From positions 1-64,000 of the forward strand of contig RAYO01000025.1 of the NCBI GenBank assembly GCA_003612335.1: a stretch of DNA of 64,000 nucleotides. The letters run 5' to 3'. This DNA comes from a bacterium 1xD42-67 (lineage in GTDB: Bacteria; Bacillota; Clostridia; Oscillospirales; Oscillospiraceae). Positions 1 through 64,000 of this stretch are shown in pieces. The notes beneath the pieces were generated by a model that saw only the letters and a list, made by a program, of their open reading frames with translations, was not told where the DNA came from and did not search any database. The translations under genes and the position numbers were made by a program. Numbering within the stretch: position 1 is the stretch's first letter; every line of letters starts with the position of its first letter.

Positions 1-144
1 TGCTCCGCTGCGGACGATCCAAAGCATCCCATTGAGCATGTTTCGATCATCTTTCCGAGGTCGGCCACGTTTCCCCGTCTTCTTTGCTGGAAACAGCTTC
101 TTCACGCGTTCCCATTGTTCTTTTGTCGATTCATATCGCTTCAT
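1..144 (-). CDS. IS5-like transposase, N-terminal fragment (runs off window)
   Basis: Forty-eight codons are visible, starting at ATG 144-142 and open to the window edge. The product begins MKRYESTKEQWERVKKLFP and continues with a Gly-Lys-Arg-Gly-Arg-Pro-Arg stretch and NMLNGMLWIVRSGA. This is the usual N-terminal DNA-binding (DUF4096-type) region of small IS5-group DDE transposases, which often need a programmed frameshift for the rest. The catalytic domain is not visible. The family call rests on the N-terminal pattern, and the association with an end-like sequence at 181-200 supports it. Confidence 0.6.
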   Translation of the reverse strand, partial: MKRYESTKEQWERVKKLFPAKKTGKRGRPRKDDRNMLNGMLWIVRSGA

Positions 145-200
145 GGCCCTATTTTCGCACTTTTATTTGATTTGTGCAATATTGATTTTTCAAACAAGCT
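1..200 (-). mobile_element. IS5-family-like insertion sequence, one end only
   Basis: This is the start of an insertion sequence that continues past position 1. It contains the 5' part of a transposase gene read leftwards and about 56 bp of end sequence to its right. The outermost bases, read on the minus strand from 200 down to 181 (GAGCTTGTTTGAAAAATCAA), are a candidate terminal inverted repeat. The bases CTAG at 201-204 resemble a YTAR target of the IS5 group. The other end is outside the window, so the repeat and target duplication cannot be confirmed. It sits inside vanT. Confidence 0.6.
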
Positions 201-740
201 CTAGTCAAACACTTGAAATATACCATTGTAAAAGGTGGAGAGAACGGGGATGCCTGATACAAGGCCGTAGTAGCTCTCTCCGCCCAGCCCGATCAGATAC
301 AGCGCCCCGGCAATCGGGATCGCCGCCTGTGGCTTGAAGCGACTCAGATAATAGGCGATGGGCGTACCCAGCAGCAGGGCGGGGAGATACCAAAGGTGAT
401 AAAAGCTGCCGTCAAAGATCACCCGGCGAAAAAAATCCGGCGATAGCTGTCCGGCGTAGCAGTTCAAGGGCAGGTACAGCAGTACCCCCACACCGTAGAG
501 CATCGCCGTCTTTGTCAAAAATTTCCCCGTGGAGCGCCAGTTCCCACGGGCCAGAAAATAGCCGCTGACCATAATAAAGAATGGGACAGATACCCGGCGC
601 AGGACGGTCAGCAGCCAGAGAAATTCGCCGTCAGCGGAGCGGGTGTGATTGGCTACCACAAGGATCACAGCGATCAGCCGGAAGTCGTCTAAAGCTGGAA
701 ATTTCTTCGCTTTCAAGCGGGAGGCGCTTCTGGCCGTCAT
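201..740 (-). pseudogene. vanT: VanT-type serine racemase, membrane half only, truncated by an insertion sequence
   Basis: VanT in vanC/E/G clusters has an N-terminal acyltransferase-3-like membrane domain and a C-terminal PLP alanine/serine racemase domain that supplies D-Ser. Only 179 residues remain here. They hold the membrane domain, with several hydrophobic segments and the family pattern DDFRLIAVILVVANHTR near the start. The frame ends in TAG at 201-203 exactly where IS5-like sequence begins, just after FQVFD. Intact VanT proteins typically continue with a Tyr-Thr-Arg-Asn-Gly-like stretch at this point. The start overlaps the vanG stop (ATGA, 737-740), which indicates translational coupling. 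The racemase domain would have to lie beyond the IS, outside the window. Loss of D-Ser supply would be expected to weaken resistance. Confidence 0.75.
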
Positions 741-1786
741 TGCTTCACCGCCAGTTCGATCAGAGTGGAAATGACCTGCTCAAAGGGCATCCCCGCCGCC
801 TCCATCATGTTGGGGTAGCGGCTGTGGGCGGTGAAGCCGGGGATGGTGTTGACCTCGTTGAAGATCAGTCTGCCCTCGGTTGTCAAAAACTGATCCACAC
901 GGGCAAAGCCCTGACAGCCCAGCGCCCGGTATATCCGTTTGGCATTGGCCTTGATCTGCTCCCGCTGTTCCATCGGGACGCGGGCGGGCACATGGATGGC
1001 GGAGGTTTCCAGGGTATACTTTTCTGTGAAATTGAAAAACCCTCCGGCCAGCTCGATCTCGTCCGGCTCACCCACCGTCAAAGTTTCGCTTCCCAGGACG
1101 GCACAGCCCACCTCAAAGCCCGGCACAGCTTCTTCCAAAATAACGTGGTCGTCATATGCAAAGGCCAGCTCCAGGGCGGCGGGCAGTTGGCCCCGCTCCA
1201 AGACCTTTGTGATCCCGTAGGAGGAACCAGCCCGGACGGGCTTGACGAACAGCGGATAGCCCAGCGTTTCCCCTTCGGCCATAGCGACTGTGACGCCCAT
1301 CCATCGCTCCAAAACGGCAGACCGGGGGACTGCCACCCCTGCGGCCTGGGCCAGCTTGTGGGCGCGGTCTTTGTCCATGCACAATGCCGAGGCCAGCACA
1401 CCGCAGCCCACCAGCGGGACACCCGCCAGCTCAAAGAGGCCCTGCACCGTCCCGTCCTCTCCGTTCCGACCGTGGAGGACAGGGAATGCGGCGTCCAGGT
1501 AGACGTTCCGCATACCTTCCGGCCCAAACACCAGGAGGGCCGGGGCGCTCCGATCAGGGCGCATGACAGCAGGAACACAGGTTTCCGCATTATGCCAAGT
1601 GTCGCTTTCAATACTGTCCACCGGGCCGGTGTAGCGGAACCAATCGCCCGCCTGGGAAATGCCCACCATCACCGGCTCATACCGGCTTTGATCCATGTGC
1701 CGGAGAACGGCGGCGGCAGACTGGAGGGACACCCCGTACTCCGGGGAACAGCCGCCGTACAGGACGGCGATCATCAACCTGCTCAT
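737..1786 (-). CDS. vanG: D-alanine--D-serine ligase, VanG type
   Basis: This 349-residue ATP-grasp ligase is predicted to make the D-Ala-D-Ser depsipeptide substitute used in vancomycin-resistant peptidoglycan precursors. The N-terminus has GGCSPEYGVSLQSA. The Glu-Tyr there is typical of the VanC/E/G D-Ser group rather than the Glu-His of housekeeping Ddl. ATP-grasp features include FVKPVRAGSSYG, the EEAVPGFEVG region and the metal-binding FNEVNTIPGFT near the C-terminus. The start was set at MSRLMIAVLYGG because its ATG overlaps the vanY stop (ATGA, 1783-1786). The overlap with vanT on the other side shows that vanY-vanG-vanT is one translationally coupled unit. D-Ser specificity is inferred from motif and context. 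Confidence 0.85.
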   Translation of the reverse strand: MSRLMIAVLYGGCSPEYGVSLQSAAAVLRHMDQSRYEPVMVGISQAGDWFRYTGPVDSIESDTWHNAETCVPAVMRPDRSAPALLVFGPEGMRNVYLDAAFPVLHGRNGEDGTVQGLFELAGVPLVGCGVLASALCMDKDRAHKLAQAAGVAVPRSAVLERWMGVTVAMAEGETLGYPLFVKPVRAGSSYGITKVLERGQLPAALELAFAYDDHVILEEAVPGFEVGCAVLGSETLTVGEPDEIELAGGFFNFTEKYTLETSAIHVPARVPMEQREQIKANAKRIYRALGCQGFARVDQFLTTEGRLIFNEVNTIPGFTAHSRYPNMMEAAGMPFEQVISTLIELAVKQ

Positions 1787-2595
1787 TCTTCCCCCTGCCT
1801 TTCCGCCAGATATTCCTCCAGACACAGGCCCTTCTCATCCATTTCTGTGGCCGCCTCCACGCCCACATAGCGGTAATGCCAGACCTCCTCAGATACGCCG
1901 GTTATCTCCGTTTTGTTTCCGGGATAGCGGAAAATAAAACCGTACTTCCAGCTGTTCTCCTGAAGCCAGAAATAGAGGTCATAGGTGGCCCCGTTGATGT
2001 CCACCGCCAGCCCGACTTGGTGTTCGCTGTATCCGGGAACGGCCACCCACTGCTTTGCCAGTTCTTCCGCCTCGCTCTTGGAGTGTCCTTCACTTCGATA
2101 TTTGGATACCTTATCATCAAAGAGCTTCTGCTGCTTGGCCTGGGTGCGGTAGCCGGACACTACCATCGGAAGCTGATCCCAATTCCCCTCTTTGGCCGCT
2201 TCCAGCATTTCCATCAGAGGATCATAGATGCGTTCATCTACCTTTTCGCCGCCAGCTACCTCCACCAAATTGATCTCGTAGTTTTCGGGGATGGCGGTTT
2301 CATAGTTCACCAGCACCAAATTCCAATCGGTGTCGCTGGCCGCAGGCTGCGTGTTTTCAGCCAAGATACCAACCTGCACGTTGTCCTGCGCCTGGGTCGT
2401 GGTCGGAGCAGATGTGCCACTTACCGGCGTTTCTTCATTGGGCGTTTTTTCACCAAACGACATAAAAACGTAGGCGCAAATAGCTACCACCAACAGCGTC
2501 GCCACAATATCTCCCCAGGGAAACCGCTTCCGGCGGCGCTTTTGACTGCGGCGGGGGTGGTCGTTACGGACTTGCATCATTTTTTCTTCCATCAT
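1783..2595 (-). CDS. vanY: Membrane-anchored D,D-carboxypeptidase, VanY/VanXY type
   Basis: The product is 270 residues. A short basic cytoplasmic tail is followed by one membrane segment (about residues 30-48), a low-complexity linker, then a peptidase M15B domain from about residue 100. The zinc-site motifs are intact: SEHQVGLAVDI, which carries the first His and the Asp, and EVWHYRYVG, which carries the second His. It is expected to trim D-Ala-ended precursors outside the membrane. VanG clusters carry both VanY and VanXY relatives. The membrane anchor favours VanY, but a dipeptidase role cannot be excluded. The start ATG has an AAGGAG site six bases upstream. Transcription probably starts at the VanR-type promoter near 2643-2707. 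Confidence 0.8.
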   Translation of the reverse strand: MMEEKMMQVRNDHPRRSQKRRRKRFPWGDIVATLLVVAICAYVFMSFGEKTPNEETPVSGTSAPTTTQAQDNVQVGILAENTQPAASDTDWNLVLVNYETAIPENYEINLVEVAGGEKVDERIYDPLMEMLEAAKEGNWDQLPMVVSGYRTQAKQQKLFDDKVSKYRSEGHSKSEAEELAKQWVAVPGYSEHQVGLAVDINGATYDLYFWLQENSWKYGFIFRYPGNKTEITGVSEEVWHYRYVGVEAATEMDEKGLCLEEYLAERQGEE

Positions 2596-2642
2596 AAAAA
2601 GCTCCTTTCAAACGTCGAGCAAAAGTGCCCCTGTCAGCTTTT

Positions 2643-2707
2643 ATTTTACTGGACAGCGACACTTGGAACTTTAATATGAAGTTGTTTATTTCCTAAGAAA
2701 ATCCTAA
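2643..2707 (-). promoter_or_regulatory. Candidate VanR-controlled promoter upstream of vanY
   Basis: On the minus strand, two TTAGGA half-sites at 2702-2707 and 2691-2696 lie exactly 11 bp apart. A TAAAAT -10-like box follows at 2643-2648. The nearer half-site starts 43 bp from the end of the -10 box, the same distance as at the vanW and vanR promoters. Tandem direct repeats on a helical-turn grid are typical of OmpR/PhoB-family regulators such as VanR. This is a prediction from pattern and position only. Confidence 0.55.
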
Positions 2708-2721
2708 TATAATGCGGAGAT

Positions 2722-3375
2722 TTAACTAATTTGTTTTTGACAGACAGACCGTAGCTTTGTGTCAGATAACACCACACCTTTCATGCTATGGCTGTCAACA
2801 GAAACCAGGAGTTGAAATGTGTGGGCGGTATCGTTTCTGACCTTCAAATCCAGCCAGCCCTCGGCCACCGCAGCGTCGATGCCCTGGGGAATACCGGGCA
2901 CATTGAGATGGAGGTCAATTCCGTGGGTGTGCTGTTCTGTGATAGTCAGCGGGGTATGCAGAAACAGCCAGTACAAAAAGCTGCTCATTTGGCACAGCCC
3001 GCCCCCCGGCAAAAGCTGGAGCCGTCCATCGGACAGAACATATCCATTTTTATAGGCCGTTTCCCGATCTGCGCCCCGTACAGCGTTCCAAAAGGAAAAT
3101 GTTTCGCCGGGGGCGATGATAAGTTTATCAAGCACCTTCGCCGCCAGTTTGCAGTTGTAAGCCTTATTCTCCTGATAGGTCAGCTCGTAGCCCGTTTTAT
3201 AGTTATAAAGAGGCCAGCTTGCATGAAAGAGCGGATGGGAAAGCGTGATGTCAGAGTGTGTTTCTGAATAGCGGTTATGGTCTAACCTCATTCCCATATA
3301 GTAACAGAATATCTTCTGCCTTTTCCGCAGCGGCAGCAGGCCAGGAAAAAATTGTGTCAACCGTTTTCTTCCCAT
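2722..3375 (-). CDS. vanW: VanW family protein
   Basis: This 217-residue protein belongs to the VanW family found in vanB and vanG clusters, whose biochemical role is unknown. The core has the family pattern IAPGETFSFWNAVRGADRE followed by GGGLCQMSSFLYW and an HTHGIDLH segment. It has no clear signal peptide. The start at 3375 was chosen over an upstream in-frame codon because AAGGAG lies seven bases before it. It is separated from vanS by about 125 bp that carry a predicted VanR-type promoter. It could help remodel the cell wall, but no reaction can be stated. Confidence 0.8.
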   Translation of the reverse strand: MGRKRLTQFFPGLLPLRKRQKIFCYYMGMRLDHNRYSETHSDITLSHPLFHASWPLYNYKTGYELTYQENKAYNCKLAAKVLDKLIIAPGETFSFWNAVRGADRETAYKNGYVLSDGRLQLLPGGGLCQMSSFLYWLFLHTPLTITEQHTHGIDLHLNVPGIPQGIDAAVAEGWLDLKVRNDTAHTFQLLVSVDSHSMKGVVLSDTKLRSVCQKQIS

Positions 3376-3427
3376 GATGCGCTCCTTTCTGTTGTCGCTC
3401 TGACAAAGAAATGCTCCTGTCAGCATC

Positions 3428-3503
3428 ATTCTACTGAACAGGAGCATGGAGTGCTTTAAGATGAAATTGATACATTCCTAAGAAAATATAGAGATTTTCC
3501 TAA
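3428..3503 (-). promoter_or_regulatory. Candidate VanR-controlled promoter upstream of vanW
   Basis: Minus-strand half-sites TTAGGA are at 3498-3503 and 3476-3481. They are 22 bp apart, i.e. two steps of the 11-bp grid seen at the vanY promoter. A TAGAAT -10-like box lies at 3428-3433, again 43 bp from the nearer half-site. The stretch between box and start is similar to the vanY promoter (shared TTCAT.TTAAAG, CAGTA.AAT and GCTGACAGG), which suggests duplication. The distal half-site overlaps the vanS stop codon. Confidence 0.55.
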
Positions 3504-4627
3504 TTTGCCAGCGGTAAAGAAATTGTGAATGTAATGACATGATTTTTGCTGGATGCGCTGATCGCTCCGCCGTGGAGTGTGACAATCTCCTTGGCGATAG
3601 CCAATCCCAACCCTGTGCCGCCTGTGTCAGAGGAACGGGACTTGTCCGCCCGGTAGAATTTGTCAAAGAGGGATACCAAAGCCTCGCTGGGAATATCTTC
3701 GCCGCTGTTCTGAAATTGGATGATGACCTCATGTTCTGACTTTTCTGCGGAAATCGTGATTTCGGTGTGCGGGTAGCTGTACGATGCCGCATTTTTCAGA
3801 ATGTTGCTGAATACCCGCGCCAGCTTTTCCGGGTCGGCCTCCACCGTTAAATCCTCGGCCAAATGCAGTGCAACCGTGTTCCCCCTGGGGGCAAAGACCG
3901 GGGACAATTCATCAGATAGCTGCACCAGCATATAATATAGGTCAATCGTTTCCTTGGACAAGGTAATTTGCTGGGAATTGTACCGGGTGATCTCAAAAAA
4001 CTCGTTTATCATGGTTTCCAGCCGGTAAGCCTTTTCCAACGCAATATGGACACGCTTGGCCCGCTGTTCCGCAGGCATATTCGGTTCTTCTTCCAATAAA
4101 TTGAGGTAGCCGATCACAGATGTGAGGGGCGTCCGAATATCGTGGGCCAGATACATAACTAATTCATCTTTCCGCTGCTCCGCCAGGGCGGTTTCTGCTT
4201 TTTGCTCCGCCAGCGTCCGCTTTACCGTGTTCAGCTTCCGCTCAAAGGGCAGCATTTCCGGCGACAGTTGGATTTGTTCTTCGTTGTCTGCCAGTAACGC
4301 CTCAATGCCTTGGTTGACCTCGCTGAAATAGCCTGTGACCCATCGGAAGATTCGCACCAGCAATACCGTAAATATCAGCAGGACAGCGGCGGCAAAAAAT
4401 ATCTCTTTGTTGCCCCGAAAATGGTCGCTGTAATAATAAAACGCATCTTCGTGTTTCATTTTGAAAAATGTTTCCAGCAACCAGACGATCCAATCGCCCA
4501 TTCGTTGTTTCCAGACAAACAGATAAAGCCCCACCACCACAGCGGCGGAGGTAACTGCATTGACGCAGGCCCGCCGGATCAGTTTGGATTGAAAAGCAAG
4601 GTATTCGTCTTTTCGATCAGTTTTCAA
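3500..4627 (-). CDS. vanS: VanS-type sensor histidine kinase
   Basis: The kinase is 375 residues with two membrane segments (about 18-39 and 75-97) enclosing a short extracytoplasmic loop. A HAMP-like/coiled linker follows, then an H-box with the phosphoaccepting His at about residue 162 (YLAHDIRTPLTSVIGYLN). The C-terminal HATPase has its N box and DTGGTGLGLAIAKEIV. It is expected to sense glycopeptide or wall stress and phosphorylate VanR. The reading frame starts with TTG, overlaps the vanR stop by 11 bases, and has a G-rich site (GGGGTAGGG) seven bases upstream. The overlap implies coupling to vanR. Assignment to VanS rather than another OmpR-partner kinase rests on the cluster. Confidence 0.82.
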   Translation of the reverse strand: MKTDRKDEYLAFQSKLIRRACVNAVTSAAVVVGLYLFVWKQRMGDWIVWLLETFFKMKHEDAFYYYSDHFRGNKEIFFAAAVLLIFTVLLVRIFRWVTGYFSEVNQGIEALLADNEEQIQLSPEMLPFERKLNTVKRTLAEQKAETALAEQRKDELVMYLAHDIRTPLTSVIGYLNLLEEEPNMPAEQRAKRVHIALEKAYRLETMINEFFEITRYNSQQITLSKETIDLYYMLVQLSDELSPVFAPRGNTVALHLAEDLTVEADPEKLARVFSNILKNAASYSYPHTEITISAEKSEHEVIIQFQNSGEDIPSEALVSLFDKFYRADKSRSSDTGGTGLGLAIAKEIVTLHGGAISASSKNHVITFTISLPLAN

Positions 4628-5336
4628 TTTTATACCCTACCCCCCATATAGTTTTGATAAACCTGGGCTTGTCCATGCTGTCCCCCAGCTTTTCCCGCAG
4701 GTGGCGGATGTGGACGGTGATGGTGTTGTTGGATTTACTGTAATACTCGTCCCGCCAGATTTTGTGAAACAATTCCTCCGAGCTGACCACATTCCCGGCG
4801 TTCTCCAGAAGGATACGCAGGATAGAAAACTCCGTAGGTGTCAGCACCAGCGGTTTTTCGTCCAGGAAACAGGTGTGCGCCTTGATATTCATGGTCAATT
4901 CACCGCAGATGATGGTGTCCGTCGGGGTGTTAGGAGGCGCTTCACCACTGTCGGAACGGGCCGGGTTATATTTCTGATACCGCCGTAGTTGGGATCTCAC
5001 CCTTGCCATCAGCTCCAGAGGGCGAAAAGGCTTTGTCACATAGTCGTCAGCCCCCAGGGTCAGCCCAGCGATCTTGTCGGTTTCTTCATCCTTTGCTGTC
5101 AGCATGATAATGGGCCAGGTGTACTTTTCCCGTATCTTCTGGCACAGCGCAAAGCCGTCCAGTTCCGGCATCATCACATCCAAAATGGCAAGGTCAAGTT
5201 CCGTGGTGTTGATACACGCAAGGGCTTCCGTTGCCGAGTAGAACTTAAATACTGTATAATTCTCGCCGGTCAGATAGGCTTCGATCAGGTCGGCAATTTC
5301 GGCTTCGTCATCTACAACTAAGATCCTATTGGCCAT
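4617..5336 (-). CDS. vanR: VanR-type response regulator (OmpR/PhoB family)
   Basis: The regulator is 239 residues: an N-terminal receiver with the acidic DD pair, phosphoacceptor Asp53 (ILDVMMPELDG) and the conserved Lys in DDYVTKPF, then a winged-helix output domain ending TIWGVGYKIEN. It is the first gene of the van cluster and would activate the promoters that carry TTAGGA repeats at 2691-2707, 3476-3503 and 5419-5435. The start at MANRILVVDD was preferred because AGAGG lies nine bases upstream, whereas the longer frame starts inside the leader. It is coupled to vanS by overlapping ends. Confidence 0.83.
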   Translation of the reverse strand: MANRILVVDDEAEIADLIEAYLTGENYTVFKFYSATEALACINTTELDLAILDVMMPELDGFALCQKIREKYTWPIIMLTAKDEETDKIAGLTLGADDYVTKPFRPLELMARVRSQLRRYQKYNPARSDSGEAPPNTPTDTIICGELTMNIKAHTCFLDEKPLVLTPTEFSILRILLENAGNVVSSEELFHKIWRDEYYSKSNNTITVHIRHLREKLGDSMDKPRFIKTIWGVGYKIEN

Positions 5337-5370
5337 TTCACTTGCCTCTTTTCTGTGGTGAATTTTAACC

Positions 5371-5435
5371 ATTATATCAGATTTTCTTTTTCAACTCCTT
5401 GTTTTTTCAATGATAATTCATTAAGAATTTCCTAA
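5371..5435 (-). promoter_or_regulatory. vanR promoter with VanR-like box
   Basis: On the minus strand a consensus -10 TATAAT (5371-5376) is preceded by TGA, giving an extended -10. One good TTAGGA half-site lies at 5430-5435 and a degenerate one at 5419-5424. The degenerate box starts 43 bp from the end of the -10 box, the same register as the two downstream van promoters. No good -35 is seen at standard spacing, as expected for an activator-dependent promoter. Confidence 0.5.
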
Positions 5436-5437
5436 TA

Positions 5438-5545
5438 TCAAGGGGTTCTATCAGACTCGAACATGACATGGAACTCGTCGACAAAGACGCGGGCACACTT
5501 TCCCTTCTTCCAGTTCAGGGTGACACGATCGAGCGTCGTTGAAGG
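5438..5545 (-). pseudogene. Remnant of a VirB4/TraE-type conjugation ATPase
   Basis: A short minus-strand open stretch encodes LNWKKGKCARVFVDEFHVMF and then stops. The Val-Asp-Glu-Phe-His pattern after a basic segment matches the Walker-B region of VirB4/TraE-like ATPases in Firmicute conjugative elements, where it typically reads (Y/F)(I/V)DE(F/M)H. Nothing else of the roughly 800-residue protein is present, and the frame breaks next to the vanR promoter. It is best read as a scar of an integrative conjugative element that brought or flanked the van genes. The match is short, so confidence is moderate. Confidence 0.4.
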
Positions 5546-5583
5546 ACAGCGGCAGGTCCGATCCGATCCCACAGCCGGAAACA

Positions 5584-5619
5584 CCACCGATCTTCAAGCA
5601 GATCGGTGGGGTTTTATTT
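5584..5619 (+). terminator. Rho-independent terminator
   Basis: The arms CCACCGATC (5584-5592) and GATCGGTGG (5601-5609) form a nine-base-pair stem with an eight-base loop, followed by GGTTTTATTT. No plus-strand gene precedes it in the window, so it is probably left over from a lost gene at the island border. It could also insulate the convergent HxlR gene. Confidence 0.6.
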
Positions 5620-5663
5620 GTGCGTTCGCAGTCTTGTCCGGACGGTCATCTGATATGTCCGTC

Positions 5664-6002
5664 TCAGTCCGCGCGGTCCGGCAGATTATCTTCTCCCCAT
5701 CGCTTCATATAGCGGATGACATCGATGAAGCTCATCCCCAGCTCAGACAGTGTGTATTCCACCCTTGGAGGGATCTCCTTATAGTCATGCCGGATCAAAA
5801 AACCGTCGGCCTCCAATTCCCGGAGCTGTTTGGTCAGAGAGGACTCCGTTATCTCACCGAGCTGGCGGCGCAAAGCGCCAAACCTGCGGATGTCATGAAA
5901 GGCTATATAGTAGAGGATCTCGAGCTTCCATTTCCCGCCCAATATCTTTTGGAGCGTCGACATGGTCTTGCAGCGTTGGACCGCTGTCTCTGTTTTTCTC
6001 AT
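5664..6002 (-). CDS. HxlR family winged-helix regulator
   Basis: The product is 112 residues and matches the single-domain HxlR family: a GGKWKLEILYYIAFHDIRRF helix region, SSLTKQLRELEADGF for the recognition helix and wing, and a C-terminal LSELGMSFIDVI dimer helix. It lacks the single N-terminal redox Cys context of YodB, although Cys10 (VQRCKTM) occupies a similar place. The start at 6002 has GGAGG nine bases upstream, so the upstream in-frame codons are excluded. It is divergent from a radical-SAM gene and probably controls that gene and itself through the palindrome at 6064-6078. Confidence 0.85.
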   Translation of the reverse strand: MRKTETAVQRCKTMSTLQKILGGKWKLEILYYIAFHDIRRFGALRRQLGEITESSLTKQLRELEADGFLIRHDYKEIPPRVEYTLSELGMSFIDVIRYMKRWGEDNLPDRAD

Positions 6003-6023
6003 CTCCACGACCTCCTCCAGTAT

Positions 6024-6103
6024 ATGATACCGCCGCAGCATCATAAAAGCAAGGTACTGCAAAAAAGTACCGTACTTTTATTTTCTCTGTACCATGCTAT
6101 AAT
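6024..6103. promoter_or_regulatory. Divergent promoters and candidate HxlR operator
   Basis: Minus-strand promoter: -35 TTGCTT at 6047-6052 and -10 TATCAT at 6024-6029, with a 17-bp spacer. Plus-strand promoter: -10 TATAAT at 6098-6103 with a poor -35. Between them is a perfect palindrome AAAGTAC-C-GTACTTT at 6064-6078, and an overlapping TACT-N7-AGTA pair at 6055-6069. TACT/AGTA half-sites are typical of HxlR-family operators such as YodB. Binding would block the plus promoter or its RNA-polymerase upstream contact. Confidence 0.55.
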
Positions 6104-6127
6104 GGCAGAAAACAAGGAGGTCTTTCT

Positions 6128-7063
6128 ATGCACTACACTGGAACGATATGGCGGCCGCCCTATGAGGCTCCCTCGCTGCTGCTGGAAGTCACGGCTGGCT
6201 GCACCCACCACAAATGCAAATTTTGTTCCCTCTATCATGATCTGCCGTTCAAGTTCAGGATGTCCCCCCTTGAGGATGTGGAGCGCGACCTGCAGGAGGC
6301 ACAGCTCCGGAGCACGGACCCCATCTCCATGCTGACCGCCCGCCTGCAGGGGATGCCCAGGCCGGAGCGCATCCAGCGGGCTTTTTTGACCGGCGCAAAT
6401 CCTTTCGTGCTGACATACGAGCGGCTGACCGCCATCGCTGACCTGATCCATCGATACATCCCCTCCATCGAAACGATCGGATGTTTTGCCCGGATCACCG
6501 ATGTCGCTCTCAAGTCGGATGAGGAGCTGGCGTCCCTGCATCGAGCCGGATATGACGGCCTGACCATCGGGATCGAGACCGGCGACGATGAGGCCCTGCG
6601 GTTTATGGATAAGGGCTACACCGCCGCTGATATCGTGACGCAATGCCAGCGGTTAGACCAGACCGGCATCCATTACGCTCTCTTTTACCTGGCGGGCATT
6701 TCCGGCGCAGGCCGGGGCGAGATCGGCGCAAACGCTACCGCCGCTGTCTGCGGTCAGCTCCACCCGACGCTCATCGGCGTCAATATGCTGACCATCTGCC
6801 CGGACTCGGAACTTTACCGGGAAATCCAGTGCGGCAGATGGCAGGAGGAGAGCGAGATCGAGAAGTACAAAGAGGTCCGCGCCCTCCTTGAAGGGCTGGA
6901 GATACCCACCCGCTTCGCCGCTTTGGGCGCATCCAATGCGTTCCGATTCCAAGGGACTTTGCCGGAGGACAGAGCCGCACTCACTGCGGCGCTCGACGAG
7001 ATCATCGAGACTGTACAAGAAGAAGACCTGCGCAGATATCGCAAGGCTCTCCCCCACCTATGA
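6128..7063 (+). CDS. Radical SAM protein of unknown substrate
   Basis: This 311-residue protein has a radical-SAM-like cluster motif near the N-terminus (GCTHHKCKFCSLY, Cys spacing CX4CX2C). This spacing is used by a group of Elp3/HemN-like proteins of Firmicutes and differs from the usual CX3CX2C. Later motifs fit the AdoMet barrel: an ETIGCFARITD strand region and GLTIGIETGDDEAL, then ALFYLAGISGAGRG. The C-terminal third lacks a recognisable extra domain or a B12 site. The ribosome site AAGGAGG lies before ATG 6128. Its only neighbour is the divergent HxlR gene, so it may respond to the same signal. No reaction can be assigned. Confidence 0.8.
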   Translation: MHYTGTIWRPPYEAPSLLLEVTAGCTHHKCKFCSLYHDLPFKFRMSPLEDVERDLQEAQLRSTDPISMLTARLQGMPRPERIQRAFLTGANPFVLTYERLTAIADLIHRYIPSIETIGCFARITDVALKSDEELASLHRAGYDGLTIGIETGDDEALRFMDKGYTAADIVTQCQRLDQTGIHYALFYLAGISGAGRGEIGANATAAVCGQLHPTLIGVNMLTICPDSELYREIQCGRWQEESEIEKYKEVRALLEGLEIPTRFAALGASNAFRFQGTLPEDRAALTAALDEIIETVQEEDLRRYRKALPHL

Positions 7064-7070
7064 AAAGGAC

Positions 7071-7113
7071 AGGCCCCGCACAGCCTCCTATGTGGAGCAT
7101 GCGGGGCCTTTAT
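7071..7113 (+). terminator. Terminator of the radical SAM gene
   Basis: The arms AGGCCCCGC (7071-7079) and GCGGGGCCT (7101-7109) flank a 21-base loop and are followed by TTTAT. The hairpin sits eight bases after the stop and just before the convergent FecR gene end. Confidence 0.6.
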
Positions 7114-7118
7114 CCAGC

Positions 7119-8210
7119 TCATGGGTCGATCACAGTCCATTCAAAGGCAGCCGTTCCACTTAGAGATCCGTCCGGCCCGTAAGTTTCGATGTAGACAGGG
7201 TCATCATTTTCGTCCATGGTATAGATGGAATAGCTGCCGTCAGGGAATTCCCGGCGGCCATTCGCTTCGATCTCTGCCCGAAGTTCACTGTAACCAGGGA
7301 GCAGAGGATTCGCGTCAACGATGGTGCCCATAAAGTTTATGCCAACGCTCATTACATCTATGCTTCCAGGCTCGCATGGTATATTGGAGGACACACCATT
7401 ACCAAACTCATACCAACAGTTCCCTTCGCCGTCATAATGGTAAGTATAGACCTGTATCCGCTGCGATTCTCCATTAAAGTAGTCTGTTCTTTCACTGCGG
7501 AGAGCATATCCCTCCTCGTCGTAAAAATATTCCACGATCTCCATATCATCGTACTTGATACAATGGATCGTCTGCTTGGTCAGGACGGACAATGGGTAGA
7601 TGGCCGGGATCTCCTCCAAAACGCCCTCGTCCAAGCTCTCCTCCATCACAAAAGAGGGGATGTCCTCCTGATACAAGGATGTTATCTCGATCTCTCCGTC
7701 CTCCGTCACGCGCGCCATCTGCCCGGCGGCGATCATCACGGTCTGGTCTCCGGCAGTGATCTCCACGGCGCCCTTCAGCAGAGCAGCGGTATCCTGCGTC
7801 ACCCACCCGCAGGTGCCCCGGATGCCCACCATCATGGTGGATGTCACGATATCCATGGTCTCGTCATCGTCCAGGGGCTGGGTGACGTTGAAGAACAGGC
7901 TCCCAGACTCCACCTCGATCTCCAGCTTCCTGCCCTCTTTCGTGATAGCGATCTCGCTGTCTTGGTCCAGTTTGGTCAGCTTCACGCTGTCCAGGTCGAT
8001 CCAGGCGTAGCTCTCGGAGCTGGTGTCCACTCCGTAGCCGCTGTAAAGGCCCAGGTCCTCCCGAGGCTCCACGCCCTTGCCCTCGCCGTCAGAGACGTCC
8101 ACCGTCCCCTCGGTCTTTCTCAGGTGCATAGTGGTGGCGGAAGCCCCTCCGCCGCAGGAGGCCAGGAGCAGAGACAATGCCAGGGTCAAAGCCAGGATCC
8201 TCTTTTTCAT
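7119..8210 (-). CDS. FecR-domain lipoprotein
   Basis: The product is 363 residues. A lipoprotein signal peptide ends in LLLASC (lipid-modified Cys19). A FecR-like region follows (about residues 30-170) containing a SYAWIDLDS segment, a stretch of short strands and GIRGTCGWVTQDTAALLKG, and then a C-terminal part with repeated YxxxGN-like strands. FecR domains outside Gram-negatives often occur in surface proteins of unknown role rather than in iron sensing. The start at 8210 has AAGGAG upstream, and a near-consensus promoter lies at 8261-8289. It is monocistronic. The C-terminal half resembles MORN-like or antitoxin-type YxxxG repeats only loosely, so no function is proposed. Confidence 0.75.
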   Translation of the reverse strand: MKKRILALTLALSLLLASCGGGASATTMHLRKTEGTVDVSDGEGKGVEPREDLGLYSGYGVDTSSESYAWIDLDSVKLTKLDQDSEIAITKEGRKLEIEVESGSLFFNVTQPLDDDETMDIVTSTMMVGIRGTCGWVTQDTAALLKGAVEITAGDQTVMIAAGQMARVTEDGEIEITSLYQEDIPSFVMEESLDEGVLEEIPAIYPLSVLTKQTIHCIKYDDMEIVEYFYDEEGYALRSERTDYFNGESQRIQVYTYHYDGEGNCWYEFGNGVSSNIPCEPGSIDVMSVGINFMGTIVDANPLLPGYSELRAEIEANGRREFPDGSYSIYTMDENDDPVYIETYGPDGSLSGTAAFEWTVIDP

Positions 8211-8260
8211 CGAGATCTCTCCTTCTTTTTGGAACACCATATCGCGTCAAACCATGTGAT

Positions 8261-8289
8261 ATTGTACTTGAATGAGCCATGCCTGTCAA
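8261..8289 (-). promoter_or_regulatory. SigA-type promoter of the FecR lipoprotein gene
   Basis: The -35 TTGACA (8284-8289) and -10 TACAAT (8261-8266) are separated by exactly 17 bp on the minus strand, about 50 bp upstream of the start codon. This is a near-perfect housekeeping promoter. Confidence 0.75.
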
Positions 8290-8383
8290 TGGTGTTCAGG
8301 GCTCGGGGAGTGCCCAAACACGCAGTCAGAGGAAGTCAAAAACAGAAAAGGGGACAGAAGGGCCGGGATGTCTGGAACGATAG

Positions 8384-8529
8384 AGGTGCTTTTGAAGCCC
8401 GAAGCGGGCATAGGCCCGCACGAAAACAGCTGAGACAGCCTGAAGGTCTTCCAGCTTTCGAGGAAAGCACCTGCTGCTGAGGCACAGAGGGAAGAGGCGG
8501 CGCAGACCTTGCGGTCTGCGCCGTTTTTT
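8384..8529 (+). ncRNA. Candidate structured RNA ending in a terminator
   Basis: The arms AGGTGCTTT (8384-8392) and AAAGCACCT (8464-8472) close a multibranched fold. Inside are a GCGGGC-ATAG-GCCCGC hairpin (8404-8419) and an AGCTG...CAGCT hairpin that contains an AGAC/GTCT pairing. A strong terminator follows at 8498-8529, with an 11-bp stem (CGGCGCAGACC / GGTCTGCGCCG) and six T. The 5' end is not defined and may extend to about 8300, because the purine-rich upstream sequence contains no reading frame. I do not recognise the class; it does not match the common riboswitch motifs I know. No gene follows directly, which favours a free-standing small RNA. Confidence 0.45.
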
Positions 8530-8881
8530 ATCGGGACGACCCCTTGCATGTTTCCCGGGATCGTGTTATAGTAGGGATACGAGGCAAATAAAGGCAGGAC
8601 GCGGGGGACTCGACCTCCCCCACGCCCCTATGCGGGAGCACCCCCTCCCACACAACAGCATCGCTGCGCCAGCCCTCATTATAACGGAAGATCTCCTTTT
8701 TTACAAGGGGGACGTTTTGAGGGCCTGTGTCTGATAGATGCGGTGTGGGATCTTTGGTCCTGCACCGCTTTCATTTGTCTCGGCGGCAGAGCCCAAGGGG
8801 GCGGATCCAACACCTTCTTACCACCTCCTACCCCGCCCCCTTTGGGCCGGCTGCTGAGCAGTATAGAAAGGAAGGGAAGCG
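8530..8881. other. Intergenic region with inverted repeats
   Basis: This 350-base stretch holds no convincing gene. It contains a short stem around 8599-8625 (GGGGGA...TCCCCC) and a long inverted repeat GCCCAAGGGGGCGG (8791-8804) / CCGCCCCCTTTGGGC (8833-8847), which lies just upstream of the secreted protein gene and could fold in its leader. The ribosome site GGAAGGGAA precedes ATG 8882. Confidence 0.5.
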
Positions 8882-9919
8882 ATGAAAAAGAGAGCCATGT
8901 CCCTTGCGCTGGCCCTGGTGATGTGCCTGGGGCTGACAGTCCCCGCCTTTGCTGTAGGCGAAACCACGGTGAAGGATGAGATGGGGCTGGAGTACACGTT
9001 GTCCAACCCGGTCCTGGGCACCGAGACCTATCAGGCGGACGCCATGCTTAGTATTTACAGCAGGCAGAACACAGTGACAGTCTATCTGGTTCCAGAAGGG
9101 ACTGTGATCAAGCCCGTGAAGTTTGGCAGTGTGCCGGTCGATGAAGCCCGGAAAATGTCGGAGGAGACCAGCGGCAGCGACTATGCGCTGTATTACGAGA
9201 TCTATGACATTAACGGTGAAGGCGGTGATGAGCTGGAGGCAGAAGGCTTCGCGCTTACATGGCCTGGAGTCCAGCCTGTTATTTCCCGGCTCTACTGGGA
9301 GGTCAGCCTTCAAACCGATCCGAACTCCCCTATTCATGGGAACGGAGCCAGCTCCGGCTGGACCAGTGGTGCGATCTGCTTCAAAGTCGCGGAAGGAGCC
9401 CCCGCTCCTGGAACTCCCACTCAGCCCAAGCAGCCTAGCGCCCCTGTTGTGACGGTGGAGGACATCCCCGCCAGCGGCACGGCCTACGCCAGCACCCAAA
9501 AAGTGACGGTGGACGGCAAGGCGGTGGAGTTCCAGATGTACGCCCTGAAGGACGCCAACGGCAACGGGACCAACTACGTCAAGCTCCGGGACCTGGCCTA
9601 TGTCCTCGACGGCACCGAGGCCCAGTTCTCGGTGGGCTATGACGGGACCATCAGTCTGACCTCCGGTCAGCCCTACACCGCCGCCGGCGGGGAGATGACC
9701 ACCCCCTTCTCTGGGGACCGGACCTACTCCAACGGCACCCAGTCCGTCAAGATCGACGGGGACCCGGTGGAGATGACCGCCATCACCCTGCTGGACGACG
9801 CGGGGGGCGGCTACAACTACTTCAAGCTCCGGGACCTGGGCAAGGCCCTGGGCTTCCACGTGGGCTGGTCCGCGGAGACCGGCGTCATCGTGGAGACCGG
9901 CAGGCCCTACGCGGGATAA
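8882..9919 (+). CDS. Secreted protein with copper-amine-oxidase-N-like stalk domain
   Basis: The product is 345 residues with a signal peptide (about residues 1-24, cleavage after PAFA). A region of unknown fold (25-175) is followed by a Pro-rich linker. The C-terminal domain has two repeats of the pattern K(V/I)DG..VE...Y.L.D..G.NY.KLRDL(A/G)..L, typical of copper amine oxidase N-terminal-like stalk domains in Clostridia. Such domains are thought to be structural surface modules; no copper-oxidase activity is implied. The gene stands alone and ends in a strong bidirectional terminator shared with the convergent rnj gene. Confidence 0.75.
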   Translation: MKKRAMSLALALVMCLGLTVPAFAVGETTVKDEMGLEYTLSNPVLGTETYQADAMLSIYSRQNTVTVYLVPEGTVIKPVKFGSVPVDEARKMSEETSGSDYALYYEIYDINGEGGDELEAEGFALTWPGVQPVISRLYWEVSLQTDPNSPIHGNGASSGWTSGAICFKVAEGAPAPGTPTQPKQPSAPVVTVEDIPASGTAYASTQKVTVDGKAVEFQMYALKDANGNGTNYVKLRDLAYVLDGTEAQFSVGYDGTISLTSGQPYTAAGGEMTTPFSGDRTYSNGTQSVKIDGDPVEMTAITLLDDAGGGYNYFKLRDLGKALGFHVGWSAETGVIVETGRPYAG

Positions 9920-9926
9920 CGGCAAA

Positions 9927-9962
9927 AGACCTCCATCCAAACTCGGATGGAGGTCTTTTTTT
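9927..9962 (+). terminator. Bidirectional terminator between secreted protein gene and rnj
   Basis: The arms AGACCTCCATCC (9927-9938) and GGATGGAGGTCT (9945-9956) form a 12-bp perfect stem. It is followed by a run of T on the plus strand, and on the minus strand by TTTT after the mirror arm, so it serves both convergent genes. Confidence 0.85.
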
Positions 9963-11619
9963 ACACTTCCATGATGACAGGCAGGATCATGGGGGAGCGT
10001 TTGGTCTTTTTGTAGAGATAGCCGGACAGGTCGCCCTTGATGGCCCCCTTGATGGCGGACCAGTCGGTGGCATAGCGGACGTCCACGTTCCGAAGGGCCT
10101 CCAGGGCCACCTGGCGCAGCTCCTCCAGCAGGCCCTCCGACTCCTTCACATAGACGAAGCCCCGGGTGATGATGTCCGGGCCGGAGACCAGGGAACCGTC
10201 CTCCCCGGACATGGACAGCACCACCACGATCACGCCGTCTTCGGCCAGGTGCCGCCGGTCTCGGAGGACCACGCTGCCCACATCGCCCACGCCGTAGCCG
10301 TCTACGAAGACCTGGCCGGCAGTGACCGACCCGGCCAGCTTGGCGGAGCCGGAGGTGAGCTCGATCACCCGCCCGATGTCGCTGATGAGGACCTGGTCGG
10401 GGCCCATCCCCATCTGCCGGGCCAGCTTGCCGTGGATCTGGAGCATCCGCTGTTCTCCGTGGACAGGGATGAAGAACTTGGGCTTGACCAGGGCGTGGAC
10501 GATCTTCAGCTCCTCCTGGCAGGCGTGGCCGGACACGTGGAGGGCCAGCTCCCGCTCGTTGAGCACCTCCACCCCTTTGCGGTAGAGCTCGTTGACCACG
10601 CTGCCGATGGCGTTCTCGTTGCCTGGGATGGCGGAGGCGGAGATGATCACCCGGTCGCCGGGGAACAGGTCCACCTGCCGGTGGGCGTTGAAGGCCATGC
10701 GGGTGAGGGCGGACATGGTCTCGCCCTGGCTGCCGGTGGTGATGATGCACACCTTGTTCTTGGGCAGGGATCTGATGTGGTTCAGGTCCATGAGGATGCC
10801 GTCGGGGACGGCCATATACCCCAGCTCGGTGGACACCTTCATCACGTTCTCCATGGACCGGCCGGTGACGGCCACCTTCCGCCCATACCGGGCGGCCACG
10901 TCGATCACCTGCTGGATCCGGTCCACGTTGGAGGCGAAGGTGGTGACGATGATGCGCTCCTCACAGCCCCGGAAGAGGGCGTCGAAGGAGGCGCCCACGC
11001 TGCGCTCCGACCGGGTGTAGCCCGGACGCTCCACGTTGGTGGAGTCGGCCAGCAGGGCCAGCACGCCCTCCTTCCCCAGCTCGCCCAGCCGGGCCAGGTC
11101 CATCATGCCCCCCTGGATCGGGGTGGCGTCGATCTTGAAGTCGCCGGTGTGGACGCAGGTGCCCACCGGGCATTTGATGGCGAAGGCCACCGCGTCGGCG
11201 ATGGAGTGGTTCACGTGGATGAACTCCACCGAGAACCTCCCCGCTTTCACCACCTGGCCCGCCTCGCAGGTGATCAGCTTGGTCCGGTCCAGCAGGCGGT
11301 GCTCCTCCAGCTTCAGCTTGATGAGGCCGGCGGACATGCGGGTGGCATAGATCGGGGCGTTGATGGACCGCAGGACATAGGGCAGGGCCCCGATGTGGTC
11401 CTCGTGACCGTGGGTGATGAAGATGCCCCGGATCTTGTTCTGGTTCTTGATGAGGTAGCTCACGTCGGGGATGACCACGTCGATCCCATACATGTCGTCG
11501 TCGGGGAAGCCCATACCGCAGTCCACGACCACGATATCCCCCCCATATTCATAGACGGTGATGTTCTTGCCGATCTCATTGAGGCCGCCAAGAGAGATGA
11601 TCTTCAATTTTTCTGCCAT
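9961..11619 (-). CDS. rnj: Ribonuclease J
   Basis: This 552-residue metallo-beta-lactamase/beta-CASP nuclease acts in 5' to 3' RNA decay and maturation. The zinc motif is GHEDHIGALP (HxHxDH type, THGHEDH). Further metal ligands lie in NHSIADA and HTGDFKID, and the beta-CASP part has TTGSQGE and GHACQEELK. The length is normal for RNase J1/J2. The start at MAEKLK was chosen for the AAAGGAG site directly upstream. Only one copy is seen here. The upstream 343 bases hold a large hairpin. The gene ends at a bidirectional terminator. Confidence 0.93.
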   Translation of the reverse strand: MAEKLKIISLGGLNEIGKNITVYEYGGDIVVVDCGMGFPDDDMYGIDVVIPDVSYLIKNQNKIRGIFITHGHEDHIGALPYVLRSINAPIYATRMSAGLIKLKLEEHRLLDRTKLITCEAGQVVKAGRFSVEFIHVNHSIADAVAFAIKCPVGTCVHTGDFKIDATPIQGGMMDLARLGELGKEGVLALLADSTNVERPGYTRSERSVGASFDALFRGCEERIIVTTFASNVDRIQQVIDVAARYGRKVAVTGRSMENVMKVSTELGYMAVPDGILMDLNHIRSLPKNKVCIITTGSQGETMSALTRMAFNAHRQVDLFPGDRVIISASAIPGNENAIGSVVNELYRKGVEVLNERELALHVSGHACQEELKIVHALVKPKFFIPVHGEQRMLQIHGKLARQMGMGPDQVLISDIGRVIELTSGSAKLAGSVTAGQVFVDGYGVGDVGSVVLRDRRHLAEDGVIVVVLSMSGEDGSLVSGPDIITRGFVYVKESEGLLEELRQVALEALRNVDVRYATDWSAIKGAIKGDLSGYLYKKTKRSPMILPVIMEV

Positions 11620-11962
11620 GATGACTCCTTTTTGTTCCATATATCGATGTATCCTGACAGGAACGGCCGCAGAAAGACCGCCGTGCCCATGGCACAGCGA
11701 CCAGACGAAGGGCCGCTCCCCCGTCCGGCCCTGCCTCGCCGGTGGGAGATGCTGCGCGTTCGTCTCTGGACGGTCTCTGTCTCTGCTCCCCAGTCCGTCC
11801 CCGCCTGTCCTACGGTTCGGGAGCTGTGGGATATATTTAGACGCCGGGGCGGGAGGGGATCCTCCCGGCCCGTTCCGGCGTTTAAATCATGATCTGGTCT
11901 TATTATTTTACCACACTTTGCCCTAAAAGTATACTATGCGTTTCAGAAGAACAGATATGCCC
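11620..11962. other. rnj upstream region with a large hairpin
   Basis: No gene is seen between the nucleotidyltransferase stop and the rnj start. A long inverted repeat ATTTAGACGCCGG (11835-11847) / CCGGCGTTTAAAT (11875-11887), with one mismatch and a further GGGAGGGGATCCTCCC core inside, can form a stem of about 20 bp. It has no T run on either side, so it is more likely an mRNA 5' structure or processing element of the rnj transcript than a terminator. Confidence 0.5.
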
Positions 11963-14320
11963 CTATTTGTCCTCTTCTTGGGCACATTGTTCAGAAAGGG
12001 CCCGGTCCAGCTCCGCTGTTCGGCCGGCGTAGAAGTCGCACAGCTCGGCGGCCAGCTCCAGGTCGGGCCCCTCGGCCACGATCCGCAGGGCGGACCGCCG
12101 GGCCATGGGGGTCAGATAGACCCAGCCGTTCCCTGTGCGCATCCGCAGGCCCTCGCCCGAGGGCTCCCGGGCGTTCTCCCGGGCCAGGGCCTGCATCACC
12201 CGGCCCCGGTCGGAGAGGATGGGCACCTCCCGCCGCCAGGCGGAGAACCGTGGCGTCCGGGCCACCAGAGACGCCAGCTTCTGATTGGCGGCGGCCATCC
12301 GGGAGCAGATCCGCACGGCGGCGGCGGGGGCCTGGCGCAGCCAGATCTGGGCCTCGTAGAGCTCCCGGGCCTGGTCCCCGTCCCGGCCCAGCCGCAGGAT
12401 CGTCCCGCCGTAGCCTGCGGCCACCAGCTCCACCGCCGCGCTGGCCCCGGCGGGGACCGCCGCCTTCCCGGAGCCGTTCTCCATCTCGATGAGGACCAGC
12501 AGGGCCAGGAGCTGGCCGGGGTCCACCACCGTTCCCTCCTCGTCCTGGGCGGTGAGGGCGGCGCCCCCCCGCTGGGCGTGGAAGGCGGGGATCCCCGGGC
12601 GCCACTCCTCCTCCAGCCGGCACCCCAGGGCGGACAGAGCGGCCCGGAGGGCCCGGTCCTCTGGGTCTGCCGTCCCCACCGCTATGGTGGTCCGGCGCAG
12701 GGCGGGACGGCGCAGGCTGGCGGCCTCCACGACCTGTCTGGCCCATTGCTCCTGGGTCAGGTCGGACTGCCGCAGGCGGCCGATCTGGGTCCCCCGGACC
12801 CGGCGCAGCTCCCCCTGGAGGAGGGCGTGCTCCAGCTTCCGCTCCCCTCCCCGGTCCAGGGGCCGCCCGTCCTGGCCAAAGGGGTGGAGATAGACGATCC
12901 CCTCCCTCTCCTCGATGAAGAGGGACCGGGGGAGATGGTGGTACAGGGCTGCTCCCGCCCCCTGGACCGGGCTGTCCAGGGCGTGGATCCAGGCGTCCCC
13001 TCCGGCGGCGGCGATCCCCGCGGCGGCAGCCCGGGCCAGCATCCCCGCGCCGGAGGTGGGGGAGCAGCCCAGCCCCACCGGGCCCTCCGCCCCCAGGATG
13101 CTCCCCAGGGCCAGCAGGGCCTCGGGGCCGATGTCCTCCCCCAGCACCCCACGGATGGTCCCGCTGTCCCCGAAGCGCAGGGCCCCCTTCTGGCTCCCGC
13201 TGGTGACCGACCGGGCCAAACGTCCTCCGGCGGGGGCGGTCTGGCCGGGCCAGAGGCGCACCCGCTCCAGGAGGGTGGCCCCCTCCTCAGCCAGGGCGTT
13301 CTCCCCCAGGACCGCCCCCTCGTTGAGGACCGCCCCCCGCTGGACGGAGGCGTCTTTGCAGAGGATGGCCCCATAGAGGGTGGTCCGGTCTCCGGCGGAG
13401 GCGTTCTCCAGCAGGATGGAGCGCTGGACCATGGCCCGCTCCCCCACCCGGGCCCCCTTCTCCAAAATGGTGTGGGGCCCGATCAGACAGCCCTGGCCCA
13501 GATGGGCCCCCTCACCGATCCAGCAGGGGGGCACCAGATGGATCCCGGCGGGCAGGGGCGCGGCGGACCAGATCCCCCCCTCCCGCTTGGGCAGGCCCAT
13601 GTCCAGAGCCACCTTGCCGGACAGGATGTCGCAGGCACAGTCCAGATAGGCCCGGCAGTCTCCCATGTCCCGCCAGTAGCCCGCCAGGGGCAGGCCGTAG
13701 AGCGGGGCACCCTCCCGGAGGAGGGCGGGGAACAGGTCCTTGCCAAAATCCCAGGGGACGTCTTGGGGGACCCGCTCCATGGCGGCAGGGGAGAGCACAT
13801 AGATCCCGGTGTTGATCTGGTCAGTGAACACCTGGCCCCACCCAGGCTTCTCCACGAACCGTTCCACCCGGCCCTCCCCGTCGGTGAGGACCAGGCCGTA
13901 TTCCAGGGGAGAATCGTGGCGGTACAGGCCCAGGGTGGCCTGGGCGCCCCGTTCCCGGTGGAATCGAATCAGCTGGCTCAGGTCCAGATCGCAGACGCAG
14001 TCCCCGCCGATCACCAAAAAATCCTCCTCCCCCAGGCGGTCCATGCAGCGCTTCACACTGCCCGCCGTCCCCAGGGGCTCGTCCTCGGTGTACCAGGTCA
14101 GCCGCACGCCCAGCCGGTCCCCGTCGCCAAAGTGGTCCATCACCCCCTGGGGCTTGTAGCACAGGGTGACGCAGATATCACCGATCCCGTGGCGCTTGAG
14201 CAGGCCGATGATGTGCTCCATCACTGGCCGCCCCAGCAGCGGGGTCATGGGCTTGGGACTTCCCAGCGAGAGGGGGCGCAGCCGGGTCCCCTCTCCCCCC
14301 GCCATGATGACTGCTTTCAA
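11963..14320 (-). CDS. Sugar-1-phosphate nucleotidyltransferase fused to left-handed beta-helix and degenerate phosphomannomutase domains
   Basis: The product is 785 residues. Residues 1-230 are a nucleotidyltransferase of the ManC/GlmU/GlgC superfamily: the signature MAGGEGTRLRPLSLGSPKPM, GGDCVCDLD for the metal-binding Asp, and FVEKPGWG. Hexapeptide-like repeats follow at about 250-370 (IGEGAHLGQGCLIGPHTILE). Residues 380-785 resemble alpha-phosphohexomutases in order and length, but the active-site TASHNP loop is not visible; the expected place reads PTSGAGMLARAAAAG. It may therefore act as a nucleotidyltransferase with a non-catalytic mutase scaffold. Similar fusions are annotated as mannose-1-phosphate guanyltransferases. 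The exact sugar is unknown. It has a divergent promoter shared with the ArsC-like gene. Confidence 0.75.
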   Translation of the reverse strand: MKAVIMAGGEGTRLRPLSLGSPKPMTPLLGRPVMEHIIGLLKRHGIGDICVTLCYKPQGVMDHFGDGDRLGVRLTWYTEDEPLGTAGSVKRCMDRLGEEDFLVIGGDCVCDLDLSQLIRFHRERGAQATLGLYRHDSPLEYGLVLTDGEGRVERFVEKPGWGQVFTDQINTGIYVLSPAAMERVPQDVPWDFGKDLFPALLREGAPLYGLPLAGYWRDMGDCRAYLDCACDILSGKVALDMGLPKREGGIWSAAPLPAGIHLVPPCWIGEGAHLGQGCLIGPHTILEKGARVGERAMVQRSILLENASAGDRTTLYGAILCKDASVQRGAVLNEGAVLGENALAEEGATLLERVRLWPGQTAPAGGRLARSVTSGSQKGALRFGDSGTIRGVLGEDIGPEALLALGSILGAEGPVGLGCSPTSGAGMLARAAAAGIAAAGGDAWIHALDSPVQGAGAALYHHLPRSLFIEEREGIVYLHPFGQDGRPLDRGGERKLEHALLQGELRRVRGTQIGRLRQSDLTQEQWARQVVEAASLRRPALRRTTIAVGTADPEDRALRAALSALGCRLEEEWRPGIPAFHAQRGGAALTAQDEEGTVVDPGQLLALLVLIEMENGSGKAAVPAGASAAVELVAAGYGGTILRLGRDGDQARELYEAQIWLRQAPAAAVRICSRMAAANQKLASLVARTPRFSAWRREVPILSDRGRVMQALARENAREPSGEGLRMRTGNGWVYLTPMARRSALRIVAEGPDLELAAELCDFYAGRTAELDRALSEQCAQEEDK

Positions 14321-14352
14321 ATCGATCCCATCCTTCCGTCGGTCAGTGACGG

Positions 14353-14412
14353 TTAGTATGGCTCAGGACAGTCCTTTTCAACCTTGTTGACGGGAGCAAA
14401 ATATGGTATACT
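14353..14412. promoter_or_regulatory. Divergent promoters
   Basis: Minus strand: TTGAAA (14376-14381), 17-bp spacer, TACTAA (14353-14358), driving the nucleotidyltransferase fusion. Plus strand: TTGTTG (14384-14389), 17-bp spacer, TATACT (14407-14412), driving the ArsC/Spx-like gene. The two are back to back within 60 bases. Confidence 0.5.
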
Positions 14413-14433
14413 GCAAAAAACAGGAGGGACGAT

Positions 14434-14766
14434 ATGAACATTCAGATCTTTGGCAGGAGCAAGTGCTTCGACACCAAGAAGGCGGAGCGGTGGTTCAAGG
14501 AGCGGCGGATCCGCTTCCAGGCGGTGGACCTGAAAAAACAGGGCATGAGCCTGGGGGAGCTGACCAGCGTGAAGAACGCGGTGGGGCTGGAGGCCATGGT
14601 AGACCCCAAACACCCGGACGCGGCGCTGGTGTCCTACCTGGCCTCCGATCAAGCCAAGCTGGAGAAGCTCTTCGAGGACCCCTCCCTCCTGCGGACCCCC
14701 ATCGTCCGCAACGGGCGCCAGGCCGCCGTAGGCTTTTGCCCGGAGGTGTGGGAGGGGTGGGCGTAG
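14434..14766 (+). CDS. ArsC/Spx family thioredoxin-fold protein
   Basis: The product is 110 residues, the standard length for this family. It starts MNIQIFGRSKCFDTKKAERWF. The single active-site-region Cys11 lies in a RSKCFDTKK context, so the second Cys of a Spx-type CXXC is absent. The family pattern LRTPIVRNG is present near residue 88. It could be an arsenate-reductase-like or glutaredoxin-like enzyme; the lack of CXXC argues against a classical Spx redox switch. A strong AGGAGG precedes the start. No arsenic genes are nearby. Confidence 0.8.
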   Translation: MNIQIFGRSKCFDTKKAERWFKERRIRFQAVDLKKQGMSLGELTSVKNAVGLEAMVDPKHPDAALVSYLASDQAKLEKLFEDPSLLRTPIVRNGRQAAVGFCPEVWEGWA

Positions 14767-14777
14767 GAGGCGGCAAA

Positions 14778-14803
14778 GAGCCCCCTCGGCCCAAAGGGGC
14801 TTT
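14778..14803 (+). terminator. Weak terminator-like hairpin
   Basis: AGCCCC and GGGGCT arms with an intervening loop end in TTTGG shortly after the ArsC-like gene stop. The T run is short, so readthrough to the WYL gene is possible. Confidence 0.35.
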
Positions 14804-14874
14804 GGAGCGCAGCCCTCGACTATCCGTCTGATCGGATATCCTGAGGCGCGATACCAGGAAAGGAGGATCGGACC

Positions 14875-15858
14875 ATGTCCCGAAGCACCAATCAAAAGAC
14901 GAAGCTGCTCCATCTGTATCAGATGATCCTGCGGCAGACCGATGAGGAACATCCTCTCACCGTGGCCCAGATCATCGAGCAGCTGGCCCGGGCGGACATC
15001 AAAGCGGAGCGCAAGAGCGTCTATGACGATCTGGAGGCCCTGCGCCAGTTCGGGCTGGACGTCCAGTGCCGGAAGGGCAAGTCCCCAGGCTGGTTCGTGG
15101 GGGACCGGGACTTCGAGCTGCCCGAGGTGAAGCTGCTCATGGACGCGGTGCAGTCCTCCCGCTTCCTCACCCAGCGCAAGAGCGACGCCCTGATCCGCAA
15201 GCTGGAGGGGCTGGCCAGCGTCCATCAGGCGAGCCAGCTCCAGCGGCAGGTGTACGTCTCCGGCCGGATCAAGGTGATGAACGAGAGCATCTACTACAAT
15301 GTGGACAAGCTCCATACCGCCATCGCCGGCCGGAAAGCGATCACCTTCAAATACTTCGACTACGACATCTCCCGAAAAAAAGTCTTCCGCCAGAAGGGGC
15401 GGTATATGGTCTCGCCCTACGGTCTGATCTGGAACAGCGATAACTACTATCTGGTGGCTTTCGACCACGGCCACCGGGAGATGCGCCACTATCGGGTGGA
15501 CAAGATGGCCGAGATCGCCGTCACCTGTCTGGAGCGGGAGGGCCAGGAGCTGTATCCCGATTTCCAGCTGGCCAGATACGGCCAAAAACACTTCGGCATG
15601 TACCGGGGCCCGGAGATGAAGGTCACCCTCCGGGGCCGGCGGGACAAGGCCGGGCTGGTGTGGGACCGATTCGGCCAGGATGTGATCCTGGTCCCGGATG
15701 GAGATGACTGGTTCACCGTCACCCTCCCGGTGGTGGTCAGTCCCCAGTTCTTCGGATGGCTCTTCGGGCTGGAGGGGAGCATCGTCCTCACCGGGCCCAA
15801 AGAGGCGGTCTCTGCCTATCGCCGCAGGCTGGCCGCCGCCCTGGAGGAGCTGCCCTGA
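14875..15858 (+). CDS. WYL-domain transcriptional regulator
   Basis: The regulator is 327 residues. It has an N-terminal DeoR/HTH_11-type winged helix (about 8-75, with KSVYDDLEALRQFGLDV as the recognition part). A WYL domain spans about 140-230: ITFKYFDYDISRKK, then YRVSPYGL-like YMVSPYGLIWNSDNYYLVAFD. The C-terminal WCX extension carries PVVVSPQFFGWLFGLEG. WYL domains sense nucleic-acid or nucleotide ligands in several phage-defence and DNA-damage regulators, but no defence genes are adjacent here. It ends 20 bases before a perfect palindrome and may control the downstream MATE exporter. Confidence 0.85.
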   Translation: MSRSTNQKTKLLHLYQMILRQTDEEHPLTVAQIIEQLARADIKAERKSVYDDLEALRQFGLDVQCRKGKSPGWFVGDRDFELPEVKLLMDAVQSSRFLTQRKSDALIRKLEGLASVHQASQLQRQVYVSGRIKVMNESIYYNVDKLHTAIAGRKAITFKYFDYDISRKKVFRQKGRYMVSPYGLIWNSDNYYLVAFDHGHREMRHYRVDKMAEIAVTCLEREGQELYPDFQLARYGQKHFGMYRGPEMKVTLRGRRDKAGLVWDRFGQDVILVPDGDDWFTVTLPVVVSPQFFGWLFGLEGSIVLTGPKEAVSAYRRRLAAALEELP

Positions 15859-15877
15859 CGACCTGCCTGAGCGAAAG

Positions 15878-15918
15878 ACGCCCCCGGAAGGACGCGGACC
15901 GCGTCCTTCCGGGGGCGT
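15878..15918. repeat. Perfect palindrome between WYL gene and MATE gene
   Basis: The arms ACGCCCCCGGAAGGACGCGG and CCGCGTCCTTCCGGGGGCGT pair over 20 bp with a one-base centre. There is no T run, so it is either an mRNA-stabilising hairpin or, given the regulator upstream and exporter downstream, an operator. Confidence 0.55.
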
Positions 15919-16063
15919 TGACGATATGATGAAGATCGTGCCGGGAGCGGGGGACAAAACCGTCAAAAATCCGCTAGTCAGCCCGGGGAGAGATGGCTAT
16001 AATGGTGCGGAGCTCCTCCCTGCGGTGCGGCGGCGGAGCGACCGCAAGAAGAGAGGGATCCAT

Positions 16064-17470
16064 ATGACCAAAGACCTGACTCGGGGCGACCCCATGCGCC
16101 TGATCCTGGGCTTCGCCCTGCCCACCCTGTTCGGGATGCTCTTCCAGCAGCTGTATAACCTGGTGGACACCATGATCGTGGGCAGGCTGCTGGGCTCCGG
16201 GGCCCTGGCGGCGGTGGGCTCCACCGGCTCGATCAACTTTTTCGTGATCGGCTTCTGTATGGGGGCCTGCAACGGCTTCGCCATCCCGGTGGCCCAGCGG
16301 ATGGGGGCCGGCGAGCCGGCCAAGATGCGCCGCTATGTGGCCAACGCCGCCTATCTGGCGGCGGCCTTCGCTCTGGTGCTCACCATAGCCACCGGCCTGC
16401 TGTGCGGCATGATCCTCACCGTGATGCGCACTCCGGAGGACATCTTCCGCGACGCCTACGCCTATATCTTCGTGATCTTCATGGGGATCCCCGCCACCTT
16501 CCTCTATAACCTGCTGGCGGGGATCATCCGCTCCCTGGGGGACAGCAGGACGCCGGTATATTTCCTGGCCCTGTCCTCCTGTCTGAACATCCTCCTGGAC
16601 TTCGCCCTGATCCTGGGGGCCCAAGCGGGGGTGGCAGGGGCGGCCATCGCCACTGTGGCCTCTCAGGGGGCGTCCGGGGCCGCCTGCCTGCTCTATATGC
16701 GCAGGAGGTTCCCGATCCTGCGCATGGCCCGTGAGGAACGGCGGTTCGATCTCCGCTCCTGCGGGGTGCTGTGCGCCATGGGGATCCCCATGGGCCTGCA
16801 GTACTCCATCACCGCCATCGGCTCCATCGTCCTCCAGTCCTCGGTGAACGCCCTGGGCAGCCTCTATGTGGCGGCGGTGGCGGCAGGGGCCAAGGTCTAT
16901 CAGCTGCTGGCCTGTCCCTTCGACGCGATGGGGGCCACCATGGCCACCTACTGCGGCCAGAACGTGGGGGCGTGCAGGCTGGACCGGCTGGGCCGGGGGG
17001 TCCGGGCCTGCTCTGTGCTGGGGCTGGGCTATTCGGTGGTCGGCCTTGGGGCCATGCTGCTCTTCGCCCCCCAGTGCGCCCTGCTCTTCCTGGACCCCAA
17101 TGAGCTGGACGCGGTGCTGCTCATCCGCCTCACCGCACGGTATATCGTGATCCAGTCGGCTTTCTTCTTCCCCCTGTCCCTGGTGAACATCGTCCGCTTC
17201 TCCATCCAGGGCATGGGCTTCAGCTCCTTCGCCATCCTGGCCGGGGTGCTGGAGATGGCGGCCCGCACCGGGGTGGGCCTGCTGCTGGTGCCCGCCTTCG
17301 GCTTCACCGCCGCCTGCTTCGCCTCTCCCGCCGCCTGGGTGTGTGCTGACCTGTTCCTGATCCCCGCGTGTATGGCCTGTATCTCTAAGCTGCGCCGGCT
17401 CTATCCTAATGAGCCGGAGGAGGTCCCCCTCCCTCAGGCCGTGCCCCTTCGAGCCGGCGCCCGCCGCTGA
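16064..17470 (+). CDS. MATE family multidrug/Na+ antiporter
   Basis: The product is 468 residues with about twelve membrane segments. The N-terminal family features are FALPTLFGMLFQQLYNLVDT and GRLLGSGALAAVG. The matching half-repeat begins near residue 240 (GIPMGLQYSITAIGSIVLQ). The length and topology are standard for NorM/DinF-like exporters, and the substrate cannot be read. The start is ATG 16064 after GAGAGGG; a longer in-frame opening at 15698 overlaps the WYL gene and was rejected. It converges on the LysR gene with only 18 bases between stops. Confidence 0.88.
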   Translation: MTKDLTRGDPMRLILGFALPTLFGMLFQQLYNLVDTMIVGRLLGSGALAAVGSTGSINFFVIGFCMGACNGFAIPVAQRMGAGEPAKMRRYVANAAYLAAAFALVLTIATGLLCGMILTVMRTPEDIFRDAYAYIFVIFMGIPATFLYNLLAGIIRSLGDSRTPVYFLALSSCLNILLDFALILGAQAGVAGAAIATVASQGASGAACLLYMRRRFPILRMAREERRFDLRSCGVLCAMGIPMGLQYSITAIGSIVLQSSVNALGSLYVAAVAAGAKVYQLLACPFDAMGATMATYCGQNVGACRLDRLGRGVRACSVLGLGYSVVGLGAMLLFAPQCALLFLDPNELDAVLLIRLTARYIVIQSAFFFPLSLVNIVRFSIQGMGFSSFAILAGVLEMAARTGVGLLLVPAFGFTAACFASPAAWVCADLFLIPACMACISKLRRLYPNEPEEVPLPQAVPLRAGARR

Positions 17471-17488
17471 CCGGAGAGGCCGGGGGAG

Positions 17489-18445
17489 TCAGACCTTCCG
17501 CGTGAGATGGATATGTTCGATGTCGGAGAAATACTGCAATAGGATCTCCGAAAAATACTTGGAGTAGTGGGACAGATATCGGTCCTTCATCCGGATCAGG
17601 GACAGCCGCTGGGTCAGCGGCTGTCCCTTGTAGTATAGGGGGAAGATGTCGATGTCCGGGGGGATCTCGTCCTGCTGGCTGACCAGGCTCATCTGAGAGG
17701 CGAAGCAGGCGGCCAGCCGCTGGAAACAGGCGGCGGTGCCGATCTGGGTGTATGTACTGGTGAGATAGACCTTGGGGAGGACCCCGGCCGCATCGAAGCA
17801 CTGCTGGATCTGATAGCCCATCCGGTTGGTGAACAGGCAGAAGGGCAGCTTGACGAAGTGCTCCACATAGGCCCCCTGGAGGGCCTGCTCCTTCAGCGCC
17901 TCCGCCTCGCCGCCGTAGCAGCTCTGGAGGAGGGCATCGGACACGCAGAGATAGACCTGGTCGTCCATCAGATGGTGGGAGATCATCTTGGGGTTCTCCT
18001 CCCCGTTGAGGGTGAGGGCGAAGTCCAGGGTGCCGTTCATCACCATGGGCTCCAGGTGCTTGGTGATGGTGTCGGTCAGGCGGATCTCCACATTGGGATA
18101 CCGCTGGGAGAACTTGGGGAGGACGGCGGGCAGGCAGATGCCCATCCGCATGGCGCTGGCTCCGAATCGGAGCACCCCCCGGTCCTGCCGCTCGATGTCA
18201 GACAGGATGTCCTTCAGGTTGATCTGCTCCTTGTCCACCACGTGGGCGAAAGCGAGGACGAACTCCCCGGCGGTGGTCAGGGAGAGGGAGGGCCTGCGGT
18301 GGAGCAGCTTCGCGCCGTAATATTCCTCCAGGCGCTGGATGTGGTTGCTCAAGGTCTGCTGGGAGATGAACAGCCGGTCGGCGGTGCGGGTCATATGCAG
18401 GTCCTTGGCCAGCTCTGAGAAGTAGTACAGGCTCATGATATCCAT
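17489..18445 (-). CDS. LysR family transcriptional regulator
   Basis: The product is 318 residues: an N-terminal winged helix (LYYFSELAKDLHMTRTADRL with SQQTLSNHIQRLEE) and a C-terminal periplasmic-binding-like effector domain starting near residue 90 (GVLRFGASAMRMGICLPAVL). The start at MDIMSLYYF has GGAGG eight bases upstream; the longer frame from a GTG would place that site inside the gene. It is divergent from the dehydrogenase-RraA-tctCBA operon and separated from it by 139 bp that contain a T-N11-A box. It is therefore the likely regulator of that operon, with the transported acid or a product of it as co-inducer. Confidence 0.88.
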   Translation of the reverse strand: MDIMSLYYFSELAKDLHMTRTADRLFISQQTLSNHIQRLEEYYGAKLLHRRPSLSLTTAGEFVLAFAHVVDKEQINLKDILSDIERQDRGVLRFGASAMRMGICLPAVLPKFSQRYPNVEIRLTDTITKHLEPMVMNGTLDFALTLNGEENPKMISHHLMDDQVYLCVSDALLQSCYGGEAEALKEQALQGAYVEHFVKLPFCLFTNRMGYQIQQCFDAAGVLPKVYLTSTYTQIGTAACFQRLAACFASQMSLVSQQDEIPPDIDIFPLYYKGQPLTQRLSLIRMKDRYLSHYSKYFSEILLQYFSDIEHIHLTRKV

Positions 18446-18486
18446 CGTGCCTACCTCCACAAAATTTTTTTGTAAAAAAACGAAAA

Positions 18487-18524
18487 AATCACTGTTTGAT
18501 TTGTGAGCGGTTTTATATTACTAT
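18487..18524 (+). promoter_or_regulatory. LysR box overlapping the promoter of the organic-acid operon
   Basis: AATCA-CTGTT-TGATT at 18487-18501 is a perfect interrupted palindrome of the LysR T-N11-A type. Its right arm overlaps a -35 TTGATT (18496-18501), followed after 17 bp by -10 TACTAT (18519-18524). A poly-A/poly-T tract lies to its left. The layout fits activation or repression of the plus-strand operon by the divergent LysR. Confidence 0.55.
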
Positions 18525-18584
18525 GGACCCATCAAAAATGCAAGGGATATCCCAAATCTATCTTTCATTTTTGGAGGTTTTGTT

Positions 18585-19463
18585 ATGAACATTGGATTCA
18601 TCGGTTACGGAGAGGCCGCGTTCAACATCTCTCTGGGCCTGGGCCAGGAGGGCCTGTCCGGCATCCGGGCCACCGACGCCATGATGGACCACCCGGTCAT
18701 GGGGGTGCAGGTCCACGACCGGGCCAAGCAGGCCGGCGTCGCCCTGGTGTCCTCCGCCGCGGAGGTGGCCCAGTGGGCGGACGTGCTCTTCGCCGCGGTG
18801 CCCTCCTCCTTCACCCTGGACGTGTGCCGGGAGGTGAAGGACTGCCTGCGCCCCGGGCAGCTGTATATCGACGTCAGCGCCTCTACCCCCGCTACCAAGG
18901 AGGCCATCTGGGACCTGATCGGCGGCACCGGCGTCCTCTTCGTGGACGCGGCCATGCTGGGCTCCCTGCCCAAGGATAAGCACCAGGTGCCCATCACGGC
19001 CAGCGGGAACGGCGCATCCAAGTTCCAGGAGGTCATGGCCCCCCACGGCATGAAGATCACACTGGCCGGCGAGAAGGCGGGAGCCGCCTCCGCCATCAAG
19101 CTGGTGCGCAGCATCTTCATGAAGGGCATCGCCTCCCTGATGATCGAGATGCTCCAGGCCGCCGACGCCTACGGCGTGTCTGACGAAGTGGTGTCCTCCA
19201 TCTCCAAGTCCATGGACGGCATCCCCTTCACCAGCCATCTGGACCGTCTGGTCACCGGTTCTGCCCTCCACTGCACCCGGCGGGCCGCGGAGCTGAAGGG
19301 CTCCATCGCCATGCTGTCTGAGGCGGAGCTCTCCCCCGAGATGACCACCGCCGCCAAGCACCGGCTGGAGGCCCTGGAACCCTATGAGTTCGCCAAAAAG
19401 TATGTGGAGAAGAAGCCGGGCGGCTGGCAGGAGATCATCCAGGCCATCCGTGTGAACGGCTGA
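18585..19463 (+). CDS. NAD(P)-dependent dehydrogenase, 6PGDH/3-hydroxyisobutyrate-like with DUF1932 domain
   Basis: The enzyme is 292 residues. The N-terminal Rossmann domain starts MNIGFIGYGEAAFNIS (GxGxxA/G nucleotide site). The catalytic-region features are IDVSASTPATKEAIW (analogue of the substrate-binding DxSxxxP) and the helix with the catalytic Lys in GAASAIKLVRSIFMKG. The C-terminal helical part matches the DUF1932 branch of the beta-hydroxyacid dehydrogenases. It is expected to oxidise a beta-hydroxy acid. It is the first gene of an operon with an RraA-like gene and tctCBA, which suggests the transported acid or its derivative is the substrate. The strong site TTGGAGG precedes ATG 18585. 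Confidence 0.8.
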   Translation: MNIGFIGYGEAAFNISLGLGQEGLSGIRATDAMMDHPVMGVQVHDRAKQAGVALVSSAAEVAQWADVLFAAVPSSFTLDVCREVKDCLRPGQLYIDVSASTPATKEAIWDLIGGTGVLFVDAAMLGSLPKDKHQVPITASGNGASKFQEVMAPHGMKITLAGEKAGAASAIKLVRSIFMKGIASLMIEMLQAADAYGVSDEVVSSISKSMDGIPFTSHLDRLVTGSALHCTRRAAELKGSIAMLSEAELSPEMTTAAKHRLEALEPYEFAKKYVEKKPGGWQEIIQAIRVNG

Positions 19464-19484
19464 ACAGAACAAGGAGGGATACAT

Positions 19485-20186
19485 ATGTCCGTAGGAAAAA
19501 GGATCTATCTCAAGCGTGAGATGCCCGACCCCGAGATCATGGCCCAGTTCAAGACCATCCCCGCCTCCAACACCGCCGACGTCATGAGCCGCAGCTGCGC
19601 CATGAACCCCCGGATCCGTCTGGTGAGCCAGCCCAAGGACCAGATGATGGTGGGCCCCGCCTTCACTGTGAAGGGCCGGGCCGGCGACAACCTGACCCTC
19701 CACGCCGCCCTGAACCTGTGCAGCGAAGGGGACGTGCTGGTGGTGTCCAACGAGGAGGACGACACCCGGGCCCTGATGGGCGAGGTGATGATGGCCTATC
19801 TGAAATACACCAAGAAGATCGCAGGGATTATCCTGGACGGCCCCATCCGCGATATCGACGAGATCGGCCACTGGGACTTCCCCGTCTACTGCACCGGCAC
19901 CACCCCCGGCGGCCCCTATAAGGAGGGCCCGGGCGAGATCAACGTCCCCATCTCCTGCGGCGGGATCAGCGTCGCCCCCGGCGACATCATCCTGGCCGAC
20001 CCCGACGGCATCATCGTCATCCCCCGGAAGGACGCCGCCGTCATCCTGGAGGAGGCCAAGAAGTTCCAGGCCGCCGATGAGAAGAAGCTGGCCGCCGCCA
20101 AGGCCGGCACCGCCGACCGGAGCTGGGTGGATCGGGCCTTGGCGGAGAAGGGCTATGAGATCATCGACGATGTGTACCGCCCCTGA
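19485..20186 (+). CDS. RraA-family protein, HMG/CHA aldolase-like
   Basis: The product is 233 residues. It has the RraA fold hallmarks: VGPAFTVKGRAGDNL, GEVMMAYLKYTKKIAG and the metal/substrate loop GIILDGPIRDIDEI, whose Arg-Asp pair is conserved in 4-hydroxy-4-methyl-2-oxoglutarate aldolases and oxaloacetate decarboxylases of this family. It also has VSCGG-like ISCGGISVAPGDIILADPDG. In a catabolic operon an aldolase or decarboxylase role is likelier than RNase E inhibition, because no RNase E is expected in this lineage. It lies 21 bases after the dehydrogenase and has its own AAGGAGG. Confidence 0.82.
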   Translation: MSVGKRIYLKREMPDPEIMAQFKTIPASNTADVMSRSCAMNPRIRLVSQPKDQMMVGPAFTVKGRAGDNLTLHAALNLCSEGDVLVVSNEEDDTRALMGEVMMAYLKYTKKIAGIILDGPIRDIDEIGHWDFPVYCTGTTPGGPYKEGPGEINVPISCGGISVAPGDIILADPDGIIVIPRKDAAVILEEAKKFQAADEKKLAAAKAGTADRSWVDRALAEKGYEIIDDVYRP

Positions 20187-20256
20187 CCCCACCGTGTATC
20201 CCCTGGAAGAGGTATCTATATCCCTGCGAATCTGATCAAGAAAAGGAGAAACGAAC

Positions 20257-21276
20257 ATGAAAAAGATGCTTGCACGCACCCTGGCCCTGGCGATGGCCAT
20301 GACCCTGATGCTCACCGGCTGCGGGAAGAAGGACGGCGGCGGCAATGCCGGCGGCTCCGGCGCCCCCGGCGGGAGCGGCTCCTCGAATACCGAGACCAGC
20401 TGGCCCAAGGAGACCGTCACCATGGTGGTGCCCTATGCCGCCGGCGGCGACACCGACACCTACTGCCGTCAGCTCTGCGCCCTGCTGACCAAGGAGCTAG
20501 GGGTCAACTTCGTAGTGGTCAACACCACCGGCGGCGCCGGCGTGGTGGCCTCCTCCAGCGTCATGGGCGCCAAGAGCGACGGCTATACCGCCCTGTTCCA
20601 TCACACCGGCACCATGCTCACCCAGGAGGCCGCCGGCAGCAACGAGTTCTCCTTCTATGACGACTTCGAGGTGGTCGCCACTGTGGCTCGGGACGACACC
20701 TACGCCCTGATCGCCAAGGCCGGCGACTCCCGCTTCAGCGACCTGGAGGGGATGATCTCCTGGGCCAAGGCCAACCCCGGCAAGCTGCGCTACTCCATCA
20801 CCTATTTTGGCGCGACCCACGCCGTGGCCACCCTGATGGAGCAGACCATGGGCATCGAGATGAACAGCATCGATGTGGGCTCCTCCACCGCTGACCGCCT
20901 CACCGCCTTCATGGCCGACCAGTGCGACGTGCTGGTGGTCAACTACATGAACATCGCGGACTACATCGAGAACGGCGACTTCGTGGTCCTGGGCATCTGC
21001 GCCGACGAGCGGGTCCCCAACGTGGACCACCCCACCCTGAAAGAGCAGGGCTACGACGTGGTCCAGTCCAAGCAGTATGAGATCCGTCTGCCCAAGGGCA
21101 CCGACCAGGCCATCGTGGATAAGCTGTCCGCCGCCATCGAGAAGGTGACCACCACCGACGAGTTCGCCGAGACCCTGGCCACCTACTATGCCCAGCCCTT
21201 CTACCGCAACGCCTCCGACACCACCACCCAGGATCTGGCCGACGTGGAGGAGCTGAAGGGCCTGTTCGCGGAGTGA
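20257..21276 (+). CDS. tctC: Tripartite tricarboxylate transporter substrate-binding lipoprotein (TctC)
   Basis: The product is 339 residues: a lipoprotein signal peptide ending LMLTGC (Cys22), a Gly/Ser-rich tether (to about residue 45), then a TctC/Bug-type binding domain with TMVVPYAAGGDTDTYCR and VVNTTGGAGVVASSSV. The two loops bind carboxylates through backbone and water contacts in this family. The C-terminal region has LPKGTDQAIVDKLSAAIEK. It delivers an organic acid to TctAB. A hairpin directly after the stop probably lowers transcription of tctBA relative to tctC. Confidence 0.9.
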   Translation: MKKMLARTLALAMAMTLMLTGCGKKDGGGNAGGSGAPGGSGSSNTETSWPKETVTMVVPYAAGGDTDTYCRQLCALLTKELGVNFVVVNTTGGAGVVASSSVMGAKSDGYTALFHHTGTMLTQEAAGSNEFSFYDDFEVVATVARDDTYALIAKAGDSRFSDLEGMISWAKANPGKLRYSITYFGATHAVATLMEQTMGIEMNSIDVGSSTADRLTAFMADQCDVLVVNYMNIADYIENGDFVVLGICADERVPNVDHPTLKEQGYDVVQSKQYEIRLPKGTDQAIVDKLSAAIEKVTTTDEFAETLATYYAQPFYRNASDTTTQDLADVEELKGLFAE

Positions 21277-21302
21277 TCCGCACCTTTTCCCGCACTGATC
21301 GC

Positions 21303-21339
21303 GGCCGCCCACGCCGGCTGGGCGTTGGGCGGCCCCTTT
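21303..21339 (+). terminator. Attenuating hairpin between tctC and tctB
   Basis: GGCCGCCCACGCC (21303-21315) pairs with GGGCGTTGGGCGGCC (21320-21334), followed by CCTTTT. Such a structure after a binding-protein gene is a common way to keep it in excess over the permease. Confidence 0.55.
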
Positions 21340-21387
21340 TATCCTGTTATCCTGTGACCGTTGAAAGAAAAAGGAAGGGAATGGCTC

Positions 21388-21849
21388 ATGACTAATAAAA
21401 AAAGGAATCTGGTCGTCTCCGTCTTGTTCCTGGCCTTCGGGATCTTCCTCTTCGTCCAGGCCATGGGCGTCAAGCACATGATGAAGAACGACGTGGGCTC
21501 CGGCTTCTTCCCCAAGGTGATCGCCGTGGCCATCATCGCCGTATCTCTGATCCGTCTGATCATGGCCCTGAAGGAGGAGGAGAAGGAGGCCAAGAAGGCC
21601 AACAGCGACATGCTGGGCGGCTGGATGACCATCGTGCTGGTGGGGCTGTATGTGCTGGCCTTCAATGAGGTAGGCTTCCTCATCTCCACTGTGATCTATC
21701 TGTTCCTCCAGATGCTGGTCCTCACTCCCACAGAGAAGCGCAGCCTCCCCCTGCTGGGGACCATCTCTGTGGCGGCCCCTGTGTTCATCTACGCCCTGTT
21801 CGTCTACGCCATCAACACCCCGCTGCCCAAAGGGCTGTTCGGGTTTTAA
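21388..21849 (+). CDS. tctB: Tripartite tricarboxylate transporter small membrane subunit (TctB)
   Basis: The product is 153 residues with four predicted membrane segments (about 5-25, 35-55, 80-98, 105-140) and an internal charged loop (KEEEKEAKKAN). The DVGSGFFPKVIAVAI element is typical of TctB. The start at MTNKKRN was preferred over an upstream TTG because the GGAAGGGA site falls eight bases before it. It forms the membrane complex with TctA, whose gene follows 16 bases later. Confidence 0.85.
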   Translation: MTNKKRNLVVSVLFLAFGIFLFVQAMGVKHMMKNDVGSGFFPKVIAVAIIAVSLIRLIMALKEEEKEAKKANSDMLGGWMTIVLVGLYVLAFNEVGFLISTVIYLFLQMLVLTPTEKRSLPLLGTISVAAPVFIYALFVYAINTPLPKGLFGF

Positions 21850-21865
21850 GGAGGGGGACTGAGAA

Positions 21866-23353
21866 ATGGTGAATCAAGCGATCCAAATGGTGCTGCTCAA
21901 CCCCATCTGTCTGGGCCTGATCCTGCTGGGGGTCGTCATCGGCATCATCTTCGGCTCGATCCCGGGCCTGTCCGCCTCTATGGCGATGATCCTGTTCCTG
22001 CCCATGTCCTTCGGCATGGAGCCCATGAACGGCATCTCTCTGCTGGTGGGCCTGTATCTGGGCGGCATCTCCGGCGGACTGATCTCCGCCATCCTGCTGA
22101 AGATCCCCGGCACCGCCTCCTCCATCGCCACCGTCTTCGACGGCGGCCCCATGGCCGACAAGGGCGAGGCCGGTAAGGCCCTGGGGGTGGGCATCCTCAC
22201 CTCCTTCGTGGGCGGCCTGCTGAGCATCTTCGCCCTGATGTTCATCTCCCCTTACCTGGCTAAGGTCACCCTGGCCTTCACCTCGGCGGAGTATTTCTCC
22301 ATCGCCGTCTTCGCCCTGACTATCATCTCCAGCCTGTCGGGCGACTCCCTGGTCAACGGCATCCTGGCCGGCCTGTTCGGCATCGCCCTGTCCCTGGTGG
22401 GCATCGCCCCGGTGGACGGCGCGATCCGCTTCACCTTCGGCCAGTCCAAGCTGTACGGCGGTTTCGACACGGTGGTCATCCTGATCGGCCTCTACGCCGT
22501 CACCGACATCATCCGCACCGGCTTCCAGCGCCGGGACATCATCAACCAGAGCACCAAATACACATATACCCTGAAGGGCTACGGCATCGGTTTCAAAGAG
22601 TATCTGGGCCACTGGCGCAACATCATCCAGTCCGCCCTGATCGGTCTGGGCATCGGCATCCTGCCCGGCATCGGCGGGTCCACCTCCAGCCTGCTGGCCT
22701 ACTCCGCCGCCAAGGGCAGCTCCAAGCACCCGGAGAAGTTCGGCACCGGTATCGTGGACGGCCTGATCGCCTCTGAGACGGCCAACAACGCCGTGATCGG
22801 CGGCTCCCTGATCCCCCTGATCACCATGGGCATCCCCGGCAACGTGGCCACCGCCATCTTCCTGGGCGGCCTGACCATCCACGGGATCTCCCCTGGTCCC
22901 CTGATCTTCCAGAAGAGCGGCCAGTATGTCTACGGCATCTTCATCGCCCTGCTGGTGGCCAACGTGTTCATGATCGTCTGCGAGCGGGCCGGCCTGCGGG
23001 TCTTCGTCAAGATGCTGGACATCCCCAAATACATCCTCCTGCCCGTCGTCATGGTGTGCTGCGTGGTGGGCGCCTACTGCTCCAACTACAGCATCTTCGA
23101 CGTGTGGTGCGTGGCCATCTTCGGCCTGGTGGGCCTGGCCTTCAAGTTCCTGAAGATCCCCGCCACCCCCATGATCATCGGCTTCATCTTGGGCTCCATG
23201 ACCGAAGAGAACCTGCGCCAGGCTCTGATGCAGACCGGCGGCGACTGGTCCATCTTCATCACCCGCCCCATCTCCCTGATCTTCCTGGTCATCGCTGTCT
23301 TCTCCGTGGCGATGACGGTGCGCAAGCAGGTCAGCAAGCTGAAGAAGGGCTGA
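21866..23353 (+). CDS. tctA: Tripartite tricarboxylate transporter large membrane subunit (TctA)
   Basis: The product is 495 residues with about twelve membrane segments. The family signature is visible as GSIPGLSASMAMILFLPMSF near residue 30 and again in the repeat as GIGILPGIGGSTSSLLAY near residue 255, with NNAVIGGSLIPLITMGIPGN further on. The length matches TctA. It uses the ion gradient to take up the acid bound by TctC. It closes the operon and is followed by a palindromic terminator-like element. Confidence 0.92.
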   Translation: MVNQAIQMVLLNPICLGLILLGVVIGIIFGSIPGLSASMAMILFLPMSFGMEPMNGISLLVGLYLGGISGGLISAILLKIPGTASSIATVFDGGPMADKGEAGKALGVGILTSFVGGLLSIFALMFISPYLAKVTLAFTSAEYFSIAVFALTIISSLSGDSLVNGILAGLFGIALSLVGIAPVDGAIRFTFGQSKLYGGFDTVVILIGLYAVTDIIRTGFQRRDIINQSTKYTYTLKGYGIGFKEYLGHWRNIIQSALIGLGIGILPGIGGSTSSLLAYSAAKGSSKHPEKFGTGIVDGLIASETANNAVIGGSLIPLITMGIPGNVATAIFLGGLTIHGISPGPLIFQKSGQYVYGIFIALLVANVFMIVCERAGLRVFVKMLDIPKYILLPVVMVCCVVGAYCSNYSIFDVWCVAIFGLVGLAFKFLKIPATPMIIGFILGSMTEENLRQALMQTGGDWSIFITRPISLIFLVIAVFSVAMTVRKQVSKLKKG

Positions 23354-23376
23354 TCTGGACCGATTCGGAAGGGTAT

Positions 23377-23410
23377 GACCGTCCGGAGCACGATCGTGCT
23401 CCGGACGGTC
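23377..23410 (+). terminator. Terminator-like palindrome after tctA
   Basis: GACCGTCCGGAGCAC and GTGCTCCGGACGGTC pair over 15 bp around a GATC loop. Only a short T tract (GTTTT) follows at a distance of three bases. It marks the end of the tct operon. Confidence 0.6.
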
Positions 23411-23527
23411 CATGTTTTGGCGGGACTTTTCGAAAAAAAGATTCGCCGGAGGAGTGGTATTTTTCCCGACGGTATGATATGATAGAGGTGACAGAGGATC
23501 GCCATCGGTCTGAAAGGAGGAACTGCT

Positions 23528-23956
23528 GTGGGATTCAAAGTCTTTTGGCTGGCCGCGTTCATCGCCCTGTCGGTGGGGGAGGCGGCCACAGTGGGGCTGG
23601 TGTGCATCTGGTTCGCCGTCGGGGCGCTGGGCGCCTTCTTCGCGGCCTGCGCCGGAGCGGCCTTCTGGCTCCAGCTCATCGTGTTCGCAGTGGTCTCCGC
23701 TCTGGCCCTGGCCCTGATCCGGCCCTTGGCCGCCCGATTCCTCCACACCGACCGCTCCCCCACCAACGCCGACCGGGTGGTGGGCCAGGCCGGACTGGTC
23801 ACCGAGACGGTGGACAACGGGGCGGGCACTGGCCAGGTGAACGTGTTGGGCCAGACCTGGACCGCCCGCAGCCAGCTGGGCGTGGTCATCCCCCAGGGGG
23901 CCCAGATCACCGTCCGGCGGATCGAGGGCGTGAAAGTGTTCGTCGAGACCAAGTAG
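23528..23956 (+). CDS. NfeD-like membrane protein
   Basis: The product is 142 residues with two or three membrane segments (about 5-25, 30-65) and a C-terminal OB-fold beta domain (LVTETVDNGAGTGQVNVLGQTW). This is the short NfeD type that partners SPFH/stomatin proteins. It begins with GTG, preceded by AAAGGAGG. It lies 52 bases upstream of an SPFH gene, the usual pairing, and probably helps organise membrane microdomains. Confidence 0.82.
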   Translation: MGFKVFWLAAFIALSVGEAATVGLVCIWFAVGALGAFFAACAGAAFWLQLIVFAVVSALALALIRPLAARFLHTDRSPTNADRVVGQAGLVTETVDNGAGTGQVNVLGQTWTARSQLGVVIPQGAQITVRRIEGVKVFVETK

Positions 23957-24008
23957 AGCCAGGTCCCGGGCTCCGGGACCGCCGCCTGTCATGAAAGGAG
24001 AGATCGTT

Positions 24009-24992
24009 ATGGATGCTTTGGATATCCTGCTGGCCGTTCTGCCCTGGGTGGGCGTCATCCTTGTGGTGCTGATCATCTTCGGCTCCTGCATCAAGATCGT
24101 GCCTCAGTCCCGGGCCTACGTCATCACCCGCCTGGGCCGCTTCCTGACGGTCTGGGACGAGGGCGTGAAGTTCAAGGTCCCCTTCGTGGACCGGATCGTG
24201 AAGAACGTGTCTTTGAAGGAGCAGGTGGTGGACTTCGCCCCCCAGCCTGTGATCACCAAGGACAATGTGACCATGCAGATCGACTCGGTGGTCTATTTCC
24301 AGATCACCGACCCCAAGCTGTATACCTATGGGATCGAGAATCCCATGTCCGCCATCGAGAACCTCACCGCCACCACCCTGCGCAACATCATCGGCGACCT
24401 GGAGCTGGACCAGACCCTCACCAGCCGGGACCACATCAACACCAAGATGCGGGCCCTCCTGGACGAGGCCACCGACCCCTGGGGCATCAAGGTCAACCGG
24501 GTGGAGCTGAAGAACATCATGCCGCCCCGGGACATCCAGGAGTCTATGGAGAAGCAGATGCGGGCCGAGCGGGAGCGGCGGGAGTCCATCCTCCAGGCTG
24601 AGGGCCAGAAGCAGTCCCAGATCCTGGTGGCCGAGGGCGAGAAGCAGTCCGCCATCCTTCGGGCCGACGCCGCCAAACAGGCGGCGATCCTCCAGGCCGA
24701 GGGCGCCAAGCAGGCCAAGATCCTGGAGGCCGAGGCCGAAGCTGAAGCCATCCTGAAGGTCCAGCAGGCCACCGCCGATGCCATCCGTCTGATCAACGAG
24801 GCCGCCCCCGGCCAGGGAGTGCTCACCATCAAGGCCCTGGAGGCCTTCATGGCCGCCGCCAACGGCAAGGCCACCAAGATCATCATCCCCTCTGAGCTCC
24901 AGGGCATCGCCGGCCTGGCCGCCGCCGCCAAGACCGTCTTCGACACCGAAGACCCCAAGGCTACTATCACCAAGACTGTGCCCAAGCAGTAA
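24009..24992 (+). CDS. SPFH/stomatin-like protein (QmcA type)
   Basis: The product is 327 residues: one N-terminal membrane segment (about 8-30), an SPFH/Band-7 domain with VPQSRAYVITRLGRFLTVWD and PWGIKVNRVELKNIMPP, then a long Ala/Glu/Gln coiled coil (about 190-275) made of repeated AEGxKQ units, and a short C-terminal tail. It is a scaffold of membrane rafts, working with the preceding NfeD protein. The start at MDALDILLAV was chosen because AAAGGAG lies in the upstream codons of the longer frame. A 49-codon gene follows within 16 bases. Confidence 0.88.
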   Translation: MDALDILLAVLPWVGVILVVLIIFGSCIKIVPQSRAYVITRLGRFLTVWDEGVKFKVPFVDRIVKNVSLKEQVVDFAPQPVITKDNVTMQIDSVVYFQITDPKLYTYGIENPMSAIENLTATTLRNIIGDLELDQTLTSRDHINTKMRALLDEATDPWGIKVNRVELKNIMPPRDIQESMEKQMRAERERRESILQAEGQKQSQILVAEGEKQSAILRADAAKQAAILQAEGAKQAKILEAEAEAEAILKVQQATADAIRLINEAAPGQGVLTIKALEAFMAAANGKATKIIIPSELQGIAGLAAAAKTVFDTEDPKATITKTVPKQ

Positions 24993-25007
24993 AAAGTGGT
25001 AAATGCA

Positions 25008-25157
25008 ATGTTGACCGAAAAGGACTATAAAGTGATCGAAAAGTCAACCATTTACGATCTGCGCCGTCTGTTTAAGAGCAGCGACAAGGCCACGTATACC
25101 AAAGAAGAACTGTGCGATCTGCTGGACACCATCGCAGACGCTAAGGACCAGGAGTGA
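25008..25157 (+). CDS. Small hypothetical protein (49 residues) downstream of the SPFH gene
   Basis: The reading frame encodes a 49-residue acidic, helix-rich protein beginning MLTEKDYKVIEKSTIYDLRR and ending in a TIADAKDQE tail. It contains a Tyr-Thr-Lys-Glu-Glu helix start and one Cys. The ribosome site is weak (AAAAAGTGG), consistent with coupling to the SPFH stop 15 bases upstream. The codon use matches its neighbours and the frame ends right before a terminator hairpin, which argues for a real gene. I do not recognise a characterised family. Confidence 0.55.
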   Translation: MLTEKDYKVIEKSTIYDLRRLFKSSDKATYTKEELCDLLDTIADAKDQE

Positions 25158-25160
25158 CCC

Positions 25161-25186
25161 AAAAGGGCCGGGGAGATCCCCGGCCC
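25161..25186. terminator. Bidirectional terminator-like hairpin
   Basis: GGGCCGGGG (25165-25173) and CCCCGGCCC (25178-25186) form a nine-base-pair stem. On the minus strand the stem is followed by TTTT, so it best terminates the gene at 25194-25469. On the plus strand the T tract is weak. Confidence 0.55.
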
Positions 25187-25193
25187 GTTCGAT

Positions 25194-25469
25194 TCACTCG
25201 ACCTCCCAGTGCCGGCTGGTGGGCAGATCGTATTTATGGAACGTTCTGACGATCGCGTCGATCCGCAGGAAGCACTCCGGGTCGTCTAAGGTCAGGTCAT
25301 CCAGTATGCCTTGGATCTCTTTGATCAGAGAGACCGCAGCGCTGTCCACCTGCCGGGCCAGGTCGTGGATATCGTACCGTTTCGCGTAGCGCAGAAAGTC
25401 CCAGCCGATCGCCTGAGCGCAGAGCCGTTCTTCCACAGTAAGATCGTCCTGAAGGTCCATACTGATCAT
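25194..25469 (-). CDS. Small hypothetical protein, helical
   Basis: This predicted 91-residue acidic protein is mainly alpha-helical (LCAQAIGWDFLRYAKRY, then AAVSLIKEIQGILDDLTLDD). I do not recognise a domain. An alternative start lies three codons downstream at 25460, and the ribosome site does not decide between them. It is divergent from a small XRE-type regulator at 25583, and the 113-bp gap between them would hold both promoters. The pair could be a regulator and target, but there is no further support. Confidence 0.5.
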   Translation of the reverse strand: MISMDLQDDLTVEERLCAQAIGWDFLRYAKRYDIHDLARQVDSAAVSLIKEIQGILDDLTLDDPECFLRIDAIVRTFHKYDLPTSRHWEVE

Positions 25470-25582
25470 CTCGCTTTTTAGGTGGTGTAAGAAATTACAT
25501 GCAATATATTACTCCTATGAAGTAGATGATACTTGATATATCCTTAGTTTGTCAAGTGAGATCTGCATAGGAGAAGATTTTG

Positions 25583-25810
25583 ATGGAACACGGGACGATA
25601 CGGATCCATTTGGAGGAACTGATCCAAAGGTCAGGGATGAGCAAGAACAAATTCCTCCATCGTGCGGACATGGAACGGACACAGCTGAACCGGTATTGCA
25701 GCAACGATGTTGCGCGGGTCGATCTGGATGTGCTGGCCCGGATCTGTGGAGTGCTGAAGTGTACGGTGGGTGAACTGCTGGAATTTATACCGAGCGATGA
25801 CGCAGGATAG
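25583..25810 (+). CDS. Small Cro/C1-type helix-turn-helix protein
   Basis: This 75-residue protein consists almost only of an HTH_3/Cro-type DNA-binding domain: IRIHLEELIQRSGMSKNKFL as the first helices, RTQLNRYCSNDVARVDLDVL as the recognition region and CGVLKCTVGELLEFI at the end. Single-domain proteins of this kind are common in Firmicutes as stand-alone regulators. GGAG lies nine bases before ATG 25583. It converges on pta with a strong hairpin between. Confidence 0.75.
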   Translation: MEHGTIRIHLEELIQRSGMSKNKFLHRADMERTQLNRYCSNDVARVDLDVLARICGVLKCTVGELLEFIPSDDAG

Positions 25811-25814
25811 AGCA

Positions 25815-25842
25815 ATAAAAAGGAGCGCCCGATGGGCGCTCC
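25815..25842 (-). terminator. pta terminator
   Basis: GGAGCGCCC and GGGCGCTCC pair over nine bases with a three-base loop. On the minus strand it is followed by TTTTTAT, a standard intrinsic terminator for pta. It may also stop the convergent regulator gene. Confidence 0.75.
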
Positions 25843-25860
25843 AAATATTTGGGGATCGGA

Positions 25861-26835
25861 TCAGGCCAGGGCGGCGGTGATGATAGCCATGGAGTAGACC
25901 TCCTGGGCGTTGCAGCCCCGGGACAGGTCGTTGATGGGGGCGTTCAGGCCCAGCAGGATGGGGCCATAGGCCTCGAAGGAGCCCAGGCGCTGGGCGATCT
26001 TATAGCCGATATTGCCGGCGCTGATGTCGGGGAAGATGAAGGTGTTGGCGTAACCGGCCACCTTGGAGTCGGGGCACTTGGTCTCGGCCACCCGGGGGGA
26101 CACGGCGGCGTCGAACTGCAGCTCGCCCTCGATCGGCACGTTGGGCATGGCCAGCTTGGCCTTCTCGGCGGCGTTGCGCATCTTGTCCACGGCGGGGCCC
26201 TTGCCGGAGCCGAAGGTGGAGTAGCTGAGGAAGGCCACCTTGGGGTCGATCCCGAAGATCTTGCCGCAGGCCACGGTCTCGGAGGCGATCTCCACCAGCT
26301 CGTCCTCGGTGGGATCGATGTTGATGGCGCAGTCGGCCATAGCCAGCACCATGTTGCCGCCGGTTGCGTAAGGCCGGACCAGGATGAAGCAGGAGGAGAC
26401 GATGGAGTTGCCCGGCTTGGTCTTCACCAGCTGGAGGGCGGGACGGACGGTGTCGGCGGTGGAGTAGGTGGCGCCGCCCAGCAGGGCGTCAGCGATGCCC
26501 ATGGCCACCAGCATGGTGCCGAAATAGTTGCCCTTCTTCAGCATGGCCCGGCACTCGTCGGCGGTCATCTTGCCCTTGCGCAGCTCCACCATGCGGGCCA
26601 CCATGGGCTCCATGTCGGCATAGGTCTCGGGGTCGTAGATCTCAGCGCCCCGGATGTTGAAGCCGGCGTCTTCGGCGGCGGCGCGGATCTCCCCCTCATT
26701 GCCGATGAGGATAGGGGTCAGGAAGGTCCCGGACAGCAAACGGGCGGATGCCTCCAGGATCCGGGGATCGGTGCCCTCGGTAAAGACGATCTTGCGGGGA
26801 TGGGCCTTCAGGATATCTATGAGCTTGCCAAACAT
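25861..26835 (-). CDS. pta: Phosphate acetyltransferase
   Basis: This 324-residue single-domain PTA_PTB enzyme interconverts acetyl-CoA and acetyl phosphate. It shows KIVFTEGTDPRILEASARLL at the N-terminus, ADALLGGATYSTADTVRPAL and MVLAMADCAINIDPTEDELV in the middle, and GILLG-like YGPILLGLNAPINDLSRGC at the C-terminus, where the Asn-Asp-Leu-Ser-Arg-Gly stretch is characteristic. The length is that of the short Pta class. The start at MFGKLIDIL uses GGAGG 11 bases upstream. No ackA lies next to it. It has a clear promoter at 26891-26919. Confidence 0.92.
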   Translation of the reverse strand: MFGKLIDILKAHPRKIVFTEGTDPRILEASARLLSGTFLTPILIGNEGEIRAAAEDAGFNIRGAEIYDPETYADMEPMVARMVELRKGKMTADECRAMLKKGNYFGTMLVAMGIADALLGGATYSTADTVRPALQLVKTKPGNSIVSSCFILVRPYATGGNMVLAMADCAINIDPTEDELVEIASETVACGKIFGIDPKVAFLSYSTFGSGKGPAVDKMRNAAEKAKLAMPNVPIEGELQFDAAVSPRVAETKCPDSKVAGYANTFIFPDISAGNIGYKIAQRLGSFEAYGPILLGLNAPINDLSRGCNAQEVYSMAIITAALA

Positions 26836-26890
26836 ACTGCATCGAACCTCCAAATCATGATCGGTGTCCTTCACCAGATTCTCAACTATC

Positions 26891-26919
26891 ATCCTACCAT
26901 TTTCTCGGGGAAAATGCAA
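26891..26919 (-). promoter_or_regulatory. pta promoter
   Basis: The minus-strand -35 TTGCAT (26914-26919) and -10 TAGGAT (26891-26896) have a 17-bp spacer. They lie about 55 bp upstream of the pta start. Confidence 0.6.
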
Positions 26920-26987
26920 GAGGGACAGGGGCAGTTTTCTCCTAAAGATCAGAAAAAAGACAGCAAAAAATTTTTTCTTCCCCCCTC

Positions 26988-27021
26988 TTTACGACAGGTA
27001 TAGATCTTTAGTATACTATAC
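26988..27021 (+). promoter_or_regulatory. Promoter and possible operator of the XRE-type gene
   Basis: The -35 TTTACG (26988-26993) is followed after 18 bp by -10 TATACT (27012-27017). The -10 lies inside the palindrome GTATA-C-TATAC (27011-27021), a good candidate site for autorepression by the encoded HTH protein. Confidence 0.45.
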
Positions 27022-27084
27022 GATGTGTATTTCATGCCCGGACCGGCGGGAGACCGGTCCGAGATCCATTCGAGGTGAGAGTTC

Positions 27085-27801
27085 ATGAAGACAGAAAACG
27101 AGGGGTTCGCCCGGACCCTGTCCCTCCTGCGGCAGGAGAAAGGGGTGAGCCAGCGCACCGCCGCCTCCGCCCTGGGGATCTCCCAGGCCCTGCTCAGCCA
27201 CTACGAGAACGGGATCCGGGAGCCCGGCCTGCCCTTCGTGGTGCGGGCCTGCGATTATTACGGCGTGTCCGCCGACTTCCTCTTGGGCCGGACCCTCAGC
27301 CGGGACGGCACCACCATCGGCCCGGAGGAGCTCTATGACATCAGCGACGAGAAGAACAATTCCATCAAGGGGGGCGTGCTGGCCCTCCTGTCCAAGAAAC
27401 TGCTGGTCAACTCCATCGGCGTCCTCTTCGGCCTGCTGGGCAGGACCGGGAACCGAGAGGCCATCCAGGCCGCCTCCGGCTATCTGTCCACCGCCGTGTA
27501 TACCATGTACCGCCGGCTCTATGAGGCCGATCCCAGCAACGACCCGAAATTCTTCTCCGTCACCCCCCGCCACTTCCAGGCCGGCCTGGCCGAGGCCGAT
27601 ATGAAGTGCTGCGAGGCTGAGCTGGCCGACGCCCTGGCCGCCCACGTCAAGGCCAAAGGGCCCATGCCCGAGATGTCCCACGACGCCCTGGCCCGGGACT
27701 GGCCCGTCCTCTATCAGTCCATCCTCCAGGTGGTCCACAACACCGGCGAGCGGGTGAACGCCATCAGCGGAGGGCGGAAGGCGAGGCAGGAGAAGAAATA
27801 A
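27085..27801 (+). CDS. XRE family transcriptional regulator with unknown C-terminal domain
   Basis: The product is 238 residues. The N-terminal HTH_3 domain spans about 8-65 (LRQEKGVSQRTAASALGISQ, then LLSHYENGIREPGLPF). A roughly 170-residue C-terminal part follows with a hydrophobic helix (KKLLVNSIGVLFGLLGRTGN) and no domain I can name. The hydrophobic stretch could be a buried helix or a weak membrane contact. GAGGTGAG precedes the start. A MITE-like repeat begins directly after its stop. Confidence 0.8.
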   Translation: MKTENEGFARTLSLLRQEKGVSQRTAASALGISQALLSHYENGIREPGLPFVVRACDYYGVSADFLLGRTLSRDGTTIGPEELYDISDEKNNSIKGGVLALLSKKLLVNSIGVLFGLLGRTGNREAIQAASGYLSTAVYTMYRRLYEADPSNDPKFFSVTPRHFQAGLAEADMKCCEAELADALAAHVKAKGPMPEMSHDALARDWPVLYQSILQVVHNTGERVNAISGGRKARQEKK

Positions 27802-27814
27802 CGTCCAGGAGCGC

Positions 27815-27935
27815 GCAAAGAGCCTCCCCCTTTATGGGGGAGGTGGCTGGCCGGAGGCCAGACGGAGGGGGTGCGGGCGGCGGTCCCCCCTCAGTCACGC
27901 TTCGTGTGACAGCTCCCCCACAAGGGGGGAGCCTC
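27815..27935. repeat. MITE/REP-like palindromic intergenic element
   Basis: The element is about 120 bp. It has hairpins CCTCCCCC-TTTA-TGGGGGAGG (27823-27843), GTCACGC-TTC-GTGTGAC (27894-27910) and AGCTCCCCC-ACAA-GGGGGGAGC (27911-27931). Its two ends are imperfect inverted copies of each other (G.CTCCCCC.TT.TGGGGGAG.TG). Elements of this design, with Gly/Pro-rich nonsense in all frames, are widespread in intergenic regions of Oscillospiraceae genomes. It carries no gene. It may act as a terminator or mRNA structure for the XRE gene. Confidence 0.65.
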
Positions 27936-27969
27936 GCCCTGCGGGGACGGAAGGAACAGGAGAAAGGAT

Positions 27970-28458
27970 ATGGAGAAGCTGATACTGGAGCCGGTCAAAG
28001 TCCCCTGGAAGCTGTCGGCGTCGGATGAAATAGAGATCTTTCGTTCTGACAGCGGCACTGTGGAGCTGCTCCTGATCGCGGATCTGATAAACGAGCAGTC
28101 TAAAAGACCGGAGATAGACATATATGACGCCATCGATATCGTCCAGATATGTCTGAGGTTCCAGCATGTCCAGTATTTCGAGTTTTCCAGACCCTGGATG
28201 GAACGATTCGATCTGGACCCGCAGAAATATGAGCTCCCGCCAATAGACCTTGGCGACAGGGATCGATTTTTCAGGACATGGTTTTCTGAGCAGATCTGTC
28301 CATACCCCAATATGTTCCAGGTCAGGAACTCAGATGTGAAAGGCCGGCTGGGTATCTCGGACGACACGATGTCCCATTGGCTGCTGACCGGACATGATGA
28401 ACTTGTCAGCGTGATCGCGAAGTCGTTCAGTTGGAATGTAGTGGCGCATCTACAGTAA
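27970..28458 (+). CDS. Hypothetical protein
   Basis: This predicted 162-residue protein has no recognised domain. It begins MEKLILEPVKVPWKLSASDE and is rich in Asp, Phe and Trp. The middle has FEFSRPWMERFDLDP and PPIDLGDRDRFFRTWF. It looks globular and cytosolic, without signal peptide or membrane segment. Its codons are visibly less GC-biased than those of lepA downstream, which together with the adjacent repeat hints at recent acquisition. AGAAAGGA lies before the start. It is 30 bases upstream of lepA. Confidence 0.6.
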   Translation: MEKLILEPVKVPWKLSASDEIEIFRSDSGTVELLLIADLINEQSKRPEIDIYDAIDIVQICLRFQHVQYFEFSRPWMERFDLDPQKYELPPIDLGDRDRFFRTWFSEQICPYPNMFQVRNSDVKGRLGISDDTMSHWLLTGHDELVSVIAKSFSWNVVAHLQ

Positions 28459-28488
28459 AATATGAACATATCCCAAGGAGGGCTGTCT

Positions 28489-30297
<1,809 letters not shown>

Positions 30298-30375
30298 GAC
30301 GGACCGCTGCCGGTCCGGGCCCCTTGCTTTTTGTTGAGCTTTGTGATAATCTTGAGAAAAAAGGGGGTGTGGATC

Positions 30376-30750
30376 ATGAACATCCACGAATCTGCTGAGG
30401 ATTATCTGGAGGCGATCCTGATTCTGCGGGAGCGGCAAGGGACCGTGCGCTCCATCGACGTGGTCCATCAGCTGGCGCTGACCAAACCCAGCGTCAGTGT
30501 GGCGATGAAGCGCTTCCGGGAGAACGGCTATATCCAGATGGACGCCGACGGCTTCATCACCCTCCTGCCTCCCGGCGAAGAGATCGCCCAGCGGATCTAC
30601 GATCGGCACAAGCTCCTCACCCGGCTGCTGATGGGTCTGGGGGTGAGCGAGGCCACCGCCGCGGCCGACGCCTGCAAGATCGAACATGACCTGAGCGACG
30701 AGACCTTCGAGAAGCTCAAAGCCCATGCCCAGGAGCACTGGCAGGGCTGA
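30376..30750 (+). CDS. DtxR/MntR family metalloregulator
   Basis: The product is 124 residues. It has an N-terminal winged helix beginning MNIHESAEDYLEAILILRE, with LTKPSVSVAMKRFRENGYI as the recognition helix and wing, then the dimerisation and metal-binding domain (RHKLLTRLLMGLGV and CKIEHDLSDETFEKL). Metal ligands Glu and His of this family are present in the CKIEHDLS segment. There is no SH3/FeoA extension, so it is of the short MntR type. The targets are not in this window: no manganese or iron transporter is adjacent. Confidence 0.82.
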   Translation: MNIHESAEDYLEAILILRERQGTVRSIDVVHQLALTKPSVSVAMKRFRENGYIQMDADGFITLLPPGEEIAQRIYDRHKLLTRLLMGLGVSEATAAADACKIEHDLSDETFEKLKAHAQEHWQG

Positions 30751-30825
30751 CCATGTTTCAGATACAGATTTTTCAAGGGAAGATCTGCGCCCCGCCGCAC
30801 ATACTGACCCAAAGGGGGCGATGGG

Positions 30826-31566
30826 GTGGATCGGAAAAGATCGGCTGCACTGATATGCGCCGCGGTCCTGGCGGCGGCCCTCCCCGGGCCGGCGGGGACC
30901 CGGCCGGCGGGGGGACCGGCGGAGGTGGAGCTGGAGGGCCGGCCTCTGGTGGCCCTCACCTTCGACGACGGGCCCCGGGAGGCCACCACCGGGCCCCTGC
31001 TGGACGGCCTGGCCCTGCGGGAGGTGCCCGCCACCTTCTTCCTGGTGGGCAGCCGGATCGGAGGGAACGAGGACCTGGTCCGGCGGATGGCGGCGGAGGG
31101 CCACCAGATCGGGGTCCATACCTTCGACCATGTGGCGCTGAAGGGGCTGTCCCGCCGGGACTTCGACCTCCAGGTGGGCAAGACCCGGGCGGTCCTGGCG
31201 GACCTGCTGGGAGAGGGGGAGTTCTGGCTCCGCCCCCCCTATGGGCTGATCGACCAGGCCGCCGCCGGCTGGGCGGGCGGGCCGCTGATCCTGTGGTCGG
31301 TGGACCCGGAGGACTGGAAGGACCACGATGTGGACCGGATCGTGGCCGCAGTGGTGGAGCATGTGTCCGATGGGGACATCATCCTGATGCATGACATCTT
31401 CGCCAGTTCAGAAGAGGCCGCTCTGCGGGTGGTGGACGCCCTGCTGGCCAAGGGCTACTGTTTCGTCACCGTGGAGCAGCTCATGGAGCAGCGGGGCGCG
31501 GCGCCGGAGGCGGGGGCCCGCTGCCGGGCCTTCCCGCCGGCAAAAGATCGGGGAGGAAATTTTTAA
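30826..31566 (+). CDS. Secreted polysaccharide deacetylase (NodB domain)
   Basis: The product is 246 residues with an N-terminal signal/anchor (about 6-24) and a NodB homology domain. All five motifs are visible: TFDDGP (catalytic and metal Asp), HTFDH (HxxxH metal site), RPPYG, a WSVDPEDW motif-4 Trp/Asp region and ILMHD. It is probably a peptidoglycan or chitooligosaccharide N-deacetylase, as in the PdaA/PgdA families; sporulation PdaA-like function is possible. It begins with GTG after AAAGGGGG. Confidence 0.85.
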   Translation: MDRKRSAALICAAVLAAALPGPAGTRPAGGPAEVELEGRPLVALTFDDGPREATTGPLLDGLALREVPATFFLVGSRIGGNEDLVRRMAAEGHQIGVHTFDHVALKGLSRRDFDLQVGKTRAVLADLLGEGEFWLRPPYGLIDQAAAGWAGGPLILWSVDPEDWKDHDVDRIVAAVVEHVSDGDIILMHDIFASSEEAALRVVDALLAKGYCFVTVEQLMEQRGAAPEAGARCRAFPPAKDRGGNF

Positions 31567-31573
31567 AAAACGA

Positions 31574-31602
31574 TTGTAATTTTCTCCGTTATCATGTAGA
31601 CT
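31574..31602 (+). promoter_or_regulatory. Promoter of the small membrane protein gene
   Basis: The -35 TTGTAA (31574-31579) and -10 TAGACT (31597-31602), spaced by 17 bp, lie 35 bp upstream of the start of the 56-residue gene and directly after the deacetylase stop. Confidence 0.5.
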
Positions 31603-31636
31603 AGGAGCACCGATATGTGGAGGAGGTTATCCGCTT

Positions 31637-31807
31637 ATGAAGATCGCCCGTTTCGTTTTGAAGATCGTGGCCCTGTCTCTGGCCGCCGCCGCCGCTGTGT
31701 GCGCCGTGATCGCCTATTGGGACGGCCTGACCGACCTGTACGACAGCGCCAGGGGGAAGCTGAAACGCACCGCCTGCGCCTCTGAGTACGACGACTACGA
31801 GGAGTGA
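31637..31807 (+). CDS. Small single-span membrane protein (56 residues)
   Basis: The product starts MKIARFVLKIVALSLAAAAA. It has one strongly hydrophobic segment (about residues 6-26) followed by YWDGLTDLYDSARGKLKR and an acidic tail ending in DDYEE. The AGGAGG site is ten bases upstream and a promoter precedes it. Its composition and codon use fit a real gene. The topology suggests a bitopic protein with a charged 30-residue cytoplasmic or external tail. I do not recognise the family. Confidence 0.6.
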   Translation: MKIARFVLKIVALSLAAAAAVCAVIAYWDGLTDLYDSARGKLKRTACASEYDDYEE

Positions 31808-31852
31808 CCCCACGAGACGGCCGCCGGGATATCCTGGTGGCCGTCTTCTCTG

Positions 31853-32374
31853 TCAGCTCCGGTCGTACCACCGCAGGCAGGCGGTGTCTCCGCTGCGGCG
31901 GAGGAGGGCGGCGCTGACCAGGCTGTCCGCCAGGAGGGCGGCCAGGGCGCTCCAGCCCACCGGGGCGGGGATCCGGGCCAGCAATGGGGCCAGGGCAGGA
32001 TGGACCCAGTAGACCAGGACCAGGGACAGCACCCCCCACGCCAGGGAGAAGGGCAAGCATACCCGCCCCTGGAAGCTGCCGGGCAGGTCGCCGTAGTCCC
32101 AGAAGGACACCCCCAGCGCCCTCTCATAGTACAGGGCGGTGAGATACTCCGCCGCTGTGGCCGCAGCTCCTCCGGCCAGGAAGAGGGCCCAGGGCTGAGC
32201 GGCGGTCCAGCGGGGGAGGGATAAGATCAGACAGGCCCCCAGGCCATATACGGGACACAAAGGCAGCACCAGCAGCCCCTTCCGGTCGGTCCGTCCCCCC
32301 GTCACCCAGGCGAAGGCCGCCTCCAGCAAAAAACCGAAAAAGCTGTATACGATCAGATCCCAGATCCAGAGCAT
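31853..32374 (-). CDS. Putative ABC-transporter type IV membrane protein (CmpB-like)
   Basis: The product is 173 residues with five predicted membrane segments. It starts MLWIWDLIVYSFFGFLLEAA and contains PLCPVYGLGACLI and YERALGVSFWDYGDLPGSFQ, the pattern of the PF06541-type family often annotated as ABC_trans_CmpB. No ATPase gene is nearby, so its role is unclear. The start at MLWIWD was chosen because a run of six G lies seven bases upstream. That run is also the arm of a predicted terminator (32375-32422), so translation and upstream termination may be linked. Confidence 0.75.
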   Translation of the reverse strand: MLWIWDLIVYSFFGFLLEAAFAWVTGGRTDRKGLLVLPLCPVYGLGACLILSLPRWTAAQPWALFLAGGAAATAAEYLTALYYERALGVSFWDYGDLPGSFQGRVCLPFSLAWGVLSLVLVYWVHPALAPLLARIPAPVGWSALAALLADSLVSAALLRRSGDTACLRWYDRS

Positions 32375-32422
32375 AAAAGATCCCCCCATCTCTGCCCATT
32401 AGGGTGTGGAGATGGGAGGATC
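32375..32422 (-). terminator. Terminator overlapping the ribosome site of the CmpB-like gene
   Basis: On the minus strand GATCCTCCCATCTC (32422-32409) pairs with GAGATGGGGGGATC (32392-32379), one mismatch in 14, and is followed by TTTTATG. The T run abuts the start codon of the CmpB-like gene, and the 3' arm contains its G-rich ribosome site. Confidence 0.65.
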
Positions 32423-32438
32423 TTATACGTGTGTCCGA

Positions 32439-33065
32439 TCAGGACCAGCAGCCCCCGTGATGACGGCCGCCCTGGACAGCGGCGCAGGAGCCGTCGCAGA
32501 ATCCGTGCTCATGGTGCGCGCCGCAGTAGGTGGACAGGCCGTGGACGTGCCGGCCGTCGATGGTGCAGTCCTCCAGGGGGCACAGCGCCTGGCAGGCCCC
32601 GTCACAGTAGCCGGAGCCGTGGTCATAGCCGCAGTAGAAGACGCCGTCGTGGGTGTGCCGCCCCGCCTCGGTGCAGTCCTCGTAGGGGCACAGGGCCCGG
32701 CAGGCGCCGTCGCAGAAGCCGGTGTCATGGTCGTAGCCGCAGTAGGTGGACAGGCCGTGGATGTGCCGGCCCAGGGTCTCGCAGCCCTCGACGGGACACA
32801 GGGCCCGGCAGGCCCCGTCGCACACGCCGCTGGCGTGGCCGTAGCCGCAGTAGAGGGTCCCGCCGTGGCTGTGCCGCCCGGCAGAGGTGCAGTCGTCGTA
32901 AGGGCACACCGTGACAGTGGTCTGGACGGTCTGGGCGGCCCGATATCCGCTGTGATGTCCTCCGCCCCGGGCCCCGCGGCAGCCGTGGGCGTAGGCGGGG
33001 AGAGCCAGCGCGGCGGCCAGGACGGCGCACAGCAGGCCCGCAGTGAAGCGATGTGGTCTCTTCAT
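32439..33065 (-). CDS. Secreted Cys/His-rich tandem-repeat protein
   Basis: The product is 208 residues with a signal peptide (about 1-26, ending LPAYA). A Gly/His-rich segment follows, then four consecutive 36-residue repeats (54-89, 90-125, 126-161, 162-197), each of the form CP..xC....GRH.H....YCG..H..G.CDG.C.AL. Every unit has five Cys and three to four His at fixed places, so it could bind metal or form disulfides outside the cell. A short GGRHHGG tail ends it. I know of no characterised family. The start at MKRPHRF has AAGGAG ten bases upstream and a near-consensus promoter is present. Confidence 0.75.
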   Translation of the reverse strand: MKRPHRFTAGLLCAVLAAALALPAYAHGCRGARGGGHHSGYRAAQTVQTTVTVCPYDDCTSAGRHSHGGTLYCGYGHASGVCDGACRALCPVEGCETLGRHIHGLSTYCGYDHDTGFCDGACRALCPYEDCTEAGRHTHDGVFYCGYDHGSGYCDGACQALCPLEDCTIDGRHVHGLSTYCGAHHEHGFCDGSCAAVQGGRHHGGCWS

Positions 33066-33117
33066 GACAGAGATGCTCCTTTCCAGCCGCTGGAACGCGG
33101 CGGTGATGATACAGTCT

Positions 33118-33146
33118 ATTATACTACTGTCCCCCATGAGATGCAA
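33118..33146 (-). promoter_or_regulatory. Promoter of the Cys/His-repeat gene
   Basis: Minus-strand -35 TTGCAT (33141-33146), 17-bp spacer, and perfect -10 TATAAT (33118-33123). It lies about 50 bp upstream of the start codon. Confidence 0.7.
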
Positions 33147-33177
33147 GGTAAAAAATGGTCATTGGCACAGCTTTCCC

Positions 33178-33206
33178 TTGCGGAACGGGGCGCTTTGTGG
33201 TAGGAT
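33178..33206 (+). promoter_or_regulatory. pyrB promoter
   Basis: -35 TTGCGG (33178-33183) and -10 TAGGAT (33201-33206) with a 17-bp spacer, 30 bp upstream of the pyrB start. The leader is too short for a PyrR-type attenuator. Confidence 0.5.
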
Positions 33207-33236
33207 ATCGGGAGAAAAAACTGGAGGAGGCAGGAT

Positions 33237-34298
33237 ATGCGCCATCTGATCGATTTTGGGGACCTGTCACGGGAGGAATGGGACGGGCTGTATGCCCGGG
33301 CCAGCCAGATCATGGACGCGCCGGAGCGGTTTTTAGACGCCTGCCGGGGCAAGGTGATGGCCTCCCTGTTCTACGAGCCCTCCACCCGCACCAACTTCTC
33401 CTTCCAGACGGCGATGCTCCGCCTGGGCGGGACGGTGTTCGGCTTTGCCGATCCCAGCTCCTCCTCGGTGGCCAAAGGGGAGACGCTGAAGGACACCATC
33501 AAGATGGTGTCCAGCTACGCCGACGCGGTGGTCCTGCGCACCCCCTGGGAGGGGGCGGCCAAGGCGGCGTCCCTCTACTCCCATGTGCCGGTGGTCAACG
33601 CCGGGGACGGGGGCCACATGCACCCCACCCAGACCACCGCCGACCTGACCACCATCACCCGCCTGCTGGGGCATGTGGACGGGCTGTCTATCGGCCTGTG
33701 CGGCGATCTGAAGAACGGCCGTACCGTCCACTCTCTGATCAAAGCTCTGGCCAAGTTCCAGGATATCCGCTTCTTCCTCATCTCCCCCCGGGAGCTGGCC
33801 ATCCCCGACTATATGCGGACCTTCATGAAGGAGAACGGTATGCGCTCCACCGAGGTCACAGGTCTGGAGGCGGTGATCCCCCAGCTGGATGTGCTGTACA
33901 TGACCCGGATCCAGCGGGAGCGGTTCGTGGATCCCCTGGAGTATGAGCGCTGCAGGGGGGTCTATGTCCTCACCCGGCGGAAGCTGGAGCGGGCCAAGGA
34001 CCACATGCTGGTGATGCACCCCCTCCCCCGGGTGGACGAGATCGCCGTAGATGTGGACGACGACCCTCGGGCGGTGTATTTCCAGCAGGCCCGCTACGGC
34101 ATGTTCGCCCGGATGGCCCTGCTGGCCGATCTAGCCAACCAGCCCCGGCTGGACCGGACCGAGGCGGTGGAGATCGGCACGGAGCCCGTCTGCCGCAACC
34201 CCCGGTGCATCACCCAGAACCAGCTCTATCTGCCCCCTCTGGTGAAGAAGAACGGGGGCGTGGACTGCTGCGCCTTCTGCGATTCGGCGCTGATGTGA
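33237..34298 (+). CDS. pyrB: Aspartate carbamoyltransferase with PyrI-like zinc module
   Basis: The product is 353 residues. The catalytic body has the carbamoyl-phosphate loop FYEPSTRTNFSF, HPTQTTADL in place of the usual HPTQxLLD, and MHPLPRVDE. After the normal end of a PyrB chain (about residue 310) a tail carries four Cys (319, 324, 345, 348) in a CX4C-X20-CX2C arrangement, with CRNPRCIT. This matches the zinc-binding half of the separate regulatory chain PyrI, but there is no nucleotide-binding half. In E. coli that zinc domain makes the catalytic-regulatory contact. Here it may bind an intact PyrI encoded elsewhere or stabilise the trimer. GGAGG is six bases before the start. No other pyr gene is adjacent. 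Confidence 0.88.
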   Translation: MRHLIDFGDLSREEWDGLYARASQIMDAPERFLDACRGKVMASLFYEPSTRTNFSFQTAMLRLGGTVFGFADPSSSSVAKGETLKDTIKMVSSYADAVVLRTPWEGAAKAASLYSHVPVVNAGDGGHMHPTQTTADLTTITRLLGHVDGLSIGLCGDLKNGRTVHSLIKALAKFQDIRFFLISPRELAIPDYMRTFMKENGMRSTEVTGLEAVIPQLDVLYMTRIQRERFVDPLEYERCRGVYVLTRRKLERAKDHMLVMHPLPRVDEIAVDVDDDPRAVYFQQARYGMFARMALLADLANQPRLDRTEAVEIGTEPVCRNPRCITQNQLYLPPLVKKNGGVDCCAFCDSALM

Positions 34299-34377
34299 CT
34301 GCGGATGTCCGCAGAGCGCGCCGTATGCCCGCAGGCCGCCGAGCCGCGGCCCCTGCTCATTCTAAGGAGGACCTGAC

Positions 34378-35217
34378 ATGGGACTGTTCGACCGCTTCAA
34401 GAAAAGACCGCCGGAGCCCGCCCCCAAGAGCCAGTGGCCCAAGCCCCCCAAAGAGGACACCATGGCCCTGCTGCTCATGGACCGGGTGCTGGAGAGCATC
34501 GACCCGGCCATCGAGCACCTGCAAAAGACCTTTGGGGACCAGTCGGTGGGGGATATCGACCGCAGCCACCCCCAAGTCCCCGCCTTCACCGTCACAGTGG
34601 ACGGGCTGGAGTTCTGGTGCTCCTACCTGCCCATGCCGGTGCCCAAGGAGGATCGGGACATCGCCGCTATGGCTCAGTATGATCTGTTCCTTGGGCCGGA
34701 GGAGCAGGAGGCTTTCCGGAAGCACAAGTCCTTCTGGGTCATCGCTCAGAAAGGGGCCGGGAAGACCCTGGAGGGCAAGCGCCGGGCCTGCTGGGACTTC
34801 AGCCTGGTGTGTGCCGCTCTGTTGGAGCTGGAGGGGGCCGTGGGGGCATCAGTGACCAACACCGCCCTGCTGGTGAGCAAGGCCAGCTACTTGTCCCGGC
34901 GCGCCCAGATGGAGGAGGTCGGCCGGGATGACCCGGACTGGTTCCCCGTCCCCCTGTGGGTCTGGTCCTACCGGGGGCTCAGTGAAGAGAAGCCCACCAT
35001 ACAGACCCAGGGCCTGGCCGAGTTCGGTCTGCCTGAGCTGGGCTTCTTCGACCCTGAGCTCCCCGCCCAGGACATCTTGAACTACCTGTTCACCATGGCC
35101 AGCTGGCAGATCACCGGGAAGCAGCTCTATCGGGACATGGCCCTCATCCCCCTCACCGAGGAGACCGAGGTGGTCAGCAAACAGGACGCAGAGACCATCT
35201 TCTTCATCGGCGGATGA
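34378..35217 (+). CDS. DUF4261 domain protein
   Basis: The product is 279 residues, soluble, with no signal peptide. After a basic, Pro-rich N-terminus (MGLFDRFKKRPPEP) the body fits the DUF4261 family found in Firmicutes: an ALLLMDRVLESIDPAIEHL helix, a strand region with EFWCSYLPMPVPKEDRDIAA and a C-terminal DILNYLFTMASWQ. The function is unknown. Such proteins often occur near type VI/VII or SMI1/KNR4-like immunity genes elsewhere, but there are none here. AAGGAGG lies before the start. Confidence 0.65.
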   Translation: MGLFDRFKKRPPEPAPKSQWPKPPKEDTMALLLMDRVLESIDPAIEHLQKTFGDQSVGDIDRSHPQVPAFTVTVDGLEFWCSYLPMPVPKEDRDIAAMAQYDLFLGPEEQEAFRKHKSFWVIAQKGAGKTLEGKRRACWDFSLVCAALLELEGAVGASVTNTALLVSKASYLSRRAQMEEVGRDDPDWFPVPLWVWSYRGLSEEKPTIQTQGLAEFGLPELGFFDPELPAQDILNYLFTMASWQITGKQLYRDMALIPLTEETEVVSKQDAETIFFIGG

Positions 35218-35280
35218 CCGGATCGGGGACCGTCCCGGAGGGCGGCCCCTCCTGAAAGGGGGAAAATTTGCAGAAAGCCA

Positions 35281-35309
35281 TTGACAGGCCGGAGAAAATA
35301 TGATAATAT
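35281..35309 (+). promoter_or_regulatory. tRNA operon promoter
   Basis: -35 TTGACA (35281-35286), 17-bp spacer, -10 TAATAT (35304-35309), 32 bp upstream of the first tRNA. A strong housekeeping promoter is expected for stable RNA. Confidence 0.75.
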
Positions 35310-35341
35310 CCAAAGGCTGATGTGAGAGGGACGCCATCCAT

Positions 35342-35412
35342 GCGGGTGTAGTTCAATGGTAGAATCCCAGCCTTCCAAGCTGGTCGCGTGGGTTCGATTC
35401 CCATCACCCGCT
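35342..35412 (+). tRNA. tRNA-Gly(TCC)
   Basis: The acceptor GCGGGTG (35342-35348) pairs with CACCCGC (35405-35411), with discriminator T. The anticodon loop CTTCCAA gives TCC. The T loop GGTTCGATTCC is standard. CCA is encoded at 35413-35415. It is the first tRNA of a five-gene cluster. Confidence 0.93.
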
Positions 35413-35565
35413 CCACGTCGGAGCAAAGTCCGCTCAACTCCCCTTTCTGCCTGACGGCGAAAGCTGCGTCCGCTCCCCTGCGCCTCCGCTCCGGAACGGG
35501 CCCGCTGGCCCCGGTCTGGGCAGAACGGCAGGAGCCGGTGCTCGTTGGAGAGAGACGGTCGATAT

Positions 35566-35639
35566 GCGCCTGTAGCTCAGGTGGATAGAGCAGCTGCCTT
35601 CTAAGCAGCGGGCCGGGGGTTCGAGTCCCTCCAGGCGTG
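35566..35639 (+). tRNA. tRNA-Arg(TCT)
   Basis: The acceptor GCGCCTG (35566-35572) pairs with CAGGCGT. The anticodon stem GCTGC/GCAGC encloses CTTCTAA, anticodon TCT. CCA is encoded at 35640-35642. The preceding gap of about 150 bases holds no gene. Confidence 0.93.
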
Positions 35640-35677
35640 CCAGCCTGCGCCGAGTGCGGCCCTGACATCAGTGATAT

Positions 35678-35752
<75 letters not shown>

Positions 35753-35767
35753 CCACATCGAGGCGGA

Positions 35768-35791
35768 AGGGCCGGAGCTTCTGCTCCGGCC
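35768..35791 (+). other. Spacer hairpin between tRNA-His and tRNA-Gln
   Basis: GGGCCGGAGC-TTCT-GCTCCGGCCC forms a ten-base-pair stem inside the tRNA transcript with no T run. It probably takes part in precursor folding or processing. Confidence 0.5.
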
Positions 35792-35817
35792 CATGCCTTT
35801 CTCCTCCATTTGGATAC

Positions 35818-35888
35818 AGGGGTGTAGCCAAGCGGCAAGGCAAGGGACTTTGACTCCCTCATCGCTGGTTCGAGTCCAGCCATCCCTG
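35818..35888 (+). tRNA. tRNA-Gln(TTG)
   Basis: The acceptor AGGGGTG (35818-35824) pairs with CATCCCT, with discriminator G. The anticodon stem GGGA/TCCC encloses the TTG loop. CCA is encoded at 35889-35891. Confidence 0.92.
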
Positions 35889-35920
35889 CCAGCCGCCCTA
35901 GGCGGCCGTCCCTGATCTTC

Positions 35921-35993
35921 GACCCAGTAGCTCAGTCGGTAGAGCAACTGCCTTTTAAGCCGTGGGTCCGGGGTTCGAGTCCCCGCTGGGTCA
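35921..35993 (+). tRNA. tRNA-Lys(TTT) with one anticodon-stem mismatch
   Basis: The acceptor GACCCAG (35921-35927) pairs perfectly with CTGGGTC, with discriminator A. The loop CTTTTAA gives anticodon TTT. The anticodon stem reads ACTGC against GCCGT, so the middle pair is T opposite C instead of T-A. Everything else, including encoded CCA (35994-35996), is normal, so the gene is probably functional but may be slightly destabilised. Confidence 0.9.
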
Positions 35994-35996
35994 CCA

Positions 35997-36036
35997 CGCC
36001 GGAGCAAAGTCCGCTTTGCTCCGGCGATCTTTTTTT
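35997..36036 (+). terminator. tRNA operon terminator
   Basis: CGCCGGAGCAAAG (35997-36009) and CTTTGCTCCGGCG (36014-36026) form a 13-bp stem followed by a run of seven T. It starts immediately after the tRNA-Lys CCA. Confidence 0.88.
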
Positions 36037-36124
36037 CGAGAGCGCCCCCTTGCTCCTCTTTTCCGATCCGGGCCCGCCGGGCTCCGATCTGGACGAAGAC
36101 CGGGCCTGACCGCTCATTGCAAGG

Positions 36125-36157
36125 ACGCCTGGAGCCGTGATAGCTCCAGGCGTTTTT
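36125..36157 (+). terminator. Second intrinsic terminator
   Basis: ACGCCTGGAGC and GCTCCAGGCGT pair over 11 bases with a seven-base loop, followed by TTTT. The stretch from 36037 to 36244 around it has no gene. It may back up the tRNA terminator or close an unrecognised short transcript. Confidence 0.6.
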
Positions 36158-36244
36158 AGTTGTGGATCCTATGCAGACGCCGGGCCCCTGCCGCTCCGGG
36201 GCGCGCCTCGATATCGACGGCTCCATATCGGGGCTGCGGCCGGC

Positions 36245-37615
36245 TCACCCCTCCCGCTTGGCAAAGAAGTGGTCCACCTCTTTTTTCAGGTCCGCGGGCT
36301 TGGAGTTCTTCAGCAGGTAGCCTGCGGGCTTCAGGGGCATGACTTTGATCATGGTGTCGGTGTCCCGCCGGCCGGTGAGGAAGATCACCGGGATATCCGC
36401 GAAGGCCTCCTCCGACCGGAGCATCTCCAGGGTCTGCCGCCCGTCGCACACCGGCATCTCATAGTCCAGCAGCACCAGGTCGGGGGGATCCAGGGTGATG
36501 GTCCGGATAGCGGCCACACCGGACTCCGCCACAGAGACGGCATAGTCTCCCTCCAACAGCTGTTTCATGGCCTGACGGATGGTGAGGGAGTCGTCCACGA
36601 TCAGGATCTTTTTCCGGTGGGCGGCCTGGTCCTGGACCTCCTGCTCCTCCCGCCGGGAGAGGTACTTTTCCACCTCGGCCATGGCGTTGCCGTGGTCGAT
36701 GGGGGTGCCCACCCCCTTCTCCAGCAGGTGGGGGGCGATGGCGCAGTAGGCAAAGTAGCCCGCGCCGCCGGTGTTGAAGAGCAGGCTGACCTGGGGCTTC
36801 TCCTTACGGAACACCTTTTGGAACTGCTCGAAGGACAGCAGGTTCTCCTCCTTCAGCTCGAAGCCGTCGGCGGCGGGCATGTGCTCCAGGAGCCGGCCCA
36901 CGAACTGCCGGGCGGTATACCGGGCGGCGTTGATCAGCATGGCGTCCAGCTTGTTGGTCTGGATCCCGATGATCTTGCCCACTGTGTTGATCAGCAGCTT
37001 CTCCTCGAAGACCAGGATGATCTCCTGCCGCTTCTCCTCCCCCTTGGACCCGTAGATCAGGCGGTAGTAGACCCCGCTGCCGAACTTCTCTCCGCCGTAA
37101 GTGTCGCTGATGGCCTGGGATTCCAGCCGGAACATGTCGAACACGAGGTGGACGATGGCCTTCTTGATGGCGTCCAGCTCCTCGTTGGGCAGCAGGCCCT
37201 CCCACCGGTTCACCTGTTTTTTGGTGATGGCTTGATCCTCCGTCAGGGTGTGCCCGATCAGCCACCCGGTGCATACCCCCAAAAAGTGCTCCACGGCGTC
37301 GGGCGCGTAGCCGCTCTGCTCCAGCTCCTGCTCTAGGGCCGGGAGGATGTTGGCCCGGAAATCCCGATGGATCCGCCGGTGCTGCTCCAGCCCCTCGTAG
37401 CCGATCGAGGCCATATAGGACTCCTCATCGGCGAAGTGCTTCACGGCGTGGCCTTTGAAGAACTTGATCCCCTCCTGACAGGTCCACTGGCTGTCCTTCT
37501 CCTCCGCTTTGAAGCGGAACAGCTTGTCGATGATCCGGAAGAGCCGCCGGTGCTCCTGATCGATGACCTCCACACCGATGTCATACTCTTCCCGCCACTC
37601 GAAACGAGTATCCAT
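36245..37615 (-). CDS. Hemerythrin - CheX-like - response-regulator receiver fusion
   Basis: The product is 456 residues. Residues 1-135 are a bacteriohemerythrin: all seven di-iron ligand positions appear to be present (QEHRRLF; KHFADEE; EQHRRIH; GHTLTED). Residues 140-320 resemble the CheX/CheC-type phosphatase fold (IVHLVFDMFRLESQ; TNKLDAMLINAARYTARQFV), a weaker call. Residues 335-456 are a receiver with the acidic DD pair, phosphoacceptor Asp in LLDYEMP and the Lys region near the end. It could link oxygen binding to phosphorylation-dependent signalling. No chemotaxis genes are nearby. The start at MDTRFEW has a GGGGGAAGG site. A promoter-like TTGATT-N18-TATAAT is upstream. Confidence 0.75.
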   Translation of the reverse strand: MDTRFEWREEYDIGVEVIDQEHRRLFRIIDKLFRFKAEEKDSQWTCQEGIKFFKGHAVKHFADEESYMASIGYEGLEQHRRIHRDFRANILPALEQELEQSGYAPDAVEHFLGVCTGWLIGHTLTEDQAITKKQVNRWEGLLPNEELDAIKKAIVHLVFDMFRLESQAISDTYGGEKFGSGVYYRLIYGSKGEEKRQEIILVFEEKLLINTVGKIIGIQTNKLDAMLINAARYTARQFVGRLLEHMPAADGFELKEENLLSFEQFQKVFRKEKPQVSLLFNTGGAGYFAYCAIAPHLLEKGVGTPIDHGNAMAEVEKYLSRREEQEVQDQAAHRKKILIVDDSLTIRQAMKQLLEGDYAVSVAESGVAAIRTITLDPPDLVLLDYEMPVCDGRQTLEMLRSEEAFADIPVIFLTGRRDTDTMIKVMPLKPAGYLLKNSKPADLKKEVDHFFAKREG

Positions 37616-37733
37616 AGATCCTTCCCCCTTCGTCATATCCCAACAGATATCCCCGGGCCCGGCCGGCAGTGGTCCCGGGCGCCGCTTGCGGCTGTCTCTG
37701 CTATGGGCCGCCGCGCCAAGGTGTATATCTCAC

Positions 37734-37763
37734 ATTATACATCATCCCATATCAGGAATCAAT
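37734..37763 (-). promoter_or_regulatory. Promoter of the hemerythrin fusion gene
   Basis: Minus-strand -35 TTGATT (37758-37763) and perfect -10 TATAAT (37734-37739) with an 18-bp spacer, about 120 bp upstream of the start. The rest of the 37616-37856 gap shows no gene. Confidence 0.5.
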
Positions 37764-37856
37764 CTTGATTGGAAGAAATTTTTTGGCCCAAAGCCCCTGT
37801 TCCGCACATATCCCCCCTGCCTGTCCCATAGACATGGGAGGAAGGGGGCGGCAGAC

Positions 37857-38912
37857 ATGATGCAGGAGAAACGGGAGCTTTTGGGCCGGGGAGGCCGGCA
37901 GGTGGTGAGCGCGGCGCTGGTGCTGACGGCGGCGCTCTTCTTCCTCCCCGCCCTGATGGTGGGGGGCGAGCCGATCTACCAGCGGCCGGAGACGGGGGAG
38001 CTGCCCGGCGGGGAGGCGGTGCTGCCGCTGGACCCGGCCCAGGGCGCCGTCACCGCCGCCCGGCGGGACAGGGGCCGTGCGGTGCGCCTCCAGACCAAGG
38101 AGGGGGAGATCGTGGAGCTGACCATGGACGAATATCTGTGGGGAGTGGTGGCGGCGGAGATGCCCGCCTCCTTCCAGGAGGAGGCCCTGAAGGCCCAGGC
38201 CTGTGCCGCCCGGACCTATACGGCGATCCGCCAGGCCAGCGGCTCTGACAAGCACCCCGGCGCCGACATCTGCGGCGACAGCACCTGCTGTCAGGCATAT
38301 ATCCAGCGCTCTGCGGCGGAGGCCCGGTGGGGACTGAGCGCCGGGGAGTACAGCCAGAAGATCGAGGCGGCGGTGGCGGGGACTGACGGCCTGGGGATCC
38401 TCTATCAGGGCCAGCCCATCCAGGCCCTGTTCTTCTCCTCCGCCTCCGGGCGGACCACCGACGCGGTGGAGGTCTGGGGGAACTCGGTGGACTATCTGAA
38501 GAGCGTGGACAGTCCCGAGGGGGAGGAGGTGCCCAACTACCGCACCCAGGTGGTCCTGGGCGCGGAGGAGGTGGAGGCCCTGGTCCTGGCCTCCTATCCG
38601 GGGGCGGATCTGTCCGGGGACCCGGGCACATGGTTCGGGCAGGCCGTCTGCAACGAGGGGGGCGGGGTGATCTCCATCCCCCTGGGGGGCGTCTCCCTCA
38701 CCGGGGGACAGGTCCGCTCCCTGTTCTCTCTGCGCTCCGCCAGCTTCACCGTCACATGGGATGGGGCGCAGTTCACCTTCGACGTCACCGGCTACGGCCA
38801 CGGGGTGGGCATGAGCCAATATGGGGCCAACGCCATGGCCAAGGAGGGGAGCACCTTTCGGGATATCCTCACCTGGTACTACACCGGGGCCGAGGTGGGG
38901 GAGCTGTGGTAG
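37857..38912 (+). CDS. spoIID: SpoIID-type peptidoglycan lytic protein
   Basis: The product is 351 residues with one N-terminal membrane anchor (about 14-35) and a SpoIID/LytB domain. The catalytic Glu is in VVAAEMPASFQEEALKAQA, and the domain continues with RTYTAIRQ, the Cys-containing ICGDSTCCQAY and the C-terminal GYGHGVGMSQYGANAMAKEG. SpoIID cleaves glycan strands during engulfment, working with SpoIIP and SpoIIM, which are not in this window. This supports a spore-forming host. Two adjacent ATG codons are possible starts; the first is used here, eight bases after GAAGGGGG. Confidence 0.9.
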   Translation: MMQEKRELLGRGGRQVVSAALVLTAALFFLPALMVGGEPIYQRPETGELPGGEAVLPLDPAQGAVTAARRDRGRAVRLQTKEGEIVELTMDEYLWGVVAAEMPASFQEEALKAQACAARTYTAIRQASGSDKHPGADICGDSTCCQAYIQRSAAEARWGLSAGEYSQKIEAAVAGTDGLGILYQGQPIQALFFSSASGRTTDAVEVWGNSVDYLKSVDSPEGEEVPNYRTQVVLGAEEVEALVLASYPGADLSGDPGTWFGQAVCNEGGGVISIPLGGVSLTGGQVRSLFSLRSASFTVTWDGAQFTFDVTGYGHGVGMSQYGANAMAKEGSTFRDILTWYYTGAEVGELW

Positions 38913-38913
38913 C

Positions 38914-38941
38914 GCGGGGGCTGGTCCCCCGCCTCTTTTTT
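38914..38941 (+). terminator. spoIID terminator
   Basis: GCGGGGG and CCCCCGC arms around CTGGT, followed by CTCTTTTTTTA right after the stop codon. Confidence 0.75.
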
Positions 38942-39070
38942 AGGGCCTGAGGCCCGCCCCAGGCTGCCCCGATCGGGCGCAGGCCCCGGTCGTGCAGAGG
39001 TCCCTCCCCCGCTGTCCGCTGGTTTGGAAAATTTTTTCATAAAACATGGCATTTCAAATGTGAATAATTC

Positions 39071-39099
39071 TTGACAGAAAAGCGGCTGGCCTTTACAAT
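39071..39099 (+). promoter_or_regulatory. rny promoter
   Basis: Consensus -35 TTGACA (39071-39076), 17-bp spacer and -10 TACAAT (39094-39099). This is among the best housekeeping promoters in the window. Confidence 0.78.
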
Positions 39100-39280
39100 G
39101 GAAGAGGACAAATATGAAAAACCTGTGGGGATGTTTTTCAGTTGTCGCAAGGGAGGGGAGGCCGTCGGTCTGCCCGGCCCTTGCGGCCTTTTACTGCGAG
39201 CCCATGCCGGTCTCTTGTGCCGGCGGGCGCCGCGGCGGTCCGCCGCGGTACGAAAAGATCTGGAGGTGTAAAAAGACCCA
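39100..39280 (+). other. Long 5' leader of rny
   Basis: About 175 bases separate the promoter from the rny start. The leader is GC-rich and can fold (GCCGGTCTCTTGTGCCGGC near 39208 and CCGCGGCGGTCCGCCGCGG near 39229). It also contains an in-phase-unrelated 60-codon frame starting at 39114, with GAGGA before it, that overlaps the rny start by 16 bases. It could be an mRNA-based control region or a leader peptide. Neither is demonstrated. Confidence 0.4.
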
Positions 39281-40834
39281 ATGGACCCAATTTTAGCAGT
39301 TATCGGCATGGTCGTCACGCTGGTCGTGGGCGCTCTGGGCGGTGCGGTCTTCGGCTGGAACCGGCGCAAGGCCACCGCAGAGCGGGAGATCAAGTCCGCC
39401 GAGGACGAGGCCACCCGCATCGTCAACGAGGCCTATAAGAGCGCGGAGAGCAAAAAGCGCGAGGCCCTGGTAGAGGCCAAGGAGGAGATCCTCAAGGCCA
39501 AGAACGAGCATGAGAAAGAGGTCAAGGACCGCCGCAGCGAGCTGCAGCGCCAGGAGAACCGGCTGCAGCAGAAGGAAGAGAACCTGGACCGGAAGACCGA
39601 GAACATCGAGAAAAAGGAAGAGCAGCTGACCGCCAAGCTGGCCAAGCTGGACGCCACCCAGGCCGAGGCGGAGAAGCTGAAGCAGCAGCAGCTCACCGAG
39701 CTGGAGCGCATCTCCGGCCTCACCGCCGAGGAGGCGAAGAACTACCTCCTCTCTCAGCTGGAGGAGGACGTCACCCACGAGTCGGCCATGAAGATCAAAG
39801 AGATCGAGGCCAGGTTCAAGGATGAGGCGGACACCCGGGCCCGGGAGATCATCTCCCTTGCCATCCAGCGCTGCGCCGCCGACCATGTGTCGGAGGCCAC
39901 TGTGTCGGTGGTCCCCCTGCCCAACGACGACATGAAGGGCCGCATCATCGGCCGGGAAGGCCGGAACATCCGCACCCTGGAGACCCTCACCGGGGTGGAT
40001 CTGATCATCGACGACACCCCTGAGGCGATCACCGTCTCCTGCTTCGACCCTGTCCGCCGGGAGATCGCCCGGCTGGCCCTGGAGAAGCTGATCCTGGACG
40101 GCCGGATCCACCCCGCCCGCATCGAGGAGTTGGTGGAGAAGGCCAAGCGGGAGGTGGACATGATCATCAAGTCCGAGGGCGAGCGGGCCATCTTCGAGAC
40201 CAACGTCCACGGCCTGCACCCCGAGCTGGTGAAGCTGCTGGGGCGGATGCGCTACCGCACCAGCTACGGCCAGAACGTGCTGAACCACTCCATCGAGGTG
40301 TCCCATGTGGCTGGGCTGCTGGCCGCTGAGATCGGCGCCAACGTCACCGAGGCCAAGCGGGCCGGCCTGCTCCACGACCTGGGCAAGTCCATCGACCACG
40401 AGGTGGAGGGCTCCCACGTCCAGATCGGCGTGGAGCTGGCCCGGAAGTACCGGGAGAGCGAGAACATCATCCACGCCATCCACGCCCACCACAACGATGT
40501 GGAGCCCAAGACCATCGTGGCCTGCCTGGTCCAGGCGGCCGATGCCATCTCCGCCGCCCGGCCCGGCGCCCGGCGGGAGAACTTGGAGAACTATATCAAG
40601 CGGCTGGAGACCTTGGAGGAGATCACCTCCTCCTTCAACGGGGTGGAGAAGTCCTTCGCCATCCAGGCCGGCCGCGAGGTGCGCATCATGATCAAGCCCG
40701 AGGTGGTCAGCGAAGACCAGATGGTCCTCCTGGCCCGGGAGATCGCCAAAAAGATCGAGGACGAGCTGGAGTATCCCGGCCAAATCAAGGTCCACCTCCT
40801 GCGGGAGACCAAGGCCATCGAATACGCCAAGTGA
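39281..40834 (+). CDS. rny: Ribonuclease Y
   Basis: The product is 517 residues: an N-terminal membrane anchor (about 5-25), a long charged coiled coil (about 30-190), a KH domain with [16 protein letters not shown], and an HD phosphohydrolase domain with the [12 protein letters not shown] motif and HAHHNDVEP. It initiates mRNA decay at the membrane as an endonuclease. The length is canonical. TGGAGG lies upstream of ATG 39281. With rnj also in this window, both main Firmicute RNA-decay nucleases are present. Confidence 0.95.
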
Positions 40835-40842
40835 CAGACCAA

Positions 40843-40877
40843 AGCCCGGGGCGCCCCCCAAGCGCCCCGGGCTTTTT
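40843..40877 (+). terminator. rny terminator
   Basis: AGCCCGGGGCGC (40843-40854) and GCGCCCCGGGCT (40862-40873) form a 12-bp stem followed by TTTTTT. A second GC-rich palindrome (GGACGCCCCCGCC / GGCGGGGGCGTCC, 40883-40914) follows and lies at the 3' end of the convergent glyS gene. Confidence 0.88.
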
Positions 40878-40920
40878 TGTAAGGACGCCCCCGCCTGTCC
40901 AGGCGGGGGCGTCCGGTATC

Positions 40921-42345
40921 TCAGTAGGCCAGCTTCTCCTCCAGCCAGCTCTTCAGCTGGCTGATGGGCACCCGGACCTGGTCCATGGTGTCCCGGTCAC
41001 GGATCGTGACGGCGTCATCCGCCTCCTCGGTGTCGGAGCCCACGGTCTGGAAGTCCACGGTGATGCAGTAGGGGGTGCCGATCTCGTCCTGGCGGCGGTA
41101 GCGCTTGCCGATGGAGCCGGCGTCGTCGCAGTCCACCATGAAATACTTGGACAGCTCGGTCTGGATCTCCCGGGCCTTGTCCCCCAGCTTCTTGGACAGG
41201 GGCAGGACGGCGCACTTGAAGGGGGCCAGGGCGGGGTGCAGATGGAGGACGGTGCGCACATCGTTCTTGGCCTCGTCCACCACCTCCTCGTCATAGGCGT
41301 TGCACAGGAATGCCAGCAGCATCCGCTCCACGCCCAGGGAGGGCTCGATCACGTAGGGGATATAGTGCTCATTTTTCTCCTGGTCGTAATAGGTCAGGTC
41401 CTTGCCGGAGGTGTTCTGGTGGGCGGTGAGGTCGAAGCTGGTCCGGCTGGCCACCCCCCACAGCTCGCCCCACTCGGTGAAGGGGAAGGCGAACTCGAAA
41501 TCGGTGGTCGCGTTGGAGTAGTGGCTCAGCTCCTCGGGGTCGTGGTCCCGCAGGCGCAGGTTCTCCTCCTTGATCCCCAGATCGAGGAGCCACTGGTGGC
41601 AAAAATCCTTCCAATACTTGAACCAGTCCAGCTCGGTGCCCGGCTGGCAGAAGAACTCCAGCTCCATCTGCTCGAACTCCCGGGTGCGGAAGATGAAGTT
41701 GCCCGGGGTGATCTCGTTGCGGAAGGACTTGCCGATCTGGCATACGCCGAAGGGGAGCTTGCGGCGGGTGGACCGCTGGACGCTGACGAAGTTGGTGAAG
41801 ATGCCCTGGGCGGTCTCAGGACGGAGGTAGACGGTGTTCTTGGCGTCCTCGGTGACCCCCTGGAAGGTCTTGAACATCAGGTTGAACTGGCGGATGTCGG
41901 TCCAGTCGAACTTGCCGCAGGTGGGGCAGACGATCCGATGCTCGTCGATGAAGGCCTTCATCTCGGCCTGGCTCATGGCGTCCACGCTGTGGCCCAGCGC
42001 GAAGCTGTTGGCCTGGCACCAGTCCTCGATCACCTTGTCAGCGCGGAACCGCTCCTTGCACTCCTTGCAGTCCATCAGCGGATCGGAGAAGCCGCCCACG
42101 TGGCCGCTGGCCACCCACACCTGGGGGTTCATCAGGATGGCGGCGTCCAGGCCCACGTTATAGGGGTTCTCCTGGACGAACTTCTTCCACCAGGCCCTCT
42201 TGATGTTGTTCTTCAGCTCCACGCCCAGAGGACCGTAGTCCCAGGTGTTGGCCAGCCCGCCGTAGATCTCGCTCCCGGCGAAGATGAAGCCCCGGCCCTT
42301 GCACAGGGCCACGATCTTTTCCATGGTCTTCTCACTGTTTTTCAT
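40921..42345 (-). CDS. glyS: Glycyl-tRNA synthetase, single-chain (alpha2) type
   Basis: The product is 474 residues, the class II single-chain enzyme of the eukaryote/Gram-positive type. It has [20 protein letters not shown] at the N-terminus, a Cys4 zinc-like insertion (CKECKERF and CPTCGKFDW), motif 2 [20 protein letters not shown], motif 3 [14 protein letters not shown] and a C-terminal anticodon-binding domain. The start was set at [10 protein letters not shown], which has AAAGGAGC upstream. The longer frame upstream is the T-box leader and is not coding. It is regulated by a T-box riboswitch responding to uncharged tRNA-Gly. Confidence 0.95.
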
Positions 42346-42385
42346 GTTGACTGCTCCTTTTCTGTCATGTTCTGGCTCAAGGCAG

Positions 42386-42615
42386 AAAAAACGCCCTGAG
42401 CCTTTCGGCCCAGGGCGAACAGAACTGTCCGTGGTCCCACCTGGATTCGCGCCCGGCGGGCGCGCCCTCTGGCCCGGTAACGGCGGGGGCCGGCGGGGCA
42501 TTCCCTCCCCGCGCTCCAGGGGGCCGTTCCCGCCGGGCCTTCGGAGGATTCTCACCAGCCATCCTCTCTCTGCTTCCCTGGTCCCGGGGTACTGTTCCCT
42601 GTCTTCGCTTTGTGA
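42386..42615 (-). promoter_or_regulatory. T-box riboswitch of glyS
   Basis: The leader contains the stem-I element AGAGAGAGGATGGCTGGTGA and a T-box AGGTGGGACCACGG (42442-42429). A terminator (GCCCTGGGCC-GAAA-GGCTCAGGGC followed by TTTTTT at 42391-42386) ends 40 bases before the start codon. The T-box core reads TGGG where TGGA or TGGT is usual. The final G can form a wobble pair with the T discriminator of the tRNA-Gly seen at 35412. The specifier triplet could not be placed by eye. Confidence 0.85.
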
Positions 42616-42621
42616 GTCCCT

Positions 42622-42650
42622 ATTGTAGCCCGATCCCCCCGCTCTGTCAA
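42622..42650 (-). promoter_or_regulatory. glyS promoter
   Basis: Minus-strand consensus -35 TTGACA (42645-42650), 17-bp spacer and -10 TACAAT (42622-42627). The predicted transcription start is near 42615, giving a leader of about 270 bases. Confidence 0.82.
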
Positions 42651-42706
42651 GGGGGATCTTTCAAGAGAGGGCGGAAAAGAAGGGCCTCTCTCTGGGAGAG
42701 GCCCCG

Positions 42707-42817
42707 CTATCGGTCGCTGATCAGCCAGCCGTCCTGGAAGATCAGGTCGTCCAGGTCGGGCCTGCGGGGAACGGGGCAGCCGGGGGCCGGGGGGAGCGCG
42801 GTCTTGTTGTCATCCAT
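42707..42817 (-). CDS. Possible 36-residue protein
   Basis: A short frame starting MDDNKTALPPAPGCPVPRRP and ending in an FQDGWLISDR tail has an excellent ribosome site (GGAGG seven bases before ATG). It is Pro-rich at the front and acidic/aromatic at the end. No homologue is recognised. The small size makes it tentative; the ribosome site is the main support. Confidence 0.4.
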   Translation of the reverse strand: MDDNKTALPPAPGCPVPRRPDLDDLIFQDGWLISDR

Positions 42818-43108
42818 ATCCTTTCCTCCATCGTGCAGATTCCATACCAGTATATGCGGCGCGATGGAGGATATGTGTACGTCTGGATACACCTATCTGA
42901 AAATATCCTGGGAGAGCGCCGGAGAGGGCGCAGGGCAGGATCATCCATCCAGGATCCCCTGATATCGCGGGATCCCATCCGATCCCATGATACCGATCAT
43001 GTTTTTACCAGGAGACGGATCTGGATCATCGGTCTGTTCCAAGGGCTCAGAGGCGGCCTCGGGTCCAAACGGGATATCTGATGCCCACAAAATAAATAAA
43101 TACTTTGC
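42818..43108. other. Intergenic region, no gene seen
   Basis: This stretch has several short GATC-centred inverted repeats (for example around 42941-42985) and becomes AT-rich at its right end. No reading frame with a ribosome site and no recognised RNA motif was found. Confidence 0.4.
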
Positions 43109-43241
43109 TTGACAAAGGAATAATTTTATTTATAATGATAATAGAAGGTCGCATGGTAGTGGGGTGCCCCACTACCGTCATTTGTTAACAAATGACAACG
43201 GCCCTACTCCAGCGGCAGACCTGCCGCTGAAGATCATGCAG
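43109..43241 (+). promoter_or_regulatory. Promoter and triple-hairpin leader of the S-layer-anchored peptidase gene
   Basis: -35 TTGACA (43109-43114), 16-bp AT-only-type spacer and -10 TATAAT (43131-43136). The leader then has three perfect inverted repeats in a row: GGTAGTGGGG/CCCCACTACC (43155-43176), GTCATTTG-TTAA-CAAATGAC (43177-43196) and AGCGGCAG/CTGCCGCT (43211-43228). None is followed by a T run, so they may stabilise the very long mRNA or gate translation. The ribosome site GGGAGG follows. Confidence 0.6.
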
Positions 43242-43259
43242 AAAAAGGGAGGACATTCA

Positions 43260-46200
43260 ATGAAGGCATCCATCAGACCGGCGTCACGTGTGCTCAGCCT
43301 GATCCTGGCAGCTTCTATGCTGTTCGGGATGATGGTCACAGGCGCCGCTGCGGTCGAGGCGGGCGGAGAGACCGTTTCGGACGCGATCTTGTACACCATC
43401 AACGACAGCCAAGAGCTGGAGTTCGATGTCGTGTACAAGGGAGCGGTCACAGAACAGACGACAGTGACCGACACCACCGGCAATGGGATCGACTCGCTGG
43501 ACAAGCTGTCCAAGGTCCTGGGGACCGCGGACAAGACTCCAGTCGAACTGACCGACACGCCCTCTGACCGTACCCTGGGGAAGGCGGTCACCGCCGACCT
43601 GATCCTGGACGAGAGCGACCCTGCGACAGCTATCACAGCTATCAAGATCACCGATGTGCGCCGCCGCCCCGTGGTGGGCATCTCCTGGAAGAAAGACACC
43701 ATCGGGAACGACTACCAGGGCTTCGCCGAGGCCTTTGAGCGCAACGGCGCTCTCGCCGTGTTCCTGCCCAAGGTGACCACCGCCCAGGAGGCGAGAGATA
43801 TCCTTGGCAAGGTCAACGGCATCTTCATGACCGGCGGCGAGGACTGGAACGCCTATCTTTATGGGCAGGATCAGACCCCCCACGGCTCTTCTGGGATCAA
43901 TGATGTCCGGGACACCTCTGACATCCATCTGATGCAGCAGGCGATCGAGCTGGACGTCCCCATGCTGGCGGTATGCCGGGGCGAGCAGGGCTTCAACATC
44001 GCCATGGGCGGCGGTCTGATCCAGGATGTGCCATACTACCTGGGCCAGCAGGTCATCGCTGGCAAGATCTCCCCCGACCGTGTGACCGGCGTGCTGTCTG
44101 GGCCCTCTGACGCCGATCGGCAGGCCATCGCCGCCGCCAATAACATCGCTGTCGAGAATCTGCCCGACATCCTGAAGACTCCTGTGAAGGACACTGGATA
44201 CACCCAGTGGACCTTTGGCGAGGGCCCCACCAGCACCAAAGGCGATCCTACTTACAACAAAAACGATCAAACATATGTGGCCGGCAGCGGCTGTGAGGAA
44301 GGCCATCTGCGCGTCCAGATCGACGGTCTGATCCACAGCGGCGACAAGGGCTACCATATCCTGGACGCAGGCGAAGGCAACGATAACGTGGCCATCGACC
44401 CTGACTCCAAGTGGCTCTCCGATATTTTCGATGGTGCAGATTCCATCGATCTGATCGCCACTGCTCACCATCAGTCCGCTGACCCGGAGGATCTGGGTGA
44501 CGGCCTGACCGTGGTGGCCCGCTCCTCCGACGGGATCATCGAGGCCATCGAGCATCAGGACAGCCTGTTCGCTCTGGGCCTCCAGTGGCACCCTGAGCGG
44601 GACGCCCTGGCAGATACCAGAAAATATCCTGATGGTCACGAACTTGCGGGCCAGCCTGTAGACGTGGATCAGGAGCTGTGCAACGCGCCTCTTCGCGCCT
44701 TGGTGGAATATGCCGGCAAACAGCAGGACCGGGACCACCCTGAGGACGAGGAAGAGGAGCCGGTGGATCCCCCCATCGAAGACAGCGGCTTCCAGCCCGG
44801 CGTCACCTACGAGAGCGCGGTGACCGACGCGGAGCGCGCCAAGATCCATGCGGCAGTGGACCGGCTGAGCGGCTACGTGGGCAACATGGAGGTGGGCGAC
44901 GGCAGCTATGACCCCTACACCCTGATCGGCGGTCTGGCCACCGGCTCCAGCTACAATTCCATCTCCTATGGTAAGGCAAATGCGGGCTCTGTCCCCACAG
45001 AATACCCCTTCGCCGTGCCCAACACGGAAAACAACAAGAATGAGGGCCAGCGCAAGACCGACAAATTCACCTGGGTCAAGGAGCTGGCAGAGGAGCTGGG
45101 CTTCGAGGTGGTCCAGCGCCAGGACGACAAATACGTCTACGTGGAGATCGGCGATCCCGACGCCCCGGAGATGGTGATGGCCCTCAGCCATCTGGATTCC
45201 CCCACGGCCTCGAACAAGCCCGGCGGAAATCTGGACCGCTGGGTGAACAAAGACGGCGAGCTGGATCCCACCGCCTATTATCACCCCTATGTGAAGGACG
45301 GCTGGCTGTATGGCGCAGGCGTGCAGGACGACAGCGGTCCCACCCTGGCCACCCTCTTCGCCGCCAAGGCCCTGATGGATTCCGGCGTGAAGTTCGACCG
45401 GCGGATCCGTATCGTCATGGGCGCCTACGAGGACAGCAACCCCGGCGTCCCCACCATCGACGATACCCTGAAGTACATGGACATCCCCTATTACACCGCT
45501 AACCCCAGCTTCTACGACAACTGGTCCTATAAGTCCCTGAACCGGGAGGAGACCCCCATCGCGGCCTACACCTCCGACTCCCGCTTCCCCGTTGTGGTGG
45601 GCAACTCCAAGGCTTGGACCCCCTATGTCACCATGGATCTGTCCGCCGACAACGGCAAGCCCTTCCGCCTGATCTCCGCCTCCGCCAACGTCACCGAGCG
45701 GGCAGGGGATAACACCCTGAAGGACATCGTCCACGGCAGTACCTCTCAGGTGGCCTCCAAGGCCGTCTTCGTCCTGGACACCACCGGAGCCGATTCGGTC
45801 GCTGTGGCTCAGTTCAAGAAGGACATCGAAGACGCCGCCACCGCCCGGGGCTGGCTCCCCGCCGCCTCCGGCACCACCCCCAAGGTGGTCGTGGAAGTGG
45901 ACACGAATCAGGTCACTCTGACGGTCAACACCGACGTGGCCATGGAGATGCCCACCCCCCAGTACGGCAAGAACGCCGTGGTCTGGGGCATGTACCTCCT
46001 GTCTGAGTCCCTGCCCAACGGCCTTGAGCTGAAGACCGCCGCCCAGGGGATCGCCGATCTGTTCTTCCGCAACTGCGTGGAGGGTGAGGCCTATATCGGC
46101 AAGTACATGGGCATCCCCGCCACCCTGCTGCGCAACCCCGACGACGGCGTGGCCAACCTGACCTTCGCCCTCATGGGCGGCATCCAGGGGACCTACGACC

Positions 46201-48653
46201 TGGTGAGCTTCTACAAGGACAGCTCCCTCAGCATCCCCCTGTACGTGCGGAGCATGCACGAGAACAAGGACAATTACAACGAGGCTATGGACGCTGTGGT
46301 CCAGGCGTTCACAAATAAGGGCTTCCAGCTCCTTACCAGTAAGGGCGAAGTATCCCCTCCCGCCGCCTTCACCGATCCCACCCTCTATCTGTCCCACGAC
46401 AACCTGCTGACCGCCCTCCAGATGGCCAGCTACAAGGCGACCATCGAGTACGATCCCTCTGAGTTCGGCGGCCCCTACGATCTGCTGGACATCACCTATC
46501 CCGTGGGCACCACCGGCGGAACTCTGGCCTCCAACTACTTCAACAAGATGACCGCTTTCGGCGCTGTCATCCCCGGCAACGAGCGCTGGTGGCACTCCGC
46601 CAACGAGCGCATCAGTGTGGAATCCATCATCCAGATGACCAAGATGATGGCCGACGGGATGCTGGAGATGGCCCGCTACTCCGGCGACGCGGGCGCACAG
46701 CTGATGTGGGCCGACATCGAGGGCTACAACGCCGACCGGGCCGACCTGGACCTGCTGGACGTGACCGTGGGCACCTATCAGGACGCCTCCTCCAAGATCA
46801 CCAGATCCATCCTGGGCGGCGACACCCTCATCGGCGCCACCGAGTTCGAGATCCACATGTGGGCCCAGCGGGGCAATGCCTCTAAGACCGCAGACCAGTA
46901 CAACAAGGGCCACGAGGCCGGCGGCGTGTACCTCCCCCTGGACGATGCGGACTTCCTGGCCAACACCTTCGTGCTGCCCATGCGGCTGGAGTTCAAGTAT
47001 GAACGTCCTCAGGGCATGTCCAACGCCAACTGGAACAAGATCTCCTCCGGCAATGTGAGCGATCTCGCCTTCCATCTGCTGAAGGATGGGGAGAGCATCT
47101 CCCTCACCGTCCCCAGGGGACAGGACGCGAACAAGTTCTTCTCCGTCCGTATGGAGGAGGGCAACGCCAACACCGTTTACGTCGCTGTCAATCTGGCTCT
47201 GACCGACAGCGCCTATGACGGCGTGAGCACCGTCCTGGCCGACTCCCGGACCGACCTGTTCAAGCTCAACGAGGAGTGGCTGGAGAACAACGAGAACCCC
47301 TTCCCCGAGCGCGGCAAGGTGGAGGAGCGGGGCTTCTTCCTCTTTGGCGACGGCGAGAAGAACGCCTGCTTCGAGTCCCCTGACGCGATCTATGTCACCA
47401 CCAGCGCCGTTTCGGACGGCGGATCCTCCTCCAGCGGCGGGGACGACGGCGGTTCCTCCTCTTCCTCCGTCACCGTCCCGGTCAGCGGCGATAAGAACAG
47501 CGTCAACGTCAGTGCCAACGTGTCCGGCAGCACCGCGACCGTGGACAAGATCGACCTGAGCAAGCTGGACAACGTGACCGGCAGCGACGTGGCTACCGGG
47601 ATGGTAGAGATCGACTTCACGGGCCTGGGCCGGAACATCAGCACCGTGGACCTGCCCGCCAATGCCGTGAAGAAGATCGCCAGCGCGGTGAACGACAGCG
47701 GGAACGACGCCGAGGGCCTGCTCATCAAGCTGTCCACCGGCGAGGTAGCCTTCGACCCGGCGGCCCTGGACGCGGTCCAGAAGCAGGCGGGCGACCGGAT
47801 CGTCCTCTCTGTGGCCCCCGCCAAGAGCTCCGCGCTCAATGCCCGGCAAAAGGAGGTCGTGGGCGACGCCCCTGTGTTCGACCTCACCTTGAAGAGCGGC
47901 AGCAAGGCCATCACCGACTTCGGCAGCGGCTTGGTCACCGTGTCCCTGCCATATACCTTGAAAGCGGGCCAGGATCCCTCTGGCGTGGTGGTCTACTACC
48001 TGGACGGCGACGGGAACATCCATCGCTGTGAGACCATGTATGACGTGCGCACCAAGTCGGTGATCTTCACCACGAATCACTTCTCGCTGTATATGGTCGG
48101 CTATGATCCGGCGGCCGCCTGGAAGGATCCATACTCCGATGTGGCCCAGGGCGCATGGTATCATGACGCAGTCCGGTTCGTCACTGAGAACGGCCTGATG
48201 AGCGGATTCGGGAACGGGCTCTTCGGCCCGGACGAGGCGCTCTCCCGGGCCCAGCTGGCTCAGATCCTCTACAGTAAAGAGGGCAGGCCCGCCGCCACAG
48301 GAACTCTCTTCACCGATGTGGCCGCAGGCATGTGGTACGCCAACGCCATCGCCTGGGCGGCGGAAAAGGGCATCGTGAGCGGCTACGGCGACGGCCGGTT
48401 CGGCCCCGATGACAACATCACCCGAGAACAGCTGGCGGTCATGCTCTGGCGCTACGCCGGGAGCCCCGCCCCGTCCGCAAAGGAGCTGGACCTGGTGGAT
48501 TCCAGCGGTGCCAGCCCCTTCGCCCTGGACGCTCTGCGCTGGGCTGTGGAGAACAAGATCCTCAGCGGCTACGGCGACGGACAGCTGGCCCCTCAGGGCC
48601 CGGCGACTCGGGCGCAGGCCGCACAGATGCTGAAGAATTTTATGGGAAAGTGA
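43260..48653 (+). CDS. S-layer-anchored bifunctional peptidase: C26 gamma-glutamyl hydrolase + M20/PepV-like dipeptidase + 3 SLH
   Basis: The product is 1797 residues. A signal peptide (about 1-32) and a propeptide-like part lead to a class-I-amidotransferase-fold C26 domain (about 135-495) with nucleophile Cys239 (LAVCRGEQGFN), and His444 and Glu446 (LQWHPERD). An M20 peptidase of the PepV/Sapep type follows (about 535-1135), with metal ligands His644 (SHLDSP), Asp690 (GVQDDSGP), Glu724/Asp725 (AYEDSN) and His1112 (WHSANE). Next are a beta-rich region, a Ser/Gly linker (about 1384-1400), another beta domain and three SLH domains (about 1619-1797) that bind cell-wall polymer. It probably hydrolyses gamma-glutamyl amides and dipeptides at the cell surface. 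Both active sites look complete. Start set by GGGAGG before ATG 43260. Confidence 0.85.
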   Translation: MKASIRPASRVLSLILAASMLFGMMVTGAAAVEAGGETVSDAILYTINDSQELEFDVVYKGAVTEQTTVTDTTGNGIDSLDKLSKVLGTADKTPVELTDTPSDRTLGKAVTADLILDESDPATAITAIKITDVRRRPVVGISWKKDTIGNDYQGFAEAFERNGALAVFLPKVTTAQEARDILGKVNGIFMTGGEDWNAYLYGQDQTPHGSSGINDVRDTSDIHLMQQAIELDVPMLAVCRGEQGFNIAMGGGLIQDVPYYLGQQVIAGKISPDRVTGVLSGPSDADRQAIAAANNIAVENLPDILKTPVKDTGYTQWTFGEGPTSTKGDPTYNKNDQTYVAGSGCEEGHLRVQIDGLIHSGDKGYHILDAGEGNDNVAIDPDSKWLSDIFDGADSIDLIATAHHQSADPEDLGDGLTVVARSSDGIIEAIEHQDSLFALGLQWHPERDALADTRKYPDGHELAGQPVDVDQELCNAPLRALVEYAGKQQDRDHPEDEEEEPVDPPIEDSGFQPGVTYESAVTDAERAKIHAAVDRLSGYVGNMEVGDGSYDPYTLIGGLATGSSYNSISYGKANAGSVPTEYPFAVPNTENNKNEGQRKTDKFTWVKELAEELGFEVVQRQDDKYVYVEIGDPDAPEMVMALSHLDSPTASNKPGGNLDRWVNKDGELDPTAYYHPYVKDGWLYGAGVQDDSGPTLATLFAAKALMDSGVKFDRRIRIVMGAYEDSNPGVPTIDDTLKYMDIPYYTANPSFYDNWSYKSLNREETPIAAYTSDSRFPVVVGNSKAWTPYVTMDLSADNGKPFRLISASANVTERAGDNTLKDIVHGSTSQVASKAVFVLDTTGADSVAVAQFKKDIEDAATARGWLPAASGTTPKVVVEVDTNQVTLTVNTDVAMEMPTPQYGKNAVVWGMYLLSESLPNGLELKTAAQGIADLFFRNCVEGEAYIGKYMGIPATLLRNPDDGVANLTFALMGGIQGTYDLVSFYKDSSLSIPLYVRSMHENKDNYNEAMDAVVQAFTNKGFQLLTSKGEVSPPAAFTDPTLYLSHDNLLTALQMASYKATIEYDPSEFGGPYDLLDITYPVGTTGGTLASNYFNKMTAFGAVIPGNERWWHSANERISVESIIQMTKMMADGMLEMARYSGDAGAQLMWADIEGYNADRADLDLLDVTVGTYQDASSKITRSILGGDTLIGATEFEIHMWAQRGNASKTADQYNKGHEAGGVYLPLDDADFLANTFVLPMRLEFKYERPQGMSNANWNKISSGNVSDLAFHLLKDGESISLTVPRGQDANKFFSVRMEEGNANTVYVAVNLALTDSAYDGVSTVLADSRTDLFKLNEEWLENNENPFPERGKVEERGFFLFGDGEKNACFESPDAIYVTTSAVSDGGSSSSGGDDGGSSSSSVTVPVSGDKNSVNVSANVSGSTATVDKIDLSKLDNVTGSDVATGMVEIDFTGLGRNISTVDLPANAVKKIASAVNDSGNDAEGLLIKLSTGEVAFDPAALDAVQKQAGDRIVLSVAPAKSSALNARQKEVVGDAPVFDLTLKSGSKAITDFGSGLVTVSLPYTLKAGQDPSGVVVYYLDGDGNIHRCETMYDVRTKSVIFTTNHFSLYMVGYDPAAAWKDPYSDVAQGAWYHDAVRFVTENGLMSGFGNGLFGPDEALSRAQLAQILYSKEGRPAATGTLFTDVAAGMWYANAIAWAAEKGIVSGYGDGRFGPDDNITREQLAVMLWRYAGSPAPSAKELDLVDSSGASPFALDALRWAVENKILSGYGDGQLAPQGPATRAQAAQMLKNFMGK

Positions 48654-48684
48654 CCCTTTGCGACCGATCTGACAGACCTTGAAA

Positions 48685-48724
48685 GCATGACGGCTGCCCG
48701 CAGTGCGGGCAGCCGTCATGCTTT
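48685..48724. terminator. Bidirectional terminator
   Basis: GCATGACGGCTGCCCGC (48685-48701) and GCGGGCAGCCGTCATGC (48705-48721) form a 17-bp perfect stem with a three-base loop, followed by TTTCTCC on the plus strand and TTTC on the minus strand. It separates the SLH protein gene from the convergent sugar operon. Confidence 0.8.
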
Positions 48725-48730
48725 CTCCTA

Positions 48731-49399
48731 TCATGTGCGGGGCTCGGACAGGATGCCGCCGCTGTCGTTCCAGCCGGGCATGGCCCGTCGGATGGCCCTG
48801 GCCTGGGCCACCGGGTCGGGGGCAGAGAGGATCCCGCCGCCGATGACGATCACATCGGGGCACAGGGCACAGCAGTCGGGAAGGCTCGCCAGGGAGATCC
48901 CTCCCGCCGCCGACAGCTCCGCCCGCCGGACCGCCCGGCGCAGCACCGCCAGGTCCTGCAGCGGGGTGCGGCCCTGGGCCTGCTGGTCCACCCCGGTGTG
49001 GACGGCGATCCCATGGATCCCCGCCTCCTCCAGCTCCCGAGCCCGGCCGGACAGGTCGGACACACAGATCATGTCCGCCACCACCCGGCGTCCCGCCCGG
49101 TCCGCCGCCTCGACACAGGCCCGGACGGTGGCCAGATCCGTCACCGCCAGCACGGTGACCAGGTCCGCCCCCGCCCGGAAGGCGCTCTCCGCCTCCAGGC
49201 GTCCGGCGTCCATGATCTTGGTGTCGGCCAGCAGCTCTTTGCCGGGGAACTGGGCCCGGAAGCAGCGCACCGCCTCCATGCCGTGCTCCAGCAGGAAGGG
49301 GGTGCCCAGCTCGAAGCGGTCCACATCCGCCTCCATCCCTCGGGCCAGGTCCAGCGCCTCCTCCAACGGCAGCACATCGAAGGCCACTTGCAGCTTCAT
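48731..49399 (-). CDS. hxlA: 3-hexulose-6-phosphate synthase-like (OMPDC superfamily)
   Basis: The product is 222 residues, a one-domain barrel. It shows VAFDVLPLEEALDLA, FELGTPFLLEHGMEAV and the metal/catalytic element LADTKIMDAG. DxKxMDAG is the form found in hexulose-phosphate synthases; KGPDC relatives usually have DxKxADAG. VHTGVDQQAQG follows. It condenses formaldehyde with ribulose 5-phosphate or runs in reverse to release ribulose 5-phosphate. It is the last gene of the sugar locus, next to a canonical hxlB. The start at MKLQVAFD has GAGGAGAG upstream. Confidence 0.82.
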   Translation of the reverse strand: MKLQVAFDVLPLEEALDLARGMEADVDRFELGTPFLLEHGMEAVRCFRAQFPGKELLADTKIMDAGRLEAESAFRAGADLVTVLAVTDLATVRACVEAADRAGRRVVADMICVSDLSGRARELEEAGIHGIAVHTGVDQQAQGRTPLQDLAVLRRAVRRAELSAAGGISLASLPDCCALCPDVIVIGGGILSAPDPVAQARAIRRAMPGWNDSGGILSEPRT

Positions 49400-49412
49400 G
49401 CCTCTCTCCTCC

Positions 49413-49967
49413 TCATTCCAGGTTCGCATGGCGGGCGAACATGGTGTCTCCCGTCTCTCCCAGCCGGTCCATCAGCTCCAGCACCAGGGCGTCCAGGATC
49501 AGGAAGCTGGCCTGCTCGAAGAGGGAGCCCATGGGCTGGACCGACCGGAATCTGCTGTCCGCCTTAGGGGTGGGGGCGGGCACCCGCAGCACTGCAGAGG
49601 CCAGCGCCCCCACAGTGCTCTCCGGGCGGACGGTGACCAGGGCCACCTGCGCCCCCTGGGCCCTGGCCTTTTTCGCCATAGCGGCCAGGCTGGCCGTCTC
49701 TCCGGAGCCGGACACCACCACCAGCAGGTCCTTCGGACCGATCCCTGGCGCGGTGGTCTCACCGCAGACGAAGGCGGTCAGTCCCAGGTGCATCAGCCGC
49801 ATGGCGAAGGCCTTCGCCGCCATGCCGGACCGCCCCGCCCCCGCCAAAAAGATCCGCTCCGCGCCCAGGATGGCCTCCGCTAGGAGCTTCCCCGCGGCGG
49901 GATCCGTCTGTTCCAGCACGGTCTCCAGCTCCTGGAGGATGGTCAGTCCATATCTTCTCATATCCAT
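49413..49967 (-). CDS. hxlB: 6-phospho-3-hexuloisomerase (SIS domain), canonical copy
   Basis: The product is 184 residues, a single SIS domain. It has IFLAGAGRSGMAAKAFAMRL, VVSGSGETASLAAMAKKA and the C-terminal RHANLE signature of phosphohexuloisomerases. It interconverts D-arabino-3-hexulose 6-phosphate and fructose 6-phosphate and pairs with the adjacent hxlA. The start at MDMRRYG was chosen for AAGGAAGAG upstream; an alternative ATG at 49988 overlaps the MFS stop but lacks a spaced ribosome site. Confidence 0.85.
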   Translation of the reverse strand: MDMRRYGLTILQELETVLEQTDPAAGKLLAEAILGAERIFLAGAGRSGMAAKAFAMRLMHLGLTAFVCGETTAPGIGPKDLLVVVSGSGETASLAAMAKKARAQGAQVALVTVRPESTVGALASAVLRVPAPTPKADSRFRSVQPMGSLFEQASFLILDALVLELMDRLGETGDTMFARHANLE

Positions 49968-49984
49968 CAAAGCTCTTCCTTTCG

Positions 49985-51199
49985 TCATCTCCGGTCTGGC
50001 CGGGGGCTCTGGGCCCCGGCGATGGTCACCGCCGTCCCCAGGGCGGACACGGCAGAGATGCAGGGCAGGAGCACATCCGCCCCCACCAGATCCAGCATCC
50101 GTCCCCCGGCCAGGGCCCCCAGGACGCTGCCCAGGGTGAAGGTCATCGTGAGGTATGCCTGGCCCTTGATGGCGTCTCCCCGGTCCAGGACCGTATCGAT
50201 ATAGTAGACCGAGGCCACCGAGATCAGCGCCCAGCCCAGCATCTGAAGGGACTGGACCGCATAGAACAGGGGGATGCTGGGGACCAGCCAGGACAGCGCC
50301 GCCTTTGCCGTGAAGAAGACGGCGGACAGCCGCAGCCAGATGTGGCACCGGACCCGTTCTACCATGGCGCCAAAGAGGAACATGGTGGGCAGCTCCCAGA
50401 AGGCGGCCAGCGCCGTGGCGATCCCCATCTCTCCACTGCCGCCCCCCTTGCTCACCACGATCTGAAAGGTGAAGTTGTTCAGGATCATGTGGCCGCTGTA
50501 CAGCAGGGTGGTCCCAATCAGCAGGACCCCGAACCGGGGGTACTTTTGGAAGAACACCAGGGGGGAGGCCGTCCCTCCCGCACCCCTCTCCGCCGCCTTC
50601 TGCCTGGCCTCCAAGGGGAAGGAGGGGACCGAGACGGCAGTGAGGGAAAAGCTGACCAGGATCAGCAGAGGGACCGCCACCGCCCCCAGGGACTTGGTCA
50701 AAAAGCCCAAGGCCCCGGCCGCTGCGGCATAGGCCACAGAGCCCATCCCCCGGGCGGCGCCCCAGTCCAGCCGGCGCCCCTGGTCCACCGCCTCCGTCCC
50801 CAGGGCGTTGATCAGGGGGAAGTCCAGCTGGAGCAGGAGGAGGCAGGCCCCATAGAGCAGTCCGACGGCAGCGGCGGGGCCCTCCAGCAGATAGAGGGCG
50901 GTGAGGCCCAGCCCCGCCAGCACCACCGCCCCGCTGAAGACAGCGATCATCGCCTTCAGCCCGAACCGCCCTCCCCCCTCCGCCGCTGCCGCGGCCATGG
51001 GCTGGAGCAGGGCGGAGGCCCCTCCGGACAGGGCGATCACCAGCCCGATCTGGGTATTGGTGAAGCCCACATCCAGCAGGAACACACTGGCAAAGCCCAT
51101 GACCGTGGCGAAACCCATCCAGAAAAAGCACTGGATGCAGGCGTACCGGCCCGTCAGGCATCTCTCCTTTTGGTCAGACACACGACCTCTTTCCGGCAT
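49985..51199 (-). CDS. MFS transporter (LacY/NupG-like)
   Basis: The product is 404 residues with twelve predicted membrane segments: ACIQCFFWMGFATVMGFASV at the N-terminus and GFTNTQIGLVIALSGGASAL matching the MFS_1-like sugar/nucleoside symporter branch. In a sugar locus that also has an ABC importer, it may take up a second sugar form or export an intermediate. The start at MPERGRV has GGAGG eight bases upstream. A GC-rich hairpin lies upstream of it, after the binding-protein gene. Confidence 0.8.
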   Translation of the reverse strand: MPERGRVSDQKERCLTGRYACIQCFFWMGFATVMGFASVFLLDVGFTNTQIGLVIALSGGASALLQPMAAAAAEGGGRFGLKAMIAVFSGAVVLAGLGLTALYLLEGPAAAVGLLYGACLLLLQLDFPLINALGTEAVDQGRRLDWGAARGMGSVAYAAAAGALGFLTKSLGAVAVPLLILVSFSLTAVSVPSFPLEARQKAAERGAGGTASPLVFFQKYPRFGVLLIGTTLLYSGHMILNNFTFQIVVSKGGGSGEMGIATALAAFWELPTMFLFGAMVERVRCHIWLRLSAVFFTAKAALSWLVPSIPLFYAVQSLQMLGWALISVASVYYIDTVLDRGDAIKGQAYLTMTFTLGSVLGALAGGRMLDLVGADVLLPCISAVSALGTAVTIAGAQSPRPDRR

Positions 51200-51224
51200 C
51201 TCATTCCCCTCCACAGAAGGAGGC

Positions 51225-51246
51225 GGCCCGCCGGTCTCGGCGGGCC
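51225..51246 (-). other. Intercistronic hairpin between binding-protein and MFS genes
   Basis: GGCCCGCC and GGCGGGCC arms form an eight-base-pair stem with no T run. It could protect the 3' end of the upstream binding-protein message. Confidence 0.45.
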
Positions 51247-51283
51247 GTCTCTCAAGATACGGCTGCTATTTTTATAGCTCTGC

Positions 51284-52297
51284 TCAGTCCTCGAACTGGT
51301 CCACGTTGTCCTTGGTGACCACAGAGACGCCGGTGTCCACCTGGGTCTCGGCCAGAGCCTTGCCCTGCATCAGGTCCACAGCGGCCTGGATGGACTTCTC
51401 GCCCATGACGTTGGGGTTCTGAGCCATGAAGGCCAGCATCTCGCCGTCACGGACATGAGCGCGGTTGGAGGAGGAGTTGTCGAAGCCCACGCACAGGATG
51501 TTCTTGCCGCCGGCATTGGCCTCCTTGACCGCGTTGGCGGCGCCGTTGGTCGCGCCGTCATTGGCGCCGTAGACAGCGATGACGCCGTCCTGGATCAGCG
51601 CGTTGGTCAGCTCCTGGGCCTTGACGGCGTCGCCGTCGGAATACTGGACCTCGCCCATGGTGAAGCCGGTGCCCTCGAAGGCGGACTTGAAGCCGTCCAC
51701 ACGGTCGATGCAGGACTGCACGCCGGCCTGGGCGGAGACGATACCGATCTCGCCCTCGGTCAGGTTGGCGTCGGCCAGGTACTGCTTCATCGCCTCACCG
51801 GCCTGAGCGCCGGCGGCGAAGTTATCGGTGGCGAAGGTGGCGGAGGCGTCCAGAGAAGCGGTGGCATCCACATAGATCAGCTTGATGCCCTTGTCCAGAG
51901 CGGCCTGGAGGGCGTCGTTGCAGGCGGTGGAGTCGTTGACGGAGATGATGATGACGTCAGAGCCGTCGTTGGTAGCGGTCTCGATCATCTGGATCTGCTG
52001 GGCGTTGTCCTTCTTCTCAGGGGCCAGCCAGTTGTACTCGATATTTACGCCGGAGGACTTCAGCTCCTCCACCTTGGCCTTGGCGGCCTTCTCCAGCTTC
52101 ACCCAGTGCACGTCCATCTGGTCCATGGTGATCAGGGTGATCTTGATGGGCTCGCCGCCGCCGGCATTGCTGCCGCCGCCGTTGTTGGAGCCGCCGCCGG
52201 CATTGCTGCCGCCATTGCCGCCCTTATCACCGCCGCCGCAGGCGACGAGGGACAGCGACATAGCCAGAGCCAGGGTCATCGCAAGTAATTTCTTCAT
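51284..52297 (-). CDS. Sugar ABC transporter substrate-binding lipoprotein (RbsB-like)
   Basis: The product is 337 residues: a lipoprotein signal ending SLSLVAC (Cys20), a Gly/Asn/Ser tether (about 24-48), then a Peripla_BP_4-type domain with TLITMDQMDVHWVKLEKAA, VIIISVNDSTACNDALQAA and AVYGANDGATNGAANAV. The family binds monosaccharides such as ribose, allose, xylose or galactose; the specificity cannot be read. It lies downstream of permease and ATPase genes, an unusual A-C-B order in transcription. Confidence 0.9.
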   Translation of the reverse strand: MKKLLAMTLALAMSLSLVACGGGDKGGNGGSNAGGGSNNGGGSNAGGGEPIKITLITMDQMDVHWVKLEKAAKAKVEELKSSGVNIEYNWLAPEKKDNAQQIQMIETATNDGSDVIIISVNDSTACNDALQAALDKGIKLIYVDATASLDASATFATDNFAAGAQAGEAMKQYLADANLTEGEIGIVSAQAGVQSCIDRVDGFKSAFEGTGFTMGEVQYSDGDAVKAQELTNALIQDGVIAVYGANDGATNGAANAVKEANAGGKNILCVGFDNSSSNRAHVRDGEMLAFMAQNPNVMGEKSIQAAVDLMQGKALAETQVDTGVSVVTKDNVDQFED

Positions 52298-52361
52298 GTT
52301 GTGATCCTCCGTTTATTGTTTTTTATTGTAAGGGCACAGGCCCGTACAATCCTTTTTCGGG

Positions 52362-52377
52362 CGGGAGCGCTCTCCCG
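52362..52377 (-). other. Intercistronic hairpin before the binding-protein gene
   Basis: CGGGAG-CGCT-CTCCCG forms a compact six-base-pair stem, extended by flanking G/C bases, in the 85-bp gap between the permease stop and the binding-protein start. It has no T run, so it probably marks an RNA processing or stabilisation point that lets the binding protein be made in excess. Confidence 0.45.
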
Positions 52378-52382
52378 GGGCT

Positions 52383-53375
52383 TCAGGACTTGCTCTTGGG
52401 ACGGCGGGAGCCGTTGCGGCGGATGACGTCGAAGAGGACGCAGGCCACCACCAGGATGCCGATGACGATGTTCCGGTAGGCCACAGGCACCTTGGCGAAG
52501 GTCAGGCCGGACTGGAGGATGGCCCACACCGCCGCGCCGGCGATGACGCCCACCAGCAGACCGCTGCCGCCCAGGGTGGACACGCCGCCGATGACGGCCG
52601 CGGCCACAGCATACATCTCATAGCTCATGCCGGCGCTCATGTCGCCCATGCCCGACTGGGCCAGGGTCACCAGGCCGGTGAGGAACGCGCAGAAGGAAGA
52701 GACCATATAAGCCTTGGTGGTGGCGGTGAAGACGTTCACGCCGGACAGCCGGGCGGCGTCCACATTGGAGCCGATGGCGTAGATGTGCCGGCCGGAGCGG
52801 GTGAAGGACAGGATGTAGAAGAAGATGGCCCACACGATCAGGGCGATCCACACGCCGTTGAACACCCCGGCGGTCTTACCGTAGTACAGCAGGTCCTTGA
52901 ACGCCTTGGCAGCGCCCTCGGTGCCGATGTTGTCGGTGTTATAGTTGTTGTTGGCCAGCTGGGCGATGCCTCGGGCGATGGTCATAGTGCCCAAAGTAGC
53001 AATGAAGGGTGGGAGCTTGAACTTGCCCACCAGTACGCCGTTGATGAAGCCCACCAGCATACAGCAGACGAAGGCGACCAGGATCGCTACCACAGGGGCA
53101 AAGCCGTTGCACATCATGGTGGCAGAGATCATGGCGCTCATGCCCAGCACCGAGCCGATCGACAGGTCGATGTTGCCGGTGATACACACATAGGCCTGGC
53201 CGATGCCCACCAGCAGGTAGGGGACGATGGAGCGCAGCAGGGTCATGATGCTGTCCGGCTTGATGAAGTTGGGGTTCATGCAGGAGAAGACGATCATCAG
53301 GATGATCACGCCTGCGAAGGCGGTGATGACAGAGGCGGCGCTCTGGCTTATGGTGATCTTTTTCTTGTTTTCCAT
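52383..53375 (-). CDS. Sugar ABC transporter permease (RbsC-like)
   Basis: The product is 330 residues with eight to ten membrane segments. Typical RbsC patterns are present: CMNPNFIKPDSIMTLLRS, CITGNIDLSIGSVLGMSAM, KLPPFIATLGTMTIARGIA, and GRHIYAIGSNVDAARLSGVN (the cytoplasmic EAA-like coupling region). The start at MENKKKITI has GGAG ten bases upstream. It lies 36 bases after the ATPase gene. Confidence 0.92.
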   Translation of the reverse strand: MENKKKITISQSAASVITAFAGVIILMIVFSCMNPNFIKPDSIMTLLRSIVPYLLVGIGQAYVCITGNIDLSIGSVLGMSAMISATMMCNGFAPVVAILVAFVCCMLVGFINGVLVGKFKLPPFIATLGTMTIARGIAQLANNNYNTDNIGTEGAAKAFKDLLYYGKTAGVFNGVWIALIVWAIFFYILSFTRSGRHIYAIGSNVDAARLSGVNVFTATTKAYMVSSFCAFLTGLVTLAQSGMGDMSAGMSYEMYAVAAAVIGGVSTLGGSGLLVGVIAGAAVWAILQSGLTFAKVPVAYRNIVIGILVVACVLFDVIRRNGSRRPKSKS

Positions 53376-53410
53376 TGCTCTGACACTCCTTCTATTTTCG
53401 ATCCGCCCGC

Positions 53411-54919
53411 TCAGCTCTCGTTGGAGCCGAACCGGGTGGCATAGGTCATGATCTCCTGTTCGCTGGTGCTCCGGGGGTCCACCTCGCCGGTGATGCGCCC
53501 GTTGCACATGACCAGGATGCGGTCAGAGATGCCCATGACCTCGGGCAGCTCGCTGGATACGATGATGACCACCACGCCGTCCTTCTTCAGCTGGTTGATG
53601 ATCTGATAGATCTCCACCTTAGCGGCCACGTCGATGCCCCGGGTGGGCTCATCGAAGATGACCACGCGGGAGTTCCGCGCCAGCCACTTGGCCACGACGA
53701 TCTTCTGCTGGTTGCCGCCGGACAGACTGCCTGCCGCCACCTCGGCGCTGGCCATCTTGATGGTCAGGGAGGACTTGCCTTTCTCGATCATCTCGTTCTC
53801 CCGGCTGCGGATCACGTTGCCGATGGGGCCGCAGATCAGATCCAGGTTGGGCAGGGCGATATTGTCCCGGATGGTCAGCTTGGTACACAGGCCATCCTTT
53901 TTCCGGTCCTCAGGGGCCAGCACGATGCCCTGGCGGATGGCGTCGGCGGGGGAGTGGATGCGGAGCTCCTTGCCGTCCAGGATCACCTGGCCGCTCTCCT
54001 TGGGGTCGGCGCCGAAGATGGCCCGCATGGCCTCGGTGCGGCCCGCGCCCACCAGCCCGGAGAAGCCCAGGACCTCGCCCTCATAAGCCTCAAAGCTGAT
54101 GCCCTTCACTGCCCGGCCTGCTCGAAGGCCCTTCACCTCCAGCACCTTCTTCCCTCTGGGCACCGTGTCCCTGGGGAACTGCTCGGTGATCTCCCGGCCC
54201 ACCATGTTGGCGATGATCTCCTCCATGGTGAAGTCGGCGAACCTGCCCTCGGTGATATAGTGGCCGTCCCGCATGATGGTCACGCTGTCCACGATGTGGT
54301 GCAGCTCCTGGAGGCGGTGGCTGATGTACACGATGGCACAGCCCTGGCTGCGCAGCTCCTTGACGATGCGGAACATCTCCTCGATCTCCGCGTTGGACAG
54401 GGCGGAGGAGGGCTCATCCATCACCAGCACCTTGGCGTTGATCAGCAGGGCCTTGGCGATCTCCACCATCTGCTGCCGGCCCACAGGCAGGTCGCCCACG
54501 ATGGTGTTGGGGTCCAGGTCGTGGATGCCCAGCTTTTTCAGCTGCTCCACCGCCTGGCGGTTCATCTCGGCGGTGTCCAGCCGGCCGCCCTTCACGATCT
54601 CCCGGCCGAGGAACATGTTGTTGGCCACCGTCAGGTGCTGGCACATGTTCAGCTCCTGGTGGATGATGGCCACGCCCAGCTCCTGGGCCTGCTTGGTGTT
54701 CAGGTCCCCCTCCACCTTGTGGCCGAAGATGGTGATGTCCCCGGAATCCCGGGTGTATACACCGGAGAGGATCTTCATCAGGGTGGACTTGCCGGCGCCG
54801 TTCTCTCCCAACAGCGCCATGACTTCACCTGTCCGCAGGTGGAGCTGGACGTCGTCCAGGGCCTTGACGCCGGGGAAGGTCTTGGTGACGTGCTCCATGG
54901 AAACAGCGTACTCGCTCAT
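53411..54919 (-). CDS. Sugar ABC transporter ATPase, two-domain (RbsA-like)
   Basis: The product is 502 residues with two ABC domains. The N-terminal one has Walker A GENGAGKST, signature LPVGRQQMVEIAKAL and Walker B VLVMDEPSSAL. The C-terminal one has a degenerate Walker A (GLVGAGRTEAM), signature SLSGGNQQKIVVAKWL and Walker B VVIFDEPTRGID. This is the standard layout of RbsA/MglA/AlsA proteins. AGGAGC lies upstream of the start. Confidence 0.93.
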   Translation of the reverse strand: MSEYAVSMEHVTKTFPGVKALDDVQLHLRTGEVMALLGENGAGKSTLMKILSGVYTRDSGDITIFGHKVEGDLNTKQAQELGVAIIHQELNMCQHLTVANNMFLGREIVKGGRLDTAEMNRQAVEQLKKLGIHDLDPNTIVGDLPVGRQQMVEIAKALLINAKVLVMDEPSSALSNAEIEEMFRIVKELRSQGCAIVYISHRLQELHHIVDSVTIMRDGHYITEGRFADFTMEEIIANMVGREITEQFPRDTVPRGKKVLEVKGLRAGRAVKGISFEAYEGEVLGFSGLVGAGRTEAMRAIFGADPKESGQVILDGKELRIHSPADAIRQGIVLAPEDRKKDGLCTKLTIRDNIALPNLDLICGPIGNVIRSRENEMIEKGKSSLTIKMASAEVAAGSLSGGNQQKIVVAKWLARNSRVVIFDEPTRGIDVAAKVEIYQIINQLKKDGVVVIIVSSELPEVMGISDRILVMCNGRITGEVDPRSTSEQEIMTYATRFGSNES

Positions 54920-55014
54920 TGCTCGGCTCCTCTCATACTAGAATGGTCCTCCTCTGTGCTCCGCATCAGCGCGGAGCACAGCCATGCCCCGGGGCATGTC
55001 GGCTCACAGGTCTT

Positions 55015-55692
55015 TCAGTCCTTGGCGGGGGGATACTCGTTGCAAAGCAGGCGGTAGGGGGGCTCATCCTCCTCGATGGTGGGGAACCGGGAGGGCATAT
55101 CCAGGAACCGGTTATCGGTGTTGTCGTCGTTGCACATGGACACCTCACCGATCAGGGTGGGCTCGCCGACCACGCTGAACTCGTGGTAGTAGTAGGGGTA
55201 GAGGGACAGGGACTCGCCGGGGTCGAGGATGATCTCGCTGCCGGCGGGGACCATGTAGCGCCGGCCGTCCTGGCAGATCTCCACATCGGTGTCCGCCAAG
55301 CCCTCGTCCTTGGTGGCGTTCCACAGGCGGAACTTCAGCTGGCCGCCTCCCCGGTTGATGATGTCCTCCATCTTGTTCCAGTGGAAGTGGTTGGGGGAGA
55401 CCTGGCCGGGCCGGAGATACATGATCTTCTCGGCATAGGTCTTGGTGTACTTGGGGTCGTGGACGTTGCCGTTGCGGATGGTGATCAGGGCCAGGCCGAT
55501 CTTGCCATAGTCCCCCAGTCCGTAGTCGGTGATGTCCCAGCCCAGGGCGTTGTCCCGGATCTCGTCGTACTCGTGGCCCTTCTCGGCCCACTCCTCGGGG
55601 GTGAAGCCCAGGAAGGGGGGCAGGGCGAACTTATACTCCTTCAGCATAGCCTCGAATTCCTTGATGATGGCGTTGATCTCTGAACGCTTCAT
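55015..55692 (-). CDS. D-lyxose/D-mannose ketol-isomerase (cupin type)
   Basis: The product is 225 residues, the length of the cupin D-lyxose isomerase family (EC 5.3.1.15 group). The metal site is visible as SPNHFHWNKMEDIINRGGG (HxH...E pattern), with a third His in YYYHEFSVVGEP. The N-terminal EINAIIKEFEAMLKEYKF and FLGFTPEEW are typical. These enzymes interconvert D-lyxose and D-xylulose, and often D-mannose and D-fructose. It suggests the locus works on an unphosphorylated aldose after import. AAGGAAG precedes the start. Confidence 0.85.
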   Translation of the reverse strand: MKRSEINAIIKEFEAMLKEYKFALPPFLGFTPEEWAEKGHEYDEIRDNALGWDITDYGLGDYGKIGLALITIRNGNVHDPKYTKTYAEKIMYLRPGQVSPNHFHWNKMEDIINRGGGQLKFRLWNATKDEGLADTDVEICQDGRRYMVPAGSEIILDPGESLSLYPYYYHEFSVVGEPTLIGEVSMCNDDNTDNRFLDMPSRFPTIEEDEPPYRLLCNEYPPAKD

Positions 55693-55737
55693 AAGATCTA
55701 TCTTCCTTTCTTATCCTCTCCCGCGTCGGGAGCAAAG

Positions 55738-56790
55738 TCAACGGTCTAACATGGCCTGGATCTCTGCCCGGGCCGCCTCCAGCTCCGCCGCGCCCTCCAG
55801 CACGGTGAAGGTGAGGACGTTCTTCTCCTTGGCGAAGGGGGCCAGGCGATGGAGGTCGCCCCGCTCCTCGTGGAAGAGCCGGCCGTATACGCTGGAGTTG
55901 GCGGGCTCCAGGCCCAGCACATAGTCCCCGGAGGCGATGGACTTCCACTCCATGAAGTAGGGCAGATGCTTTTGGGTGAACCCGATCTTCAGTCCAAGCC
56001 CCAACTTCTCGTTGATCACGCACACCACGCCTCTTCCGTCTTTCGTATAAGCCAGGTCGTGGATAAAAACGTATTCCGGTTCGCCGTCCTTGGGGGGATC
56101 CATCACGTTCCACTTGTCCTCGTGGCCGGCGGCCGCCTCGTCCCGGGGGACCACCGACCGGGTGGGGGCCAGCAGCTCGGTCCCCTCGTCCAGCAGGGGG
56201 TAGCCGATGTTGATGTGGTACAACAGCATCAGTGGCTCATCCCGGAAGCCCTGATTCTCGATCTCGTCGATGATGGCGACGGTTTTGGAGCCGTACACCG
56301 TCTCAATGCTCCGGCGCAGGACCAGGTTTTCTCCGAACAGCTCCCCCTCCCGCATCTCGCCGGAGGTGCGCAGAACATAATTCCCCGCCTCCCAGACTCC
56401 GTCGCCGCGGAGGTGCTCCGCCGGTGTGGTGCGGATCCGGCCATGCATGGGGTAGTCCGTCCCATCCACGGTGCAAGGCGCACAGATATTCTCCAGGCCG
56501 GCGGTGAAGAACAGTCCGCCCATGATGCTGCGCAGGGCCTCCTGTCCGCGGGTGTCGTAGTGGTTCCGCCCCTGGAGGCCGGGCTTGGACAGGAAGCTGA
56601 AGTTGACCCCCTTGTAAGAGAACTCCCCCACATCCAAGCACTTATCGGCCAATACTTTATATTGCAGCGGACCGTTCTTCACCTCGTACGCCTTTAATCC
56701 GGAGGCGCGGCCCTCCCCGTAGGTCATCGGGCGGACATAGGCCAGCTGCTGCATATTGCCTACCCGCCGCAGTAAATTCTGTCTGTCCAT
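55738..56790 (-). CDS. Aldose 1-epimerase-like protein, DUF4432 family
   Basis: The product is 350 residues with a galactose-mutarotase-like beta-sandwich of the DUF4432 type: ENICAPCTVDGTDYPMHGRI (the His of the conserved HGR), LMLLYHINIGYPLLDEG (conserved His/Asn-Gly-Pro region) and WKSIASGDYVLGLEPANSS (catalytic Glu in GLEPAN). The family is found in sugar loci and is thought to bind aldoses or act as a mutarotase. The start at MDRQNLLRRV has GGAGTGAG upstream; a long upstream extension of the frame overlaps the SIS gene and is not coding. Confidence 0.82.
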   Translation of the reverse strand: MDRQNLLRRVGNMQQLAYVRPMTYGEGRASGLKAYEVKNGPLQYKVLADKCLDVGEFSYKGVNFSFLSKPGLQGRNHYDTRGQEALRSIMGGLFFTAGLENICAPCTVDGTDYPMHGRIRTTPAEHLRGDGVWEAGNYVLRTSGEMREGELFGENLVLRRSIETVYGSKTVAIIDEIENQGFRDEPLMLLYHINIGYPLLDEGTELLAPTRSVVPRDEAAAGHEDKWNVMDPPKDGEPEYVFIHDLAYTKDGRGVVCVINEKLGLGLKIGFTQKHLPYFMEWKSIASGDYVLGLEPANSSVYGRLFHEERGDLHRLAPFAKEKNVLTFTVLEGAAELEAARAEIQAMLDR

Positions 56791-56795
56791 TGCGC

Positions 56796-57371
56796 TCACT
56801 CCAAGTTTGCGTGATACTGCCACAGGGCTTTCATATCCAGCTGCCGCTGCTCCACGATGATCTTGGCCAGGATGTCCCCCAGGAGGAGGACCGACTGCTC
56901 GAAGAGGGAGGTCATGATCTGGCAGGAGTCGATCTCGTCTTCCAGATAGAACTTGGTGCGCACTGGGATCCGGACCATGAAGTCCGCGATGTCCTTCATC
57001 TCGCTGTTGGGGTTGGAGCCGATGTGGACGATCCTGCACCCCACGGCGCTCCTGGCCTTCTTGGCGATCCCCAGGGGGAAGAGGGAGGCCCCGGAACCGG
57101 AGCCCACGATCAGCAGGTCGTCCTTGGTGATGGCCGGCTCTGTGATCTCCCCCACATAGTGGGCTCGGATCCCCAGGTGGGCCAGCCGTTTGCACACGCA
57201 CTGGAGGCTGAGGAGCACCCGGCCCACCCCCACGAAGAAGACCTGGTCGGCCTCCAGGATGGCCTGGGCCAGCTGCTCCACGCTGGCTGGATCGATGCTG
57301 TCCAGGGTCCGCTTCAGCTCATCCAGCACACCGGCACAGGTGTCCTGATACTGCTTGGCAAAGCTGCTCAT
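56796..57371 (-). CDS. Divergent SIS-domain sugar-phosphate isomerase (PHI-like)
   Basis: The product is 191 residues with the PHI length and the C-terminal YHANLE signature, but the phosphate-binding first loop reads GVGRVLLSLQCVCKRL rather than GxGRSG, and the second reads VGSGSGASLFPLGIA rather than SGSGET. The Ser of the first loop is therefore missing. The locus already has a canonical hxlB at 49413, so this one probably acts on a different sugar phosphate. Its ATG overlaps the stop of the epimerase gene (ATGA, 57368-57371), indicating coupling. Confidence 0.78.
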   Translation of the reverse strand: MSSFAKQYQDTCAGVLDELKRTLDSIDPASVEQLAQAILEADQVFFVGVGRVLLSLQCVCKRLAHLGIRAHYVGEITEPAITKDDLLIVGSGSGASLFPLGIAKKARSAVGCRIVHIGSNPNSEMKDIADFMVRIPVRTKFYLEDEIDSCQIMTSLFEQSVLLLGDILAKIIVEQRQLDMKALWQYHANLE

Positions 57372-58081
57372 CTCGCTGTCCCTCCCAAAATATCCTGGCG
57401 CAGGGCGTCCATGGCCTCAAAGTCCGCCGCCAGGCTGTCCTTCTTCACGCAGGTGCTGCCCACCACATACAGGTCCACATCCCTCCCGAAGGTACGGACA
57501 TTTTCCCGGGAAACGCGGCCGTCGATCTCGATCTTGGCGGACAGGCCCCGCTCGTCGATCATCCTCCGCAGCTCTCTCACCTTCCGCTCGCCGTAGGGCA
57601 CCTGGCTCTCCCCCTTAGCGGAGGCATAGCCTGGATTGATCAGCATGAGCAGCACCGTGTCGCACTTGTCCAGCACATACTCCAGCGTGGACAGAGGGGT
57701 CGCGGGCTTGAGCGCCACCCCGGCTTTGACGCCGGCAGCATGGATCCGGTTCAGCATCCCATCGATGTGGGGCTGGGTCTCGGCGTGGAACACGATCTGA
57801 TCCGCTCCAAGGTCCAGCAGCTCATCCACGAAATAGTCCTGCTGCGTCACCATCAGGTGGCAGTCGAAGAACAGGTCTGTCCGCCCCCTCAGCTGGCGCA
57901 CGGTGTCCAGACCCAGGGGCATACTGGGACTGAAGTGGCCGTCCAGGATGTCCACATGGAGCATCCCGATCCCCGCCCCCTCCAGCGTCCGCACCGACTG
58001 CTCCACATTGCACAGGTCGCAGCAGGAGATCAGGGAGGGGGAGTAGACCAGGGGCTGGCTCCATATCGTCTCTCTATCCAT
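57368..58081 (-). CDS. Ribulose-phosphate/allulose-phosphate 3-epimerase family protein
   Basis: The product is 237 residues, a TIM barrel of the Rpe family. It has YSPSLISCCDLCNVE, HVDILDGHFSPSMPLG with the metal-binding Asp, DCHLMVTQQDYFVDEL, and EIDGRVSRENV with the last Asp. DCHLMVT is the AlsE-like form, whereas housekeeping Rpe has VHLMV. The usual HPGFGGQ loop is replaced by INPGYASAKGES. These differences point to a specialised 3-epimerase, for example on a ketohexose 6-phosphate. It lies 15 bases after the kinase gene. Confidence 0.8.
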   Translation of the reverse strand: MDRETIWSQPLVYSPSLISCCDLCNVEQSVRTLEGAGIGMLHVDILDGHFSPSMPLGLDTVRQLRGRTDLFFDCHLMVTQQDYFVDELLDLGADQIVFHAETQPHIDGMLNRIHAAGVKAGVALKPATPLSTLEYVLDKCDTVLLMLINPGYASAKGESQVPYGERKVRELRRMIDERGLSAKIEIDGRVSRENVRTFGRDVDLYVVGSTCVKKDSLAADFEAMDALRQDILGGTAR

Positions 58082-58096
58082 CGATCCTTCTCCTCC

Positions 58097-59032
58097 TCAT
58101 CGGGCCAGGAACGCCTCGATCTCCGCCCGGGTGGGCAGGGCGGGGATGGCCCCCTTCTTCTGCACTGTCAGGCCGCCGGCGGCGTTGCCGTAGGCCATGG
58201 CCCGGCTGACGATCTCCTTCGTCAGCTGCTCCGTTCTGTCCACCCCCTGGATCCGCAGGCTGGACAGGAACGCACCCCAGAAGGCATCGCCGGCGCCGTT
58301 GGTGTCTACACAGGTCACCTTGTGGCTGGCCACGTCCCAGGTCTCCCCGGCGAAGAAGCACCGGGCCCCAGCGTCCCCCAGAGTCTCCACCACCACAGCG
58401 ATCCGGAGCTCCTCCATCAGGGCGGGCAGGGCGCTCTCGCCGCCCATCATGTCCACCTCCTCGTCAGACACCTTCAGCAGGTCCACATAGGAAAGAATCT
58501 CCCGCACCTTGGCGGCGCAGGCAGCCTGATCGTCCTTCCACATCACGTTGCGGTAGTTCACGTCAAAGCTGACCAGCTTGCCCAGCTCGTGGCCCAGGCG
58601 CAGGGCCTTGGCGGTGGCCTCCGCCGCCGGGGAGGCGGACAGAGAGCAGGATCCGGCGTGGACGATGGCGCTGTCCCGGATGTCCGCCTCCTTCACCGCC
58701 GCCTCCGACAGGAACATGTCCGCCCCGGGCTTCCGGGCGAAGGTGAAGCTGCGGTCACCGTCGGGGGCCAGGGTGACGAAGGCCAGGGTGGTGATGGCCT
58801 CTCCGCACAGGTCAGGATTCAAGACCTTCACGCCGTTCTCCTCCAGGGTCCGGACCAGGAAGCGGCCGAAGTCGTCATCCCCCACGCTGCTGCACACCCC
58901 CGCCTCCAGCCCGCTGCGGGCGGCAGTGATGGCGGCATTGGCAGGGGCCCCGCCTGGGTTGCGGATATAGCTGGCTGGCTCACTGCCAGGGGTGAAATCG
59001 ATCACGAGCTCTCCAATGCTGTAAAGGTCCAT
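58097..59032 (-). CDS. PfkB-family sugar kinase (fructokinase-like)
   Basis: The product is 311 residues. It has the PfkB signature 1 region GGAPANAAITAARSGLEAG and signature 2 DTNGAGDAFWGAFLSSL, with catalytic Asp in GAGDAF. The N-terminal IGELVIDFTPG resembles ScrK-type fructokinases. It probably phosphorylates the ketose made by the cupin isomerase. It is the first structural gene of the operon after the ROK regulator and has a strong promoter with an internal palindrome upstream. Confidence 0.85.
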   Translation of the reverse strand: MDLYSIGELVIDFTPGSEPASYIRNPGGAPANAAITAARSGLEAGVCSSVGDDDFGRFLVRTLEENGVKVLNPDLCGEAITTLAFVTLAPDGDRSFTFARKPGADMFLSEAAVKEADIRDSAIVHAGSCSLSASPAAEATAKALRLGHELGKLVSFDVNYRNVMWKDDQAACAAKVREILSYVDLLKVSDEEVDMMGGESALPALMEELRIAVVVETLGDAGARCFFAGETWDVASHKVTCVDTNGAGDAFWGAFLSSLRIQGVDRTEQLTKEIVSRAMAYGNAAGGLTVQKKGAIPALPTRAEIEAFLAR

Positions 59033-59066
59033 GGCTCGACCGCCTTTCTTAAGAAGGATTTGATTC

Positions 59067-59137
59067 GTAAATTCGATTTACCTGTTTTTGTAATCTTTTT
59101 GTAACAATAATCTACCACGGCCGATATCCCTTGTCAA
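59067..59137 (-). promoter_or_regulatory. Sugar operon promoter with candidate ROK operator
   Basis: Minus-strand -35 TTGACA (59132-59137), 17-bp spacer and -10 TAGATT (59109-59114). Downstream of the expected start is a perfect palindrome GTAAAT-TCG-ATTTAC (59067-59081), placed to block elongation or initiation when bound. The nearby ROK regulator is the natural candidate to bind it. Confidence 0.6.
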
Positions 59138-59403
59138 CCGGACTTTTTCTCAGTTTTTTGACATCCCCTCTATTTCTCCCGTCTTTTTGGCAGTCAAAAC
59201 GGTCCAATTTTTCTGTCTGTACGAGAAAAAGCCAGGGATGGCAGGGAAAAAGCGTGGTTTTTCTAAAACCCGGAGACCGCCGCTGTGCGATCCGCAGATT
59301 TTATACTTTCGCTTTACGAACTGCCCTCTCCCTGTCGAGAAGTGCAGAAAAACGAGGACCGCCTGAGGGCGGTCCCCATCTCTCTTATCTCGTATCAGGA
59401 TCG
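59138..59403 (-). terminator. Gap between ROK gene and sugar operon, with ROK terminator
   Basis: The only clear element is a terminator for the ROK gene on the minus strand: GGACCGCC-CTCA-GGCGGTCC (59375-59356) followed by TCGTTTTT (to about 59347). The rest (59138-59346) is AT-richer and has no gene. Confidence 0.65.
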
Positions 59404-60570
59404 CTATGGCTCAAAGAGCAGCTCTCCCAGGAAGATCGGACTGATCGCATTACAGGCGGCCCCCATGAGACCGGCATCCCGCATAAAGTACGATCGCTTT
59501 ACCAATATCCGTTCGTCCCAGTCCACGAACCGCCGCCGGTTCACCTCGTCCTCCAGCATGGTCAGATACCGGTCGGGCCAGAAGGTGCTGTCGTTGCCCA
59601 GCAGGATCAGCTCGCTGTTCAGGATGTTGACGATGCTGATCACGGCGTTGGACAGCCGCATCACCGCATCGGTGAGGATGCTGTCCACTCGCTCGTCTCC
59701 TTCTGCCAGCGCACAGAATCCCTCGTAGGTGTAGTACTTCCCGGTGTGGTAGCGCAGCTTTTTCAGCAGCTCAGGGGTGCGCAGATAGGTCTCCACACAG
59801 CCCCGGTTGCCGCAGCCGCAGGAGCGGCCCTTGAGATCCACGCTCACGTGGCCCAGCTCCGGGGGCAGGCCCCGGCGGTTGCAGTAGAGCTGTCCATCGC
59901 TGAGGATCCCGCAGCCCACCCCCTGGCTGACCCCCACATAGAGCACATCGTTATATCCCCGACCGCTGCCGAAGAGGCTCTCGGCCAGGATAGCGCTCTG
60001 GTTGTCGTGGTCGAAGTACACCGGAAGGTGGTAGCGCTCCTGGATGATGCGCACCACCTCTACATCGTGGATCCCGTAGAAATAGAAGGGGCGGAGGATC
60101 TTGCCTGCCCGGGCGCTGATGGGCCCGATGGAGGCCGCACCGATGGCCACCACGTCCACCCGGCCGAACAGGATCGTGTCCAGGAGCTGGTAGATCAGGC
60201 CGGTGAGCTGGGGACCGGTCATGTTCTCCATGGTCACCGTCTCCCGCCGCAGCACCTTCAGGTCCAGGCTGCACAGCACTGCCTCACAGCGGTCCCGGTC
60301 GATGAGCAGGCCCACCACCTTGGGCGCCTCGGGAGACAGGCCCAGCCGCACCGGCGTGCGGCCCAGCTCCTCCACCCGCGCGGCTTCGGTCTCCACCAGC
60401 AGGTGCTGGCGGATCAGCTCGGTGACGATGTTGGAGATCGCCATCTTGCTCAGCCCGGTGCTCCGGGTCAGATCGGCCCGGGTGCTGCACTGCCCGGTGG
60501 CGATCATCTTCATCACCAGTCCCCGGTTGACCTTTTTATAGTCGCTCCTGTTCTTGCCGGCCTTCTCCAT
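59404..60570 (-). CDS. ROK-family transcriptional repressor (NagC/XylR type)
   Basis: The product is 388 residues. The N-terminal winged helix (about 12-75) has STRADLTRSTGLSKMAISNI. A ROK domain follows with the zinc motif CGCGNRGCVETY and GVGCGILSDGQL. The ATP-binding DxGxT of ROK kinases is absent (the place reads LLIDRDRCEAV), as expected for a regulator. It probably represses the downstream sugar operon and releases it when its sugar ligand binds. It has its own promoter at 60652-60679 and its own terminator, so it is transcribed separately. Confidence 0.88.
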   Translation of the reverse strand: MEKAGKNRSDYKKVNRGLVMKMIATGQCSTRADLTRSTGLSKMAISNIVTELIRQHLLVETEAARVEELGRTPVRLGLSPEAPKVVGLLIDRDRCEAVLCSLDLKVLRRETVTMENMTGPQLTGLIYQLLDTILFGRVDVVAIGAASIGPISARAGKILRPFYFYGIHDVEVVRIIQERYHLPVYFDHDNQSAILAESLFGSGRGYNDVLYVGVSQGVGCGILSDGQLYCNRRGLPPELGHVSVDLKGRSCGCGNRGCVETYLRTPELLKKLRYHTGKYYTYEGFCALAEGDERVDSILTDAVMRLSNAVISIVNILNSELILLGNDSTFWPDRYLTMLEDEVNRRRFVDWDERILVKRSYFMRDAGLMGAACNAISPIFLGELLFEP

Positions 60571-60651
60571 AAGGCCCCTCCTCTTCCTGTGCGCTCTGCC
60601 GGCCGCCCTGCGGCCGGACCGAAAAGATGTTCACGATGTTCGCTCGGTCCC

Positions 60652-60679
60652 ATTATAGCAGGTCTCAGGATAAATGCAA
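60652..60679 (-). promoter_or_regulatory. ROK gene promoter
   Basis: Minus-strand -35 TTGCAT (60674-60679), 16-bp spacer and perfect -10 TATAAT (60652-60657), about 85 bp upstream of the ROK start. It lies in the 215-bp gap after ribH, which holds no other gene. Confidence 0.6.
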
Positions 60680-60785
60680 GACGGCTCGGGCTCCGGGCAC
60701 ATCCGCCAAGAAGATCGTTGTCCCCCGCCGGATGCGGGGAGATATGGGATGGAGACCTGCGTCTGGGCCGCTCCTTGGGATCCGC

Positions 60786-61253
60786 TCATCCCTCCAGGGC
60801 CCGGATCAGGTCCACCATCTCGATGGCCCCCTGGGCGCAGTCCGCCCCCTTGTTGCCCGCCTTGGTCCCGGCCCGCTCGATGGCCTGCTCGATCGTGTCG
60901 GTGGTGAGCACGCCGAACATCACCGGCACGCCGCTCTCCAGCGACACAGCGGCGATCCCCTTGGACACCTCGGCGCACACATAGTCGTAGTGGCTGGTAC
61001 TGCCCCGGATCACTGCCCCCAGGGCGATCACCGCGTCATACTTCCCGCTCTTTGCCATCTTGGCGGCGACGAGAGGGATCTCGAAAGCCCCGGGGACCCA
61101 GACCAGGGAGATATCCTCCGGCCGGACCCCGTGGCGCAGCAGAGTGTCCTCACAGCCGCTGATCAGCTTGGAGACGATGAACTCGTTGAATCGTGCGGCC
61201 ACGACCCCGATCTTCATGTCCTGAGATACCAGCTTGCCCTCATATACCTTCAT
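60786..61253 (-). CDS. ribH: 6,7-dimethyl-8-ribityllumazine synthase
   Basis: The product is 155 residues. It has [48 protein letters not shown] with the catalytic His-Tyr region and [16 protein letters not shown], all standard for RibH. It condenses 5-amino-6-ribitylaminouracil with 3,4-dihydroxy-2-butanone 4-phosphate. It is the last gene of the riboflavin operon. AGGAGG lies seven bases before the chosen start MKVYEG. Confidence 0.95.
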
Positions 61254-61310
61254 ATCGTTTCCTCCTATCATCATGGTCCTGTCCTGCGGACCGTTTTGGG
61301 GCGGTCATCG

Positions 61311-62513
61311 TCAATAGCTCAGCAGGTGCCCCATCCGCTGCTGCTTGGTCTTCAGATAGAACAGATCCTCGGCAGTGGCCGCCACCTGGATCGGCACCCG
61401 CTCCACGATCTCCAGCCCAAAGCCGGACAGCTGATATACCTTGTCCGGGTTGTTGGTCAGCAGCCGCATGGTCCGCACCCCCAGATCCCGAAGGATCTGG
61501 GCCCCGGTCCAATACTCCCGCAGATCGGGAGCGAAGCCCAGCTCCACATTGGCGTCCACCGTGTCCAGCCCCTTCTCCTGGAGGGCATAGGCCTTCAGCT
61601 TGTTGATCAGGCCGATCCCCCGCCCCTCCTGGCGCATATAGAGCAGGATCCCCCGGCCCTCCGCCTCGATCTGGCTCAGGGCGGCAGCCAGCTGCTGGCC
61701 GCAGTCGCACCGGCGGGAACCGAACACATCGCCGGTGAGGCACTCAGAGTGGACCCGGCACAGCACATCCTGCCCGCCGCCGATGTCCCCCTTCACCAGG
61801 GCCACATGGTGCTCTCCGGTGATGTCGTTCACATAGCCGTGGATCTGGAAGTCCCCGAATCGGGTGGGGAGCTGGGCGGTGGCCTCCCGCACCACGTGCT
61901 TGTCGTGGCGGCGGCAGTAGTCCTGGAGGGCCTGGATGGTCACCACCTTCAGCCCCCACTCCGCCGCCTTCTCCAGCAGTTCGGCGGTGCGCATCATAGT
62001 GCCGTCCTCCCGCATGATCTCGCAGCACAGGCCGCACTGCACCAGCCCCGCCAGACGGCACAGGTCCACCGTGGCCTCTGTGTGGCCGTTGCGCACCAGG
62101 ACGCCGCCCCGCCGGGCGGTGAGCGGGAACACATGGCCGGGCCGACGCAGGTCCTCTGGCTTCGTGGCCGGGTCGGCGCACCGGCGGCAGGTATAGCCCC
62201 GCTCCTCCGCCGAGATGCCGGTGGTGGTGTCTCCATGGTCGATGGAAACGGTGAATGCGGTGGAGTGGTTGTCGGTGTTCACCTTCACCATCTGCTCCAG
62301 TCCCAGCCGGTCGGCCACCTCCTGGCTCATGGGGGTGCAGATCAGCCCCTTGGCGTGGACCGCCATGAAGTTGACGTTCTCTGTGGTGGCGAATTGGGCC
62401 GCGCAGATCATGTCCCCCTCGTTCTCCCGGTCCGGGTCGTCGATGGAGATGATGATCCTGCCGGAGCGCAGCTCCTCCAGGGCCTCCTCCACAGTGCAGT
62501 AGGGTCGTTCCAT
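61311..62513 (-). CDS. ribBA: 3,4-dihydroxy-2-butanone-4-phosphate synthase / GTP cyclohydrolase II
   Basis: This 400-residue bifunctional enzyme has an N-terminal RibB half with [15 protein letters not shown] and the [13 protein letters not shown] metal site. The C-terminal RibA half starts near residue 205 with [20 protein letters not shown] (zinc Cys triad) and [16 protein letters not shown]. Both active sites look intact. It starts the two branches of riboflavin synthesis. AGGAGGAAAGG precedes the start. Confidence 0.95.
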
Positions 62514-62567
62514 ATCCTTTCCTCCTAATCATGATGCTCTGTCAGTCCCGCCCGAGGCGGGACCGGA

Positions 62568-63215
62568 TCAGAATCCGTTCTCCGCCAGGAAGCTCAGCGT
62601 GATGCCCCCCTCCTGTGGGACGTCTTCCCGGGGCTCCAGCAGCTTCTCCACATATTTGCCGATGATGTCCGCCTCCAGGTTGACCAGGTCCCCCGGGCCC
62701 TTCTTCCCCAAGGCCGTCACTGCGGCAGTGTGGGGGATCATGGAGATGGAGAACCGGTCCCTCTCCACCGAGGCCACCGTCAAACTGGCCCCGTCGATGG
62801 CGACCGAGCCCTTCTCCACCACATACCGCAGCACCTTGGGCCCAGCCTGGACGGTGTACCACACGGCGTTGTCGTCCCGGCGGGTGGACAGGATGGTCCC
62901 CACCCCGTCGATATGGCCGGAGACGATGTGCCCTCCAAACCGGCCGTCCGCCGCCATGGCCCGCTCCAGGTCCACCGGACTGCCGGGGACCAGGCGCCCC
63001 AGGGTGGAGCGGTCCAGGGTCTCGTGCATCACGTCGGCGGTGAAGCCCCCCGCGTCCTTACCGGTGACGGTGAGGCACACGCCATCCACCGCCACGCTGT
63101 CCCCGATCTTCAGGCCGGACAACACCGTCTTCGCCCCGATCGACAGCGCCGCCGAACGGGCCCCCTGCCGGACGGCCCGGACCTCGCCCACCTCCTCAAC
63201 GATCCCCGTGAACAT
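62568..63215 (-). CDS. ribE: Riboflavin synthase, alpha subunit
   Basis: The product is 215 residues with two tandem lumazine-binding barrels. The first begins MFTGIVEEVGEV with GDSVAVDGVCLTV, and the second has GHIVSGHIDGVG and GSVAIDGASLTV. It dismutates two lumazines to riboflavin. Its start lies 20 bases inside the end of ribD, so the two genes are tightly coupled. Confidence 0.95.
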   Translation of the reverse strand: MFTGIVEEVGEVRAVRQGARSAALSIGAKTVLSGLKIGDSVAVDGVCLTVTGKDAGGFTADVMHETLDRSTLGRLVPGSPVDLERAMAADGRFGGHIVSGHIDGVGTILSTRRDDNAVWYTVQAGPKVLRYVVEKGSVAIDGASLTVASVERDRFSISMIPHTAAVTALGKKGPGDLVNLEADIIGKYVEKLLEPREDVPQEGGITLSFLAENGF

Positions 63216-64000
63216 GATCCACCTCTCCTTCCAGTAAAAAGTCTTCCCCGATCTGGGTGATGGTCATGCCTTTCAGACGGAACGCCTGGTCCGGGAGGTC
63301 GACGCCCAGGCCCTCCACCGGAGACTTGGCCCCGCCCCCGAAGATCTTGGGGGCCACATAGGCCTGGACCCGCTGGACCAGCCCCGCCTCCAGCATGGAC
63401 CAGCCCAACGTCCCGCCCCCCTCCAGGAGCAGGCTGTCGATCCCCGCCGCCCCCAGCCGGTCCATCAGGGCCGTCAAGTCCACATGGCCGCCCTTCAGGG
63501 GCAGAGACCAGACCTGACACCCCGCCGCCTCATAAGGGCCGGCCCGCTCCTCCGCCTCTGGTCCCGCCGCCAGGACCGTGGGCACATCCCTTGCGGTCTC
63601 CACGATCCGGCTGTCCAGGGGGGTGCGCAGATGGGTGTCGCAGATCGCCCGCAGGGGATCCCGCCCCCCTTCCATCCGGCAGGTGAGCAGGGGATCGTCA
63701 GCCAGGACCGTGCCCGCCCCTGCCATGATGGCGGCGTGGGCGTGGCGGTCTTGGTGGACCCGGGCCCGGGCCGCCTCCCCGGTGATCCACTGAGAGGCCC
63801 CGGTGCGGGTGGCGATCTTGCCGTCCAGGGTCATGGCATACTTCATGGTCACATAGGGCCGTTTCGTGGTGATATAGTGGAAAAAGAAGGGGTTCAGGGC
63901 GTCGCAGGCCTCTTTGAGCACCCCTGTCTCCACCGCTACGCCCTGGGCGCGAAGGATCTCGATCCCCTTCCCTGCCACCAGGGGGTTGGGGTCCGATGAC
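63196..64000 (-). CDS. ribD: Riboflavin biosynthesis protein RibD, C-terminal part (5' end outside window)
   Basis: About 267 codons are visible. The first visible residues (DPNPLVAGKGIEILRA) belong to the end of the deaminase domain, where the conserved DPNPxVxGxG motif lies. The rest is the reductase domain with RPYVTMKYAMTLDGKIATRT, HAIMAGAGT-like AAIMAGAGTVLADDPLL and LLLEGGGTLGWSML. It converts the first pyrimidine intermediate in two steps. It is presumably the first gene of the rib operon. Any FMN riboswitch would be beyond 64000. Confidence 0.93.
   Translation of the reverse strand, partial: SSDPNPLVAGKGIEILRAQGVAVETGVLKEACDALNPFFFHYITTKRPYVTMKYAMTLDGKIATRTGASQWITGEAARARVHQDRHAHAAIMAGAGTVLADDPLLTCRMEGGRDPLRAICDTHLRTPLDSRIVETARDVPTVLAAGPEAEERAGPYEAAGCQVWSLPLKGGHVDLTALMDRLGAAGIDSLLLEGGGTLGWSMLEAGLVQRVQAYVAPKIFGGGAKSPVEGLGVDLPDQAFRLKGMTITQIGEDFLLEGEVDHVHGDR

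Follow-up and report, generated by a model that had tools for sequence, protein, structure and literature searches.

A single-gene chain of C26 and M20 peptidase folds with SLH domains, and its modular relatives

Gene layout, setting and C-terminal cassette

Within the window (the whole 64,000-nucleotide stretch of DNA analysed), a forward-strand gene at 43260–48653 encodes a stop-free chain of 1797 residues, ordered as putative signal peptide, N-terminal domain, C26, M20, extension, linker and three SLH domains. The frame stays open upstream to a GTG at 43164. The ATG at 43260 fits both a ribosome-binding site, GGGAGG (43247–43252, +), and the signal peptide, each recognized by eye; the GTG, which precedes the signal peptide, is an unlikely start. 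The Sec-type signal peptide, also read by eye, covers about residues 1–31 (43260–43352, +). It is followed by an N-terminal domain without Pfam match (residues 36–132; 43365–43655, +), which stands before C26 in the aligned units and is duplicated together with C26 in one relative (L042). Pfam and alignments then place a C26 (class-I glutamine amidotransferase-like) domain at 43656–44747 (+), with a variable loop at about residues 260–350, and an M20 domain at residues 520–1145 (44817–46694, +). An extension of about 245 residues without Pfam match (46695–47429, +) leads to a Ser/Gly-rich linker and following region (47430–48125, +), which lie within a C-terminal cassette (about residues 1389–1795), and to the three SLH domains (residues 1623–1795; 48126–48644, +). 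The first-pass annotation had described C26, M20 and three SLH domains in one 1797-residue chain, and all are over their Pfam cut-offs (C26, PF07722, 125.1 bits against 20.5; M20, PF01546, 35.8 against 24.6; SLH, PF00395, three stretches, 137.4 against 20.8).

A joint of this kind could be a chimera of assembly or a frame artefact: the window's assembly comprises 120 contigs, and an antisense frame of 1859 codons spans the gene (43284–48863, −). However, the same order, C26-M20-SLH, is found in 1605 residues of CCNA10 (locus L040), a genome of the window's genus that consists of a single contig of 3,558,314 bases, and this refutes the chimera. CCNA10 is named by several papers on gut samples, so the window too is likely to come from the gut. 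The gene has no internal stop, GC climbs only gradually along it, the antisense frame has no Pfam match, and long antisense frames oppose the relatives too. The single-chain claim thus withstands the chimera test that the first-pass annotation had set itself.

A sigma-70-type promoter, TTGACA-16-TATAAT, matches the consensus at 12 of 12 positions (43109–43136, +), a match that is not proof of use; it is the sole exact one in the 64-kb window, with none in 100 shuffles. The region upstream of the CCNA10 gene carries TTGACA-17-TATAAT (spacer counted by eye). The 5' leader (43143–43259, +) forms a run of hairpins in the predicted fold (z −4.66, equalled by 0 of 200 shuffles), and one of them, at 43153–43178 between promoter and start, scores terminator-like, which makes attenuation possible. 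Palindromes also occur in the CCNA10 leader (z −2.30). No shared leader motif was found: a hairpin pattern taken from the CCNA10 leader matched only its own locus and L051, from the same genome, among 87 loci, and only the CCNA10 genome among 20 genomes, the window's own being included and negative. An Rfam search of 36000–58000 gave no match, and no terminator-like site was found in 48600–48800.

Both flanking genes sit on the opposite strand, so the gene is probably its own transcription unit. Upstream lies a class II tRNA synthetase, which we take to be of the glycyl type, and downstream a HUMPS/OMP-decarboxylase-like gene. These two, RNase Y, SIS, MFS, sugar-type ABC and other proteins make up the ten neighbouring frames scanned, among which there was no gamma-glutamyl pathway gene, the MFS and sugar-type ABC genes lying downstream on the other strand. 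The neighbourhood was dropped as an explanation, as these ten frames do not account for the gene. HUMPS/OMP-decarboxylase-like, SIS, MFS, sugar-binding and permease genes follow one another at 48734–53507 (−), possibly as a sugar or ribulose-monophosphate-type locus. A search of a plasmid collection returned no place covering 80% of the query.

Pfam bears out the first annotation of two peptidase folds joined to SLH domains for anchoring, and a gene for CsaB, the pyruvyl transferase that serves SLH anchoring, is present in the window's genome (TIGR03609, 281 bits; equivalog cut-off 213.1). CsaB was found through PF04230, which alone is unspecific and matches 8 of 14 control genomes too. The CsaB frame (L083:1288–3495, −; G000:C74) is a single one of 735 aa with an N-terminal glycosyltransferase-like part.

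The C-terminal cassette is common to other SLH proteins of the family, with 65% and 60% identity in L011 and L012. A whole-protein search at 1e-60 matched 37 of 300 family genomes, own included, and the listed matches other than the gene itself start at residue 1347 or later; with two candidates scored per genome, this search is silent on the catalytic parts. Linker and SLH domains in CCNA10 are 33–35% identical to those of the window chain, and an InlB-type repeat precedes the SLH domains there. Own-genome matches to the protein number 32 (24 to linker/SLH, 7 to C26 and the gene itself). The same genome encodes a second SLH protein of 702 aa (L008:1177–3285, −; G000:C86), in which SLH domains are followed by two tandem C26 units. 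A search at 1e-60 through 200 family genomes, the window's own among them, gave 4 that match it, of which two match over a single C26 domain only; similar chains are present in L053 and, by match pattern, in G751 and G753, and G128 has one at 67% identity.

C26 triad and altered M20 site

Residues Cys239, His444 and Glu446 (codons at 43974, 44589 and 44595, +) line up with CRG and QWHPE motifs in C26 proteins of solved structure. Neither the triad nor an HHQ motif varies among the related C26 units (11 of 11), in line with the complete triad first annotated. The solved matches aligned residue by residue were Lin1909 (3fij) and two records of one probable glutamine amidotransferase, and PuuD matched too. 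We take 7d4r, a 'probable glutamine amidotransferase' by its record, to be SpuA. Against the PuuD equivalog (NF008471) the scores were 57.1 and 63 bits, under the cut-off of 266. Folate polyglutamate, one of the substrates first proposed, finds no support: at its limits, the search of solved structures brought up no gamma-glutamyl (folate) hydrolase of the human type, and the C26 relatives that did match, solved or curated, belong to the PuuD/SpuA type, with the chain below the PuuD cut-off as well. We expect the C26 unit to be active with good confidence, and its family membership predicts gamma-glutamyl hydrolase activity.

The M20 unit was compared with 14 Sapep-type relatives (L067–L080, all rows at 1e-10 except the window; L069 is partial). 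With these it shares H644 (45189, +), D646, D690 (45327), D691, the base E724 (45429), D773 (45576), H1112 (46593) and the lid residue R997 (46248). At the metal-ligand position Glu154 it has D725 (45432), at the lid positions His269 and Asn217 it has E896 (45945) and Q830 (45747), and each of the three replaced residues is invariant in the references (14/14). All three changes are present in the three known M20-clade members (the window chain, L040 and L099), which are 54–68% identical, and in none of the references. Only the clade members, again three of three, carry the post-M20 extension, which is missing from the 14 reference rows. HMMER leaves the lid stretch unaligned; the correspondence of E896 and Q830 comes from a MAFFT alignment, in which E896 is anchored by P..G.NAV. 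A lid histidine, His1000, was considered as a stand-in for His269 and dropped, as it is Tyr in L099.

Over the five metal-ligand positions and the base Glu, five of six residues are as in the references and the second Glu is Asp in all three members. Of the 'complete M20/PepV-like metal site' first annotated, what stands is that all ligand positions are filled and that the base E724 and four ligands are kept; what does not is PepV likeness at D725, a shorter acid, and at the lid His and Asn, replaced in 3/3 members. The label 'dipeptidase' fares worse. The chain departs from PepV at three active-site or lid positions and scores far under the curated cut-offs for Sapep (TIGR01887, 93.1 bits against 207.95, about 208) and PepV (TIGR01886, 49.7 against 632). 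With Q830, E896 and R997 at the lid positions Asn217, His269 and Arg350, one of three is kept, in a stretch where the alignment is weak. No other Sapep match was found in the window's genome at E 0.001, in a genome search that was also below the cut-off.

In PepV, according to the review PMC6271292, the lid residues Asn217, His269 and Arg350 contact the substrate C-terminus or the transition state, and Glu154 is a metal ligand. The review also links Asp at the position of D773 to aminopeptidases or dipeptidases and not to aminoacylases or carboxypeptidases. In a staphylococcal PepV, activity was lost when the metal ligand Asp173 was mutated (PMC11742315).

The altered M20 unit might be a pseudo-enzyme, a metal- or ligand-binding module that holds the substrate for the C26 site. 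The replacements of Glu154, His269 and Asn217 in every member and the scores far below the Sapep and PepV cut-offs are what such a module could leave, and an alanine mutant of aminoacylase-1 His206, the equivalent lid His, was nearly inactive in the account given in a section of PMC4012986; by analogy, the M20 unit could be weak or dead. However, the ligand positions and base Glu are all acidic or His, and in PepD the equivalent second Glu faces away from the metal and has an ambiguous role (passage in PMC6271292), so the position may tolerate change. Moreover, the core around the metal site (residues 636–740; 84.8% identity, dN 0.10 and dS 0.90 between the window chain and L040) is the most conserved of nine partly overlapping regions, with SLH at 35% identity, which speaks for function. 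We judge a pseudo-enzyme to be unlikely, though well short of negligible.

Because the same ligands and the same three substitutions recur in 3/3 members at 54–68% identity, the pattern argues for changed function rather than decay. We lean towards a catalytic M20 unit, with somewhat less confidence than for C26. It is probably a metal hydrolase of altered specificity, and since the lid pocket is changed (E896 for His, Q830 for Asn), its substrate would differ from a plain dipeptide whose carboxylate is free. AlphaFold models built on alignments of 7 rows for C26 and 2 rows for M20 had pLDDT of 37.8 and 38.9, and were unusable for the metal site.

A separate observation concerns codons 1060–1179 (46437–46796), in which third positions at four-fold sites are 89–93% identical between the window gene and L040; in other M20 blocks they are 39–74% identical, and against L099 the contrast is less marked. 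Recombination seems a likelier source of this tract than RNA constraint.

A modular family of C26, M20 and M14 units

Profile A1, built from 7 rows that span the N-terminal domain and C26, matched 7 of 64 genomes of the genus at E 1e-40, the window's own included. With at most four candidates scored per genome, it matched only the window's own among 400 family genomes (1e-40) and among 394 order genomes (1e-45). One more C26 chain is carried by the genome of L041, outside the seven matched genomes. The first scan for relatives, by exact 8-residue patterns from 10 stretches, led to five loci and will have missed further ones. For the M20 clade, a profile matched only the own genome among 300 family genomes (1e-20), and 14 of 245 class genomes, own included, at 1e-10.

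Nine chains from eight genomes join C26 with M20, with M14, with both or with neither, and in six of the nine, in several orders, M20 or M14 units share the chain with C26. The window gene and L040 read C26-M20-SLH. L099 (566–12133; G1034:C61) reads M20-M14-M14-M14-C26-SLH, with three SLH domains, in a TTG-opened frame of 3855 aa whose true start is probably an ATG further in. L098 reads C26-M14-C26 up to the contig end, L042 C26-C26-M14-SLH before being cut by a contig end, and L043, from Pseudoflavonifractor sp. An184, C26-M14-SLH; L044 and L100 are C26-SLH, and L041 is C26 without SLH. The An184 gene adjoins two large SLH-like frames (L043:2554–5175, −, and 3–2399), one seen by tblastn and the other by eye. 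All six M14 units have the HxxE, His and Glu motifs, L098 showing variants. For the L043 unit there was a single weak solved match, named carboxypeptidase A, and no NCBIfam match.

In a tree of C26 units rooted on one paralogue, the units of the three M20 chains do not form one group, and the well-supported branches require at least two changes of partner; good support is limited to one of nine branches, the outgroup sits on a very long branch, and L099, although it has both M20 and M14, was labelled M20.

The large size of the protein, its consensus promoter and a C-terminal cassette common to other surface proteins would also suit a mainly structural or adhesive surface component in which the enzymatic folds are relics. 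The triad kept in all 11 C26 units and the M14 motifs kept in six of six (with the L098 variants) speak against relics, as does the divergence of linker and SLH while catalytic motifs are retained, and we hold this reading to be very improbable.

A more serious rival is action on the cell wall, in which C26, M20 and M14 units would trim gamma-D-glutamyl stem peptides of the cell's own or its neighbours' peptidoglycan. SLH domains place the chain at the wall; a part of the review PMC6403190 lists SLH among the extra binding domains of M14 cell-wall peptidases and reports that MpaA, an M14 enzyme, cuts the gamma-D-glutamyl-diaminopimelate bond. However, the solved C26 relatives that matched are PuuD/SpuA-type, the one weak solved match of the L043 M14 unit is a protein named carboxypeptidase A, and the window chain has no M14. 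Among the chains scanned by Pfam there was no wall-binding domain beyond SLH and no autolysin domain beyond M14. Wall action therefore seems to us fairly improbable, though it deserves to be taken seriously.

Proposed surface peptidase and comparison with known systems

Architecture, conservation, modularity, a consensus promoter and CsaB in the genome were all observed by computation. On this basis we favour, by a slender balance, a surface-anchored, single-gene modular peptidase in which a gamma-glutamyl-cutting C26 unit is combined with an M20 unit that would cleave that peptide, or a related one, at another bond. Secretion, wall anchoring, the two activities, the order in which these act and the substrate itself are predictions of the proposal. 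The chain would leave the cell by the Sec route, and its SLH domains would attach it to the wall through a pyruvylated secondary wall polymer. Its first unit, made up of the N-terminal domain and C26, would hydrolyse a gamma-glutamyl bond by its Cys-His-Glu triad; in the M20 unit, a predicted two-metal hydrolase, E724 would serve as base and H644, D690, D725, D773 and H1112 would bind the metals. What one site releases might then be shortened by the other while still at the cell surface, ahead of uptake, and the relatives would swap or supplement M20 with M14 carboxypeptidase units for the same purpose. That both sites act in sequence on one substrate is plausible from the sequences, and we hold it only tentatively. 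The modular family is stronger indirect evidence for coupling than a single chain; the rarity of the C26 unit even in the genus (7/64), the terminator-like hairpin ahead of the start and a neighbourhood of ten scanned frames that yielded no gamma-glutamyl pathway gene count against this best explanation.

C26 and M20 peptidases are mostly known as separate intracellular enzymes. In the literature searched we found no described enzyme with this domain order, in agreement with the first-pass annotation, although the family-name query for Peptidase_C26 was weak; neither the C26-M20 combination nor the shuffled relatives were found there in print. The terms C26 and M20 are absent from the searched passages of the reviews PMC6403190 and PMC5817068. 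The parts are already known, M14 with SLH having been listed before in one such passage (PMC6403190), and it is the joining of C26 with M20, and the shuffled relatives, that are new to the searched literature.

A bolder reading, which as a whole we think rather doubtful, is that these chains make up a family, so far undescribed and close to genus-level in extent, of covalent 'multi-peptidases' on the cell surface. In it C26, M20 and M14 would be shuffled and multiplied, up to five catalytic units in 3855 residues, so as to break down extracellularly a single class of peptides with gamma-glutamyl or isopeptide links; the M20 clade would have a new specificity, with the lid Glu in place of His favouring a positively charged substrate (an amine or lysine side chain) where PepV binds a carboxylate. 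If true, the display of C26, M20 and M14 on one anchored chain would do for peptides what multi-domain surface glycanases do for glycans, and would hint at a nutrient or wall substrate so far unrecognized. With the same three residues changed in every member, the M20 site would allow one to test directly how the lid determines specificity in the M20 family.

Among known systems, the C26 unit resembles the PuuD/SpuA-type gamma-glutamyl-GABA hydrolases and Lin1909 (3fij) in its Cys-His-Glu triad and its CRG, QWHPE and HHQ motifs; unlike them, the window chain has a putative signal peptide, SLH domains and an extra N-terminal domain, and its C26 unit has a long variable loop before the HHQ motif. 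The M20 unit is like the Sapep/PepV dipeptidases (3khx, 1lfw; TIGR01887) in its HxD and DD motifs, base Glu, Asp and His ligands and lid Arg. It differs from them by metal Glu to Asp, lid His to Glu and lid Asn to Gln in all three clade members, by an insert of about 15 residues after HxD and by the long extension that follows the domain. The M14 units, found only in the sister chains, share the HxxE, His and Glu motifs of M14 zinc carboxypeptidases (PF00246) in six of six units but, unlike known M14 enzymes, are joined to C26 in one chain, with up to three in a row. Like the surface proteins that Bacillota anchor by SLH domains, such as Sap (SLH domain, 3pyw), the window chain has three C-terminal SLH domains, a putative signal peptide, the C-terminal cassette and a CsaB in the genome; what sets it apart is its cargo, peptidases of two clans in one chain.
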